The notes beneath the pieces were generated by a model. It was not told the DNA's origin. It did not search any database and saw nothing but the letters and a program-made list of their open reading frames with translations. Of a DNA stretch of 44,816 nucleotides, positions 1 to 44,816 are shown piece by piece. The stretch spans positions 1-44,816 of the forward strand of contig JAKSOF010000004.1 in NCBI GenBank assembly GCA_024405735.1. The letters are read 5' to 3'. Numbering within the stretch: the first letter of the stretch is position 1; each line of letters opens with the position of its first letter. Both the position numbers and the translations under genes were made by a program. This DNA comes from Victivallaceae bacterium. GTDB lineage: Bacteria; Verrucomicrobiota; Lentisphaeria; Victivallales; Victivallaceae.

Positions 1-220
1 TCGCACATCAGGCAGTCGGGCGGGCGAAGCGGCAGAGCGAAGCATTAGCCCGCGTAGGACGCCCGTCCTCTTTGCGGTAACAAATATAGACGACCGCGGA
101 GATTTGCGGGGACATTCGTTTAGAGCGCGGACAAACGATTATCCGCAAATATCTGCGGCAGTGCAAAGTCCAGCCCGTGGCTGGTTGGGGGTGTTGAGAG
201 GGGCGAAATCAGCCCCTCTC
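1..220 (-). repeat. Structured intergenic repeat A, copy 1 (cut by window edge)
   Basis: This stretch has no convincing gene. Its reverse complement matches 27827-28050 over its whole length, roughly four bases in five by eye. It contains nested palindromes: a perfect 9-bp stem at 196-204/212-220 with a 7-nt loop, a 6-bp CCAGCC/GGCTGG hairpin near 171-185, and a pair of CCGC-rich segments (about 92-109 and 141-158) that can pair with each other. It lies just downstream of the SIMPL-protein stop codon, so the 196-220 hairpin could also end that transcript, although no T-tract follows. The left boundary is unknown because the window starts inside it. Confidence 0.75.
196..220 (-). other. Perfect 9-bp hairpin of repeat A, 30 nt past the SIMPL gene stop
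   Basis: The left arm at 196-204 and right arm at 212-220 pair perfectly around a 7-nt loop. The equivalent hairpin in the other copy (27827-27851) has the same loop read on the repeat strand, and its outermost pair is changed on both sides (G-C to A-T), so pairing is kept. It may work as a transcript end or RNA-stability element for the neighbouring gene, but there is no U-tract to make it a classical terminator. Confidence 0.55.
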
Positions 221-249
221 GTTCCCATCACATCAATGGCACTATATCC

Positions 250-999
250 TTATTCCAGAGCGAAATCAAGCGTAACGACCATCCGCATTTCTTTTTTGAT
301 GCTCTCGGTGTCGTAAGTGCCGTAATCGCTGGAATCGTTGCTGCCGACCCGGGTGATCTGGATGACGCCCTGACGGGCGACACGGAGTTTGCCCAGTTTG
401 CTCCCTGCCGTTTCGGCGACGACTTGCGCACGTTTATAAGCGGCTTGCGATGCCCGGTCGACGAGTTCAAGTTTATATTGTTCCGGGTCGCTGATCATAT
501 AGACGGGATTGGAAACAAAAATGTCGATTTTCTGTCCGGAAAGCGCGTACAGCTGAACGACCGCAAGCGCGGCTTTTTGAACATCGCGGGTGACGATGCG
601 GCAACTGCGGTTAAAGCGGTAATGACTGAAAACGCTGCGGGTCGTCGTGCGGTTGTTTTCGGTCGCAGTGATCGATTTTTCCATCCGGTCGCAGGAAATG
701 GAAATATCCTCGACTTCATTGGAAGTGACACCGAGTTCCGCCAGTTTTTTGTTGAAAATGGCGGTGATGCGTTCCAATTCCTGATAGCCCCCCGCAATAT
801 CAAGGTGATTACAGGAAATGCGGCAGGTAAAAGAGGCGATGTCGGAAGTGATCTCGCGGGTCGCAACTCCTTTAACGGTAATGTTTTTCTCCGTCGTCTT
901 TTCGATTTTCAGCATAAAGCGGCTAAGGCAAAATGCGCCGCCGACAATGGCAACGGCGAGGATGATACTGACTGCGGCGACGACGGTGATTTTTTTCAT
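250..999 (-). CDS. SIMPL-domain (DUF541) membrane-anchored protein
   Basis: The product is 249 aa. A hydrophobic segment at residues 5-25 acts as signal anchor or uncleaved signal peptide, and the rest matches the SIMPL/DUF541 pattern: an early 'ITVKGVATREI' strand, a long middle helix region, and a closing strand 'MRMVVTLDF'. Family members (YggE-like in E. coli) are periplasmic or membrane-attached and linked to stress tolerance, with no known enzymatic reaction. The start at 999 is chosen because AAAGGAG lies just upstream; the open frame extends further to 1275 but runs through the promoter region. A single-gene unit is likely, since a -35/-10 pair lies at 1034-1061 and the next gene is divergent. 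Confidence 0.85.
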   Translation of the reverse strand: MKKITVVAAVSIILAVAIVGGAFCLSRFMLKIEKTTEKNITVKGVATREITSDIASFTCRISCNHLDIAGGYQELERITAIFNKKLAELGVTSNEVEDISISCDRMEKSITATENNRTTTRSVFSHYRFNRSCRIVTRDVQKAALAVVQLYALSGQKIDIFVSNPVYMISDPEQYKLELVDRASQAAYKRAQVVAETAGSKLGKLRVARQGVIQITRVGSNDSSDYGTYDTESIKKEMRMVVTLDFALE

Positions 1000-1033
1000 T
1001 TTTTCTCCTTTGCTTTTTAGGGGGTGGGGTGAT

Positions 1034-1061
1034 AATATAATAAGAAAAAAAGAAAAAACAA
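1034..1061 (-). promoter_or_regulatory. Promoter of the SIMPL gene
   Basis: Read on the minus strand, TTGTTT (1056-1061) and TATATT (1034-1039) are separated by 16 bp, about 35 bp upstream of the start codon. The region is AT-rich, so alternative -10 positions exist. Confidence 0.5.
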
Positions 1062-1129
1062 GCCGGTAAAAAAATTTTTTGACTTTATTTTTTTCCGGTG
1101 TCAGAAAATGGATTTTACCATTTCGCGTC

Positions 1130-1157
1130 TTGTATTTTCCGGCAAAAATGCTATAGT
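1130..1157 (+). promoter_or_regulatory. Promoter of the secreted glycosidase-esterase operon
   Basis: TTGTAT (1130-1135) and TATAGT (1152-1157) are separated by 16 bp, followed by an AAGGAG ribosome site at 1179-1184 and ATG at 1190. This spacing fits a sigma-70-type promoter and leaves a 5' leader of about 25 nt. Confidence 0.6.
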
Positions 1158-1189
1158 ATGGTATTTCCATTTTCAACCAAGGAGCCGCT

Positions 1190-3892
1190 ATGAAAAAAAT
1201 CATTTTCCTTTCTCTTCTGCTCTCGTCATTGCTTGTGACGGCGGGCCCGCAGAAAAAGGCACCGGTCGTAGGCAAAAAGGGCCCTTATGTGGTGCTTTTC
1301 AACGGCGGTCGTCCGCGAATGGGCAATATCGTCAGCCAGATCTTTGAAAAAGCGGGATGCAAAGTCGTCAACGTCAACGGGACTTATCTTGACGGTTTTT
1401 CCGGGTCGCCGATCCGCATCAATATGACCGACAAAGTCGAGCCGACGCCTTTCGACGGGATCACACCGGCGTTGAAACAGCTTGGCAATAAGAAACTTGT
1501 GATTTTCAACGACATCCCGGTCGCGATGCTGACAAAGATGCTCAACGAGGAGCGTATCGCCCAGTTGAAAAGTTATGTGGAAAAGGGCGGTCATATTCTT
1601 TTCACCCGCGACTGCCCGGCAAGCGTCGGCGATCTCCTGCCCGTTTCCGTCGGGGAAACCATGGAAGTCGACGTGCCGCTTTTCGCCGACCGCCCCGCCG
1701 GAAAAATATTTGAATTTTTCCCGGAAAAACTCCCGGTGCTTTCCAATTATCGGCAGTTGACGGTACTCCCCGGCGCCGAGGTGTTGAGCACCATCCGCGC
1801 CAACGATATGGAAGTCACGCCGTTTCTGGTGCGTAAAACGATCGGCAAAGGCACGGTGACGTACCTCAATGCAAAGTACAGTTACGCCCACACGCTTCAG
1901 GATTTTTCCAACTGGGCGTACGGCAAGGCATTTTTGACGGCAGTCGCCGCCGATGCGGGAAATTACAAGGCGGCACCGGAAAAACTCATCGCCAAGATGC
2001 AGGATATTCCCGAGCGCAAGGAAGTCGGCGAAGTCGCCGTTTCCGTCCAGACTCCCGCGCTCGGCATCGAGGAAAATCAAAGCGCGCCGCGCATCGACGG
2101 TAAAAAAGTCACGTTCGGCAACGGCATCGTGCTTGATATTGCCGATGACGGCAAAGTTTCCGTCACCTACCCCGGCGAAAAAGAGCCTTTGATCCGCGAT
2201 TACGCGATCCCCGAGATCGGTTTTTCCGAAGAACGCTCCTTCTTCGACGCCAAGACCGCCGAAGCGACCGATGGCGAAGCGGTGGTCAAAGCCGCCGACA
2301 TCAAATGGAGTTTGAAAAACGTCGCCGTCAACAAAAATTCGGCAATCTTGACCTACGTTGCCAAAGACGCCGAAATGCGCTGGATCTTCACGGCGGGGAC
2401 GTTGCACCTTGACGGCAGGGATTTCGCCGGATTTGCCGACCGCGTTGAAATGGTCAAAAGTCCGCTTCTCCTCAACGAGATCGTCTTTCATTCGGAGTTG
2501 ACGCCGGAAAAACCGCTTTTCGCGCGCCGCAATTCCTGCTATTCGCCGCCGCGCGGCTACGTCGACTTCGATATGACGGGCAAAGTCGATTCCGACACCT
2601 ACACCTGGCGTTATTTCGGCTCCGGTCAGCCGTTTGAACACCTCGTCTGCGAGGACGGCGTCTACCTCGGCAACGTCGAGAGCGCGCAGGCGGTGATCGT
2701 GCGTTTCATCCGCAAAAAGGGCGCGAAGTCGATCGCCAATTTGCGCCGTCATACGCTCGGACGCGTTTTCGCCCCCTGCGCGACAGCCAATTACTGGCAC
2801 TGGTTCAGCCGCGGCGCGGAGCGCGGCCACAACGATTATCTGGCGATGTATCAGTTTGTCCGCAAGGACTTGCGCCGCCGCGCGGGATTGAAAGAATACC
2901 CCGCCTACCCGATCTGCAGTTATACCCATCAGATCACCAAAGAGGAAGCCGCGCAGGTACGCGCCGCCGCGATCAAGGCGGGGTACCGTTATCTCTCCCA
3001 CCCCGGATGCGAAGAACCGGCGGATGCGTCTTTCAGCCCCGCCCGCTTCCCGATTTTCAACGAAATGCGGCAAAACAACGTCGGTTCGCGCATCTGGACG
3101 GCGGGCAGTTACGTCCAGGGCGACGGCGGCTGGATCTACAACCATCACCCGGAGTGGTTCGTCCGCGACAGCAAAGGCAAAATTTTCGCCTACGGCAACG
3201 GCCGCTATCCCGTGATCGACGTCAACAACGAGGATTATTTCAAGTGGTTCCGCGAACTGGTCAAACCTGCGATCGACGCGGGCGTGCGCTGGGTCTACCG
3301 CGATATGGACGGCGCGGCGGCGAACTGCATCAACTTTGCCAAAAAGGAAAGTCCGCACGGAATGGAAATGCAGATCAGGATCTACCGCTTTTTCCATGAA
3401 AACGACTGCCGCGTCGCGATCGAGGGGATGAATCCCCTCGTGCTTGACGAGTACTGGTACCGTCCGCATCTTTACACGCCCTTTGCCGGAAATGAATTCT
3501 GCCTCGTGGGCAGTGTGCCGTCGGCGAATTTCTACGAGGGGCTGGAACTGGATTTTTTCCGGACGGGGATGTACGGTTGCTTCCCGCTGACGGAACTTTC
3601 CGGCTACACATTCCAATTCGACCGCATCAAGGATGAAGTCGTGCGCGCCAACCGGATGGTGAGCCTCGTCCCGAAATTCAACGAAGCGCTCGACAATACG
3701 GGGATGCCGTTTGTCCGCGAAACGCCATTCGGCACGACCTGGATCGGCGAAAAAGGCGGTGCGCTCTTTTTCTGGGATCCCGCCAAAAAAGTAACGGTCG
3801 ATCTGCCCGCCGGATGGGAAATCAAAGGCGTAAAGGGCAACGTTTTGACCGACGTCAAAGCCGACAGTATTTACTTACTGGAGAAAAAATAA
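1190..3892 (+). CDS. Secreted glycoside-hydrolase-like protein with N-terminal glutamine-amidotransferase-like domain
   Basis: The product is 900 aa. A Sec signal peptide (basic n-region MKK, hydrophobic core, cut near residue 18-20) places it in the periplasm or outside. Residues about 30-255 resemble the class-I amidotransferase/ThuA-like flavodoxin fold often attached to bacterial beta-galactosidase-type enzymes ('GGHILFTRDCPAS', 'GTVTYLNAKYSY'). A beta-sandwich-like middle is followed by a TIM-barrel-like C-terminal half with 'WVYRDMDG' near residue 700 and 'VAIEGMNP' near 742, which place an Asp and a Glu where retaining glycosidases keep their catalytic pair. I cannot assign a GH family. 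ATG with AAGGAG 5 nt upstream fixes the start. The stop overlaps the next start by one base, so it is cotranscribed with the esterase. Confidence 0.7.
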   Translation: MKKIIFLSLLLSSLLVTAGPQKKAPVVGKKGPYVVLFNGGRPRMGNIVSQIFEKAGCKVVNVNGTYLDGFSGSPIRINMTDKVEPTPFDGITPALKQLGNKKLVIFNDIPVAMLTKMLNEERIAQLKSYVEKGGHILFTRDCPASVGDLLPVSVGETMEVDVPLFADRPAGKIFEFFPEKLPVLSNYRQLTVLPGAEVLSTIRANDMEVTPFLVRKTIGKGTVTYLNAKYSYAHTLQDFSNWAYGKAFLTAVAADAGNYKAAPEKLIAKMQDIPERKEVGEVAVSVQTPALGIEENQSAPRIDGKKVTFGNGIVLDIADDGKVSVTYPGEKEPLIRDYAIPEIGFSEERSFFDAKTAEATDGEAVVKAADIKWSLKNVAVNKNSAILTYVAKDAEMRWIFTAGTLHLDGRDFAGFADRVEMVKSPLLLNEIVFHSELTPEKPLFARRNSCYSPPRGYVDFDMTGKVDSDTYTWRYFGSGQPFEHLVCEDGVYLGNVESAQAVIVRFIRKKGAKSIANLRRHTLGRVFAPCATANYWHWFSRGAERGHNDYLAMYQFVRKDLRRRAGLKEYPAYPICSYTHQITKEEAAQVRAAAIKAGYRYLSHPGCEEPADASFSPARFPIFNEMRQNNVGSRIWTAGSYVQGDGGWIYNHHPEWFVRDSKGKIFAYGNGRYPVIDVNNEDYFKWFRELVKPAIDAGVRWVYRDMDGAAANCINFAKKESPHGMEMQIRIYRFFHENDCRVAIEGMNPLVLDEYWYRPHLYTPFAGNEFCLVGSVPSANFYEGLELDFFRTGMYGCFPLTELSGYTFQFDRIKDEVVRANRMVSLVPKFNEALDNTGMPFVRETPFGTTWIGEKGGALFFWDPAKKVTVDLPAGWEIKGVKGNVLTDVKADSIYLLEKK

Positions 3893-4605
3893 TGATAAAA
3901 CAGACTCTTTCCGCCGTATTGTGCGGCGCCGGCACGATGCTTTTTGCCGCCGACGTCTATCTTTGCGGCGACTCGATCATGGCGGATTACAGCAAACGCG
4001 ACCCGCGCCCCTGCTACGGGTGGGGAGAATTCATTCAAGGCTACTGCAAAAGCGGCGTCAAAGTTTTCGATCTCGCCATCCCCGGCTCCAGCACGGCATC
4101 GTGGCGCAACGGCGACAAATGGCAAAACGCGGTAGCGAAACTTCAAAAAGGGGATTTCCTTTTGCTCGGTTTCGGCTTCAACGACGGCGATGCCACCAAT
4201 CCCGCCGCCTTTTGCGATGAAACGCAATTTGAGAAAAATCTGCTTCTGATGGCATCCGACGTGCAAAAAAAAGGAGCGACTCCCATTTTTCTCACGTCGA
4301 CCGTGACCTATCAGGAAAAGCCGGAGATCCGCGAACGCCACGCGCGTTACAACGACGCGGTGCGCCGCGCCGCAAAAAAGGGCGACGTGGAACTCATCGA
4401 CCTCAATGCGAAATTTCTGCCTTTCATCGACAATGCCGCCGATGCGGAGCGTTATTTTGTCCTGAAACGTCAAGTTCCGATCAAAAACTGGCTCGATTAC
4501 GACACCGTCCATTTGAGTGAAAACGGCGCGCGTCTCGCCGCAAAGATGGTCGTCGAGATCATTAGAGAGAAAAAACTGTCGCTCGCGACAGTTTTTGAGT
4601 TATAA
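3892..4605 (+). CDS. Secreted SGNH-hydrolase, rhamnogalacturonan-acetylesterase-like (CE12-type)
   Basis: The product is 237 aa with a signal peptide ending near residue 20. The four SGNH blocks are readable: GDSI with nucleophile Ser28, oxyanion Gly in PGSS near 65, GFND with Asn97, and the C-terminal DTVH with Asp204 and His207. The compact size and block spacing fit rhamnogalacturonan acetylesterases and related polysaccharide deacetylases, which remove O-acetyl groups so glycosidases can act. ATG overlaps the preceding TAA (TAATG) and GGAG lies just upstream, so translation is coupled to the glycosidase-like gene. Its last codons are built into a terminator hairpin. The substrate is inferred only; a general carbohydrate esterase is equally possible. 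Confidence 0.82.
   Translation: MIKQTLSAVLCGAGTMLFAADVYLCGDSIMADYSKRDPRPCYGWGEFIQGYCKSGVKVFDLAIPGSSTASWRNGDKWQNAVAKLQKGDFLLLGFGFNDGDATNPAAFCDETQFEKNLLLMASDVQKKGATPIFLTSTVTYQEKPEIRERHARYNDAVRRAAKKGDVELIDLNAKFLPFIDNAADAERYFVLKRQVPIKNWLDYDTVHLSENGARLAAKMVVEIIREKKLSLATVFEL
4571..4596 (+). terminator. Intrinsic terminator inside the end of the SGNH gene
   Basis: A perfect 11-bp stem (4571-4581 with 4586-4596) closes a CTCG tetraloop. The A5 and T5 ends let it work in both directions. It overlaps the last codons of the esterase, and the opposing gene ends only 18 bp further on. Confidence 0.8.
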
Positions 4606-4620
4606 GTTATAAGTTATAAG
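4600..4620. repeat. Three tandem TTATAAG heptamers at a convergent gene junction
   Basis: Three exact TTATAAG units run through the stop codon of the esterase and the stop codon of the opposing gene. A related AGTTATG/AGTTAT pair occurs on the minus strand at about 12429-12444. Such heptamers may be slippage products; no function is claimed. Confidence 0.7.
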
Positions 4621-6587
4621 TTTTCTATTTTCACCCAACCGCCCTGCCAGCCTTCGAGTTCGGGGATCGTGACGCAGGTGAAATCCCCTTCCCGGGTCAG
4701 CGGCAAGAGCTCTGCCGCTTTGCCGGGGATGCGCCATTCGGCTTTGACCGCATTGGCGGGGACGCCGCGCATTTTAAGGACAAAAGGCTTCTGATGCCCG
4801 ATCACCGTGTTGATGACGGTAACGCTCCGCAATACGCCCTCTTGCGTCATACGCGGCACGAAACAGCATTGCACGGGCACGGCGGCAAAGACGGGGATTT
4901 TGCCGTGCGAGACCCAGTCGGCGATGCGCGTCAGAAATTCGACGCGCGAAGTTGAAACGAAAATCGTCTGAAAGCCGTCGAAACCGATCAGCGCGACGCG
5001 CGTACCGTCGGGACGCGTCAAAAGGACGGTCGCCGCTTTGTTTCCCACGGTGTAACGGGAAAGGACTTGCACGTTGTCCGACTCGGGACACTCGAAGAAA
5101 TAGCGGAAAGGCGATGTCAGACGATAGAATTTTCCGGCAATTCCCGCATTGAAAGGATGATCGGGATAAACTTCCATCCCTTCCGCGCCGGAAACGCTCC
5201 GGATGCCGCCGATCGCGTCGCCGAATCCGCGTTTGGCGATCAATGCCGCGGCTTCGCCGTCGAGGATCAAATCGCGTTTGAGCACTTTCTTTAATTCCGC
5301 ATCGCTCAAAGCGTCGACAACCCTCTTGTTGAGCTGTATCGCGCAAGCCCCGGTGGAGTGGGAAGCAAACGGGATCCCGACGAGCGGCAAGCCGAGTTCG
5401 GTAACGGCGGGAAGCGCCTTGACGATCCCCGTCCCGACGGGAACGGTATGAAGATTGTGATCGGCGAAATCGCGGTAACACGCCGCTTCTCCGGCAAGCG
5501 GTTTCAAAATGTGTTCCCCGTAAAACTCCGGCGTTTCCAAATTCGGCGTAATGGAGTAATAAGTCAGACTGTCGCCGCCCATGGCAAGGTAAAAAAGCGC
5601 TTCCAGCTGATGCCCGCGGTCGCTCTTGCTGCTGAAAACGCGCGGATAGTCTTCGATTTCCGGCGCGACCTGATCGAGCATCTCATATCCCGGCTGGGAA
5701 AAGATCTCCTGCGACATTTTGATCCCTTTGAGGAGGATCATATAGGGATCGTGGTCGCTGTAAGTCCCCGCCCCCGGCCGCGAAGCGACGCGCTTGCCGC
5801 TCGTTTCGTACAACGCCTTGAAGACGGCGTTGCGCTCCAGGTCGTAGCAATGTTGAAGTCCCATCCGCGTTTCGGGCGAAATTTCCTTGAAACCACGGGC
5901 GATCGCGCTCGAAATCATCGCAAGACCTTCTTCCTCAAAATCCATCCAGCGCCGATAAAGTGCGGCATCTTTTTCACAGGCGGAAACCAGTTCCTCCCGC
6001 GTATAGTCGTGCTTTTCGCGTTTGGAAAATTCCGCGAGACACTCGGCGCAGTAACAGCCGTAAGGCTCCCCCGCCGGGGCGTGATTGCGCAACCGCAAAT
6101 CGTCGTCGATCCAGACGGAACCGGGATGCCACTCGGCGTAGATTTTCGACATTTCATAAAGGTACTGATGAAACGCCTTCTGGCGCGGACAGTTGATCGT
6201 TTTGCACTTCTCGCCGTTTCTGCCGACGTAAGTGCCCCACTTCAACGCGCTGTTGTCCGCGTGGAGATTGTCGGCGTGTCCGATCGTCGACTGGATCTGC
6301 AAACTCGGCACAATGCCGATTTTCCGCAAATCCTTTGCCGCTTTTGCCATCAAACCGGCTCGTTGACGATGCGTTTCAAGCGACACGACGGAAGTCCCGT
6401 TGGAAAACCACACTTCATCGCAACCGGCGCGATATTTTTCCAGTTGCTTGAGCATCCGCGGCCAAACTTCCGGACTTTCCTCCCCCGAACTGAAACGGAT
6501 GATCATCCGCGGCCGATCCGGCGCAGGTCCGGCGGCAAAAATCGAAGCGACCGCTCCCAACAATGTCAGCGACAAAATTTTTTTCAT
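4614..6587 (-). CDS. Secreted glycosidase-like TIM-barrel protein of unassigned family
   Basis: The product is 657 aa with a clear signal peptide (MKK, then a hydrophobic stretch ending A-F-A-A-G near residue 20). The N-terminal two thirds reads like a TIM barrel of the beta-galactosidase-like type: 'VWIDDDLRL' near residue 157 followed by a Cys-rich 'YGCYCAECLAEF' segment, a pattern I associate with uncharacterised barrel proteins of Lentisphaerota and Planctomycetota. The C-terminal third (from about 380) resembles an amidotransferase-like plus beta-sandwich tail. Start: AAGGAG upstream of ATG at 6587. It has its own promoter (6620-6648) downstream of the fucI terminator. It probably acts on extracellular polysaccharide together with the neighbouring genes; the substrate and catalytic residues are unproven. 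Confidence 0.6.
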   Translation of the reverse strand: MKKILSLTLLGAVASIFAAGPAPDRPRMIIRFSSGEESPEVWPRMLKQLEKYRAGCDEVWFSNGTSVVSLETHRQRAGLMAKAAKDLRKIGIVPSLQIQSTIGHADNLHADNSALKWGTYVGRNGEKCKTINCPRQKAFHQYLYEMSKIYAEWHPGSVWIDDDLRLRNHAPAGEPYGCYCAECLAEFSKREKHDYTREELVSACEKDAALYRRWMDFEEEGLAMISSAIARGFKEISPETRMGLQHCYDLERNAVFKALYETSGKRVASRPGAGTYSDHDPYMILLKGIKMSQEIFSQPGYEMLDQVAPEIEDYPRVFSSKSDRGHQLEALFYLAMGGDSLTYYSITPNLETPEFYGEHILKPLAGEAACYRDFADHNLHTVPVGTGIVKALPAVTELGLPLVGIPFASHSTGACAIQLNKRVVDALSDAELKKVLKRDLILDGEAAALIAKRGFGDAIGGIRSVSGAEGMEVYPDHPFNAGIAGKFYRLTSPFRYFFECPESDNVQVLSRYTVGNKAATVLLTRPDGTRVALIGFDGFQTIFVSTSRVEFLTRIADWVSHGKIPVFAAVPVQCCFVPRMTQEGVLRSVTVINTVIGHQKPFVLKMRGVPANAVKAEWRIPGKAAELLPLTREGDFTCVTIPELEGWQGGWVKIENL

Positions 6588-6619
6588 CAGTAAAAACTCC
6601 TTGGCTTCGGTGATTGGAT

Positions 6620-6648
6620 ACTATAGCACCGAAACTCCCGTGAAGCAA
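6620..6648 (-). promoter_or_regulatory. Promoter of the 4614-6587 gene
   Basis: On the minus strand TTGCTT (6643-6648) and TATAGT (6620-6625) are separated by 17 bp, 32 bp upstream of the ATG. The -10 hexamer is the same as in the promoter at 1130-1157 of the partner secreted gene. Confidence 0.6.
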
Positions 6649-6670
6649 GTTCTGCGCCTGATTTCGGCAT

Positions 6671-6703
6671 AAAAAAGGGCTGTTGCCACTTTGGCAACAG
6701 CCC
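6671..6703 (-). terminator. Intrinsic terminator of fucI
   Basis: A perfect 12-bp stem (6677-6688 with 6692-6703) and a 3-nt loop are followed on the minus strand by six T (6671-6676). It starts 17 bp after the fucI stop. Its GGGCTGTTGCCA arm shares a core with the terminators at 14585 and 27775. Confidence 0.9.
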
Positions 6704-6720
6704 ATTGACGGAAATTTCGC

Positions 6721-8508
6721 TTAACGGTAGAGCGGACCGAAGTTCGCGCAGGCGCGGTAATCCGAGCCTTCCTTGTCCATACCGAAAGCCGCCCACGCAC
6801 TCGGACGGAAGATCTTGCTTTCGTCGACGTTGTGCATGCAGACGGGGATGCGGAGCATCGAAGCGAGCGTGATGAGATCCGCACCGACGTGACCGTAGGT
6901 GAATGCGCCGTGATTGGCGCCCCAGTTCGCCATCACGCTGTAAACGTCGGCAAACGCGCCCTTGCCGGTCGTGTTGGGCACGAACCAGGTGCTCGGCCAG
7001 CCCGGATCGGTGCGCTGATCGAGGATCTCGTGGATCTTCTTGGGCGGTTCATAGGTGAAGCCTTCGGCGATCTGAAGCACGGGACCGAGCCCCTTGACCA
7101 GATTGACGCGGCTCATCGTGACGGGCATACCGCCGCGGGTGAGGAAGTGGCTGGAGAAACCGCCGCCGCGGAAGTAACCGAGGTTCGCCGGGACCCATTC
7201 GGTCGCGGCGAGACACGCCTTGGCTTCCGCTTCGGTGAGTTCCCAGAAGTGCTTCATTTCCGGCTCCTTGCCGGCACGGCCCGTCGCGTCGAGCGTCGTC
7301 GCGCCGGAGTTGATGAGGTGCATCATTCCGGGCACGGGGAGTTTCATGCCGGTCGCCTTTTTGACCGCATCGGGACTCCAGTAGGTGCGCACGTCGCTGA
7401 AAGCGGAAGCGCGTCCCGTCAGCAGGTGGCTGAAAAGCATCGCCACGCAGTTGAGCGCGTCGTTTTCCGTCGCGAGCACAAAGGCTTCGCGGATGCCGTT
7501 CCAGTCGAAACTGGTATTCATGATCGTTTCCATGAAGTCGCCGTTGGGCATATGATCCGTCCACTGACGCTGTCCCTGGAAACCGCCCGCGAGCGCGTTG
7601 TGCCCCATCGCCTCTTCGCCGAAGCCGAGATCCTTCAGACGCGGGTTGCCGACAAAGAGGTCGCGCGCGATCATCGTCATCTTGACGCAGTAATCCCAGA
7701 TCGCTTTCTGCTGCGCGGCGCTCTTGCCTTTTTTGCCGTTGTAGACGTCGGCGCCCTGCTTGCAGTATTTTTTGACCCACTTCTGGGCGCGGGCGAATTC
7801 TTCGGGATCGTAAATGTTTTCATTGACGCGGCGGATGATCTCGGTCATATCGACCGATTCGCAGCGCATATTGAGGTAATCCTCAAAGAAAGCGGGATCG
7901 ACGATCGAGCCGCCGATGCCCATTGCGACCGAGCCGATCGACAAATAGGATTTGCCGCGCATCGTCGCGACCGCGATTGCCGAACGTGCGAAACGCAAGA
8001 TCTTTTCCTCGACGTCCGCCGGGATCTTGGTGTCGGTCGCCGACTGCACATCGTGACCGTAGATACCGAAAGCGGGCAAGCCCTTTTGCGAATGCGCCGC
8101 CAGCACTGCGGCAAGGTAGACCGCGCCGGGACGCTCGGTGCCGTTGAAGCCCCAGATCGCCTTTTGCGTCAGCGGATCCATATCCATCGTTTCGGCGCTG
8201 TAGCACCAGCAGGGGGTGACGCTCAACGTCGCCATCACGTTTTCCTTGCGGAATTTTTCCGCGCAGATCGCCGCTTCGGCGGCGCCGGAGATCGTCACGT
8301 CGGAAATGACGCACTCGACCGGCATACCGTTGGCGTGGCGCAACTTGCCGGAAATCAGTTTCGCGGCGGCTTTCGCCATTGCCATCGTCTGTTTTTCCAG
8401 ACTTTCGCGGATGCCGCGGCGACGGCCGTCGATGGTCGGGCGGATACCGATTTTCGGCATTGCGCTGTAATAGCGGTTGACGGGTTCATTCATCTTGAAA
8501 TCAGCCAT
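6721..8508 (-). CDS. fucI: L-fucose isomerase
   Basis: The product is 595 aa (E. coli FucI is 591). The enzyme interconverts L-fucose and L-fuculose in the cytoplasm, the first step of fucose breakdown, and also accepts D-arabinose. Family landmarks are present: '[14 protein letters not shown]' at the N-terminus, the metal-binding Glu in 'ATENDALN', the metal-binding Asp in '[10 protein letters not shown]', and the late His in '[14 protein letters not shown]'. No signal peptide is present. AGGAGG lies just upstream of the ATG. It is bounded by its own promoter (8573-8600) and terminator (6671-6703), so it is monocistronic. No fuculokinase or aldolase lies in the window, so later steps must be encoded elsewhere. 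Its position next to two secreted glycosidase-like genes points to fucosylated glycans as food. Confidence 0.97.
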
Positions 8509-8572
8509 AAAAACCTCCTGTTGGCTTCGCGCTTTTTTTCACAAGGCGCCTGATAAAAAAATCCTCTGATAT

Positions 8573-8600
8573 ATTATAGCAAAGTTTTTCAAATAATCAA
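8573..8600 (-). promoter_or_regulatory. Promoter of fucI
   Basis: On the minus strand TTGATT (8595-8600) and a consensus TATAAT (8573-8578) are separated by 16 bp. This is the closest to consensus -10 in the window. No repeat or palindrome that would mark an operator was recognised. Confidence 0.7.
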
Positions 8601-8671
8601 CCCTTTTTTCCCTGTAAAAAGAAGAGTTTTTCGGGAATTTGCAAAAAAAGCGGTTTCCCCGGAAAAAGCAC

Positions 8672-8700
8672 TTGATATTGTCGGCAAAAAACGGTATATT
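8672..8700 (+). promoter_or_regulatory. Promoter of the DD-carboxypeptidase gene
   Basis: TTGATA (8672-8677) and TATATT (8695-8700) are separated by 17 bp, 47 bp upstream of the chosen ATG at 8748. It is divergent from the fucI promoter. Confidence 0.7.
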
Positions 8701-8747
8701 TTGTTTTGATATGGATTTTTTGCTTTTTGACCAAAGGATTAATAAAA

Positions 8748-9803
8748 ATGTTGAATGATTCCGCCCGCAATTCGTACCGCAAATCCCCATCGAACCAGCC
8801 GCAGGGCAAAATCCCCCGTTTCCTCGTCCTTTTGCTCATTTTTGCGGCGATCACGGCGTTGATCCTTTATTTCTGCATCCCGAAATCGCAAAGACCCTCT
8901 CTGAACGAACCGGAAACGGCGGCGCAGACCGAGCCGCCCAAGCCGGAACCGCCGAAATTCCGTTACCGCGAAGTCTCGCAAGCCGGGAATTTCGGCGCGC
9001 CGCTGGACTTTTCCCGCGCATTACACGGCAATGCGCTCGACAAAAAGATCCCCTACGCTTCCGAAGCGTTGAGCGGCATTATCGTCGACATGGACACGCG
9101 CCGCGTCCTCTGGGAACGCAATTGCCGCAAAGACGTGCCGATCGCGTCGATGACGAAAATGATGACTTTGCTCGTCGCGATGGAAACGCTCGAAGCCGAT
9201 CCCGCGCGCACGCTCGACGACGAGATCACCGTCACCAAATGCGTGATGCAGATCGAACGCACCGGGCTCGCCTTTCTGGAGCCCGGCGAAAAGATCACTT
9301 TCCGCGAGTTGCTCGGCTGCGCGGTCATCAAAAGCGCCAACGATGCGGCGCAGCAGATCGCCGAAGTTTCGGCGGGCAGCGTTGACAATTTCGTCGAAAA
9401 AATGAATCAGAAATCGCAGGATCTCGGTTTGTCGGCGAAATTCACCAATCCCCACGGGCTGACGGTCAAGGGCGTCACTTCGACCGCGTCCGCGCTCGAT
9501 ATGGTGCTCCTCGGCGAACGGCTTCTGGAATACCCCGTCGTCATGGATATGATGAAACTTCAGGAATTTTCCATCCGCAACGGCAAGACGAAATTCGTTT
9601 CGACCAACAAGCTCATCAATCCCCGCTATCCCGGCGTCGACGGGATGAAAACCGGATACACCCGCAAAGCGGGCTCCTGTCTGACTTTCAGCGTGTTGCG
9701 CAATCAGCGCCGTATCATGGGCTGTGTCACGGGATTCAAAACGGGACGCGACCGCGACAAATTCTGCCGCAAACTGATCGACTGGGCGTATCAGCAGAAA
9801 TAA
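8748..9803 (+). CDS. D-alanyl-D-alanine carboxypeptidase (PBP5/DacA family, S11 peptidase)
   Basis: The product is 351 aa. It trims the terminal D-Ala from peptidoglycan pentapeptides in the periplasm. One membrane segment at residues 24-43 follows a basic N-terminus, so it is N-terminally anchored rather than held by the usual C-terminal amphipathic helix. A Pro/Glu-rich linker (about 46-72) leads to the catalytic domain. The three active-site motifs are complete: S134-x-x-K137 in 'SMTK', S196-A-N198 in 'KSAND', and KTG near 301-303. The domain ends soon after, so the usual PBP5 C-terminal beta domain is missing or very short. ATG 8748 is preferred over an upstream TTG because AAAGGA precedes it. 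The 3' end overlaps the convergent pseudouridine-synthase gene by 13 bp. Confidence 0.92.
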   Translation: MLNDSARNSYRKSPSNQPQGKIPRFLVLLLIFAAITALILYFCIPKSQRPSLNEPETAAQTEPPKPEPPKFRYREVSQAGNFGAPLDFSRALHGNALDKKIPYASEALSGIIVDMDTRRVLWERNCRKDVPIASMTKMMTLLVAMETLEADPARTLDDEITVTKCVMQIERTGLAFLEPGEKITFRELLGCAVIKSANDAAQQIAEVSAGSVDNFVEKMNQKSQDLGLSAKFTNPHGLTVKGVTSTASALDMVLLGERLLEYPVVMDMMKLQEFSIRNGKTKFVSTNKLINPRYPGVDGMKTGYTRKAGSCLTFSVLRNQRRIMGCVTGFKTGRDRDKFCRKLIDWAYQQK

Positions 9804-10756
9804 TCCGCCTTTTCACCCGCGATTGTTTTCACCGCCTTTGCCATATCTTCCGGTATGGGAGCGGTGAATTTCATTTCCTCCCCGGTCAGCGGATGGGGAA
9901 TGACCAGTTTCCACGCGTGGAGCATCTGGCGGTCAATGCCGTCAAGATGCGTTTTATTTCCGCCGTAGAGCGCATCGCCGAGCACCGGAAATCCGAGATG
10001 CGCCATATGCACGCGGATCTGATGGGTGCGTCCCGTCGCGATCGCGACTTCGGCAAGCGAAAAATTTCTGCCGCCGATCTCCGCCGATCCGAGCAGACGG
10101 TAGCGCGAAACCGCCGTCTTGCCGTTGCGCTCCACGACCGCCATCTTTTTGCGGTTGACGGGGTGACGCCCGATCAGCGTCGTGATTTCCTGACTCGCCT
10201 TTGCCGGAATTCCGCAGAGGATCGCAAGATAAGTCTTGGAGGTCTCCCGCTCGGCAAAGGAACGGCTCAACTTGAATTGCGCTTCCGGCGTTTTGGCGAT
10301 GACGAGCACGCCGCTTGTTTCCTTGTCCAGACGGTGAACGATGCCGGGACGGCTGTCGGAGCAGTCAAAGCGCGTCGCCATATCGGGATAACGCCCCAAA
10401 AGCGCGTTGACGACAGTTCCTTCGTGCGTGCCGGCGCCGGGATGCACGACCACGCCGGAAGGTTTATTGATGACCAGCATCACCTCGTCTTCAAAAAGGA
10501 TCGGAAATGCGAAATTTTCCGCCGACGGCGTCGTATCGGCTTCCTCCGGGAGAAGTACCTGAACTTTTTCCCCGATCGTCAGCAACCGGCGCGGCACGTC
10601 GCACGGAACTCCGTCGACCGACACCCGGTGATCGCGGATGAGTTTTTGCAGAAAACTGCGCGAACTCGACGGAATCATTTCCGCCAGAATTTTATCGAGG
10701 CGGCTTTTTCCCTGATTTTCCGCAACGCGGAATTCAATTCTTTTCCCTTGCGCCAT
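9791..10756 (-). CDS. RluA/RluD-family 23S rRNA pseudouridine synthase
   Basis: The product is 321 aa. It isomerises specific uridines to pseudouridine, most likely in 23S rRNA. An S4 RNA-binding domain occupies residues about 17-65 and is followed by the catalytic domain with the 'HRLDKETSG' motif, whose Asp144 is the expected nucleophile. 'GRTHQIRVHMAHLGFPVLGD' supports the RluD branch. The start overlaps the end of lgt by 23 bp, so the two genes form an operon with lgt first. The end runs 13 bp into the convergent carboxypeptidase gene. The exact target uridines cannot be told from sequence, so no RluD symbol is given. Confidence 0.93.
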   Translation of the reverse strand: MAQGKRIEFRVAENQGKSRLDKILAEMIPSSSRSFLQKLIRDHRVSVDGVPCDVPRRLLTIGEKVQVLLPEEADTTPSAENFAFPILFEDEVMLVINKPSGVVVHPGAGTHEGTVVNALLGRYPDMATRFDCSDSRPGIVHRLDKETSGVLVIAKTPEAQFKLSRSFAERETSKTYLAILCGIPAKASQEITTLIGRHPVNRKKMAVVERNGKTAVSRYRLLGSAEIGGRNFSLAEVAIATGRTHQIRVHMAHLGFPVLGDALYGGNKTHLDGIDRQMLHAWKLVIPHPLTGEEMKFTAPIPEDMAKAVKTIAGEKADYFC

Positions 10757-11495
10757 GGTCGAAGTACCAGTAAAGCAGCGCCCCCGTCGGCACCAGTACG
10801 ATGCCGATCAGTTGCGCGATCGTGAAAAGACCGAAATAATGGTAGTTGTCCCCTCGGAAAAATTCGTTGATGAAGCGCAAAATACCGTAAAGCACAAAGT
10901 ATGCCGCCACCGTCGTGCCGCGTTTGCCCTTTTTCACGATCGCAAGCAAAATAAACAATACGACCAGATTTTCCGCCGTTTCAAACAGCTGGATCGGGTA
11001 ACGCGCCAAACCGTCCTGAAACTCCGGCGCCGTCGTTTTCGGATAGATCACGCCGAGCGCGCTATGGGTCACTTTGCCGTAACAGCAACCGTTGAGAAAA
11101 CAGCCGACGCGCCCGAACGCGTGCCCCAAAACCAACGCTATCGCCGCCAGATCAAGCAACCGGATGAAATCCCGTTTCTGCACTTTTGACCATATCCACA
11201 ATACCGGGATCGCCAGAAATCCGCCGTAAAACACCAACCCGCCGTGGTCGATCCGCACGATCTCCCACAGATTGTCGCGGTATTCGTCGAAAAATTGCAC
11301 CACATAAAAGATCCGCGCCCCGATCACCCCGGAAATGATCGTGACCAACAGCATCGACGACACCTGATCCGACGTGAGATCCGCGTGCTTGCGGCAACGG
11401 TTCACGATCCACGTCGCCGCCAGAAATCCCAATGCCGCCATCACCCCGTACCAGCGGACTTGCAATGCCCCGATCTGAAATGCTATCGGATTCAT
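10734..11495 (-). CDS. lgt: Prolipoprotein diacylglyceryl transferase
   Basis: The product is 253 aa with several membrane segments. It transfers diacylglycerol from phosphatidylglycerol to the lipobox cysteine of prolipoproteins at the inner membrane. The Lgt signature is at residues 125-140 ('HAFGRVGCFLNGCCYG'), preceded by the typical N-terminal 'VRWYGVMAALGF' and 'DHGGLVFYGG' segments and followed by 'RYPIQLFE' and 'LRFINEFFRGD'. A lipoprotein substrate is encoded in the window at 18402-20162. The start has an AAAGGATGA region upstream. A TATATT -10 lies near 11541, but its -35 is weak. It overlaps the downstream pseudouridine synthase by 23 bp. Confidence 0.97.
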   Translation of the reverse strand: MNPIAFQIGALQVRWYGVMAALGFLAATWIVNRCRKHADLTSDQVSSMLLVTIISGVIGARIFYVVQFFDEYRDNLWEIVRIDHGGLVFYGGFLAIPVLWIWSKVQKRDFIRLLDLAAIALVLGHAFGRVGCFLNGCCYGKVTHSALGVIYPKTTAPEFQDGLARYPIQLFETAENLVVLFILLAIVKKGKRGTTVAAYFVLYGILRFINEFFRGDNYHYFGLFTIAQLIGIVLVPTGALLYWYFDHGAREKN

Positions 11496-11621
11496 GATCT
11501 ATCATCCTTTCATTCCGCAAAAAATCTTCTTTTTTCCTTAATATACACTTTTTTTGCAAAAAATGCGATTGCTCAATGGATTTTTTTTCAAAATGAGGCT
11601 ATTTTATAACTCGTTCCCGGT

Positions 11622-11695
11622 AACCCCGTGGTGTAATGGTAGCACAACTGGTTTTGGTCCAGTTAGTCTAGGTTCGAATCCTGGCGGGGTTGCCA
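11622..11695 (+). tRNA. tRNA-Gln (anticodon UUG, CCA encoded)
   Basis: A complete 74-nt cloverleaf can be drawn. The acceptor AACCCCG pairs with CGGGGTT, the anticodon stem ACTGG/CCAGT holds the loop TTTTGGT with anticodon TTG, and the T arm CTAGG/CCTGG holds TTCGAAT. The discriminator is G and the CCA is encoded. A strong terminator follows 38 nt after the 3' end. It is the only tRNA in the window and sits at the head of a repeat array. Confidence 0.97.
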
Positions 11696-11733
11696 TCTAT
11701 GGCTTCTGTACGCCGAGAATCATGCGTATAAAC

Positions 11734-11773
11734 AAAAGTCGGTCGCAAACGATTGTTTGCACCGACTTTTTTA
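11734..11773 (+). terminator. Intrinsic terminator of tRNA-Gln
   Basis: The left arm 11734-11750 pairs with 11755-11770 around a GATT loop with a single bulged C, and T8 closes it. An outer 10-bp inverted repeat (GAGAATCATG at 11714-11723 with CATGATTCTC at 11801-11810) encloses it. Confidence 0.88.
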
Positions 11774-12240
11774 TTATACTTCCTGCGCGTTGTCACGCGC
11801 CATGATTCTCTTGGGGGTTGCGTTTCGCTTCGCTCACGCTCGCCGCTATAATTACGTGCGCTCTCTATCGTTCGCGCCCTCCATTATGCGTCGTGCCATC
11901 TTAATGGGCCTCGACAAAAGGTTTTCAAACACTCACCGTCGGTCGCAAACTATTGTTTGCACCGACTTTTTTATTATACTTCCTGCGCGTTGTCACGCGC
12001 CATGATTCTCTTGGGGGGTTGCGCTCGTTTCTCTCGCGCTCACCGCTACGCGGTGTGCCATCTTAATGGGCCTCGACAAAAGGTTTTCAAACACTCACCG
12101 TCGGTCGCAAACTTGTTTGCACCATCTCTTTTATTTTGTTCTTTTGCGCGTTATCACGCGCCATGATTCTCTTGGGGGGTTGCGTTTCGCTTCGCTCACG
12201 CTCGCCGCTATAATTACGTGCGCTCTCTCACGTTCGCGCT
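11734..12240 (+). repeat. Tandem array C of three 145-200-bp units behind tRNA-Gln
   Basis: Three units start at 11738, 11938 and 12100. Each begins with GTCGGTCGCAAAC and its partner GTTTGC, i.e. a copy of the tRNA terminator. The hairpin is intact in units 1 and 2 (11938-11966) and decayed in unit 3. A GCGCGT/ACGCGC hairpin and CATGATTCTCTTGGGGG follow in all three. A 40-bp junction block with ATGGGCCTCGAC is shared at about 11897 and 12057, and TTGCGTTTCGCTTCGCTCACG is shared by units 1 and 3. Short open frames here differ in codon use from the neighbours and only mirror the repeat, so I see no gene between 11696 and 12538. Confidence 0.85.
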
Positions 12241-12262
12241 CTCAGTTGCTTTGGGAAATGCA

Positions 12263-12412
12263 GCAACTGCGCTGTCATCCTCTACGGACTTTTACGGACA
12301 AAACCGACGCGTCATCATTACGTGATTTTATCCTTTCCTCATTACGCTGATTGTCCGTTAGTGTCCATTCCCGCTTTTTTTCGCCCGGCAGGGCGGGGCA
12401 AACATCTGCGCG
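12263..12412 (-). repeat. Dispersed intergenic repeat B, copy 1
   Basis: The reverse complement matches 28055-28217. Shared parts are the CGCCCTGCCGGGCG hairpin, a run of AACGGAC-like heptamers, a nearly unchanged core containing AATGAGGAAAGGATAAAATC, and TTTTGTCCGTAAAAGTCCGT followed by GAGGATGACA and GCAGTTGC. It sits at the end of tandem array C and upstream of the helicase promoter. No coding function is supported. Confidence 0.8.
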
Positions 12413-12445
12413 GGATTCTCTCATCTCTCATAACTCATAACTATT

Positions 12446-12474
12446 TTGTAAAAATCCCCAACCGGATGTATATT
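12446..12474 (+). promoter_or_regulatory. Promoter of the DEAD-box helicase gene
   Basis: TTGTAA (12446-12451) and TATATT (12469-12474) are separated by 17 bp. The leader to the GTG start is about 58 nt, longer than most here. Confidence 0.65.
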
Positions 12475-12538
12475 ATGGTAATAATATCGTATCATTGCCG
12501 ATGATTTCTGTATTTCATAGTTGTTTGAGAGGTAAAAA

Positions 12539-14041
12539 GTGTTGACATCGTTAAGCCGGATCGTCCGGAAAATTTTTGGCGTCACGGAAAAAACGGCGCC
12601 GGAAAAGAAAAATCAAAAAAAATCTTCGCATCCGGCGGAAAAAAAGCCGCGCGCGTCCAGGCGTCCCGTTGCGACAGAGGGAAAAAAGAATCTGACGAAG
12701 CCGAAAAAAGAAAGTGTTTCGCCATCGCCCGCGCCGAAGCCGGTCATCCCGCCCAAACCTGCCGAGTTGAAAATCGCTCCGGCGGTCGAGGGAAAATTGC
12801 GTTTCACCGATCTTGCGTTGCACAAGGACGTTCTTTTCGGAGTTCAGGCGGCGGGTTTTGAATACTGCACGCCGATCCAGTCGCTCGCGTTGCCGGAGTT
12901 GCTCAAAAAGCGCGACCTTGCGGCGCGCGCCCAGACCGGGACCGGCAAAACTGCGGCATTTTTGCTCGCTTCTTTCACGGAACTTTTGAACCACCCGTTG
13001 TCGGAGCGCAGAAAAAACACGCCGCGCATCCTCGTGCTTGCCCCGACCCGCGAACTTGCCGCCCAGATCCACAAAGACGCGGTTCAACTCGGCATTTTCA
13101 CCGGACTTGCCAAAGAAGTCGTTTTCGGCGGCATGGATCACGAGAAACAACGCCGCGCGCTCAACAAGGAATTGGATCTGCTCGTCGGCACCCCGGGGCG
13201 CGTGATCGACTACTGTCAAAGCGGCGATCTTGATCTCTCTCAAGTGGAGATCCTCGTCATCGACGAAGCCGACCGGATGCTCGATATGGGCTTCATTCCC
13301 GATGTCAAGCGGATCGTCAGCCGGTTGCCGAAAAAGGGCAACCGTCAGACGTTGCTGTTTTCGGCGACGCTCGACGAAAGCATTTTGCGTCTGGCTTCGG
13401 GCTGGCTCGCCGACCCCGCCGTCGTCGAGAGCGAACCGGAAAAACTCGTCAGCGAAAACATCCGTCAGGAATTTTACTCGGTCTTGCGCGATGAAAAACT
13501 CGCATTGTTGCTCTACTTGCTCCGCCACGAAACTTACGAGCGCGTGATGATTTTCGGCAACCGCAAAGATGTCAATCTGCGTTTGCAGTACGACCTTGCC
13601 CGGTACGGTTTCGACGTGCCGGTGCTTTCCGGCGACATCGCGCAGGAAAAACGCATCAAAATCCTGGAAAAATTCCGTTCCGGCGCGGAAAAGATCGTCA
13701 TCGCCACCGACGTTGCCGCCCGCGGCATTCACGTCGACGACGTGTCGATGGTCATCAACTACGATTTGCCCGAACGCGCCGAAGATTACGTCCACCGCAT
13801 CGGACGCACCGGGCGCGCCGGACATACCGGCATCGCGATCAGTTTTCTTTGCGAATACGGCGCCTACTATCTCCCCGCGATCGAGGAAATGCTCAAAACG
13901 CAATTTCCCAGCACCTTGCCGACGGAGGAAATGTTACAGCTTCCTCCCGAAGTCCCCGGCGTCAAACCCCGTTTTGAAGAAGTTCACCATTCCGGAAGCG
14001 GCCGTCGCGGCCGCTCCGGCAGAAGTTCAAGGAAGCGTTGA
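12539..14041 (+). CDS. DEAD-box ATP-dependent RNA helicase (RhlE/DeaD-like)
   Basis: The product is 500 aa and unwinds RNA using ATP; in bacteria such proteins serve ribosome assembly, mRNA decay and cold growth. A Lys/Pro-rich, probably disordered N-tail (about 1-80) precedes the core. Motifs in order are Q-motif 'GFEYCTPIQ', motif I 'AQTGTGKT' near 131, 'PTRELA', 'TPGR', DEAD near 241, SAT near 275, 'ARGIHVDDV', and motif VI 'HRIGRTGRAG' near 419. A short Arg/Gly/Ser tail ends the protein. The start is GTG at 12539, with GAGAGG a few bases upstream; TTG at the next codon is an alternative. It leads a two-gene unit with the AllA-like gene 27 nt downstream. Confidence 0.93.
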   Translation: MLTSLSRIVRKIFGVTEKTAPEKKNQKKSSHPAEKKPRASRRPVATEGKKNLTKPKKESVSPSPAPKPVIPPKPAELKIAPAVEGKLRFTDLALHKDVLFGVQAAGFEYCTPIQSLALPELLKKRDLAARAQTGTGKTAAFLLASFTELLNHPLSERRKNTPRILVLAPTRELAAQIHKDAVQLGIFTGLAKEVVFGGMDHEKQRRALNKELDLLVGTPGRVIDYCQSGDLDLSQVEILVIDEADRMLDMGFIPDVKRIVSRLPKKGNRQTLLFSATLDESILRLASGWLADPAVVESEPEKLVSENIRQEFYSVLRDEKLALLLYLLRHETYERVMIFGNRKDVNLRLQYDLARYGFDVPVLSGDIAQEKRIKILEKFRSGAEKIVIATDVAARGIHVDDVSMVINYDLPERAEDYVHRIGRTGRAGHTGIAISFLCEYGAYYLPAIEEMLKTQFPSTLPTEEMLQLPPEVPGVKPRFEEVHHSGSGRRGRSGRSSRKR

Positions 14042-14068
14042 CCCCAAATCAAAAAAAGAGGTGTTGCA

Positions 14069-14569
14069 ATGAAAAGCGTCAAAGTTCAAAAGCTCAGCGT
14101 CGAAAAATTCGCCAAGTACGGCAGTTTTGCCGCTCTTATCAATCCCGATGCCGAAACCACGGGGTCCAAGGATGCGTCGATCGTCTTTTACCGCGATATG
14201 GTGCAACAGGAACTTTTCGGACGGAATCCCTCTTTTTCCACCTGCCGCATGAAACCGCGTCCGATGGTGATCGACGCGGGAGAATATCACAATCACACCT
14301 GTGAAGTTTCGATGCCGCTCAACGCGGATGCGCTCGTCTGGGTCGCCCCTGCGGATTGTTCCAAAAACGTGCCCGTCGACAAAATCGAAGTTTTCCTCGT
14401 TCCGCGCGGCACGATCCTCTCTATCCGTCCCGGCGTCTGGCATCACGCCGCCTTCGCCATCGACAATCAGCCGCTTGATGTGATGATCGTTTTGCCGGAA
14501 CGCGCCTACGTCAACGATTGCGTCGGCGTTGCGATCCCCAAAGCGGATCAGCGCAAGATCCAGTACTGA
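14069..14569 (+). CDS. AllA-like (ureidoglycolate-lyase-fold) protein
   Basis: The product is 166 aa, the length of ureidoglycolate lyase AllA. The pattern fits that cupin-like family: an N-terminal 'FAKYGSF' segment, central 'CEVSMPLNADALVWVAPA', then 'IEVFLVPRGTILSIRPGVWHH' and 'YVNDCVGVAI' near the end, paralleling AllA 'FRAFI...NYHRNVWHHPLFA' and 'SDNCDVESI'. AllA releases urea from ureidoglycolate in allantoin use, but no other allantoin or purine gene is nearby, so the real substrate may differ. It has GAGGTG upstream of ATG and follows the helicase on the same transcript. A terminator at 14585 closes the unit. Confidence 0.6.
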   Translation: MKSVKVQKLSVEKFAKYGSFAALINPDAETTGSKDASIVFYRDMVQQELFGRNPSFSTCRMKPRPMVIDAGEYHNHTCEVSMPLNADALVWVAPADCSKNVPVDKIEVFLVPRGTILSIRPGVWHHAAFAIDNQPLDVMIVLPERAYVNDCVGVAIPKADQRKIQY

Positions 14570-14584
14570 TTTACGCAAAAAAGC

Positions 14585-14631
14585 AAAGGTTGTTGCCTCA
14601 TCCGACGGGGGTGCGGCAACAGCTTTTTTTT
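14585..14631 (+). terminator. Intrinsic terminator of the helicase-AllA unit
   Basis: A 13-bp stem with two G-U pairs (14585-14597 with 14615-14627), a 17-nt loop and a T8 run at 14624-14631. The arm core GTTGTTGCC/GGCAACAGC resembles the terminators of fucI and secA. Confidence 0.8.
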
Positions 14632-14648
14632 GCGCCTGCTCACAGAAC

Positions 14649-14680
14649 AAAAAAAAGACCGTCGCGGTTTCCCGCGACGG
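14649..14680 (-). terminator. Intrinsic terminator of the MotA/B-like unit
   Basis: A perfect 9-bp GC-rich stem (14659-14667 with 14672-14680) with loop TTTC is followed on the minus strand by a T-run at 14649-14656. It lies 20 bp beyond the stop codon of the coiled-coil gene. Confidence 0.88.
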
Positions 14681-14700
14681 CTTTTGCCGAATGATCTTTT

Positions 14701-16578
14701 TCAGCGTTTGAGGTGCGTACGCATATAATCGCCGAACTGGTGATACAACTGATCGGTCACTTCGGCGGAAATCTGAATTTTTTCCGCATCCTGCCAGAGG
14801 GAGGCATCGCAAAGGGCGACGCGCGCTTCCTCGTAACGCCCGGCTTCGGCGAGCGAAACGACGACACCGACAAAATCACCGTCGTTGGTCATCACGAAAT
14901 CGCCGATTTTCGCCTTGATCTCGTTGGCGTTGCGGGCGTTGTTGCGGATGATCAATGCGGAAGCCCCCGGTTGAAGATCCAGTGAGCAGCGGTCGCCGAG
15001 CGGCGTACTGTCTTTGCCGCAACTGGTCGTCTTGAAAAGGGTAAGACGCTGGACCCCGCGTTGACGGAGTTTATCCGCCGGAACGGCGCGAAGCGGCTGA
15101 ACTCCGGCGATTTGTGCAATTTCAAAGGCGCCGAGATAAGGTTCGCGTTTGGAAACGAGCAACGGGGTTGTTATTTTCGATGCCGCCGCTTTGCCGCCGG
15201 AAAGGTGAAATGCCAGTTTGTCCACTTTTTGGAAGTGGAAAGGCTCGCCATCGCCGCCGGCAAACATCGGCAATGCGCCGATCAGATAACTTTTGTCGCC
15301 GAGTTTCACGACGGGCAGATAGTGGACAAAATTGCGGCCGAGATCGCTCAACACGCGCTTTTCATGGATCTCAATGCCGAGTTTCACGACGGCATTCTGA
15401 TAATGGTCGAATAAATTCGTCCCGGTCTGCTGACGCAAGAACTGCAACTGCTCCTTGGCGGCTTTTTCCGCCGCCTGTGACTCCACAAGTTGCTTTTTGG
15501 TTACGGCAAGCGCGGTTTGCGCGGCTTTTTCCGATGCGCCTTTTGCCGCCAGTTCGACGGCGGCGATTTTGGAAAGATTTTCCATATTGTTGCGGGCGAT
15601 CTCGGCTTCGCGGCGACGTACATTCGCCTGAGTCAATTCACGCTCCAGTTTCCCCGCCTTGTCCTTCATTTCCGCCAGTTCCCGCGCGGTGGCGGCATTT
15701 TGTCCGCGGAGCCGATTCAATTCCTCCTCGGTCTGCGAATTGCGGCGGATGGTGATTTTCACTTGTCCCTGCACATCCTGCAATTCCCGCTGAGTCTGAT
15801 CGAGCCGGGTCCGGGTGCGGATCAACTCCGTTTTCGATTTTTCCGCGGCATCCCGGTTGGCGGCGGCATTCTTTTTGGAAGCGTCCAGTTCCGTCTCCAG
15901 ACGGGTGCTCTGCAAGCGTGATTTCTCCAACGCGGTCTGCGTTTTGGCGAGATCCTGACGCGAATTTGCCAAGGCTTTTTCCGACAGCGTCAATGCCGCC
16001 TGCGACTGCGCCAAAGCGGCGGTTTTTTTCTCATTTTCCTGCGTTACTTTGCTCAACGACGAACTCATCCGGTTGACGTCGTAGCGCAATTTCGCCTCGC
16101 TCTCGCGCGTCTGCTGCAATGCGCCCTGCGCTTCCTTAAGCATTTCGCGCACCATCCGGATCGAAGCGTTTTTTTCGCGGTCGCGGACTTCCGCCTCGAT
16201 GCGGCGCAGTTTTTCCTGATTGAGCCGTTTTTCCAATTCCTCGCGGGAAAGATTTCCGGTGTTTTCCGGCGTACTCTTGGCGAGTTCCTGAAGCCGCTCC
16301 ATTTCCATCTCGTTTTGGGCGAGTTTGCGGTTCAATTCCTCCAGTTTCGCCTCGTTTTCCGCCGTCATATTGCCGCGCTCGATGTTTTCGCGCAAAGCGG
16401 CGCGCAGTTGCAGAAGCTCGCCGCGGCTGCGCTCCAGCTCGACGATCAGCACGCGCGTACTGTTGGCGTCAAGTCCGATGCCGCTGCCGCTTGAGTTTGC
16501 CGGGACCATTCCCGTCATCATCGAAAGCATCGACGATACGAGAAAGTCGCAAATGACGATTAGAATTGACCGATTCAC
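14701..16578 (-). CDS. Membrane-anchored coiled-coil protein, MotB/TolR-like N-terminus
   Basis: The product is 625 aa. A single N-terminal membrane helix (residues 4-24) carries an acidic residue, Asp11, in 'VICDFLVSSML', as in the proton-carrying helix of MotB, ExbD and TolR. A very long, Glu/Lys/Arg/Ala-rich heptad region (about 45-390) is almost certainly a coiled coil. The C-terminal 220 residues form a separate globular domain with many beta-type stretches; 'IGDFVMTNDGDFVGVVVS' faintly recalls the last strands of trypsin-like folds, but no catalytic triad is visible. No OmpA-type peptidoglycan-binding domain is recognised. The start is GTG, overlapping the upstream TGA (GTGA), so translation is coupled to the 177-aa partner. 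The function is unknown; a force-transmitting partner of an ion-driven channel is an inference. Confidence 0.6.
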   Translation of the reverse strand: MNRSILIVICDFLVSSMLSMMTGMVPANSSGSGIGLDANSTRVLIVELERSRGELLQLRAALRENIERGNMTAENEAKLEELNRKLAQNEMEMERLQELAKSTPENTGNLSREELEKRLNQEKLRRIEAEVRDREKNASIRMVREMLKEAQGALQQTRESEAKLRYDVNRMSSSLSKVTQENEKKTAALAQSQAALTLSEKALANSRQDLAKTQTALEKSRLQSTRLETELDASKKNAAANRDAAEKSKTELIRTRTRLDQTQRELQDVQGQVKITIRRNSQTEEELNRLRGQNAATARELAEMKDKAGKLERELTQANVRRREAEIARNNMENLSKIAAVELAAKGASEKAAQTALAVTKKQLVESQAAEKAAKEQLQFLRQQTGTNLFDHYQNAVVKLGIEIHEKRVLSDLGRNFVHYLPVVKLGDKSYLIGALPMFAGGDGEPFHFQKVDKLAFHLSGGKAAASKITTPLLVSKREPYLGAFEIAQIAGVQPLRAVPADKLRQRGVQRLTLFKTTSCGKDSTPLGDRCSLDLQPGASALIIRNNARNANEIKAKIGDFVMTNDGDFVGVVVSLAEAGRYEEARVALCDASLWQDAEKIQISAEVTDQLYHQFGDYMRTHLKR

Positions 16579-17108
16579 TTGTTGATCCCCGCTTTTTCAC
16601 TTTCCAGTTTCTGACGCAACGGGTAATGCAGCGAGATCCGCAGCACCAGACTGAAAATGATGCCGATCAAGGTCGAACTGTAGGCGATCAGCCGGCTGCT
16701 CTGCGGAGAATAGGACATCACGAGAAACGCCGAGATCGTCCCGAAAAGACCGACGTAAAGCGGCACGTCGAAGAAAATTTCCGATCCCTCCAGACGCACC
16801 AGTTTCAGCGTCGGGGCTTCATCGCTCTGGCGGATCGCATTGACGACCGCGTAGCCGATGCCGAAAGCGAGCACCTGCAACGCGGTGATCGCGACGAAAA
16901 TCGTCATCGAAATACGCGCCGCAAGTTCATTCCGCGCCGCAAAGGACTGCCCGTTCCCGGCGGAAACCTCTCCGACCGTACTGCTTCCGGAGAAAAGATC
17001 GCGCAGCCACTCCGCGTGACCGAAAAGGAAATTCATCGCCACGACAACGGCAATTCCGATCACGGCGATGATGACAAGCGGTTTTTTGTTGATTTTTGCA
17101 ATAGACAT
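16575..17108 (-). CDS. Small polytopic membrane protein, MotA/TolQ/ExbB-like
   Basis: The product is 177 aa with about four membrane segments (10-30, 66-92, 114-133, 139-160). The last two read like the core helices of MotA/TolQ/ExbB channels: 'P-x3-GLFGT' at 116-124 followed by a small loop and 'AYSSTLIGI' at 142-150, with Ser/Thr where TolQ and ExbB have the conserved TT-x-G. A Ser/Gly-rich loop (about 39-60) separates the first two helices. The cytoplasmic domain is short compared with MotA (about 290 aa) or TolQ (about 230). It is translationally coupled by GTGA to the long coiled-coil protein and is the first gene of a terminator-bounded pair. The family assignment is by pattern only and could be wrong. 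Confidence 0.5.
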   Translation of the reverse strand: MSIAKINKKPLVIIAVIGIAVVVAMNFLFGHAEWLRDLFSGSSTVGEVSAGNGQSFAARNELAARISMTIFVAITALQVLAFGIGYAVVNAIRQSDEAPTLKLVRLEGSEIFFDVPLYVGLFGTISAFLVMSYSPQSSRLIAYSSTLIGIIFSLVLRISLHYPLRQKLESEKAGINK

Positions 17109-17156
17109 AATGATTCTCCTTTGCCGTTTCCGGCTTTACATTTTGGTAGCACCATT

Positions 17157-17185
17157 AAAATAGTCCGTCAAAAGGTATAATTCAA
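17157..17185 (-). promoter_or_regulatory. Promoter of the MotA/B-like unit
   Basis: On the minus strand TTGAAT (17180-17185) and TATTTT (17157-17162) are separated by 17 bp, about 48 bp upstream of the ATG. AAAGGAG precedes that ATG. It is divergent from the lptF/G promoter. Confidence 0.55.
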
Positions 17186-17214
17186 GTGAAAAGAGATTTT
17201 TTTCACCGTGTGAT

Positions 17215-17243
17215 TTGCCAAATGCGGCTTCGGCGTGTATCTT
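17215..17243 (+). promoter_or_regulatory. Promoter of the LptF/G-binding-protein operon
   Basis: TTGCCA (17215-17220) and TATCTT (17238-17243) are separated by 17 bp. A TATAGT at 17243-17248 is an alternative -10 but has poor spacing. Confidence 0.45.
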
Positions 17244-17281
17244 ATAGTGAATGGTATTTCGGAAAAAGGAGCGAACCGCCG

Positions 17282-18400
17282 ATGAAAATTCTCAACTGGT
17301 ACGTTTTGCGCGGCTTTCTGGTCGCATTTTTCATGGCGATCGCCATTTTGACTTTCGGACTTACGGGAGCGAATCTGATCAAAGTGATCGACTATCTTTC
17401 CCGCGGGATCAGTTTGTGGACTTTCTGCAAATTCACCGCTTATATCCTGCCCAACATCCTCACCTTTACCGTTCCCTGGGCGGTCATGGTTTCCGTGATG
17501 CTGGTTTTCGGACGGCTTTCCGCCGACAACGAGATCACGGCGATGCGCGCCTGCGGCGTGTCGATCCTGCAGATCATCTCCCCGATCGTGCTGATCACGC
17601 TTTTGCTTACGGGGCTTTGCCTTTATTTGCAGGTCGAAGTCGGGCCGCCGCTTCTTTTGAAATCGCGGACGATGATGGAGGACGCCGTGATGGATCAGCC
17701 CCTCGCCATTTTTGAACCGGGCAAACCGGTGATGTACGACAACAAGCTCATCTACATCGACCGCAAGGAAGCCAACGGCGACATCTACGGTGTCCAGCTC
17801 TACACGCTCAACGCCAAAGGCGATCAGGTCGAGCAGGACATTTCCGCCGAAAGCGGCAATCTTTCCGCCGACCCCTCCACCCATATCCTGACGATCAAAC
17901 TTTTCAACGCGATCGCCACCAGCAAGACCGGTTCACTCGGTACCGCCGACGAGGAAAACAACGATTCCATCGACCGCATTTTCACCTGCGACATGGAGAT
18001 CCCGATCAGTTACGGCGGCAAGGCCAACGCCGCAAACTTGAGCATCCGTCCGAAATATATGCGTTTGCAGGATCTGATGGCGCAGATCCACATCACCAAG
18101 TTGCGCGGTCAGGACACGACCAAAATGGAAGTCGAACTCAATCAGCGCATCGCTTTCGCGCTGGCGCCGATCGCGTTTCTGCTGCTCGGGCTGCCGCTTG
18201 CCATCCGCACCAACCGGCGTGAAACGTCGATCGGGCTTTTTCTCAGCGTCATTCTGGCGGGGATCTTTTTCCTCTCGATCATTTTGTGCGAATCCTTCGC
18301 CAACTATCCGCACGTTTATCCCCAATATCTGCTCTGGTTGCCGAACATCGTTTTTCAGTTGCTCGGCGCTCATATGATCATGCGTATTTCGCGACGCTGA
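17282..18400 (+). CDS. LptF/LptG-family LPS export permease
   Basis: The product is 372 aa. It is the membrane half of the LptB2FG transporter that extracts lipopolysaccharide from the inner membrane. An N-terminal helix pair is marked by 'MKILNWYVLRGFLVAFF' and by 'FTVPWAVMVSVMLVFGRLSADNEITAMRA', the classic YjgP/YjgQ signature with the LSADNE-x3-MRA coupling helix. A periplasmic beta-jellyroll domain (about 120-270) follows, then three C-terminal helices with 'FALAPIAFLLLGLPLAI'. Whether it is LptF or LptG cannot be told, and the second permease is not in the window. ATG 17282 has GGAG 10 nt upstream; the open frame extends upstream through the promoter. The binding-protein gene starts one base after its stop. 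Confidence 0.92.
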   Translation: MKILNWYVLRGFLVAFFMAIAILTFGLTGANLIKVIDYLSRGISLWTFCKFTAYILPNILTFTVPWAVMVSVMLVFGRLSADNEITAMRACGVSILQIISPIVLITLLLTGLCLYLQVEVGPPLLLKSRTMMEDAVMDQPLAIFEPGKPVMYDNKLIYIDRKEANGDIYGVQLYTLNAKGDQVEQDISAESGNLSADPSTHILTIKLFNAIATSKTGSLGTADEENNDSIDRIFTCDMEIPISYGGKANAANLSIRPKYMRLQDLMAQIHITKLRGQDTTKMEVELNQRIAFALAPIAFLLLGLPLAIRTNRRETSIGLFLSVILAGIFFLSIILCESFANYPHVYPQYLLWLPNIVFQLLGAHMIMRISRR

Positions 18401-18401
18401 T

Positions 18402-20162
18402 ATGCGAAAGAAATTCCGGCTTCAACTGTTGTTTCTCGCGCTGACACCGTTTCTGCTTTTTTCCAGTTGTATCGCGTGGCGCGCCGCGCATCGCGGGAAA
18501 ACGGCGGAAAAACGCGGTCGTGCCGGTCTTTATCCCGCTCCCGCAAGAATTTCCGGCAATTTCGCCAATCAGAAGTTTTTCCCGCACGGCGCGCCCGACG
18601 GTGGTATCCTCACGCAGGCGCTTGCGGCGGAACCGGCGCATTTCAATACCGTGATCCTCAACGAGGCGACTGCCGCCGAGATTTCCGCGCTCTGCAATGC
18701 GACGCTCGGCGAACGCGACTGGGAGCACCCCGAGGAATTTCAGCCGATGCTCGCCGAGTCGTGGCAAATTTCCGGCGACCATCTCCGCTACGACATCACG
18801 TTGCGGAAAAATCTTTTTTACTGCGACTACCGCGACCCCGACACGGGAGAAATGGTAAAAAAAACGGCGGTCACGGCGCACGATTTCAAATTTTTCACCG
18901 ACGTCATCCGGGATGAAAGCGTCAATGCCGCGCCGTTGCGCGTCTACTATCAGGATCTCGACCGGGTCGAAGTGTACGATGATTTCCATTTCGCCGTCAT
19001 CTGGAAACGCCCCTTTTACGGTTCGCTCGCGGCAACGCTCTCGATGGCGCCGCTGCCGAAAAAGTTCTACTGGAATTACCCCGGTAAATTCGACGGGGCG
19101 CGTTTCAATCTGGATCACCGTCGCAATCAGATGATCGTCGGTTGCGGTCCCTACCGCCTCGACGAATGGAAACGCGATCAATTCATCCGGCTCGTGCGCA
19201 ATGAAAACTACTTCGGCGCGGCTTACGGCATCGCTCCAAAGATCGACGTGCTTCTTTTTAAGATCATCAAGCATCCCAACACCCGGTTTCAGGCGTTGCG
19301 CGCCCATATGCTCGATGCGCTCAGCCTCACCCCCGACCAATGGATTAATCGCGCGCGCGACCGTATCTTTACGGACGGGAAATTCCAAAAATTCCACTAT
19401 CTCACCCCCGTCTACACCTATATCGGCTACAATCAGAAAAATCCGCTCTTTCAGGAAAAAAAAGTGCGGCAGGCATTGACACTGCTTGTCGACCGCAAGC
19501 GCATTTTGCACGATATTTATTTTGACCTCGCCGAATGCGTCAACGGGCCCTTTTACTTGCAAAGCGCCTACTGCGACAAAAGTCTGCCGCCTTGGAGTTA
19601 CGATCCCGCGCGGGCGAAGCGGCTCCTCGACGAAGCCGGATGGCGCGACACCGACGGCGACGGCATACGGGAGAAATCCGGCAGAAAATTTTCCTTTACG
19701 ATCTTACAGGTCGCCAATCATCCGATCCAGCAGAAAATGCTGCCGCTTCTCAAGGAAAGTTTCGCCGCGGCGGGGATCGACATGCAGATCCAGACCGTCG
19801 AATGGTCGGTTTACGTTCGCAAGCTCGACGAACGCGCTTTCGACGCCTGTACGCTCGGTTGGAGCGGTTCTTTCGACCCCGATCTCTATCAGATCTGGCA
19901 CTCCTCGCAGATCGAAGGCACGGGAAGCAATTTCATCGGCTACCGCAACGCCGAAGTCGATCGTCTCATAGAGGAAATGCGCGTCACATTCGATCTGAAA
20001 AAACGCATTGACATCGCGCACAGAATAGAGAGGATCCTCTACGAAGACCAGCCTTACACTTTTCTTTTCACACCCTACGCGCTCCGGGCGATCTCGGCAA
20101 AATTCGGCAACGTCCGCGAATTTCCGGTCGGGATACCGGAAATCATTTTCTACGAAAAGTAG
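18402..20162 (+). CDS. Peptide/nickel-type ABC transporter substrate-binding lipoprotein (SBP family 5)
   Basis: The product is 586 aa. A signal peptide with lipobox-like LFSSC places Cys23 at the mature N-terminus, so it should be a diacylglyceryl-modified lipoprotein. The body fits family-5 binding proteins (OppA/DppA): early 'NEATAAEISALCNATL', 'MLAESWQISGDHLRYDITLRKNLFY', 'KKTAVTAHDFKFF', 'VGCGPYRLDEW', 'VRQALTLLVDRKRI', and late 'YEDQPYTFLFTPY'. It probably captures oligopeptides or similar ligands. No permease or ATPase genes adjoin it; it is instead cotranscribed with the LPS permease (1-nt gap). Only 9 nt separate its end from the convergent uvrA, and no terminator is seen between them. 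Confidence 0.93.
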   Translation: MRKKFRLQLLFLALTPFLLFSSCIAWRAAHRGKTAEKRGRAGLYPAPARISGNFANQKFFPHGAPDGGILTQALAAEPAHFNTVILNEATAAEISALCNATLGERDWEHPEEFQPMLAESWQISGDHLRYDITLRKNLFYCDYRDPDTGEMVKKTAVTAHDFKFFTDVIRDESVNAAPLRVYYQDLDRVEVYDDFHFAVIWKRPFYGSLAATLSMAPLPKKFYWNYPGKFDGARFNLDHRRNQMIVGCGPYRLDEWKRDQFIRLVRNENYFGAAYGIAPKIDVLLFKIIKHPNTRFQALRAHMLDALSLTPDQWINRARDRIFTDGKFQKFHYLTPVYTYIGYNQKNPLFQEKKVRQALTLLVDRKRILHDIYFDLAECVNGPFYLQSAYCDKSLPPWSYDPARAKRLLDEAGWRDTDGDGIREKSGRKFSFTILQVANHPIQQKMLPLLKESFAAAGIDMQIQTVEWSVYVRKLDERAFDACTLGWSGSFDPDLYQIWHSSQIEGTGSNFIGYRNAEVDRLIEEMRVTFDLKKRIDIAHRIERILYEDQPYTFLFTPYALRAISAKFGNVREFPVGIPEIIFYEK

Positions 20163-20171
20163 ACGCTTCTC

Positions 20172-23015
20172 TTATTTGAGATAGGGCTTCAGAAATTTCC
20201 CCGTATGGGATCTTTTGCACGCGGCGACCTTTTCCGGCGTGCCGCAGACGACGAGTTTTCCTCCGGCGTCGCCTCCCTCGGGCCCGAGGTCGATCACATA
20301 ATCGGCGGTCTTGATGACATCGAGATTGTGTTCGATGACGATGACCGTATTGCCGAGATCGCGCAATTTGAAAAGCACTTTCAGCAGTTGATCGATGTCG
20401 GCGAGATGAAGACCCGTCGTCGGTTCGTCAAGAATGTAAACGGTGTGGCCGCGCGGCACCCGGGCAAGCTCTGCGGCAAGTTTGACGCGCTGGGCTTCTC
20501 CGCCGGAAAGCGTCGTCGCGCTCTGCCCGAGTTTGATGTAACCGAGCCCCACCTCCTGCAAGGTCGAAAGTTTGCGTTTCAAACCCGGATGCGCCGAAAA
20601 GACTTCGACCGCCTGATTGACCGTCATATCCAGTATTTCGGCGATATTGTACTTTTTGTAATGCACCGAGAGCGTTTCGCTGTTGAAACGCTGACCGTGA
20701 CAGGCGCCGCATTCGACGTAGATGTCGGAAAGAAACTGCATTTCAATGCGTTTGATGCCGTCGCCGCAACACTCCTCGCATCGGCCGCCTTTGACGTTGA
20801 AACTGAAACGCCCCGGACCGTAACCGCGCACCTTGGATTCCGGCAGTTCGGCAAAAAGTTTGCGGATCGCGCCGAAAGCATCGGTGTAGGTCGCCGGATT
20901 GGAGCGCGGCGTGCGCCCGATCGGACTCTGATCGATGACGATCGCCTTGTCGATGTATTCCAGACCGTCGATCCCCGCACATTTTCCGGCGGGCGCATCC
21001 TGGATTTTGCAGTGTTCGTTAAGCGCGCGGACCAAAATCCCGTTGATGAGCGAACTTTTGCCCGACCCCGAAACCCCGGTGACGCAAGTGAGCGTCCCGA
21101 GCGGGATCGAAACATCGATTTTTTTCAGATTGTGATGCTCCGCCTTGCGGATGGTCAAAAATTTGCCGTTTCCGGCAAAGCGCGTTTCCGGCACGGGGAT
21201 CCCGCGCCGTCCGGCGAGGAAATCCGCCGTCGGCGAGCCGGAAACTTCGGCGACCTCCTCCGGCTTGCCGCAAGCGACGAGTTCACCGCCGTGCCGCCCT
21301 GCCCCGGGACCGAGGTCGAGCAGGAAATCCGCCCGGCGGATGGTGTCGAGATCGTGCTCGACGACCAACACCGTATTGCCGGCGTCGCGCAGTTTTTCCA
21401 ACGTGTCAAGCAGTTTGTCGTTGTCTCTCTGATGCAAGCCGATCGAGGGTTCGTCGAGGATGTAAAGCACCCCGACAAGCGCACAGCCGAGCTGGGTCGC
21501 CAGCCGGATGCGCTGGGCTTCGCCGCCGGAAAGCGTGGAACTCACGCGGTCAAGCGTCAGATAAGTCAACCCGACATCGGCAAGAAAACGCAACCGCGAC
21601 TTGATCTCCTTGACCAGATCGGCGGCGATCTGACTTTTTTCCGCATCCAGTTTCAGTTCGGAGATGAAATCAAGTGCTTTTTCGACGCTTAACGCATTGA
21701 ATTTGTCGATGGCAAGTCCGCCGACCGTCACTGCAAGCGATACCGGATTGAGACGCGCGCCGTGGCACGCCGGACAGGGGCGCGGCGAGAGATCGGCGCT
21801 CAAACGCTCGCGCACGGACTCGGATTCCGTTTCGTTGAGCCTGCGGCGCAGATTTTCCAGCACGCCCTCAAACGGTTTGCTCCAATGGTACTTGCGGCCG
21901 TGCATATAGTAATCGAATTCCAGCGGCGTTTCCCCGCTGCCGTAGAGGATGAGATGCCGGATCTTTTCCGGCAGTTTGCCGAAAGGCGTCGTCAGCATTT
22001 CCGGCATGTTATACTGTTCGGCAAGTTTTCTCAACAGCATATTGTAATAGATGATGAGATGCCGCGGTCCCCTCCGCCAGTCGGGGATCGCGCCGTTGCG
22101 GATGGATTTCGAGGGGTCGGGGATCACCTTTGCCGGATCCATATACTGCTCGATGCCGAGCCCGTTGCAGCAACGGCAGGCGCCGTAGGGCGAATTGAAG
22201 GAAAAATCCCGAGGCTCCAGTTTGCCGAAAGAAATCCCGCAGTCGGCGCAGGCGAATTTTTCGCTGAATTTTTTGCTTTCAAAGGGGGCTTTGTCGCCGT
22301 CGAGGAGGATTTCAAGCACGCCGTCCCCCCTCTGCAATGCCGTTTCGATCGAATCGATCAGTCGCGAACGGTCGATCTTGCCGGTGACCATCCTATCGAC
22401 GACGGCGTCGATGGAGTGACGGAGCGTCTTACCGAGTTTCGGGATCCCGTCGTCGAGCAGAACGATTTTGCCGTCGATGCGCACCCGGACGAAACCGTCG
22501 TTCAACAGATTGCCGAGCACGTCGCGGTGCTCCCCTTTTTTGCCGGAAACGACCGGGCTTAAAATGCTCATTTTCAAACCGGACGGCAACGCGAGCAACT
22601 GGTCGGCGATCGCATCGGCGCTCTGCCCTTTCAACTCCTTGCCGCATTGGGGGCAATGCGGCGTCCCTGCGCGGGAGTAGAGCAAACGCAGATAATCGTA
22701 AATCTCGGTCACGGTCGCCACGGTCGAGCGCGGCGTACCGCCCGCCGTGCGCTGCTCGATCGCAATGGCGGGGGAAAGCCCCTCGATATGCTCCACTTTC
22801 GGCTTCTGCAACCGGTCGAGGAACTGGCGCGCGTAAGCGGAAAGACTCTCGACGTAACGGCGCTGCCCTTCGGCGTAAAGCGTATCAAAGGCAAGACTGC
22901 TCTTGCCGGAACCGGACAATCCTGTGATCACCACAAGTTTGTTGCGCGGTATCGTCACGTCGATATGTTTCAAATTGTGCTGGGATGCACCTTTGATGAC
23001 AATATTTTTAAGCAT
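20172..23015 (-). CDS. uvrA: UvrABC excinuclease subunit A
   Basis: The product is 947 aa, the usual UvrA length. It is the damage-recognition ATPase of nucleotide excision repair. Two ABC modules are visible: Walker A 'GLSGSGKSS' at 32-40 and 'GVSGSGKSS' near 646-654, and two signature motifs 'TLSGGEAQR'. Zinc-binding Cys pairs occur ('CPQCGKEL', 'CADCGISF' with 'CRCCNG', 'CEECCGDG' with 'CGACHG'). The start is set at ATG 23015 because MLKNIVIKGA is the normal UvrA N-terminus; the open frame runs 33 codons further upstream through the promoter. It is a single gene with its own promoter at 23059-23087. Confidence 0.98.
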   Translation of the reverse strand: MLKNIVIKGASQHNLKHIDVTIPRNKLVVITGLSGSGKSSLAFDTLYAEGQRRYVESLSAYARQFLDRLQKPKVEHIEGLSPAIAIEQRTAGGTPRSTVATVTEIYDYLRLLYSRAGTPHCPQCGKELKGQSADAIADQLLALPSGLKMSILSPVVSGKKGEHRDVLGNLLNDGFVRVRIDGKIVLLDDGIPKLGKTLRHSIDAVVDRMVTGKIDRSRLIDSIETALQRGDGVLEILLDGDKAPFESKKFSEKFACADCGISFGKLEPRDFSFNSPYGACRCCNGLGIEQYMDPAKVIPDPSKSIRNGAIPDWRRGPRHLIIYYNMLLRKLAEQYNMPEMLTTPFGKLPEKIRHLILYGSGETPLEFDYYMHGRKYHWSKPFEGVLENLRRRLNETESESVRERLSADLSPRPCPACHGARLNPVSLAVTVGGLAIDKFNALSVEKALDFISELKLDAEKSQIAADLVKEIKSRLRFLADVGLTYLTLDRVSSTLSGGEAQRIRLATQLGCALVGVLYILDEPSIGLHQRDNDKLLDTLEKLRDAGNTVLVVEHDLDTIRRADFLLDLGPGAGRHGGELVACGKPEEVAEVSGSPTADFLAGRRGIPVPETRFAGNGKFLTIRKAEHHNLKKIDVSIPLGTLTCVTGVSGSGKSSLINGILVRALNEHCKIQDAPAGKCAGIDGLEYIDKAIVIDQSPIGRTPRSNPATYTDAFGAIRKLFAELPESKVRGYGPGRFSFNVKGGRCEECCGDGIKRIEMQFLSDIYVECGACHGQRFNSETLSVHYKKYNIAEILDMTVNQAVEVFSAHPGLKRKLSTLQEVGLGYIKLGQSATTLSGGEAQRVKLAAELARVPRGHTVYILDEPTTGLHLADIDQLLKVLFKLRDLGNTVIVIEHNLDVIKTADYVIDLGPEGGDAGGKLVVCGTPEKVAACKRSHTGKFLKPYLK

Positions 23016-23058
23016 AAAAACCCCGATCTGCCCGCTTCTTTTGCCGGGCGTGTCATCT

Positions 23059-23087
23059 AACATAATGGAGATGGAAATACTTTTCAA
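23059..23087 (-). promoter_or_regulatory. Promoter of uvrA
   Basis: On the minus strand TTGAAA (23082-23087) and TATGTT (23059-23064) are separated by 17 bp, 43 bp upstream of the ATG. I saw no clear LexA-type palindrome over it. Confidence 0.55.
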
Positions 23088-23152
23088 GTTGACAGCAACG
23101 AAAAAAAAGCGCAAAAAATATCTTTTTTTTCTCTTTTAAGCGGGAAAAATCC

Positions 23153-23180
23153 TTGACAAATAATCTTTTAGGGTTATTTT
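23153..23180 (+). promoter_or_regulatory. Promoter of the ptsN-like operon
   Basis: A consensus -35 TTGACA (23153-23158) and TATTTT (23175-23180) are separated by 16 bp. The leader is about 90 nt and contains the hairpin at 23189-23213. Confidence 0.6.
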
Positions 23181-23188
23181 ATTGAGTG

Positions 23189-23213
23189 TACACCCGCTCC
23201 ATTTTCAGAACGG
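23189..23213 (+). other. Leader hairpin upstream of the ptsN-like gene
   Basis: ACACCCG and CGGGGTGT around position 23190-23220 can pair with one bulged base, between the promoter and the ribosome site. It might affect leader stability or act as an attenuator. The stem is short and no T-run of more than three bases follows, so this is tentative; the limits given are approximate. Confidence 0.3.
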
Positions 23214-23276
23214 GGTGTTTATTTGTATAAAAAATCTACTTTATTTTACTGAAGTTTGTTTTCGGGAGAAGTTAGA

Positions 23277-23735
23277 ATGAACAATGATTTTGCCCAGTTC
23301 GTCACCAAAGAATCGATCATGTCGCTCAGCGGCCGCAACAAACTGGAAGTGATGGATCAACTGATCACCCGCGCCGCGGAATTGACCAAACTCGACCGCG
23401 ATGTCATTTTCCGCCTGATCTGGAAACGCGAGCAGATGATGACGACCGGCGTCGGCGGCAAACTGGCGCTGCCCCACATCCGCGTCAACGACATTCTCCA
23501 TCCTTTCGTCCTCGTCGGCGTCTGCGAAAATCCGATCTCCGATTATCAGGGACAGGACGATCAGCCGGTGCGCGTGATCGTTTTCACCGTCGCCCCCGAT
23601 GAAAACCAGGAAGCCTACCTTCAGCTTTTGAGCAGTATTTCCCGCCGTTTCCGCAACCCCGAACTGATCGAAAAACTGATCGAGACCGACGGCAACATCG
23701 ATCAGATCGACGCGCTGATCCACGCCGAGGCGTAA
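23277..23735 (+). CDS. PTS EIIA (PtsN/fructose-type) domain protein
   Basis: The product is 152 aa, a stand-alone EIIA-2 domain. The phospho-accepting His67 sits in 'GVGGKLALPHIRV', the expected G-x-G-x-A-x-PH context, and is followed by 'PVRVIVFTVAPDENQEAYLQLLSSISRRF', typical of PtsN-like proteins that regulate nitrogen, potassium or sugar functions rather than transport. No EIIB, EIIC, HPr or EI gene is near, which favours a regulatory role. ATG 23277 has GGGAGAAG just upstream; an earlier in-frame TTG at 23256 has none. It is the first gene of an operon with the zinc-ribbon gene one base further on. Confidence 0.88.
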   Translation: MNNDFAQFVTKESIMSLSGRNKLEVMDQLITRAAELTKLDRDVIFRLIWKREQMMTTGVGGKLALPHIRVNDILHPFVLVGVCENPISDYQGQDDQPVRVIVFTVAPDENQEAYLQLLSSISRRFRNPELIEKLIETDGNIDQIDALIHAEA

Positions 23736-23736
23736 A

Positions 23737-24126
23737 ATGGCTCCCGACAGCGCGATCGGCGCAAAAGCGCAAATGGATTTCATCTGCGTCGAGCCGGAAT
23801 GCGGCGGCGAAGTGAAATTCGATCTGGCGGAAATTTCCGACAAGGATTTTCAGATCGTCTGCCCCAAATGCCATCGTGCGTACTCCTTTGACGAGACCCT
23901 GCGCGCCAAACTGGAAAAGATGGTCTCTCTGATGACCGCGATCCGCGATTCCCAGGAGATCCTCGGCGACAGCGCGGTTTCCGTCAACGTCGCGGGGGGC
24001 GAAGTCCGCATTCCCTACGCCTTGCTCTTGACCCGGCTCAACACGGTCATCACGCTCGATTTCGGCGGAAAAAAAGTGGATTTCCGTTTCCGCGCCGAGC
24101 CGATGGCGGAAAAAACATTCCGTTAA
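23737..24126 (+). CDS. Small zinc-ribbon protein of unknown function
   Basis: The product is 129 aa and I do not recognise the family. Two cysteine pairs (Cys17/Cys22 in 'CVEPEC' and Cys42/Cys45 in 'CPKC') suggest one zinc ribbon in the first 50 residues, followed by a helix (about 52-80) and a beta-rich tail. It has no signal peptide. It starts one base after the EIIA gene stop, so the two are cotranscribed; Met13 is an alternative start. The product may be a regulator or adaptor of the EIIA protein, but that rests on neighbourhood only. Its stop lies 14 nt before a terminator-type hairpin in front of pyrE. Confidence 0.7.
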   Translation: MAPDSAIGAKAQMDFICVEPECGGEVKFDLAEISDKDFQIVCPKCHRAYSFDETLRAKLEKMVSLMTAIRDSQEILGDSAVSVNVAGGEVRIPYALLLTRLNTVITLDFGGKKVDFRFRAEPMAEKTFR

Positions 24127-24140
24127 TCCCAATTCAAAAA

Positions 24141-24176
24141 GGGGAAACGCATCCGGTGCGCTCCCCCCGATTTTTT
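24141..24176 (+). terminator. Terminator or attenuator hairpin upstream of pyrE
   Basis: GGGGA (24141-24145) pairs with TCCCC (24162-24166) and CGCA (24148-24151) with TGCG (24157-24160), with a small internal loop and a TCCGG apical loop. CCGA and T6 (24171-24176) follow. The pyrE ATG is only 15 nt beyond. The layout recalls the E. coli rph-pyrE attenuator, where ribosomes finishing the upstream frame prevent termination. Confidence 0.7.
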
Positions 24177-24191
24177 CAACGAGGTATTTTT

Positions 24192-24761
24192 ATGACAGAA
24201 CAGGAAATCATCGACATTCTCAAATCCTCCGGCGCACTGCTTTCCGGACACTTTCAGCTCCGCAGCGGACTCCACAGCGATCACTTCTTTCAGGCGGCAT
24301 TGCTGCTCCAGTACCCCGACAAGGCGGAAACCGTCTGCAAACACATCGCGGAATCGTTTGCCGGATGCGGCGCGGAAACCGTCATCAGTCCCGCCGTCGG
24401 CGGTCTGATCGTCGGTCAGGAAATGGCGCGCGCGATGCACTGCCGCGCGATTTTCGCCGACAAGGAAGACGGTCAGCTCATTCTCAAACGCGGGTTCACG
24501 CTCCGTCCGGGGGAAAAAGTTCTCGTCGCCGAAGACGTCGTCACCAAAGGCGGCAGAGTGCAGCAGACGATCGACCTCGTCCGCAGTTTCGGCGCGGAAG
24601 TCGTCGGCGTCGCCGTCATCGTCGACCGTTCGGGCGGCGAAGCGAAATTCGACGTACCGCTTTTCAAGAGCGCGCTGAAACTTGATCTGCCGACTTTCGA
24701 TCCGGCGAAGTGCCAGCTCTGCGCGAAAAATCTCCCGATCGACCGTCCCGGCTCCAAATAA
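24192..24761 (+). CDS. pyrE: Orotate phosphoribosyltransferase
   Basis: The product is 189 aa. It joins orotate and PRPP to give orotidine 5'-phosphate in pyrimidine synthesis. The N-terminal 'SGHFQLRSGLHSDHFFQ' loop, the 'VISPAVGGLIVG' strand and the PRPP-binding motif 'VLVAEDVVTKGG' at 110-121 define the family. Two C-terminal cysteines in 'CQLC' are common in the archaeal/PVC-type subgroup. ATG 24192 has CGAGG upstream; the open frame extends back through the hairpin. The hairpin at 24141-24176 probably controls how much transcript from the ptsN promoter reaches this gene. secA follows 17 nt later. Confidence 0.96.
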   Translation: MTEQEIIDILKSSGALLSGHFQLRSGLHSDHFFQAALLLQYPDKAETVCKHIAESFAGCGAETVISPAVGGLIVGQEMARAMHCRAIFADKEDGQLILKRGFTLRPGEKVLVAEDVVTKGGRVQQTIDLVRSFGAEVVGVAVIVDRSGGEAKFDVPLFKSALKLDLPTFDPAKCQLCAKNLPIDRPGSK

Positions 24762-24778
24762 GTTTATTGCAGTTTGCT

Positions 24779-27754
24779 ATGATCAATTTTATCCTCAAGC
24801 TGATTTTCGGCAGCAAATCCAAACGCGACCTCAAAAAAATGTGGCCGCTCGTCGACAAGATCAATGCGATCGAAGTCGAGTACCAGAAACTTTCCGACGA
24901 GGAATTGCAGGCCAACACGGTCAAATTCAAAGAACGTCTCGCCAACGGCGAAACGCTCGATGACATCATGTGCGAAGCTTTCGCCACCGTCAAGAATGCC
25001 TGCCGCCGCCTTGTCGGCAAGGAATTCGAGGTTTGCGGTCAAACGATCCGCTGGGATATGATCCCTTTCGACGTCCAGTTGGTCGGCGGTATCGCGCTTC
25101 ACCGCGGCAACATCGCCGAAATGGCGACGGGCGAAGGCAAAACGCTGGTCGCGACTTTGCCGCTTTACCTCAATGCGCTGACCGGTAAAAACTGTCAGCT
25201 CGTCACCGTCAACGATTACCTCGCCTTGCGCGACTCCTCCTGGATGGGGCAGATTTTCAGGTTTCTCGGGCTTACCGTCGGCTGTCTGCAGAATATGCAG
25301 CCTCCGGACGTGCGCCGCGAGCAGTACAACTGCGACATCACCTACGGCACCAACAGCGAATTCGGCTTCGACTATCTGCGCGACATGGGCATGGCGACGG
25401 AAAAAGAACAGCTTGTCCAGCGCGATCACTACTACGCCATCATCGACGAGATCGACAGCATCCTGATCGACGAAGCGCGGACGCCGCTCATCATTTCCGG
25501 TCCGGTGCCGAGTTCCGACAACCAGTTCGATGAACTTCAGCCGCTGGTCGCCTCGCTTTACAGCAAGCAGAACCTCTTTTGCTCGCGGCTCGCCAATGAG
25601 GCGCGGAGCGTGCTCGCCAATGAAAAGGCTTCCCCCGGGGAACGCGATGCCGCGCTCGTCAAACTGCTTCAAATCAAATTCGGGATGCCGACCCACAAGC
25701 AGTTGCTCCGCATCCTCGAAGACGGCGAGATCCTCAAGGAACTGGAAAAAGTCGAGTCGCGCGTCCACAGTGACAACAACCGCGGTTTGTTGCAGGAAGT
25801 GCAGAGCGACCTCTTTTTCGTCATCGACGAAAAGACCCACGAAGCCGACCTTACCGCCAAGGGCCGTCACGAGATCTCACCCGACGACCCCGCGGCTTTC
25901 ATCGTCCCCGATCTCCTCGGCGAGATCCACAAGATCGACACCGACGAGGAACTTTCCGACGAGGAAAAGGTGACGCGCAAAAACGAATTTCAGGAGGAAT
26001 TCGCCGCCAAGAGCGAAAGGCTCCACGATCTGTCGCAGTTGCTCAAGGCGTACTGCTTGTTTGAAAAGGACGTCAACTACGTCGTCCAGGACCGCAAAGT
26101 CCTTATCGTCGACGAGCATACCGGCCGTCTGATGCCGGGTCGCCGCTTTTCCGACGGTCTCCATCAGGCGCTTGAAGCCAAGGAGCAAGTCCCCATCGAG
26201 CAGGAAACCCAGACGATGGCGACGATCACGATCCAGAACTACTTCCGCATGTACAAAAAACTTGCCGGTATGACCGGTACGGCGGAAACGGAAGCCGCCG
26301 AGTTTCAGGAGATCTACAAACTCGACGTCATCGTCATCCCGACCAACCGTCCCTGCATCCGCAAGGACGAAAACGACTCCATTTTCAAGACCAAGCGCGA
26401 AAAATACAACGCGATCATCAAAGATGTGATCGAGCGGCACGGCAAAGGACAGCCGGTCTTGCTCGGCACGATCTCGGTCGAGGATTCGGAGATCCTGTCG
26501 CGTATGCTCAAAATGCGCAACATCGTCCACAACGTCCTGAACGCCAAAAACCATCAGCACGAAGCCGAGATCGTCGCCCGCGCCGGCACGGTCGGCGCCG
26601 TCACCGTCGCCACCAACATGGCGGGGCGCGGCACCGACATCAAACTTGCCCCCGGCGTCGCCGAACTCGGCGGCTTGCACGTCATCGGTTCGTCGCGTCA
26701 CGATTCGCGCCGCATCGACCGCCAGTTGCGCGGCCGCTGCTCGCGTCAGGGCGACCCCGGTTCCTCCAAGTTCTACGTTTCGCTCGAAGACAATTTAATG
26801 CGTCTTTTCGGCAGCGACCGGATCGTCAAGATCTTTGAACGCTTCGGCTTGGAAGAGGGCGACGAATTACAGCATCCCTGGCTCAACAAGTCGATCGAAA
26901 CCGCCCAGCGCCGCGTCGAGCAACAGCACTTCGCCATCCGCAAACGCACGCTCGATTTCGACGATGTGATGAATAAACAGCGCGAGATCATCTATCAGCT
27001 CCGGCGCGATGCGCTTCTTTCCGAAACGCCCGGCGACGTCCTTTTCGGCATCATCGAGCAAGTCGTCGAAGAAGAGATCCTCAAAGCCGGAGAAAGCGCC
27101 GCCGACGGCAAAAAAGCGGAGTTCGATTTCCCGAAACTCCTCGCTTACCTCAACACGACTTTCCCGCTCAATTTCCAGCAGTCGGAGTTGACCGAAGGCA
27201 TCGAAAACGGCCATCTTGCCGACGCCGAAAAACTGACCTTGCAGATCGTCGACCGCATCGAAGCCGCGTATCAGGAGCGCAACCGCGATCTCCCCGAAAA
27301 CGAATTCGATTATCTGCGCCGCCACACGGTATTGGAAGCCATCGACCGGCTCTGGCAGGAGCATCTCTACGCGATGGACAATCTGCGCTCCAGTATGTCG
27401 CTCCGCGTTTACGCGCAGAAAGATCCCCTCGTCGAATACAAACACGAGGCTTTCGGCATTTTCAAGGCGATGATGGATCAGATCTACCGCGATGTCGCCC
27501 ACAGCCTTTTCCGCGTCACGATGACAAGGCTCTCCAGTCTGGAGGAACTGCTCGCCTCCATGCCGCAGGAAATGGTGCATCAGACTTTCGGTCAGTTCGC
27601 CGTGCCGCAGGAAGACGCTCTCCCCTCTCCGCAGGAGGAAAAAGCGCCTGAGATCCTGCCCTTTCACCGCGAAGCCCCCAAAGTCGGACGCAACGATCTC
27701 TGTCCTTGCGGCAGCGGTAAGAAATACAAAAAGTGTTGCGGCAAAAACGCCTGA
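24779..27754 (+). CDS. secA: Protein translocase ATPase SecA
   Basis: The product is 991 aa. It is the ATP-driven motor that pushes preproteins through SecYEG. Walker A is 'MATGEGKT' at 115-122 and the DEAD-like motif is in 'IIDEIDSILIDEARTPLIISG'. 'LAGMTGTA' and 'ATNMAGRGTDI' mark the second motor domain, and 'RQLRGRCSRQGDPGSS' the coupling region. The C-terminus has the zinc/SecB-binding tail 'CPCGSGKKYKKCCG'. An extra charged segment of roughly 130 residues (about 295-425) follows the DEAD motif, making it longer than E. coli SecA (901). No Shine-Dalgarno is visible before ATG 24779, so translation may depend on coupling with pyrE, 17 nt upstream. Confidence 0.98.
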   Translation: MINFILKLIFGSKSKRDLKKMWPLVDKINAIEVEYQKLSDEELQANTVKFKERLANGETLDDIMCEAFATVKNACRRLVGKEFEVCGQTIRWDMIPFDVQLVGGIALHRGNIAEMATGEGKTLVATLPLYLNALTGKNCQLVTVNDYLALRDSSWMGQIFRFLGLTVGCLQNMQPPDVRREQYNCDITYGTNSEFGFDYLRDMGMATEKEQLVQRDHYYAIIDEIDSILIDEARTPLIISGPVPSSDNQFDELQPLVASLYSKQNLFCSRLANEARSVLANEKASPGERDAALVKLLQIKFGMPTHKQLLRILEDGEILKELEKVESRVHSDNNRGLLQEVQSDLFFVIDEKTHEADLTAKGRHEISPDDPAAFIVPDLLGEIHKIDTDEELSDEEKVTRKNEFQEEFAAKSERLHDLSQLLKAYCLFEKDVNYVVQDRKVLIVDEHTGRLMPGRRFSDGLHQALEAKEQVPIEQETQTMATITIQNYFRMYKKLAGMTGTAETEAAEFQEIYKLDVIVIPTNRPCIRKDENDSIFKTKREKYNAIIKDVIERHGKGQPVLLGTISVEDSEILSRMLKMRNIVHNVLNAKNHQHEAEIVARAGTVGAVTVATNMAGRGTDIKLAPGVAELGGLHVIGSSRHDSRRIDRQLRGRCSRQGDPGSSKFYVSLEDNLMRLFGSDRIVKIFERFGLEEGDELQHPWLNKSIETAQRRVEQQHFAIRKRTLDFDDVMNKQREIIYQLRRDALLSETPGDVLFGIIEQVVEEEILKAGESAADGKKAEFDFPKLLAYLNTTFPLNFQQSELTEGIENGHLADAEKLTLQIVDRIEAAYQERNRDLPENEFDYLRRHTVLEAIDRLWQEHLYAMDNLRSSMSLRVYAQKDPLVEYKHEAFGIFKAMMDQIYRDVAHSLFRVTMTRLSSLEELLASMPQEMVHQTFGQFAVPQEDALPSPQEEKAPEILPFHREAPKVGRNDLCPCGSGKKYKKCCGKNA

Positions 27755-27774
27755 AGAGAAGCATCCATATTGAC

Positions 27775-27810
27775 AAGGCTGTTGCATCTCATGAAGCAAC
27801 AGCCTTTTTT
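27775..27810 (+). terminator. Intrinsic terminator of secA
   Basis: AAGGCTGTTGC (27775-27785) pairs perfectly with 27796-27806 around a 10-nt loop and ends in T6 (27805-27810). It shares the GGCTGTTGC core with the terminators at 6677 and 14585. Confidence 0.9.
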
Positions 27811-27826
27811 CATACGTGATTGGAGC

Positions 27827-28050
27827 AAGAGGGGCTGATTTCGCCCCTCTTGACACCCTCAACCAGCCACAGGCTGGATTTTGTACTGCCGCAGATATTT
27901 GCGGACTGACGCTTTTATTGCACTCACGACGAATATCTCCGCAAATCTCCGCGGGCTCGTCTGTTTGTTACCGCAAAAAGGGCGGGCGTCCCACGCGGGC
28001 TAATACTTTGCGCTTTCGCGCGCCGTCCGCCCGACTGCCCGAGATGCGAT
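27827..28050 (+). repeat. Structured intergenic repeat A, copy 2 (inverted relative to copy 1)
   Basis: This copy matches the reverse complement of 1-220. It starts with a perfect 9-bp hairpin (27827-27835/27843-27851), then a CCAGCC/GGCTGG hairpin, then CCGC-rich segments that pair across about 45 nt, and ends with GCCCGACTGCCCGA. That end sequence recurs once more at about 28232-28245. With repeat B it fills the gap between the secA terminator and the stop of the D-aminoacylase gene; I see no gene in 27755-28290. Confidence 0.8.
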
Positions 28051-28054
28051 ACTC

Positions 28055-28217
28055 TCCACGCTGATGTTTCTCTCGCCCTGCCGGGCGAAATAAAGGCGGA
28101 AACGGACGGTAACGGACTTTAACGGACAATTAACGTAATGAGGAAAGGATAAAATCACGCAATGGTGACACGTCCGTTTTGTCCGTAAAAGTCCGTAGAG
28201 GATGACAACGCAGTTGC
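28055..28217 (+). repeat. Dispersed intergenic repeat B, copy 2
   Basis: This matches the reverse complement of 12263-12412. Visible parts are CGCCCTGCCGGGCG (hairpin), four AACGGAC-like heptamers between about 28098 and 28130, the core AATGAGGAAAGGATAAAATC, and TTTTGTCCGTAAAAGTCCGT near the end. Here it directly follows repeat A, whereas the 12-kb copy follows tandem array C, so A and B are separable modules. Confidence 0.8.
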
Positions 28218-28290
28218 TCTGTTACGCCGTGACAAGCCGCCCGACTGCCCGATGTGTGACACACCCCTCGCCAATGTTGCTCCCGCTTCG

Positions 28291-29805
28291 TCACGCCTGA
28301 TAGACGATCCCGCCCTGATGAATGGTAAACAAAATGCCGTCGGCGATGCGGCATGGGTTTGTGAAATCGGCGAAACTGTTGATCGTTTCGGGATCGAATG
28401 CGACGAGATCGGCGGCGGCGCCGACGGCGATTTTTCCGGCATCCAACTGAAATGTCTGCGCGGGGAGACCGGTGGCGCGGTAAACGCTTCGGGCAATATC
28501 GCCCGTCCGGTCGAGCCGGAGGCGTAAAAACCGGGCGATCGCGCCGAAAGCGCGGGGATGGGTGCCGTTGGGGTCGCCGGAAACGGGAAGCGCATTCCCG
28601 TCACTGCCGGGCATACAATAGTCCAGATCGAGGATGCGCTCAAGATTTTCGCGGGACATCCCGGAAAAGGCGGCGGTCGTACCGGGAGCGTCGTGCCGGA
28701 GCAATTCGACGACGAGCATTGCGGGATCAGCGGAAATCCCGGCAAGGAATTTTCCGGAATCGGCGCGATGATTTCCCGTCGTGGAAACCAGACGGACGCC
28801 CTGCCAGTAACCGGGAGCGCGAGCGGCGCGCAGATCGGCGGCAAGTTGACGGCACTCTTCATCATTTTGGAGTTTCTGCTGGATCGTCCGGTCGGGAAGC
28901 GCATCCCATTTCCCGGGCAGGACGACGCTCAACTGGGTCATCGACTCGGTATAGGGATAGCGGTCAACGGTCACGCGGATATTTTCCGCGCGCGCCTTTT
29001 CGATCAGCGCAATGGCGGCGTCAAGTTTTCCCCAGTTGTCGCGTCCGGCGGTCTTGAAATGACTGATCTGAATGCGCTTCAATCCGGCGGCGCGGGCGGC
29101 GGCAAGCGTTTCTTCGAGAGATTCGAGCAACGTCTTACCTTCACTCCGCAAATGGGTGGTAAAAATTTTGTCGTGCCGGGAAACGACGCGCATCAATTCG
29201 ACCAATTCCCCCGTCGTGGCAAAGATACCGGGCACATAGAGCAATCCGGCAGAAAGCCCGACCGCCCCCTGCTTCAGTTGCGCGTCAAGCAACGCGCACA
29301 TATCCTGTAACTCCGTTTCGGAAAGTTTTTCCTTTTCGTACCCCGCGATCGCCGCGCGCAGCGAATTGTGTCCGCAGAGCGCGGGCAAATTCAAAGCGAC
29401 GCCGCGTTTTTTCAGCGCGGTCTGAAAAGAACGGTAATCCCGCCACGCCAGAGGATAATTGTAGTTCGCATAAAGATTTTCAAGGTGCGCGCGGTTGCGC
29501 CCGGAAAGACAAAACGCGCAAAGCCCGCAATTTCCGGCGATCTCGGTCGTCACCCCCTGGGAAACTTTGGAAAATCCGTCGGGATGCGCCAGCAACGCGA
29601 GATCGGAATGTCCGTGCGCATCAATGAAACCGGGGGCAAGCACCTGCTTACGCAAATCGATTGTCCGGTCAGCGGCGGCGCCGCCGGAAACGTCCTTGCC
29701 GACGGCGGAAACCGTACCGCCGGAAATCAGGACTTCGCCTTTGAAAAGCGGAGCGCCGCTCCCGTCGGCGATCCAGGCGTTACTGATTTTGAGCGAGGAT
29801 CTCAT
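28291..29805 (-). CDS. N-acyl-D-amino-acid deacylase family amidohydrolase
   Basis: The product is 504 aa. Enzymes of this family remove the acyl group from N-acyl-D-amino acids (or D-glutamate derivatives) with a zinc centre. The metal site is readable: H64-x-H66 in 'DAHGHSD', Cys93 in 'EIAGNCG', the later His in 'THLRSEG' and 'ISHFK', and the closing Asp in 'CMPGSDG'. The N-terminal beta-sandwich strand 'NAWIADGSGAP' is typical. No signal peptide is present, so it is cytosolic; a role in recycling D-amino acids from peptidoglycan is inferred. The ATG at 29805 lies 26 nt inside the end of the debranching-enzyme gene, so the two are cotranscribed. The frame is open far upstream but only as a shadow of that gene. 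Confidence 0.9.
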   Translation of the reverse strand: MRSSLKISNAWIADGSGAPLFKGEVLISGGTVSAVGKDVSGGAAADRTIDLRKQVLAPGFIDAHGHSDLALLAHPDGFSKVSQGVTTEIAGNCGLCAFCLSGRNRAHLENLYANYNYPLAWRDYRSFQTALKKRGVALNLPALCGHNSLRAAIAGYEKEKLSETELQDMCALLDAQLKQGAVGLSAGLLYVPGIFATTGELVELMRVVSRHDKIFTTHLRSEGKTLLESLEETLAAARAAGLKRIQISHFKTAGRDNWGKLDAAIALIEKARAENIRVTVDRYPYTESMTQLSVVLPGKWDALPDRTIQQKLQNDEECRQLAADLRAARAPGYWQGVRLVSTTGNHRADSGKFLAGISADPAMLVVELLRHDAPGTTAAFSGMSRENLERILDLDYCMPGSDGNALPVSGDPNGTHPRAFGAIARFLRLRLDRTGDIARSVYRATGLPAQTFQLDAGKIAVGAAADLVAFDPETINSFADFTNPCRIADGILFTIHQGGIVYQA

Positions 29806-32800
29806 AGACACGGAAAAATTCCGAAGTGCTCCACGCCTGCGCGATACATCCGCCCATATGGTGCGGCGCGTCGCCGTCGGCGACTTCCGGGATCTGCCCA
29901 AGCACGCCGGTTTCGAGGTATTTCCTCCCCGACAGCAAAAGCGCGAGCGCCCTTTCGCGCACCGCTTCGCCGCCCATAAGGTAGAGCGCTTCGCAGTAGG
30001 CGGGGAAAGGCCAGCACCAGACGGTGCCGTTGTGATAGGCGACTTTGCGGCAATGATCCTCGTCGCCTTCGTAACGCCCGCGGTAGGGGTGACGCGCATC
30101 GTTGAGCCGCCGTCCGTGGAAGTCGATCGGCAATTCGTAGCAGACATCGCGGTCGGCAAGGGTTCGGATGCCGCCCGGGACGAGTAACTCGGCGCAGGAA
30201 AACAGGATCTTTTCGCGCAAGGCGGGCGTCTTGACCGCATCGAGCGTCAAGGCGAGCAACTGATTGCTGCGCAGATGGTCGTCGGGCACCGCGCGCGCCG
30301 CAGATTCTCCGGGTCGGCAATGCAGACAATCGGAAGCGAACGCCCTTTCTTCGCAGAAAAACAGTTTTTCGATCGACGCGGAAACCTTGGCGGCAAGTTC
30401 GTCGTAGCGGAGAAATTTCAATGCCGCGTACCAGAGCGATTGGATCTCGATCGGATAGCCCTCGCGCGGCGTTCCGGCGGGATAGTTGGTATCCATCCAG
30501 GTAAAGTGGACGGGGCTGAAAACAAGTTTGCTTTCCTCATCCATTTTGATCCCGTTGGGCGTCCCCTCGCGGTAGTGCTGAATGATCGACCGCAATACGG
30601 TGCCGAGCGTCCTGCCGGAACCGCAATCGCGCGAGAGAAACTCCTGATCTCCGGTCGATTGGACATAATCGCGCGCGGCGATGACAAGGTAGAGCGGCGC
30701 ATCGCTCGTATCGCGGTTGGCATCGTCGTTGCCGCGGATCATATTGGGGATCGTGCCGTTTTTCTCAAAGCGGGCAAACGCGCAGATGATTTTGGCGGAT
30801 TCCTCGACAAAACCGCACTTGAGCAAGCCGCGCAAAACGATCAGCGTGTCGCGTCCCCAGTCGAGGAACCACGGATAACCCGCGATCACGGTGGAAAGAT
30901 CGTCGCGGCGGACGATAAAGGCATCGAGGCTGTTTTTCTCGATTTCGCGGAGCGTCGGATATTCCCTCTCTGCGCCCATTTCAAAGACGGGTTTTTCTCC
31001 GGCGATGGCGACCGTCAGTTCCACGCAGTCTTCGCCGAAAAGTTCCGCCTCGAAATAGCCGGGGCTGAAACGGTCGGTCTGACAATCCTGTCCGTAGTGC
31101 GCCTCAAGCGGAAGCTGATTGCAGTAGTGCCACTCCGGGGCATTCCGGTAATTTCCGGAGGGGAAACGGAAATCGATGCCGCAAAATCCGAAACCGTCGT
31201 CGCGCGCGTGCACCGCGTGAGGGAAAATATGCTCCGCGCCCTGATAGGCTTTGGTCAATTCGTGATTGACGCGGTTTTCCAATTCCGGACGGATGATCAA
31301 TTTGACGGAAATATCGTCGGCAAGCAGAGCGTCGCTCGCGGTCGACGGGCGGAAAAAGGATATTTTGACGGCACAATTTTCCTCGCTGTGCGCCATCGTC
31401 ACTTCCAGTTGCGTCCGGCGTCCCTGCCCGGCGGGCACGAAAAAGAGCCACTTGCCGCAGCGGTCGTATCCGGAAACGAACTTCAAGAGCGAATTTCCGT
31501 TGATCTCCTGCGAAAAATCGTTGACGACCAGCCACGCCTTGAAGTTGCTGAAAATCACCTTGCGGTCGGTCGGATAGCGTTTTTCCCAGTTGACGGCGAG
31601 CAACGCATTGTACTTGCTGTCGGGATTGCGCCAGTCGGCGGGAAAAAGCGTGTAGCCGCCGCGCTTGTCGGCGGCGAAAAACTGACAGATTTTCGCCTTC
31701 TGCGTGTCGCAGACCATTTCGATGCGGTCGCTGTTGCTCTGCGGCAACTGCCAAAGCGTACCGTGATAGCGGTGCGCCGCTTTTCCGGCGGGGAAACGGC
31801 AGACCTCGATGTCGAGTATCCGCACTTCCGTCCCGGTATTGGGCAAAAGCGCGATCAAAATGAATTCTTCGCCGTGCTGACCGGGAATGCTTTCGCAGGA
31901 GGCGATACATTTGCCGTGATCGGTGATCGTGCAGTGAAAACGGTCGCAACTGCGCACGAAAAGCGCGTCGCTCGACGGGATCATCACTTCGCGGTTCTCA
32001 TCGCGGCAATCCGCATTCCAGACGGTGACGGGGGCGGGACTGATGCCGGTGAGACGCTCCGCGAACTTCAAAGGGGACGCCATCAATTCCTCGCCGGAAA
32101 CTTCGCCGCAGGCGGTAAAGCCTTTCATACGGAAAGCCAGCCGCTGCGCCATCGCCGAAGCGCGCTGACGCAAAATACGCAAAGGTTCCTTTGCCGCACC
32201 GGAAATGTTTTCATCAAAGGAAACGCAGACGCCCTCTCCCGCCGGGAGCAAATAACAATAATGATCGCCTTTTTTCTCAAACCGCACCACTTTGTCGCTG
32301 AGGACGTCGAGACCTTCCTGCGGCAACTTTTCGGCGGCAAATGAAACGGTCGCCGGATTGTCGCAATCCAGATTGATCAGCACCAGTGCGCGTTTGCCGT
32401 CGACGCCGACGCGCCGCAACGCGATGACGTTGCCGCCGCCTCTCTGGATCAGAGAAAGTTCCGCGCCGGAAGCAAACGCGCTCAACGACGTGTGGCAGTC
32501 GTTGATCCGGCGGATCAGGTCGATCAGATTAAAAGAGGCGCCGAAATTGAGCGCGCCGCACCCGTGGACGTCGATTTTTTCGGTCGCAAAAAATTCAGCG
32601 CCGTTGGCGAAACCGAATGCGCCGTCAAGCGCCATCAGTCCGCAGACGAGGAAACGCACTTTGGCGTAGCGTTTGGAAGTCGCGGCAAGCCGCAGATTGT
32701 CGTGCGTTTCGGCGAAACTCACCATCGCGCCGCAATTGCGGGCGACGTGGAGCATATAGGGGAAATATCCCGAAATCTGGTCGCGGGAGTAATTTTGAAA

Positions 32801-33928
32801 AAGTTCCGAGTACGCCCAGTCCAAACCGGAAACACCGAGCAGACGCTCCTGCACGTCGGGCGGACCGCCGAGACCTTCCAGCAAAAAGATCGTGTCGGGA
32901 AATTCGCTCCGCACCCGTCCGACGATGAAATTCCACGCTTTTTCGGGAACCATATATCCGGCGTCGCAACGGAAGCCGTTGACCCCGCGGCGGCACCAGA
33001 AAAGGAAAACCTCCGCCATCATTTCCGTGACGCGCGGATTCTGATAATCCAATCGGCAAAGATCCGCCCAGACGACGCCCCACGCGCCGGGGCTGACAAA
33101 GCGTCCGTCTTTTTCGCGGACGAAATAATCGGGATGCTCCGTCTGCAATTTCGACGCCCATCCGGTATGATTGACGGGGATGTCCATCATGATCCTGCCG
33201 TGACGCGCATGGACTTCGTCGATCAGCTCGCAGAATTGCTCCATCGGCGTCGCCGTTTCGTCGAAATCGGCGAGCCCCGGGTCGACGTTGAAATAATCCA
33301 GCGCGGCAAAAGGACTGCCGAACCGCCCCATTTTGCCGTATTGCGTCGGGATCGGATGGATCGGCAGAAGTTGCAGAATGCGGCAGTGCATTTCGCCGAA
33401 AATGTGATCGAGCCGGGCGATCAGTTGCCGGAAAGTCCCGCCCGGAGGGATCACGGTGTAGCGCAGATCGTCCAGCACCGCTTCCGACGGATCGGGCTTT
33501 CCCGAGGATTCCCGCTCCATGCCGGCACCGAATTGCCGGACGAAGGCGGAATAAATCGAATTGCCGCAGACGGATTCCGCCGCTTCGACTTTCAAAAAGA
33601 AATTTTCGTTTTCCGCCCAGATGATCGGGGAGCCGTCGGAAGGGATGAAACAGCATTTCGCCTCAAAGACGCCGACTTCCGGCAATCCCAGCGTGACCGA
33701 CGCCGTATCGCCGTCGCGGACAAGTTCAATATCGTTCCAATCCAACCCCGAAACGGGGATACCGTCAGTGGCTTCCAGCATCATCTCAAGCCGATGCTCT
33801 GCCGCGCGCCCCAAATTGGTGCGTAAAACGGCTTTGCCCTCGGTTTTGCCGCCGATCCCGGTCAATTTGATGGTGACCCGGTCGCCGACGAAAAAAATCT
33901 TCCGTGCCGGAGAAATAAACTGCTGCAT
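29780..33928 (-). CDS. Two-domain glycogen debranching enzyme (GH13 plus GH133)
   Basis: The product is 1382 aa. It has the architecture of the eukaryotic AGL-type enzyme, which first moves a short glucan from a branch (4-alpha-glucanotransferase) and then cuts the remaining alpha-1,6 glucose. The N-terminal GH13-like barrel shows 'DIPVNH' at 249-254, 'GFRCDAGY' with nucleophile Asp322, Glu351 in 'LLEGLGG', and His409-Asp410 in 'AETHDN'. After a beta-rich linker (about 600-980) comes the GH133 amylo-1,6-glucosidase part: 'WFLDWGRDT' near 1020, 'GTPREGYPIEIQSLWYAAL' near 1150, and 'NGTVWCWPFPAY' near 1298. No signal peptide is present, so it acts on cytosolic glycogen. AAGGAA lies before ATG 33928, and the promoter is at 33956-33984. 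Confidence 0.9.
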   Translation of the reverse strand: MQQFISPARKIFFVGDRVTIKLTGIGGKTEGKAVLRTNLGRAAEHRLEMMLEATDGIPVSGLDWNDIELVRDGDTASVTLGLPEVGVFEAKCCFIPSDGSPIIWAENENFFLKVEAAESVCGNSIYSAFVRQFGAGMERESSGKPDPSEAVLDDLRYTVIPPGGTFRQLIARLDHIFGEMHCRILQLLPIHPIPTQYGKMGRFGSPFAALDYFNVDPGLADFDETATPMEQFCELIDEVHARHGRIMMDIPVNHTGWASKLQTEHPDYFVREKDGRFVSPGAWGVVWADLCRLDYQNPRVTEMMAEVFLFWCRRGVNGFRCDAGYMVPEKAWNFIVGRVRSEFPDTIFLLEGLGGPPDVQERLLGVSGLDWAYSELFQNYSRDQISGYFPYMLHVARNCGAMVSFAETHDNLRLAATSKRYAKVRFLVCGLMALDGAFGFANGAEFFATEKIDVHGCGALNFGASFNLIDLIRRINDCHTSLSAFASGAELSLIQRGGGNVIALRRVGVDGKRALVLINLDCDNPATVSFAAEKLPQEGLDVLSDKVVRFEKKGDHYCYLLPAGEGVCVSFDENISGAAKEPLRILRQRASAMAQRLAFRMKGFTACGEVSGEELMASPLKFAERLTGISPAPVTVWNADCRDENREVMIPSSDALFVRSCDRFHCTITDHGKCIASCESIPGQHGEEFILIALLPNTGTEVRILDIEVCRFPAGKAAHRYHGTLWQLPQSNSDRIEMVCDTQKAKICQFFAADKRGGYTLFPADWRNPDSKYNALLAVNWEKRYPTDRKVIFSNFKAWLVVNDFSQEINGNSLLKFVSGYDRCGKWLFFVPAGQGRRTQLEVTMAHSEENCAVKISFFRPSTASDALLADDISVKLIIRPELENRVNHELTKAYQGAEHIFPHAVHARDDGFGFCGIDFRFPSGNYRNAPEWHYCNQLPLEAHYGQDCQTDRFSPGYFEAELFGEDCVELTVAIAGEKPVFEMGAEREYPTLREIEKNSLDAFIVRRDDLSTVIAGYPWFLDWGRDTLIVLRGLLKCGFVEESAKIICAFARFEKNGTIPNMIRGNDDANRDTSDAPLYLVIAARDYVQSTGDQEFLSRDCGSGRTLGTVLRSIIQHYREGTPNGIKMDEESKLVFSPVHFTWMDTNYPAGTPREGYPIEIQSLWYAALKFLRYDELAAKVSASIEKLFFCEERAFASDCLHCRPGESAARAVPDDHLRSNQLLALTLDAVKTPALREKILFSCAELLVPGGIRTLADRDVCYELPIDFHGRRLNDARHPYRGRYEGDEDHCRKVAYHNGTVWCWPFPAYCEALYLMGGEAVRERALALLLSGRKYLETGVLGQIPEVADGDAPHHMGGCIAQAWSTSEFFRVYEILAQNQ

Positions 33929-33955
33929 ACAAAATTCCTTTATATTATAAAGTAT

Positions 33956-33984
33956 AATATAAGATACTTTGCATCGGAAATCAA
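33956..33984 (-). promoter_or_regulatory. Promoter of the debranching-enzyme operon
   Basis: On the minus strand TTGATT (33979-33984) and TATATT (33956-33961) are separated by 17 bp, 27 bp upstream of ATG 33928. Only 7 bp lie between its -35 and that of the divergent esterase promoter. Confidence 0.7.
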
Positions 33985-33991
33985 CCCCCGT

Positions 33992-34020
33992 TTGCAAAAG
34001 CGTGGCTTTGAAATTATATT
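33992..34020 (+). promoter_or_regulatory. Promoter of the esterase gene
   Basis: TTGCAA (33992-33997) and TATATT (34015-34020) are separated by 17 bp, 24 bp before ATG 34045. It is back to back with the debranching-enzyme promoter, so RNA polymerase or one regulator could affect both. Confidence 0.7.
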
Positions 34021-34044
34021 ATTTTGCATACAGAAAGGATTTTT

Positions 34045-34908
34045 ATGAAAAAAATCATCTTTTTTCTCATCGCGGTGTGCGCGGCATTCACGCTTCCGGC
34101 AGGGGAAGCGCAAAAAATCATGCTCTATCCCCCCGGTCATCCGGAAATCGACGGTGAAAATTTCGCCCCTTATGTGCTTCTTTATCCCGCCGACATCAAA
34201 CGCGGCACGGTGCTTATCCTTCCTGGGGGCGGCTACCGCGCCCGCGCTTCAGCAAGAGAGGGCGTGCAAGTCGCCGAAAAATTTCAGGAACTCGGCTTCA
34301 ACACCGCCGTGCTGGAATACCGGGTCGCTCCGTCGCGTTATCCGGCGCCACAACGCGACGTTTTGCGCGCGATCAAACTTCTGCGCGCCAACGCCGCCAA
34401 GTGGCGGATCGACCCCAATCACATCGCCGTCCTCGGTTTTTCCGCAGGAGGACACCTCGCCGGATGCGCCGGGGTGCTTTACGACCGGATCGAAGTCAAA
34501 GCCGGTGATGAAGCGGACGCGGCAAGCGCGCGTCCCGACGCGATGATCCTCTGCTATCCCGTCATCTCGCTCGCCGATGATTTCGCGCACCGCGGCAGCG
34601 GACAAAATCTTTTGGGAGAAAACGCGACGCCGGAAAACCTGAAAAAATTATCGCTTCAGCATCTCGTCAATCAAAATACGCCTCCCGTATTTTTGTGGCA
34701 TACGGCGACCGACAACAGCGTTCCGGCGCAAAACAGCATCGTCTTTGCCCAGGCGATGTGGGAAAAGAAATTGACGGCGGAGTTGCACATTTTCACCACC
34801 GGAAATCACGGCAAGGATCTGGCGAAAAAACTCCCGACCGCGTGGCAATGGCCGCAGATGGCGGCGCGTTTTTTAGTGGAAGTCGCCCGTTTCCCGGCGG
34901 GGGAATAA
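34045..34908 (+). CDS. Secreted alpha/beta-hydrolase esterase (acetyl-xylan-esterase/BD-FAE-like)
   Basis: The product is 287 aa with a signal peptide ending near residue 20-22. The alpha/beta-hydrolase elements are complete: oxyanion 'LPGGGYR' near 59-65, nucleophile Ser133 in 'GFSAGGHLA', Asp in 'HTATDNSVP', and His in 'TGNHGKD' near the C-terminus. This arrangement is typical of secreted polysaccharide deacetylases and feruloyl-esterase-like proteins (Aes/axe family). GAAAGGA precedes ATG 34045. It is monocistronic and converges on the waaP gene with no gap. It would fit the plant- or mucus-glycan diet implied by the genes at 1.2-8.5 kb, but the substrate is not determined. Confidence 0.85.
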   Translation: MKKIIFFLIAVCAAFTLPAGEAQKIMLYPPGHPEIDGENFAPYVLLYPADIKRGTVLILPGGGYRARASAREGVQVAEKFQELGFNTAVLEYRVAPSRYPAPQRDVLRAIKLLRANAAKWRIDPNHIAVLGFSAGGHLAGCAGVLYDRIEVKAGDEADAASARPDAMILCYPVISLADDFAHRGSGQNLLGENATPENLKKLSLQHLVNQNTPPVFLWHTATDNSVPAQNSIVFAQAMWEKKLTAELHIFTTGNHGKDLAKKLPTAWQWPQMAARFLVEVARFPAGE

Positions 34909-35706
34909 TCAGAACCAGCGCGGCGGCTCCTTGCCGAATTCCTTGCGGTAGAGTTTTTCCGCAGTGCGCGCGACGTCGCAATAAAATTTGCCGTTGCGGG
35001 CAAATTCCTCGCGCAAGGGGGTGCGGGAGTAAAGCCGGACGAAACGCAGCACATCGCGCCGTGTGATCGCGCAATCCATACTGGAAAAAAGCAGTCCCGC
35101 CACGTCTTTGACCTGATAGCGATAGGGGACTTTTTTGCGGCACTGCGCGCGGTGCAAGTCGATGATATGGAGCGTTTTTTCCGGATCGTCCACCGCCGTC
35201 AAAAAGTGACAGAGATAACAGTCGCGGTGATTGATCCCGGCGCGGTGCATCGCGCCCGAAGTTTCCGCCAGACGGCGGATCAGCGTATGACGCAATGCCG
35301 AGTCGGGCGGCGTTTCCGCCCAATGGAGCGTGATCTCCTCCAGACTTTGCATATTTTTCAATTCGCGCGTGACCAGAAACGACTCCCGGTGCGCGATATT
35401 TCTGCCGCGTGTACCGAAACCGGCAACTTCCATCGCCGGGATGCCGAGTTCCTTGAGACGAAGCAAGGCGCGGTATTCGTTTTCCGCCCCCGCGACCGGA
35501 AGTTTCAGCGAAAAGAGATTCTTGAAAATTTCACGGTAGCCGATCCCCCGATGCACCTTGGCGAAAAATCCCTGTCCGTCGATCTCAAAGCGGAAAGTGC
35601 GACGGCTCTTGACCCGGCGGTATTCCTCTCCTTCGAGCGAAAAAAGCACGTCAAAGGGATCGCGGTTTTGCCACGCTTTTGCCAGAATTTCCGTCAAAAA
35701 GATCAT
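34909..35706 (-). CDS. waaP: Lipopolysaccharide core heptose kinase WaaP/RfaP-like
   Basis: The product is 265 aa, the same length as E. coli WaaP. It is a protein-kinase-like enzyme that phosphorylates a heptose of the LPS inner core. Lys50 in 'FFAKVHRG' is the ATP-binding lysine, the catalytic loop 'INHRDCYLCHF' puts Asp at 162 exactly as in E. coli, and 'IIDLHRAQ' stands for the DFG motif. ATG 35706 overlaps the TGA of the upstream glycosyltransferase (ATGA), so the two are coupled. The frame stays open upstream, but MIFLTEILAKAW is the natural start. Its end touches the convergent esterase stop. Confidence 0.93.
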   Translation of the reverse strand: MIFLTEILAKAWQNRDPFDVLFSLEGEEYRRVKSRRTFRFEIDGQGFFAKVHRGIGYREIFKNLFSLKLPVAGAENEYRALLRLKELGIPAMEVAGFGTRGRNIAHRESFLVTRELKNMQSLEEITLHWAETPPDSALRHTLIRRLAETSGAMHRAGINHRDCYLCHFLTAVDDPEKTLHIIDLHRAQCRKKVPYRYQVKDVAGLLFSSMDCAITRRDVLRFVRLYSRTPLREEFARNGKFYCDVARTAEKLYRKEFGKEPPRWF

Positions 35707-36812
35707 TTTTTCCCCGCCTCGATCCGGTCTGCCATATTTTCCACCCGGTGATAAAGACAATCGGGATCCAGCGCCATCGCTTTTTGTTTCAAACCATCCA
35801 GAAAATCCGCCTCATCGGCGATCCGATGCAAAAGTTCCGCCAGCGCGCGTATTTCAAACGGTTCCGGCAAGACGACGCCTCCGTTTTTTTCGACAAAAGC
35901 GTTGAATTCATTGGCGGCGGTCACAGCGACCGGGACTCCGCAGGAAATGCTTTCCAACGGCGTTTCCTCCAGAAATTCGCGTCGGGAAAGACAAAGTACC
36001 ATATCCGCCGCCGACAAAAGCGCACCGCGCGATATGCTTTCGGCAAAAATCACCCGGTCGCGCACGTTGTAATGGCGCGCAAGAGAGTCCATTTTGGAAA
36101 CCGACCCCTTGCCGCAGACGACCAGACGGATCTTCTGCAAATGCTCGCGGGAAAGATAACTCAACGCGGTAACCGCCCGGTCGACCCCTTTGTTGCGAAA
36201 TCCCGAGCCGATCATCAACAGCACTTTTTCCCGGTCTGAAATCGAATATTTTTCACGCAGCGAAGTGCGGAAAAAATGGGCATCCGTTTCTTTCAGCCGA
36301 TGGCTTTCCGCGGGGACGCCGAAAGGCAGTAATTCAAGACGTTTTTCCGGCGTATGGTATTTTTTGGTCAGAAAATCGATCTGTCCGGGCGCGAGAGCGA
36401 AAATCCCGGTCTTGGCGGAAGGCGCAAAAAGTTTTCTTTCCAGATATTTCCCCAACCAGAAATCCGGCGACAGATAATTGCTCCAGTGCGGAGCATGCAA
36501 GTGCATCGCGTGGTCGCCGAGATAGTAGAAGTCCGCTCCGGCAATGCGGGAAAACGCGATCAGCGCGTCAACGGAATTTTGCCGGCAATAACTGCGGACT
36601 TTTCTGCCGAAAGCAAGCAGTTTGCCCGTTTTGCCGATCCCGGAAGCGGAAATTTTGACGTGATGGATGCGGGGAAGCATTTCCGCGTGCCATTTGCGGG
36701 AAAGGATCACGACCTGATGACCGCGCTGAACCAATTCCTGCGCGAGATCACGGAAATCGCGGCGGGTCGCGCCGTGATCGTAAAAATTCATAATCGCCAA
36801 TGCAATCGTCAT
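35703..36812 (-). CDS. waaG: LPS core glycosyltransferase WaaG/RfaG-like
   Basis: The product is 369 aa (E. coli WaaG is 374), a GT4-family, GT-B-fold enzyme. In enterics it adds the first glucose to heptose II of the core. Landmarks are 'MTIALAIMNFYDHGATRRDFRDLA' at the N-terminus, 'GSGFRNKGVDRA' near 195-206 (WaaG has GSDF-x-x-KGVDR), and the nucleotide-sugar motif 'EETPLESISCGVPV' near 285. The sugar donor and acceptor may differ here. GAGG precedes ATG 36812, and the promoter at 36838-36866 makes it the first gene of a waaG-waaP operon. Confidence 0.88.
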   Translation of the reverse strand: MTIALAIMNFYDHGATRRDFRDLAQELVQRGHQVVILSRKWHAEMLPRIHHVKISASGIGKTGKLLAFGRKVRSYCRQNSVDALIAFSRIAGADFYYLGDHAMHLHAPHWSNYLSPDFWLGKYLERKLFAPSAKTGIFALAPGQIDFLTKKYHTPEKRLELLPFGVPAESHRLKETDAHFFRTSLREKYSISDREKVLLMIGSGFRNKGVDRAVTALSYLSREHLQKIRLVVCGKGSVSKMDSLARHYNVRDRVIFAESISRGALLSAADMVLCLSRREFLEETPLESISCGVPVAVTAANEFNAFVEKNGGVVLPEPFEIRALAELLHRIADEADFLDGLKQKAMALDPDCLYHRVENMADRIEAGKK

Positions 36813-36837
36813 CGTGAAATCCTCCAATTGACATATT

Positions 36838-36866
36838 AATATATCACGGCGACGGGATTCCGTCAA
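36838..36866 (-). promoter_or_regulatory. Promoter of waaG-waaP
   Basis: On the minus strand TTGACG (36861-36866) and TATATT (36838-36843) are separated by 17 bp, 25 bp before the waaG ATG. It starts just downstream of the ygjP-like stop, so waaGP can be expressed apart from the long upstream operon. Confidence 0.7.
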
Positions 36867-36871
36867 TCTTT

Positions 36872-37522
36872 TCAAAAAAGTTTATGATTTTCGCTGAAAT
36901 CGGCAAGTTGTCTGCGCTTGGCTTCCGAACCGGGGCAAAAGGTTTCCAGCACCCGGTAAAAACGCGGCGAGTGATTCATTTCCCGGCGGTGGGCGAGTTC
37001 ATGACAGATCACGTAGTCGATGAGATCGTCGGGATACTGGATCAGCCGCCAGGAAAAGGAACATTTGCCCTGCGCCGTACAGGAACCGTAACGGGTGCGC
37101 GCCCCGGAGATGGCACAACCTTTGATCTCCACGCCGCACGATGCGGCAAGCGACGCGGCGCGCGGCAGAATATACGCCGCCGCCAGTTTGCGGTAAAGAC
37201 TTTCCAGCGCCGTTTTCATCGCGCCGGGAGTTCCGGCAGGCAGCAGAAATTTCCCGTCAAAAGCGATAAGACGACAACTAAGTTGCACGGGATAGGCAGT
37301 TCCGCGGTAAAAGCAGAGCGTCCCCTCCCCGAGCGCATCCGGCACCGTCCTTTGGTAACGGGAAATCAACCGTTCGACGACCCCGCGGTGACGGGAGATC
37401 AAACTTTCCGCCTCGTCCATACCGACACCCGGCGGAGCAAGAACTTCCAGTACGCCGTCGGGTGCGATCTGCAGCGCAATACGGCGGCGGCGCGCCGAAT
37501 AAACCAGTCGGAAGTTGCTCAC
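36872..37522 (-). CDS. YgjP/DUF45-type zinc metallopeptidase
   Basis: The product is 216 aa. The zinc motif H174-E-x-x-H178 in 'CHELAHRREMNHSPRFY' with a third ligand His184 defines the YgjP-like (WLM/SprT-related) group, and 'RTRYGSC' with 'FSWRLIQYP' upstream completes the family pattern. Members are cytosolic gluzincin-like proteins of uncertain substrate, often beside restriction or housekeeping genes. The start is taken as GTG at 37522, overlapping the trxB stop as GTGA; the open frame above it is only the shadow of trxB. It is the last gene of the run from the V-ATPase operon. Confidence 0.85.
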   Translation of the reverse strand: MSNFRLVYSARRRRIALQIAPDGVLEVLAPPGVGMDEAESLISRHRGVVERLISRYQRTVPDALGEGTLCFYRGTAYPVQLSCRLIAFDGKFLLPAGTPGAMKTALESLYRKLAAAYILPRAASLAASCGVEIKGCAISGARTRYGSCTAQGKCSFSWRLIQYPDDLIDYVICHELAHRREMNHSPRFYRVLETFCPGSEAKRRQLADFSENHKLF

Positions 37523-38442
37523 GCGCGGCTTTCGAGATAGCGTTCGGCATCCATCGCCGCCTGACACCCCGAAGCGGCGGCGCAGATCGCCTGACGGTAA
37601 CGCGGATCGGCGCAGTCTCCGGCGGCGAAGACGCCTTCGCAACTGGTGCGCGTCGTACCGTCGATGCGTTTGATGTAGCCCGAAGCGTCCACATCGAGCT
37701 GTCCGTCGAAAACTTTGGTGTTCGGAATATGCCCGAGCGCGCAGAAATATCCGCGGCACTCAAGAAAACTTTCCTCCCCCGTCACCACGTTGCGCAATGC
37801 GAGTTTTTCCAGATCGCCGTTGCCGAGAAGGTCGGTGACGACGCTGTTCCAGATGAATTTGATTTTCGGATTTTTCCGGGCGCGCTCCGCCATGATCGGC
37901 GATGCTTTCAGCTGATCGCGGCGGTGGATCACGTAGACGACGCTCGCGAAACGGGTGAGGAAATTCGCCTCCTCCATCGCGGAATCGCCGCCGCCGATAA
38001 CGGCGACCGGCATATTTTCAAAGAATGCGCCGTCGCAGGTGGCACAGGCGGAAACGCCGTGATTGCGGAATTTTTCCTCTCCGGCAAGTCCGAGATAACG
38101 GGGACTTGCGCCGGAAGCGACGATCAGAGCCTGCGTTTCCACCACGCCGCCGCCCGCGATCTCAAGGCGGTGGATCCCGCCCGGATCAAGCGTGAAACGC
38201 TCGATCGTTTCATACTCGATGCGGGCGCCGAATTTTTCCGCCTGTTCCTGCATTTTCATCACGAGGTCGAAGCCTTCGATGCCGTCGGGGAAGCCGGGGA
38301 AGTTTTCCACTTTGCCCGTCATCGTCAGAAGCCCGCCCGGCTGATTGCCCGCAAACATAAGCGGTTTCAAGTTGGCGCGCGCCGCGTAGATCGCCGCCGT
38401 CGCTCCGGCGGGACCGTTGCCGATGATCACTAATTTTTCCAT
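37519..38442 (-). CDS. trxB: Thioredoxin reductase (NADPH)
   Basis: The product is 307 aa. It is an FAD enzyme that reduces thioredoxin with NADPH in the cytosol. The FAD-binding 'VIIGNGPAGATAAIYAARA' is at residues 5-23, the redox-active pair Cys133/Cys136 is in 'SACATCDGAFF', the NADPH-binding 'VIGGGDSAMEEA' follows, and the closing FAD motif is 'GVFAAGDCADPRYRQ'. GGAG lies ahead of ATG 38442. It is 28 nt downstream of asnB and overlaps the metallopeptidase start by four bases. Confidence 0.97.
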   Translation of the reverse strand: MEKLVIIGNGPAGATAAIYAARANLKPLMFAGNQPGGLLTMTGKVENFPGFPDGIEGFDLVMKMQEQAEKFGARIEYETIERFTLDPGGIHRLEIAGGGVVETQALIVASGASPRYLGLAGEEKFRNHGVSACATCDGAFFENMPVAVIGGGDSAMEEANFLTRFASVVYVIHRRDQLKASPIMAERARKNPKIKFIWNSVVTDLLGNGDLEKLALRNVVTGEESFLECRGYFCALGHIPNTKVFDGQLDVDASGYIKRIDGTTRTSCEGVFAAGDCADPRYRQAICAAASGCQAAMDAERYLESRA

Positions 38443-38470
38443 ATCGTCAAACTCCTATGATGAAATTTTG

Positions 38471-40345
38471 TTAATTTCTGCCCAAAAATTGCGAAAGGAT
38501 CAGCAAATGCCACAAAAGATAACTGTGATCCGCTTCCCCCGACTGATGCTCGTTCCACAGTCGCCGCACTCCGAAAGGATCGACGACGCAAGTGCGGCTG
38601 AGTGCGCCGTGCAACAATTCCTCTCCGGCAAAATCTTTCCACGCCGACCGCAACCAGAGCGCGACCGGCACACCGAAACCGCGTTTGCGCGACCGCTTGA
38701 ATGATGACGGCAAAAGATCGGCAAATGCCGCGCAGAGGATTTTTTTGCGGCTGGAGCCGTCCACTTTGAAACGCCACGGCAACTGTCTTGACAGATCGAC
38801 GACGGCATCGTCCAGAAAAGGCGAACGCACTTCCAGAGCGTAATACATCGACGAAACGTCGACTTTGGTCAAAACATCGGCGCAAAGGTAATTGGCGAGA
38901 TCGAATTCCGCCATCATTTCGGCATCGCCCTGCGCGGTAAAGGAAAATGTTTCAAAGTGGCGGTAAGGCGAAACTCCGGCACGGCGTCCGTAGAGCAACT
39001 GCCGTTTGTCTTCCGGCGCGCGGTCGAGCCAGTTGAAATAACTCCGCATCGAAGTCGCGGCAAAGCCGTTGAAAAAGCGGTGGGCTCTGCCGCAGAAAGT
39101 TCTTTCGCCCCCTGCGGGCAAAAGTCCGGCGAGCAACAGCACCGCCTGCCGCATCACAGGTGAAAGACGCTGAAACCGCGCCATCGTTTCAATGGCGCGG
39201 TAACGGTCGTAACCGCCGAAAAGTTCATCGGCGCCGTCGCCGGAAAGAGCGACGGTGACCTCCTTGGCGGCAAAGGCGCTCAACAAGTGGGTCGGGATCA
39301 TCGATGCGTCGGCAAAGGGTTCGCCGAAGTGCGACGAGCAGAAATCGATCAGATTGAAATGCTCCGGATCGATCTGCCGCAGATGATGCCGCAAATTAGG
39401 GTTGATTTCTTTCAGCAGTTTGAAATGACGGCAACTTGCATCGCTCTCATCGTAGGCGCGCTCCGGGAAACCGATCGTAAAAAGATCGCATTTTTTGCCC
39501 TTGAGCTGTTTCGCCGCCGTCGCCGCGATGAGATAGGAGTCGATGCCGCCGGAAAGAAAAATCCCGAGCGGTACGTCCGCCTGAAGTCGTTTGGAAACGG
39601 CATTTTCCACACGCTTGCGCAATTCGCGCGCCGCATCGGAAAAAGAAAGCGGACTTTTTTCCGAAAAATCGCATTGCCAGTAACGGGAAACCGCCCCCTT
39701 GCCCGAGGCGAGATCAAATATAAGCGTATGCGCGGGCGGCAGTTTCCGGATCTGCCGGTAGACCGTCGCCGGATGCGGGATGTACCCGAAAGAGAGGAAA
39801 TCGGAGATCGCTTCGCGGTCGAGTTCCTCGGAAAAATCCGGCGCACAGCGCATCGCGTCAAGCGTCGAAGCAAAACAAAGTTTCCCCGGCAGCAAACGGT
39901 AAAGAAGCGGTTTCTTACCGAGTTTGTCCCGTCCTAAAAGAATACGGCGTTTCGCTTTGTCGTACAAGGCGAAGGCGAACATACCGTCCAGTTTCCGGAC
40001 GCAGTCGATCCCGTATTCTTCATAGAGGTGAATGAGGATCTCGGCATCGCTTTGCGTCGTGAAAACGTGACCGCGTTTACGCAATTTTTCGCCGATCGCT
40101 TTGTAATCGTAAAATTCCCCGTTGACCACGGCAACGACGTCGCGCGTTTCGTTGAAAAGCGGCTGATCCCCGTTTTGCGGAGAAATAACGGCAAGTTTCC
40201 GGTGTCCCAAGGCGACCGGAAAATCCACAAAAACGCCCTCGCCGTCGGGACCGCGCCGCGCCTGACACAAATTCATCGCGCCGATGACGTCGCGCGCATT
40301 TTCCGGCGCAAGCGCGGCGTCAACGATACCGGAAATCGCGCACAT
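38471..40345 (-). CDS. asnB: Glutamine-hydrolysing asparagine synthase
   Basis: The product is 624 aa. It makes asparagine from aspartate, ATP and glutamine-derived ammonia. Cys2 after Met1 is the N-terminal nucleophile of the glutaminase domain ('MCAISGIVD'), with 'RRGPDGEG' and 'VVNGEFYDY' following. The synthase domain has the PP-loop 'SGGIDS' near 262-267 and 'ALSGDGADELFGGYDRY'. AAAGGAG precedes the ATG. The length and pattern also resemble AsnB-like amidotransferases of surface-polysaccharide clusters, so amidation of another acid cannot be excluded. It follows the V-ATPase D gene by 27 nt, where subunit I would be expected. Confidence 0.92.
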   Translation of the reverse strand: MCAISGIVDAALAPENARDVIGAMNLCQARRGPDGEGVFVDFPVALGHRKLAVISPQNGDQPLFNETRDVVAVVNGEFYDYKAIGEKLRKRGHVFTTQSDAEILIHLYEEYGIDCVRKLDGMFAFALYDKAKRRILLGRDKLGKKPLLYRLLPGKLCFASTLDAMRCAPDFSEELDREAISDFLSFGYIPHPATVYRQIRKLPPAHTLIFDLASGKGAVSRYWQCDFSEKSPLSFSDAARELRKRVENAVSKRLQADVPLGIFLSGGIDSYLIAATAAKQLKGKKCDLFTIGFPERAYDESDASCRHFKLLKEINPNLRHHLRQIDPEHFNLIDFCSSHFGEPFADASMIPTHLLSAFAAKEVTVALSGDGADELFGGYDRYRAIETMARFQRLSPVMRQAVLLLAGLLPAGGERTFCGRAHRFFNGFAATSMRSYFNWLDRAPEDKRQLLYGRRAGVSPYRHFETFSFTAQGDAEMMAEFDLANYLCADVLTKVDVSSMYYALEVRSPFLDDAVVDLSRQLPWRFKVDGSSRKKILCAAFADLLPSSFKRSRKRGFGVPVALWLRSAWKDFAGEELLHGALSRTCVVDPFGVRRLWNEHQSGEADHSYLLWHLLILSQFLGRN

Positions 40346-40372
40346 CGACCGACTTGCTCCTTTGACAATAAA

Positions 40373-40984
40373 TTACTGCAACGCTTCAGCGGAACTTTTC
40401 TTTTTGGCGATCTTGCTCCGCGCGACCGAAGCGGTCTGCGCGTCGCCGAGCATGATCCCGATGCGGCGGATGTTTTCGCGGCATTCGGGAAGTTTGATCT
40501 TTTCAAAGAGATTGACGCGCTGACTGGTCGTATCCAGTTCTTTGCTGAGCAATTCGTGCTGACGCGAGATCACGCGGTATTCCTCGCGCAACTCGACGGC
40601 GCGTTTCATCATTTCGACGGCGTCGTCAAGAAACCACTCCGTCGCAAACAAGTCAAGCGCAACGGGTTTGAAAACGACTTTGTCGTAAGTCGGGATGTTG
40701 ATCCCCGCGATATTGCTCTCTCCGGTCTCGACCTTTTCGATTTGGACGGCATCGCGCACCGCTTCCACCGTGGCGGGATCGTCGAAAAAAACGAGCGAGG
40801 GAGCGAGGTCGAACTGCAGACGGCGCTGGGATTCAAGATTGCGGCTGAGCGCATCTGCGCTCAAGCGCACCTCCAACTGCAACTGCTGTTTTTTCAACTG
40901 CAAAATCGGCAGGAAACGCTCGAACTGCTTTTTCGCGTCCTGCTGATGCTTTAATTCCTGCTTGGTGAATTTGATTTTTGCCAT
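40373..40984 (-). CDS. atpD: V/A-type ATPase subunit D (central stalk)
   Basis: The product is 203 aa. Subunit D is the coiled-coil rotor shaft of V/A-ATPases. The N-terminal 'KFTKQELKHQQDAKKQFERFLPILQLKKQQL' and C-terminal 'LFEKIKLPECRENIRRIGIMLGDAQTASV' helices are the family marks; the latter matches the conserved rotor helix. It starts 6 nt after subunit B and has little ribosome site of its own, so translational coupling is likely. In many related genomes I and K subunits follow, but here asnB does. The symbol follows V-type naming and is not the F-type beta subunit. Confidence 0.95.
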   Translation of the reverse strand: MAKIKFTKQELKHQQDAKKQFERFLPILQLKKQQLQLEVRLSADALSRNLESQRRLQFDLAPSLVFFDDPATVEAVRDAVQIEKVETGESNIAGINIPTYDKVVFKPVALDLFATEWFLDDAVEMMKRAVELREEYRVISRQHELLSKELDTTSQRVNLFEKIKLPECRENIRRIGIMLGDAQTASVARSKIAKKKSSAEALQ

Positions 40985-40990
40985 AATACG

Positions 40991-42286
40991 CTATTTTTCC
41001 GGCCAGTACTGCGACAAAAGATCGCTTTTGACACCGACTTCGGTGCGCTCGAAACAATCGGCGAGGATGCGCCAGCCGAGGTCGAGTCCGGCTTCCAGCG
41101 GGATGTTGACGTCGAGCGACATCATTTCCTTTTCAAAACGCGCACCGTACTTCAGAAGTTTTTTATCCCAGTTGGACATCTTGAAGCCCATCGACTGCTT
41201 TTCCAGGGTGCTCTTGTAATCGGCGTAAAGCCGGATCATCGCGTCCATGATCGCGCGGTGATCGGAGCGGGTGCGCCCGTTGACCTGCTGTTTCAGACGC
41301 GACAGCGAGCCGAAAGGCTCGATGCGGCCGTTGCGCAGATAAAACTGCCCCTCGGTGATGTATCCGGTGTTGTCCGGCACCGGATGGGTCACGTCGTCGC
41401 CGGGCATCGTCGTCACCGCAAGGATCGTGATCGAACCCGCGCCGTCAAAGTCGACCGCTTTTTCGTAACGCGCCGCCAACTGGCTGTAAAGGTCGCCCGG
41501 GTAGCCGCGGGTGGCGGGGATCTGCTCCATCGTCACCGCGATCTCCTTGAGCGCGTCGGCGAAGTTGGTCATATCGCTCAAAAGGCAGAGGACACGCTTG
41601 CCTTTGAGGGCAAAGGATTCCGCGACGGCAAGGCACATATCCGGCACCATCAGACATTCGACGACGGGGTCGCTCGCGGTGTGGATGAACATCACCGTGC
41701 GCGAGAGCGCGCCCTGTTCGTCAAGCGTGCGCTTGAATGTCAGATAATCGTCGTGCTTCAAGCCCATGCCGCCGAGGACGATCACGTCGACTTCCGCCTG
41801 CAGCGCGATGCGCGAAAGCAATTCGTTGTACGGCTCGCCCGCGACCGAAAAGATCGGCAGTTTCTGCGATTCGACCAGCGTGTTGAAAATGTCGATCATC
41901 GGGATGTTGGTGCGGATCATATGCCGGGGGATGATGCGCTTGGCGGGATTGACCGAGGGCGTACCGATGTCGATCAGATTTTCCGTGATGTCGGGACGGT
42001 TGTCGCGCGCGGCGCCGCGGCCGTTGAAAACACGTCCGAGCAATGCGTCGGAGCCGGAAACCTGCATCTCGCGCCCCAGAAAGCGCACTTCGTCGTCGGT
42101 GCCGATGCCGCGGCTTCCGGCAAAGACCTGAAGCGAAACTTTGCGGCCGTCGAGCCGGATCACCTGCGCGAGCGACACGCCGCGCAGACCGGAAACCTCG
42201 GCAAGTTCGTTGTAGGCGACGCCGTCGGCTTCCACGGTGATGACGTTGCCGGCGATGCGGATGATCTTATGATAAACTTTACGCAT
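40991..42286 (-). CDS. atpB: V/A-type ATPase subunit B (non-catalytic nucleotide-binding)
   Basis: The product is 431 aa. It alternates with subunit A in the A3B3 head and has no complete Walker A, as expected for the regulatory subunit. Diagnostic stretches are '[20 protein letters not shown]', '[21 protein letters not shown]'-type motif ('[22 protein letters not shown]'), '[16 protein letters not shown]', '[17 protein letters not shown]' and '[17 protein letters not shown]'. It begins 8 bp inside the end of subunit A, so the two are coupled. Confidence 0.97.
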
Positions 42287-44021
42287 TTTTCACATTCCCC
42301 GAAATTTTCTGATCGATCAGCGTTTTCTGTTTGCGGTAATCCTCGCCGCCCATTGCCATATAGTTGCGGTCAAGGTAAAGCTGACGCAATTCGAGGAAGT
42401 AGACGCGCGCGCTTTCCTTGTCGGCAAAGGTGAAATCGCTTTCCAAAACGCGGCAGACGTCGTCGAACATCTCGCGCTGACGCTCCGCGGAGGAAGCGCC
42501 GTCCTCGGCGTCAAAGGTATTCTGCTGTAAAAAGACGTAATCGAGAAATTCGCTTTTCATATAGATGATGAAATCGTCGATGCCCGTGCCTTCCTCGCCG
42601 ACGACTTTCATCATCTGATTGACGTCGGAGCCGCGGCGCAAAATGGAGCGCGCCATCGCAAGTTTCGCGGGATCGACCAGACTCTTGTATTTGCTCCAGC
42701 TGTCGAGCGGGTGGATCGCCGGATAGCGGCGGGCGTCGGAACGCTCGCGCGAAAGCCCGAGAAACGCGCCGACGACTTTGAGCGTCGCCTGCGTGACCGG
42801 CTCTTCAAAGTTGCCTCCGGCGGGAGAGACCGCACCGCCGATCGTGACGGAACCGGTTTCCCCGGTACGCAGTTTGACCAGTCCCGCGCGTTCGTAAAAG
42901 CCGGAAATCAGCGATTCCAGATATGCCGGAAAGGCTTCTTCGCCGGGGATCTCCTCCAAGCGTCCGGACATTTCGCGCAACGCCTGCGCCCAGCGCGAAG
43001 TCGAATCGGCAAGCAAAAGCGTATTCAATCCCATCTGGCGGTAGTATTCCGCGAGCGTCACCGCCGTGTAGACGGACGCTTCGCGCGCCGCCACCGGCAT
43101 CGAACTCGTATTGCAGATGATGATCGAGCGGTCCATCAGCGAACGCCCGGTACGGGGATCTTCCAATTCGGGATATTCGCGGAGGATCTCGACCACTTCG
43201 CCCGCGCGTTCACCGCAGGCGGCGACGACGACGATGTCGGTCTGCGCGTGCTGACTGATCGCGTGCTGCAAAACCGTCTTGCCGGCGCCGAAAGGTCCCG
43301 GTGTGCAAAACGTGCCGCCGACGGCGACCGGGAAAAAGGTGTCGATCGACCGTTGCTGGGTGACGAGCGTTTCCTCCGGAAGAAGTTTTTCGCTGTAATC
43401 GTCGATCGCGATCTTGACCGGCCAGAACTGGGTCATCGTGACGTTGCGGACTTCGCCGCGCTCGTTTTCAACGACGGCGATCGCGGTATCGATATTGTAT
43501 TGCCCGGCGGGGACGACCGATTTCACCGTCCACTCTCCGCGCCACGCAAAGGGCAGCATGATGTAATGTTTGATGATCCCTTCCGGCACCGAGCCGAGGC
43601 GGTCGCCGCGCCGGACTTTGTCGCCCGCTTTCGCGATCGGGGTGAAATCCCAGAGCGCGGTACGGTCAAGGGCGGAAAGATAAATGCCGCGCTGTAAGAA
43701 AAAGCCCGACTTTTCCGCGAGCAAATTGAGCGGATTCTGCAAGCCGTCGTAGACCTGTTTCAGCAAACCTGGACCCAACTCGACGCTCAGCAATTCGCCG
43801 GTAAATTCGACTTCGTCGCCGACTTTCATCTTGTTGGTGCTTTCAAAGACCTGCAAGTCGGCGCGGTTGCCGCGGATGCGGATCACTTCGCTTTTGAGCC
43901 GGGAATCCCCGACGTGGACAAAGGCGACCTCGTTCTGCATCACCCGGCGGGTGTATTCGACGGTGATCATATTGCCGTTGACGGAAATCACCTTTTCCAT
44001 AACCGGATTTTTTTCAGCCAT
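42279..44021 (-). CDS. atpA: V/A-type ATPase catalytic subunit A
   Basis: The product is 580 aa. It is the catalytic subunit that makes or splits ATP. The P-loop 'GPFGAGKT' is at 242-249, the V/A-type bulge region ('[25 protein letters not shown]') precedes it, and '[31 protein letters not shown]' follows. ATG 44021 is chosen because GAGG is about 9 nt upstream; ATG 44027 would be too close. DUF2764 lies 22 nt upstream and subunit B overlaps by 8 bp. Whether the complex pumps H+ or Na+ cannot be read here, because the K subunit is absent from the window. Confidence 0.97.
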
Positions 44022-44043
44022 ATTCATTATCCTCAAATTAGGT

Positions 44044-44577
44044 TTAAGCCATTGCCGCTTTTTCATCGAGCAGCGACGCGAAAGCCGCACGCCCGCGCGC
44101 CGTGTCGCGCCGACTGCGCGCGGTAAGGAGCATCAATTTCAGACGGTAGACGCAGAGCGCGTCGAAGTCGAATTCGTGAAATCCCGCGATCTCCCCGATT
44201 TTCCGCCAGCGCAACGCATCGAGCGATTTTTCCCTTTCGACGGGCGGCAATGCCGCCGCCTGATCGACGCGGAGCGCGGTCTCAGCGTCAAAAAGATCCG
44301 ATGCCGGCAATTCGAGCGCGACGCCGTTGCGGTCGGCGCGCTTGCGGGCGATCCGCATCCGCAGAAAAAGTTCAAATTCCAGATATTCCCGGTAGACGCG
44401 CGGCAGATCTTCCCCGGTATCGGCGGGGGAAAAGACGCCGTCAAAGGAATGCAGCGCCGCGCATTCGGAAGCGGGGATCAACGCGGCTTCGGCGGCATCA
44501 TCCAGTTGGCGAAGCGTCAAAGGCGGCGGCGTTTCCGGCGCCAGAGGCGGCAAAGAGGCGAGCAAAAAAGTGTACAT
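44044..44577 (-). CDS. DUF2764 V-ATPase-operon protein
   Basis: The product is 177 aa, mainly alpha-helical, with the N-terminal 'YTFLLASLPPL' found in DUF2764 proteins and a conserved 'WRKIGEIAGFHEFDFDALCVYRLKLMLL' helix. These proteins sit between E and A in the V-ATPase operons of Chlamydiae and Bacteroidota. By position and helical content they may fill the place of subunit C/AC39 or F, but that is inference. It starts one base after the subunit E stop. Confidence 0.82.
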   Translation of the reverse strand: MYTFLLASLPPLAPETPPPLTLRQLDDAAEAALIPASECAALHSFDGVFSPADTGEDLPRVYREYLEFELFLRMRIARKRADRNGVALELPASDLFDAETALRVDQAAALPPVEREKSLDALRWRKIGEIAGFHEFDFDALCVYRLKLMLLTARSRRDTARGRAAFASLLDEKAAMA

Positions 44578-44578
44578 C

Positions 44579-44816
44579 TTACTTTTCCAGCAACGCGGCG
44601 ATGCGGTCGCCGACCAGTTCGCCGACCAACTCCGTCACCGCGGGCACGGTGAAATCAAAGAAAAATTCGCCGTCGCGGAGCGAAACTTCCAGCCCGCCTT
44701 CGATCGAAGCGTCGGCAAAGACCTTCGGCTGTGAAGCGAAACTTTTGCCGAGCGAAGCGTAAAGCGCCTCCTGCAACGCTTCGACGTCGCGCCCGGAGCA
44801 GAGCGCGGAGATCTCC
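44579..44816 (-). CDS. atpE: V/A-type ATPase subunit E, C-terminal part (runs off the window)
   Basis: Only the last 78 residues are in the window; the open frame continues to the edge. The C-terminus, with short strands 'GGLEVSLRDGEFFFDFTV' followed by a helix 'AVTELVGELVGDRIAALL', fits the globular end of peripheral-stalk subunit E. The position before DUF2764-A-B-D agrees. Assignment rests mostly on operon order. Confidence 0.75.
   Translation of the reverse strand, partial: EISALCSGRDVEALQEALYASLGKSFASQPKVFADASIEGGLEVSLRDGEFFFDFTVPAVTELVGELVGDRIAALLEK

Follow-up and report, generated by a model that had tools for sequence, protein, structure and literature searches.

The BOX repeats of Streptococcus pneumoniae are modular structured repeats of 67–637 bp, and in the sections of the source that treat their placement, BOX and SPRITE repeats are over-represented between convergent genes, with SPRITE repeats lying near the 3′ ends of coding sequences (PMC3049150). 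REP sequences, as described in parts of two reports, are 20–40 bp long and are marked at one end by the tetranucleotide GTAG or CGTC (PMC2817692, PMC3733652). Acido-Lenti-1 RNA (RF01687) is recorded, in the part of its source that concerns it, from Acidobacteria and Lentisphaerae (PMC2864571). By title, nothing on repeats of the Victivallales lineage was present among the matches listed from the open-licence PMC literature.

We analysed a stretch of 44,816 nt, called here the window, which forms positions 1–44816 of contig C21 in a host genome (G000) of 1.89 Mb and 26 contigs. The nearest relatives of its SecA protein belong to Victivallales/Lentisphaeria MAGs, several of which carry names referring to samples of animal gut or faeces. 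The window holds two copies of a repeat that consists of a body, containing the stem P1, and a tail made up of a linker (GTACAAA or similar) and the hairpins P2 and P3, the latter closed by a loop of seven bases. The repeat is multi-copy, structured and modular and lies mainly between convergent genes, and so belongs among BOX-like modular interspersed structured repeats. We consider it probable that it represents a non-autonomous, modular, non-coding interspersed repeat family whose copies insert, or persist, tail-first behind the ends of genes, with a structure that is probably read as RNA. The family appears to be a new one of small mobile repeats, matched by no Rfam family.

BOX and SPRITE repeats, as far as their description in PMC3049150 goes, are nearest in behaviour, sharing the modular structure, the location between convergent genes and the place at gene 3′ ends. 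The likeness is one of description, and the phylum is another; compared with that description, the Victivallales repeat has a constant, gene-end-oriented tail on different bodies, and no U-rich tract follows P3. With REP and BIME sequences and their RAYT, in the relevant parts of the reports, it shares high-copy intergenic hairpins, complementary stem changes and mosaics (PMC2817692, PMC3733652). It differs from them in that no Y1 transposase gene flanked by tails was found in the incomplete genomes of the genus, and in that the tag next to P3 is missing in nearly all copies. Among 39 copies, neither GTAG, GTGG nor CGTC occurred 5′ of P3 (GGAG did in 25 of 39), and CTAC was found 3′ of P3 in none of these 39 sequences, which end about 10 nt beyond the hairpin. 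With longer flanks, CGTC lay within 8 nt 3′ of P3 in 1 of 40 copies, a figure that rises to 13 of 40 when up to 25 nt are allowed, and is thus not at the palindrome end. In the sequence covered by Rfam 15 scans at gathering and relaxed thresholds, tRNAs alone attained gathering score, weaker matches staying far below theirs, and Acido-Lenti-1 was absent among the matches of these scans. This is a copy-rich, structured family that Rfam does not contain, from a lineage that has been little studied and that counts many gut genomes among its relatives, and its orientation rule and shared tail make it a testable case for small repeats spreading without an enzyme of their own.

Two inverted copies and their fold

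The initial annotation had reported that the reverse complement of positions 1–220 matches 27827–28050, and BLAST bore this out. Copy A (1–230, plus strand; C21:92–231 in the covariance model R1 described below) and copy B (27816–28050, minus strand, found by both BLAST and R1) are 81% identical over about 230 nt, BLAST matching window positions 1–230 to 27817–28049 on the opposite strand with an E value of 1.7e-56. Copy A begins at base 1, the start of both the window and contig C21, and its 5′ side is therefore truncated by the assembly; the repeat extends further 5′ in many other copies. Next to copy B, positions 28051–28110 (minus strand) hold a 5′ extension common to several other copies, with a TTTCGC hairpin and GTCCGTTACCGTCCGTTT, and a 5′-part fragment of another copy lies at 28237–28286 (minus strand; 78% identity, E = 1.4e-4).

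On the plus strand of copy A, P1 spans 94–158 (arms 94–109 and 143–158, fifth pair G·U), P2 spans 170–184 and P3 spans 196–220, the P3 arms GAGAGGGGC (196–204) and GCCCCTCTC (212–220) enclosing the seven-base loop GAAATCA. On the minus strand of copy B, the R1 match and the fold place P1 at 27889–27954 (5′ arm 27939–27954, 3′ arm 27889–27904), P2 lies at 27863–27877, and the fold places P3 at 27826–27852, where 27826–27835 pairs with 27843–27852; this P3 reads AAGAGGGGC, GAAATCA, GCCCCTCTT (27827–27851 in plus coordinates). The two P3 hairpins have the same loop and the same eight pairs, and the ninth, outermost pair is formed by G-C in one copy and by A-T in its counterpart, exactly the compensatory change that had been claimed. 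Also as described earlier, both copies contain the CCAGCC/GGCTGG hairpin, which is P2, and the CCGC-rich long-range stem, which is P1. Cores of 142–143 nt from copies A and B gave folding z-scores of −5.7 and −5.6, with 0 of 200 dinucleotide shuffles folding equally well in each case.

R1 was built from an alignment, A1, of 37 of the 40 full copies in the host genome, L039, L041 and L191 being omitted. P1 has 15 pairs around a variable loop; 35 of the 37 copies carry a single G/A mismatch, and 99.5% of the A1 cells are paired. Its arms are near-invariant in G000, with a two-sided change in 1 of 15 pairs, a result equalled by 26 of 500 shuffles; since there is little covariation of P1 within its own genome, the support for this stem comes from other species. 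Six copies in G029 have changed letters above the base of P1 and retain the pairing, four of them having one or two mismatches, and a copy in G059 (L156) retains the lower eleven pairs with other letters, the upper part being unpaired in the simple register. The fifth pair is G·U in all seven of these rewritten stems; among the 37 own copies it is G·U in 25, A-U in 7, G-C in 3 and unpaired in 2. This comparison across species took in 12 rows, and did not count L044 or a second G059 copy (L161), whose P1 letters are nearly those of G000.

In the tail, P2 alternates between A-T and C-G (22 and 15 own copies, respectively), and P3 takes the form of 16 distinct 10-bp stems among 36 own copies, with 350 Watson-Crick, 8 G·U, 1 A·C and 1 other among 360 cells; the tally omits four of the 40 copies (L018, L041, L045 and L191) in which the register is shifted. 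In an alignment of 21 tails from seven genomes (A2), 10 of 15 pairs were changed on both sides. Pairing occurred in 90.3% of the A2 tail cells compared with 79.4% in shuffled alignments, none of 500 shuffles reaching as high, and fell to 40–64% when the partner was shifted by one to three columns, for an alignment that was picked by the analyst and a structure derived from that same alignment. Stems are not broken at random in the further copies, and the paired changes, together with the rewriting of stems in other species, support the conserved structure proposed at the outset. Hairpin arms may also become matched through DNA template switching; given this and the shared descent of the own copies, paired changes alone are no proof of selection.

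Three observations weakly favour an RNA read on the body-to-tail strand. Over P1 and P2, G·U pairs outnumber A·C pairs by 27 to 3, with 25 of the 27 coming from one pair, and P3 shows a like bias of 8 to 1; copy B folds better on the body-to-tail strand than on its complement (−61.5 versus −53.0); and the fifth P1 pair is G·U in three genomes. This support is weak because the copies are related by descent. The same three observations could be read as the mark of a transcribed, trans-acting small RNA family duplicated to about 40 loci, a reading we regard as very unlikely, as 5′ flanks vary among copies, no sigma-70-like site was found in 27700–28400, bodies are exchanged between species while the tail stays constant, and Rfam offers no match. 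A small RNA was among the options named in the initial annotation; the wobble-pair bias hints at RNA reading, and a free-standing small RNA is not demonstrated.

Position and orientation at gene ends

Both copies lie just downstream of genes, in agreement with the earlier description. At copy A, the tail points to the 3′ end of a minus-strand gene for a SIMPL-domain (DUF541) protein (250–999; Pfam PF04402, E = 8.1e-17), whose stop is at 250 and whose start at 999 is that of the gene caller, the open frame extending to 1275. Copy B lies in the 536-nt region between the SecA and amidohydrolase genes (27755–28290). The SecA stop at 27754 is followed by the gene's own terminator (27777–27810, plus strand; GGCTGTTGC...GCAACAGCC TTTTTT), directly ahead of the tail of copy B.

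The same orientation recurs throughout the family. Gene calls came from a simple codon-usage caller trained on nine window genes. Of 41 own copies examined, 40 have a called gene beyond the tail, and in 37 of these the gene lies on the opposite strand with its 3′ end toward the tail; the same holds for 27 of 29 tails (30 examined) from G029, G031, G034, G041, G048 and G059. The distance from tail to gene in the 37 own copies was 3–199 nt, and 20 nt or less in 16 of them. Where both neighbours of an own copy were called (33 copies), the genes were convergent in 23 cases, ran in the same direction in 10 and were never divergent, whereas convergent pairs make up 6 of the 31 in the window (Fisher p = 5e-5, against a background that is small and includes the copy B site). 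Between genes running in the same direction, the tail was turned toward the gene end in 16 cases versus 3 over all genomes (16/19, p = 0.0044), and in 8 versus 2 in the host genome (8/10, p = 0.11).

Such a placement could also be that of resident, REP/BIME-like gene-end elements with a host function, in which P3 blocks 3′-to-5′ mRNA decay or terminates the facing gene's transcript, with spread no more than a side effect. The excess of convergent sites fits this explanation, as do the 16 tails lying within 20 nt of the facing gene end, where, for example in 221–250, no other terminator is visible. However, 18 of the 40 own copies have an A-run of at least five within 70 nt beyond P3, as expected of a U-run terminator belonging to the facing gene, and those genes would not need P3. 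GCAACAGYCYTTTTT terminators occur away from copies as well, at 13 places altogether. Read in the secA direction, copy B's P2 is predicted to be terminator-like (plus strand, tail ATTTTGTACT), though two such sites were found in the stretch where 0.8 were expected by chance; P3, on the other hand, has no U-run in either direction. The orthologous gene pair also manages without the repeat in G059 and G058, and we consider a resident host element unlikely. The transcript-end element put forward in the initial annotation is thus right as to location, the copies being at gene 3′ ends, and not as to a U-run. P3 was rejected as an intrinsic terminator, as no U-run directly follows it and it is absent from the list of predicted terminators. 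It is a guess that P3, near a stop codon, could act for the host gene as a block at the mRNA 3′ end.

Distribution of the family and the secA site

A covariance-model search of the genome and its relatives, proposed earlier as a check, gave 40 full copies in G000 at E ≤ 1.5e-23, so the two in the window are not the only ones; weaker, reverse-strand and tail-only matches came in addition, and a further copy is truncated by a contig end (C7:52729–52818). BLAST in G000 gave at least 45 matches, five of which are short pieces of copies divided by an insert. When R1 was run on the 33 further genus genomes, four gave matches at E 0.001 (G029, G031, G042 and G059), and the strong whole-model matches outside G000 were two in G059 (E = 1.7e-19 and 4.0e-13), the best in G029 being 1.6e-10. 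A model of the tail, R2, reached further. With no more than 39 candidates scored in each genome, which makes the counts minimum figures, it had matches at E 1e-5 in 19 of the 137 genomes from the order, and these 19 belong to the same family as the host: 15 of 34 in the genus, three in a second genus and one in a third, where the matches outside the genus are model scores alone. In two genomes from another genus of the family, G019 and G020, at least 16 and at least 34 tail-model matches at E 1e-5 were seen, likewise as model scores. G034 has at least 28 tail matches, mostly of equal score and many close to contig ends, which suggests recent spread; copies at contig ends also suggest that the repeat breaks assemblies of such genomes. 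BLAST against phages and plasmids gave no match to the repeat, R1 gave one weak match (E = 0.06) over 23 IMG/VR stretches carrying a 16-mer found by pattern scan, and it gave none on 16 of 80 SecA loci.

The secA site offers a direct comparison of filled and short sites, which had been asked for as a search for empty sites in relatives. SecA and the amidohydrolase are convergent neighbours whose stop codons lie 536 nt apart in G000; G059 has 45 nt between them and G058 has 21 nt. In G059, where the C-terminal 300 residues of SecA are 85% identical, the 45-nt gap contains one terminator with a U-run, and in G058 a terminator-like hairpin overlaps the facing gene at the 21-nt gap; the 4,848-base secA locus of G058 is identical to part of contig L070. 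At this one site, the simplest reading is that the repeats were most likely gained in the lineage of the host genome. The relatives are too diverged here to define a target-site duplication, and the exact ends of the element are approximate. The filled and short secA sites, the restriction of strong body-A matches outside G000 to G059 and the recurrence of equal-score tails in G034 lead us to favour, of the three options in the initial annotation, the non-autonomous mobile repeat.

In G029 the amidohydrolase adjoins a different part of the genome, at a repeat-rich junction. One locus there (L274, G029:C6) joins the amidohydrolase to a homologue of window positions 10820–11696 with a repeat mosaic at the junction, and looks as if repeats had mediated a rearrangement.

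A shared tail and candidate enzymes

The tail of linker, P2 and P3 is common to at least two bodies besides that of copies A and B, termed body A. Body B carries the same tail in G034, G041, G031, G048 and some copies of G029, and body C carries it in G000, where some of its tails are without part of P2. Several mosaics end on their far side in an inverted tail, and a check for terminal inverted repeats showed that tail to be attached to another body. An element comprises a structured 5′ body, mostly body A with P1 in G000, and a constant 3′ tail joined to different bodies; it lies antisense to the gene it follows, tail nearest the gene and often past the gene's terminator. In the scheme we propose, elements would move with the aid, in trans, of an enzyme recognising the tail, would insert or persist chiefly behind the ends of genes, and may be selected for their structure as RNA on the body-to-tail strand. 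A bolder version, in which RNA-based mobile elements use a constant, enzyme-recognised two-hairpin tail to bring interchangeable, structured RNA bodies right behind the ends of genes in an almost invariable orientation, is one to which we give little credence.

Two kinds of enzyme were considered. Y1_Tnp gave 12 matches in 11 of the 34 genus genomes, whose assemblies are incomplete; G000 has just a broken remnant, and G034 and G029 gave no match. The tail model, run around all 12 loci, yielded no tail that convinces, its two partial matches being weak (E = 0.034 and 0.04). No transposase flanked by tails was found there, and a Y1 transposase as mobiliser is unsupported. Loci L186/L189 and L185/L190, from G000 and G059, hold fragments of Y1 transposase genes that have decayed and that look IS200-like on inspection.

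The host genome has one group-II-like reverse transcriptase ORF of 474 aa (G000:C10, L187:392–1816). Together with the constant tail, the changing bodies and some tail-only, 5′-shortened copies (C8:40763 and C26:36792), it brings to mind a retro-type element, comparable to a bacterial SINE, whose RNA is copied in at the tail. However, 5′-only pieces exist too (C21:28237 and C18:11925), of the three genomes searched for a reverse transcriptase, G000 included, G029 and G059 gave no match, and both of these carry the element, and neither element nor tail was found near the G000 gene. We think a retro-type origin highly improbable, and the reverse transcriptase is likewise unsupported as mobiliser. 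Group IIC introns are located behind transcription terminators, a likeness to the present repeat; the repeat differs from them in being short and antisense to the gene, and no intron RNA was detected at gathering score around the reverse transcriptase.

Body B (L253–L268, in G034, G041, G031 and G048) has a CGGGGGAAACTTCCCCCG-type hairpin, a GTGCGGCAACCG motif and a long hairpin with an AGAAAA-type loop; its stems are rewritten between species, and its copies are frequently at contig ends. Intergenic mosaics of 0.5–0.9 kb place body C (GGGGTGGTTAAGGCGGGGAAAGCC...) head-to-head with body A, as at about 540–1200 in L014 and in L020 and L042, and parts of these mosaics recur in L012 and L036.

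Follow-up and report, generated by a model that had tools for sequence, protein, structure and literature searches.

Bacteria use ion-driven motors of the MotAB and TolQR type for flagellar and gliding motility, nutrient uptake, maintenance of the outer membrane and phage defence. In the TolQR(A) and ExbBD(TonB) systems, a channel subunit with GLFGT and AxxxTxxG motifs is encoded next to a partner whose single membrane helix bears an Asp, and TolR or ExbD is complemented by a separate TolA or TonB protein. In MotAB and PomAB, the channel subunit has four membrane helices, the last two joined by a short outer loop, and a FliG-binding cytoplasmic domain, and the partner carries an OmpA-type peptidoglycan domain. 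ZorAB combines a long cytoplasmic tail in ZorA with an OmpA-like peptidoglycan domain in ZorB. An essential Asp of ZorB packs against Ser/Thr residues that form a ring in ZorA (PMC11890865). We analyzed a 44,816-nucleotide stretch of DNA (hereinafter, the window) from a Victivallaceae bacterium (assembly GCA_024405735.1, contig JAKSOF010000004.1), in which two adjoining genes, denoted A and B, share with TolQR(A) and ExbBD(TonB) the two channel motifs and the single-helix Asp partner, and together represent what is apparently a real, conserved and undescribed variant of these motors with an unexpected head. The window sits on a 119-kb contig of a 1.9 Mb, 97% complete genome, and the source is most closely related to metagenome assemblies assigned to Victivallaceae and Lentisphaeria, many of them gut-derived.

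Gene A (16575..17108, minus strand; ATG start) encodes a 177-aa membrane protein with four helices, and gene B (14701..16578, minus strand; GTG start, assigned from the open reading frame, the overlap with A and the alignment) encodes a 625-aa axle-like protein. The GTG start of B overlaps the TGA stop of A in a GTGA tetranucleotide, and the reading frames and hydropathy agree with the original prediction of such a coupled pair. The terminator that had been proposed after the pair was recovered as an intrinsic terminator 3' of B (14658..14681, minus strand; a 10-pair stem plus T run, CTTTTTTTTG), the strongest in the whole window, but a consensus scan of that strand detected no promoter at 17157-17185, the location suggested for one serving the pair. 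The divergent upstream neighbors of A in the window are genes for an LptF/LptG-type permease and a solute-binding protein; downstream of B is a gene resembling that of ureidoglycolate lyase.

The pair is present in 33 of the 34 members of the genus, the host genome included, the only one without it (G022) being represented by a fragmentary assembly of 76% completeness. Among the 388 genomes sampled across the phylum, 126 match a profile of A, and the family extends to Victivallis vadensis DSM 14823. The operon is retained in Lentisphaeria and in other classes of the phylum, in dozens of species, so that the pairing is far above chance. The four-base overlap between the start of B and the stop of A is found in 59 of the 78 Lentisphaeria loci for which a B was recorded, and B is intact next to A in L034 and L051. 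In genomes from beyond Lentisphaeria, A frequently forms the C-terminal portion of a membrane protein of ~560 aa, and B still comes next (starting, e.g., with MNKTLLLVICDFLLLNILALTRWE). In some members of these other classes (L204, L211, L214 and similar), an N-terminal module of ~370-400 aa, with extra membrane helices and a large, probably periplasmic, loop, precedes A in the fused protein. No family in Pfam, NCBIfam or PADLOC recognizes either protein, the only matches being chance ones or coiled-coil (SMC-like) similarities, and within partial open-access coverage of the literature we found no paper on the pair, in line with its original designation as possibly undescribed.

The hydropathy profile of A includes four hydrophobic segments, with helices at about residues 9-31, 53-94, 115-130 and 135-176, so that A resembles MotA and PomA in its number of membrane helices and in the short outer loop that connects the last two. 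Only about 20 residues separate helices 2 and 3, indicating that the cytoplasmic helical domain of the MotA_ExbB family (PF01618) is absent; A therefore differs from TolQ and ExbB in having four helices without this domain, and from MotA and PomA in lacking the FliG-binding cytoplasmic domain. Two motifs are near-invariant among the homologs, namely PLYxGLFGT at the start of helix 3 (residues 116-124, PLYVGLFGT; 16737..16763, minus strand) and AYSSTLxGI in helix 4 (residues 142-150, AYSSTLIGI; 16659..16685, minus strand), the latter containing putative pore-lining Ser/Thr residues. Among 62 homologs, L117, Y118, G120, A142, Y143, G149 and Q78 are identical throughout, and position 124 is always T or S; at the Thr/Ser positions 144-146 emphasized in the original prediction, S145 is present in 59 homologs, and residue 146 is T in 53 and N in 9.

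The MotA_ExbB HMM matches neither A, at E ≤ 10, nor its homologs, and a sequence profile of A found no relatives among PDB sequences. Alignment of A with the TolQ/ExbB profile using hhalign yielded a pairwise E-value of 8e-4 with a probability of only 25%; a single alignment places LExxxxF...PLYVGLFGT on LExxxxFL...SPYIGLFGT and IAYSSTLIGI on EALIATAIGL of TolQ, and its score was reached by none of 300 full column shuffles and by one of 300 shuffles that preserved hydrophobicity class. The AlphaFold model of A has a pLDDT of 87.4, and in a Foldseek search with this model, MotA/TolQ/ExbB-type chains, with TolQ and PomA in the lead, account for 14 of the 15 best rows and for 25 of the best 50, at weak E-values (0.36 or worse). 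The motor subunit that superposes best on A in VIA-align is ZorA (8vvi_C; Z 10.5, rmsd 2.3 over 98 residues, below the trusted Z for helical bundles), with TolQ (Z 8.7) and ExbB (Z 8.3) superposing on residues 68-177. The whole family falls in the range of Z 7-10.5, below the trusted helical-bundle level, and a designed four-helix pore scores higher still (Z 11.6), so that, for helical bundles, the Z-score is no proof by itself. The MotA/TolQ-like fold anticipated for A is thus tentatively supported by the structural matches to the MotA/TolQ/ExbB/ZorA group and by the motifs, although not by a Pfam MotA_ExbB hit.

The B protein contains only one hydrophobic segment (residues 5-23), with Asp11 (codon at 16546..16548, minus strand) inside it. 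This residue, the conservation of which was central to the original prediction, is present in all 119 B proteins checked, including one B that is unlinked from A (L248). When the frames downstream of A were chosen by hydrophobicity alone, rather than by the presence of the Asp, 118 of 119 had an Asp at the corresponding site (two of them numbered from an earlier start codon); in the lone exception, L213, the frame next to A is a different gene, and the genome encodes the unlinked B ~70 kb away with Asp11 intact. The single N-terminal helix, the conserved Asp and, in nearly all loci, the adjacency to the channel gene are traits that B has in common with partners of the ExbD/TolR/MotB type. HMM searches of B detected neither an ExbD (PF02472) nor an OmpA (PF00691) domain, and no ExbD match in its homologs, so that B is, as had been stated, devoid of the OmpA-type domain of MotB and PomB. 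Judging from its short basic start (MNR or MNK), B is likely to be inserted with the N-terminus inside. We considered B as a lipoprotein (VIC at Cys10) and rejected this assignment because Cys10 is conserved only within the core group and no sequence fits a lipobox.

The membrane helix is followed by a predicted long coiled coil (about residues 45-385; 15424..16446, minus strand), in agreement with the original description. This region is rich in E, A, L, R, K and Q, contains a single proline in 341 residues, is broken by Pro/Gly near residues 104-108, and varies in length among homologs. A straight helix of ~340 residues measures about 50 nm (0.15 nm per residue), which exceeds the typical periplasm, so that the coil must bend, tilt or fold back. 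Whereas in ZorAB the long tail belongs to ZorA and is cytoplasmic, in A-B the long coil belongs to B and is predicted to be periplasmic.

The C-terminal ~240 residues of B (residues 385-625; 14704..15426, minus strand) had been described as an unrecognized terminal domain. AlphaFold confirms a folded end (pLDDT 93.5), which is, however, recognizable as a chymotrypsin/HtrA-type fold that lacks the catalytic triad. A Foldseek search with this head identified DegQ/DegP (E 7e-6, prob 1.00), with DegQ/HtrA on top of 76 PDB chains at E ≤ 0.001, and VIA aligned it with HtrA3 (Z 13.1, rmsd 3.8 over 183 residues); the TM-scores, near 0.47, indicate a divergent version of the HtrA-type fold. An hhalign comparison of the head with HtrA sequences was not significant, so that the assignment rests on structure, and a profile of the head found no relatives among PDB sequences. 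We took the register of the nucleophile from the VIA structure match and from hhalign against HtrA sequences. In an alignment of 85 B sequences, no column is more than 20% His, and V, P, R, A and other residues occupy the position of the catalytic Ser, which immediately precedes an invariant Gly-Asp. With no conserved His and no nucleophile Ser, the head is predicted to be a pseudoprotease. Like the protease domain of DegP, DegQ and HtrA, it has the modeled chymotrypsin-type double barrel, but it differs from them in the loss of the catalytic His and Ser, the lack of a PDZ domain and the undetectable sequence similarity; in the place where ZorB has its OmpA-like peptidoglycan domain, B has this HtrA fold instead.

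The motifs of A and the invariant Asp of B reproduce the ion path described for ZorAB (PMC11890865). We consider it very probable that A-B is homologous to the MotA/TolQ/ExbB-type motors, and likely that its mechanism resembles that of the known ion-driven motors. The more specific reading that we favor, and regard as probable, is that A-B is an inner-membrane motor driven by ion-motive force, a divergent branch of the MotAB/TolQR/ExbBD/ZorAB type in which the axle, the driveshaft and the head are parts of one protein. The membership in the rotary/stator class suggested in the original prediction is thus partly supported, by the motifs, the ranking of the A fold and Asp11, but does not extend to membership in Pfam MotA_ExbB. 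Neither of the two outcomes named there as refuting, a small protein unlike MotA/TolQ in fold and an Asp11 that varies among homologs, was observed.

The weak sequence statistics for A and its middling Z-scores for a helical bundle would also fit a passive membrane anchor or scaffold, in which a small helical membrane protein has come to resemble the motor subunits in its motifs by convergence, without any ion flow. We find this explanation improbable: the two motifs of A and the Asp of its partner coincide with the ion path of the whole superfamily, Asp11 is invariant and located mid-way in the lone membrane helix, and the top structural matches come overwhelmingly from the motor superfamily. 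Somewhat less improbable, though still unlikely, is an envelope sensor, in which the HtrA-fold head would be a binding site for peptides or misfolded proteins, with the membrane pair signaling to an adjoining Ser/Thr kinase. Such a role would suit a predicted pseudoprotease, and in about 50 of the 81 Lentisphaeria loci the next same-strand gene, directly 3' of B, encodes a membrane Ser/Thr kinase of ~850 aa with a Pkinase domain and a C-terminal FGE-sulfatase domain (e.g., in L069, L235 and L238). However, with the query used, we found no such kinase beside the pair outside Lentisphaeria, and the host genome encodes no FGE-sulfatase protein anywhere and yet has A-B intact, which shows that the pair can exist without the kinase; moreover, a sensor leaves Asp11 and the GxxGT and AYSSTLxGI channel motifs unexplained.

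The general likeness to MotAB and ZorAB might instead point to a stator for flagellar or gliding motility or to a Zorya-like phage defence system. The host genome encodes one strong OmpA-type protein and two separate canonical ExbB/TolQ and ExbD/TolR pairs (PF01618 and PF02472) but no FliG, so that A-B appears to be an additional, third motor-like system that is not flagellar. With respect to defence, PADLOC gave no Zorya match for A or B beyond coiled-coil similarity, and no ZorC/D/E-like neighbor was noticed in the neighbor clusters. Given also that the pair is single-copy and genus-wide rather than patchy, a function in motility or defence seems highly improbable.

Under the preferred reading of A-B as a motor, and by analogy with the 5:2 motors (PMC9389320), a B dimer would be encircled, at the level of its membrane helices, by several A subunits, perhaps five. 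The ion path would run along Asp11 of B, opposite the ring of Thr124, Ser145 and Thr146 in A, and ion passage would drive relative movement of A and B, such that B is turned or pushed. B is envisaged to reach into the periplasm through its long coiled-coil driveshaft, with the non-catalytic HtrA-fold head on the tip, where this head may grip a partner in the envelope. In contrast to TolR or ExbD, which operate with a separate TolA or TonB, B bears its own coil of ~340 residues and head and would do the joint work of TolR and TolA (or of ExbD and TonB); with such reach built into B, no separate transducer would be needed. More tentatively, we propose a distinct class of envelope motors of Verrucomicrobiota, in which a substrate-gripping HtrA-fold pseudoprotease might be swept through the periplasm by proton or sodium flow, in many lineages under the control of a co-transcribed membrane kinase. 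A-B looks like a further, uncatalogued motor branch that is genus-wide and spread over a phylum with poorly known envelope biology. If this interpretation is correct, the motor is pared to its membrane core, force is transmitted inside the axle protein, and a retired protease is reused as the working end. Asp11 presents a defined, mutable target in culturable species such as Victivallis vadensis.

A second stator-like operon was observed in six related Lentisphaeria (L276, L277, L278, L279, L280 and L283). It starts with a long upstream protein (~620-1030 aa) and encodes an ExbB-like protein of ~295 aa, with a weak PF01618 match, as well as two different single-helix, Asp-containing coiled-coil proteins (SLFSFQDIITSLTGIM... 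and SLELLLDTMCNTFGG...), which suggest a heterodimeric axle. The same run also includes, in L276 and L279, a gene for a Trypsin_2-type protein with TNxHV and GASGSP motifs. No Trypsin_2/HtrA protease was found in the host genome (G000) of A-B or in most members of its genus, an unusual gap for a diderm. Elsewhere in the window, at 11757-12350, near-identical short peptides (RRSQTIVCTDFFIILPARCHAP and MGLDKRFSNTHRRSQT) are repeated in consecutive small open reading frames, suggesting an intergenic direct-repeat array.
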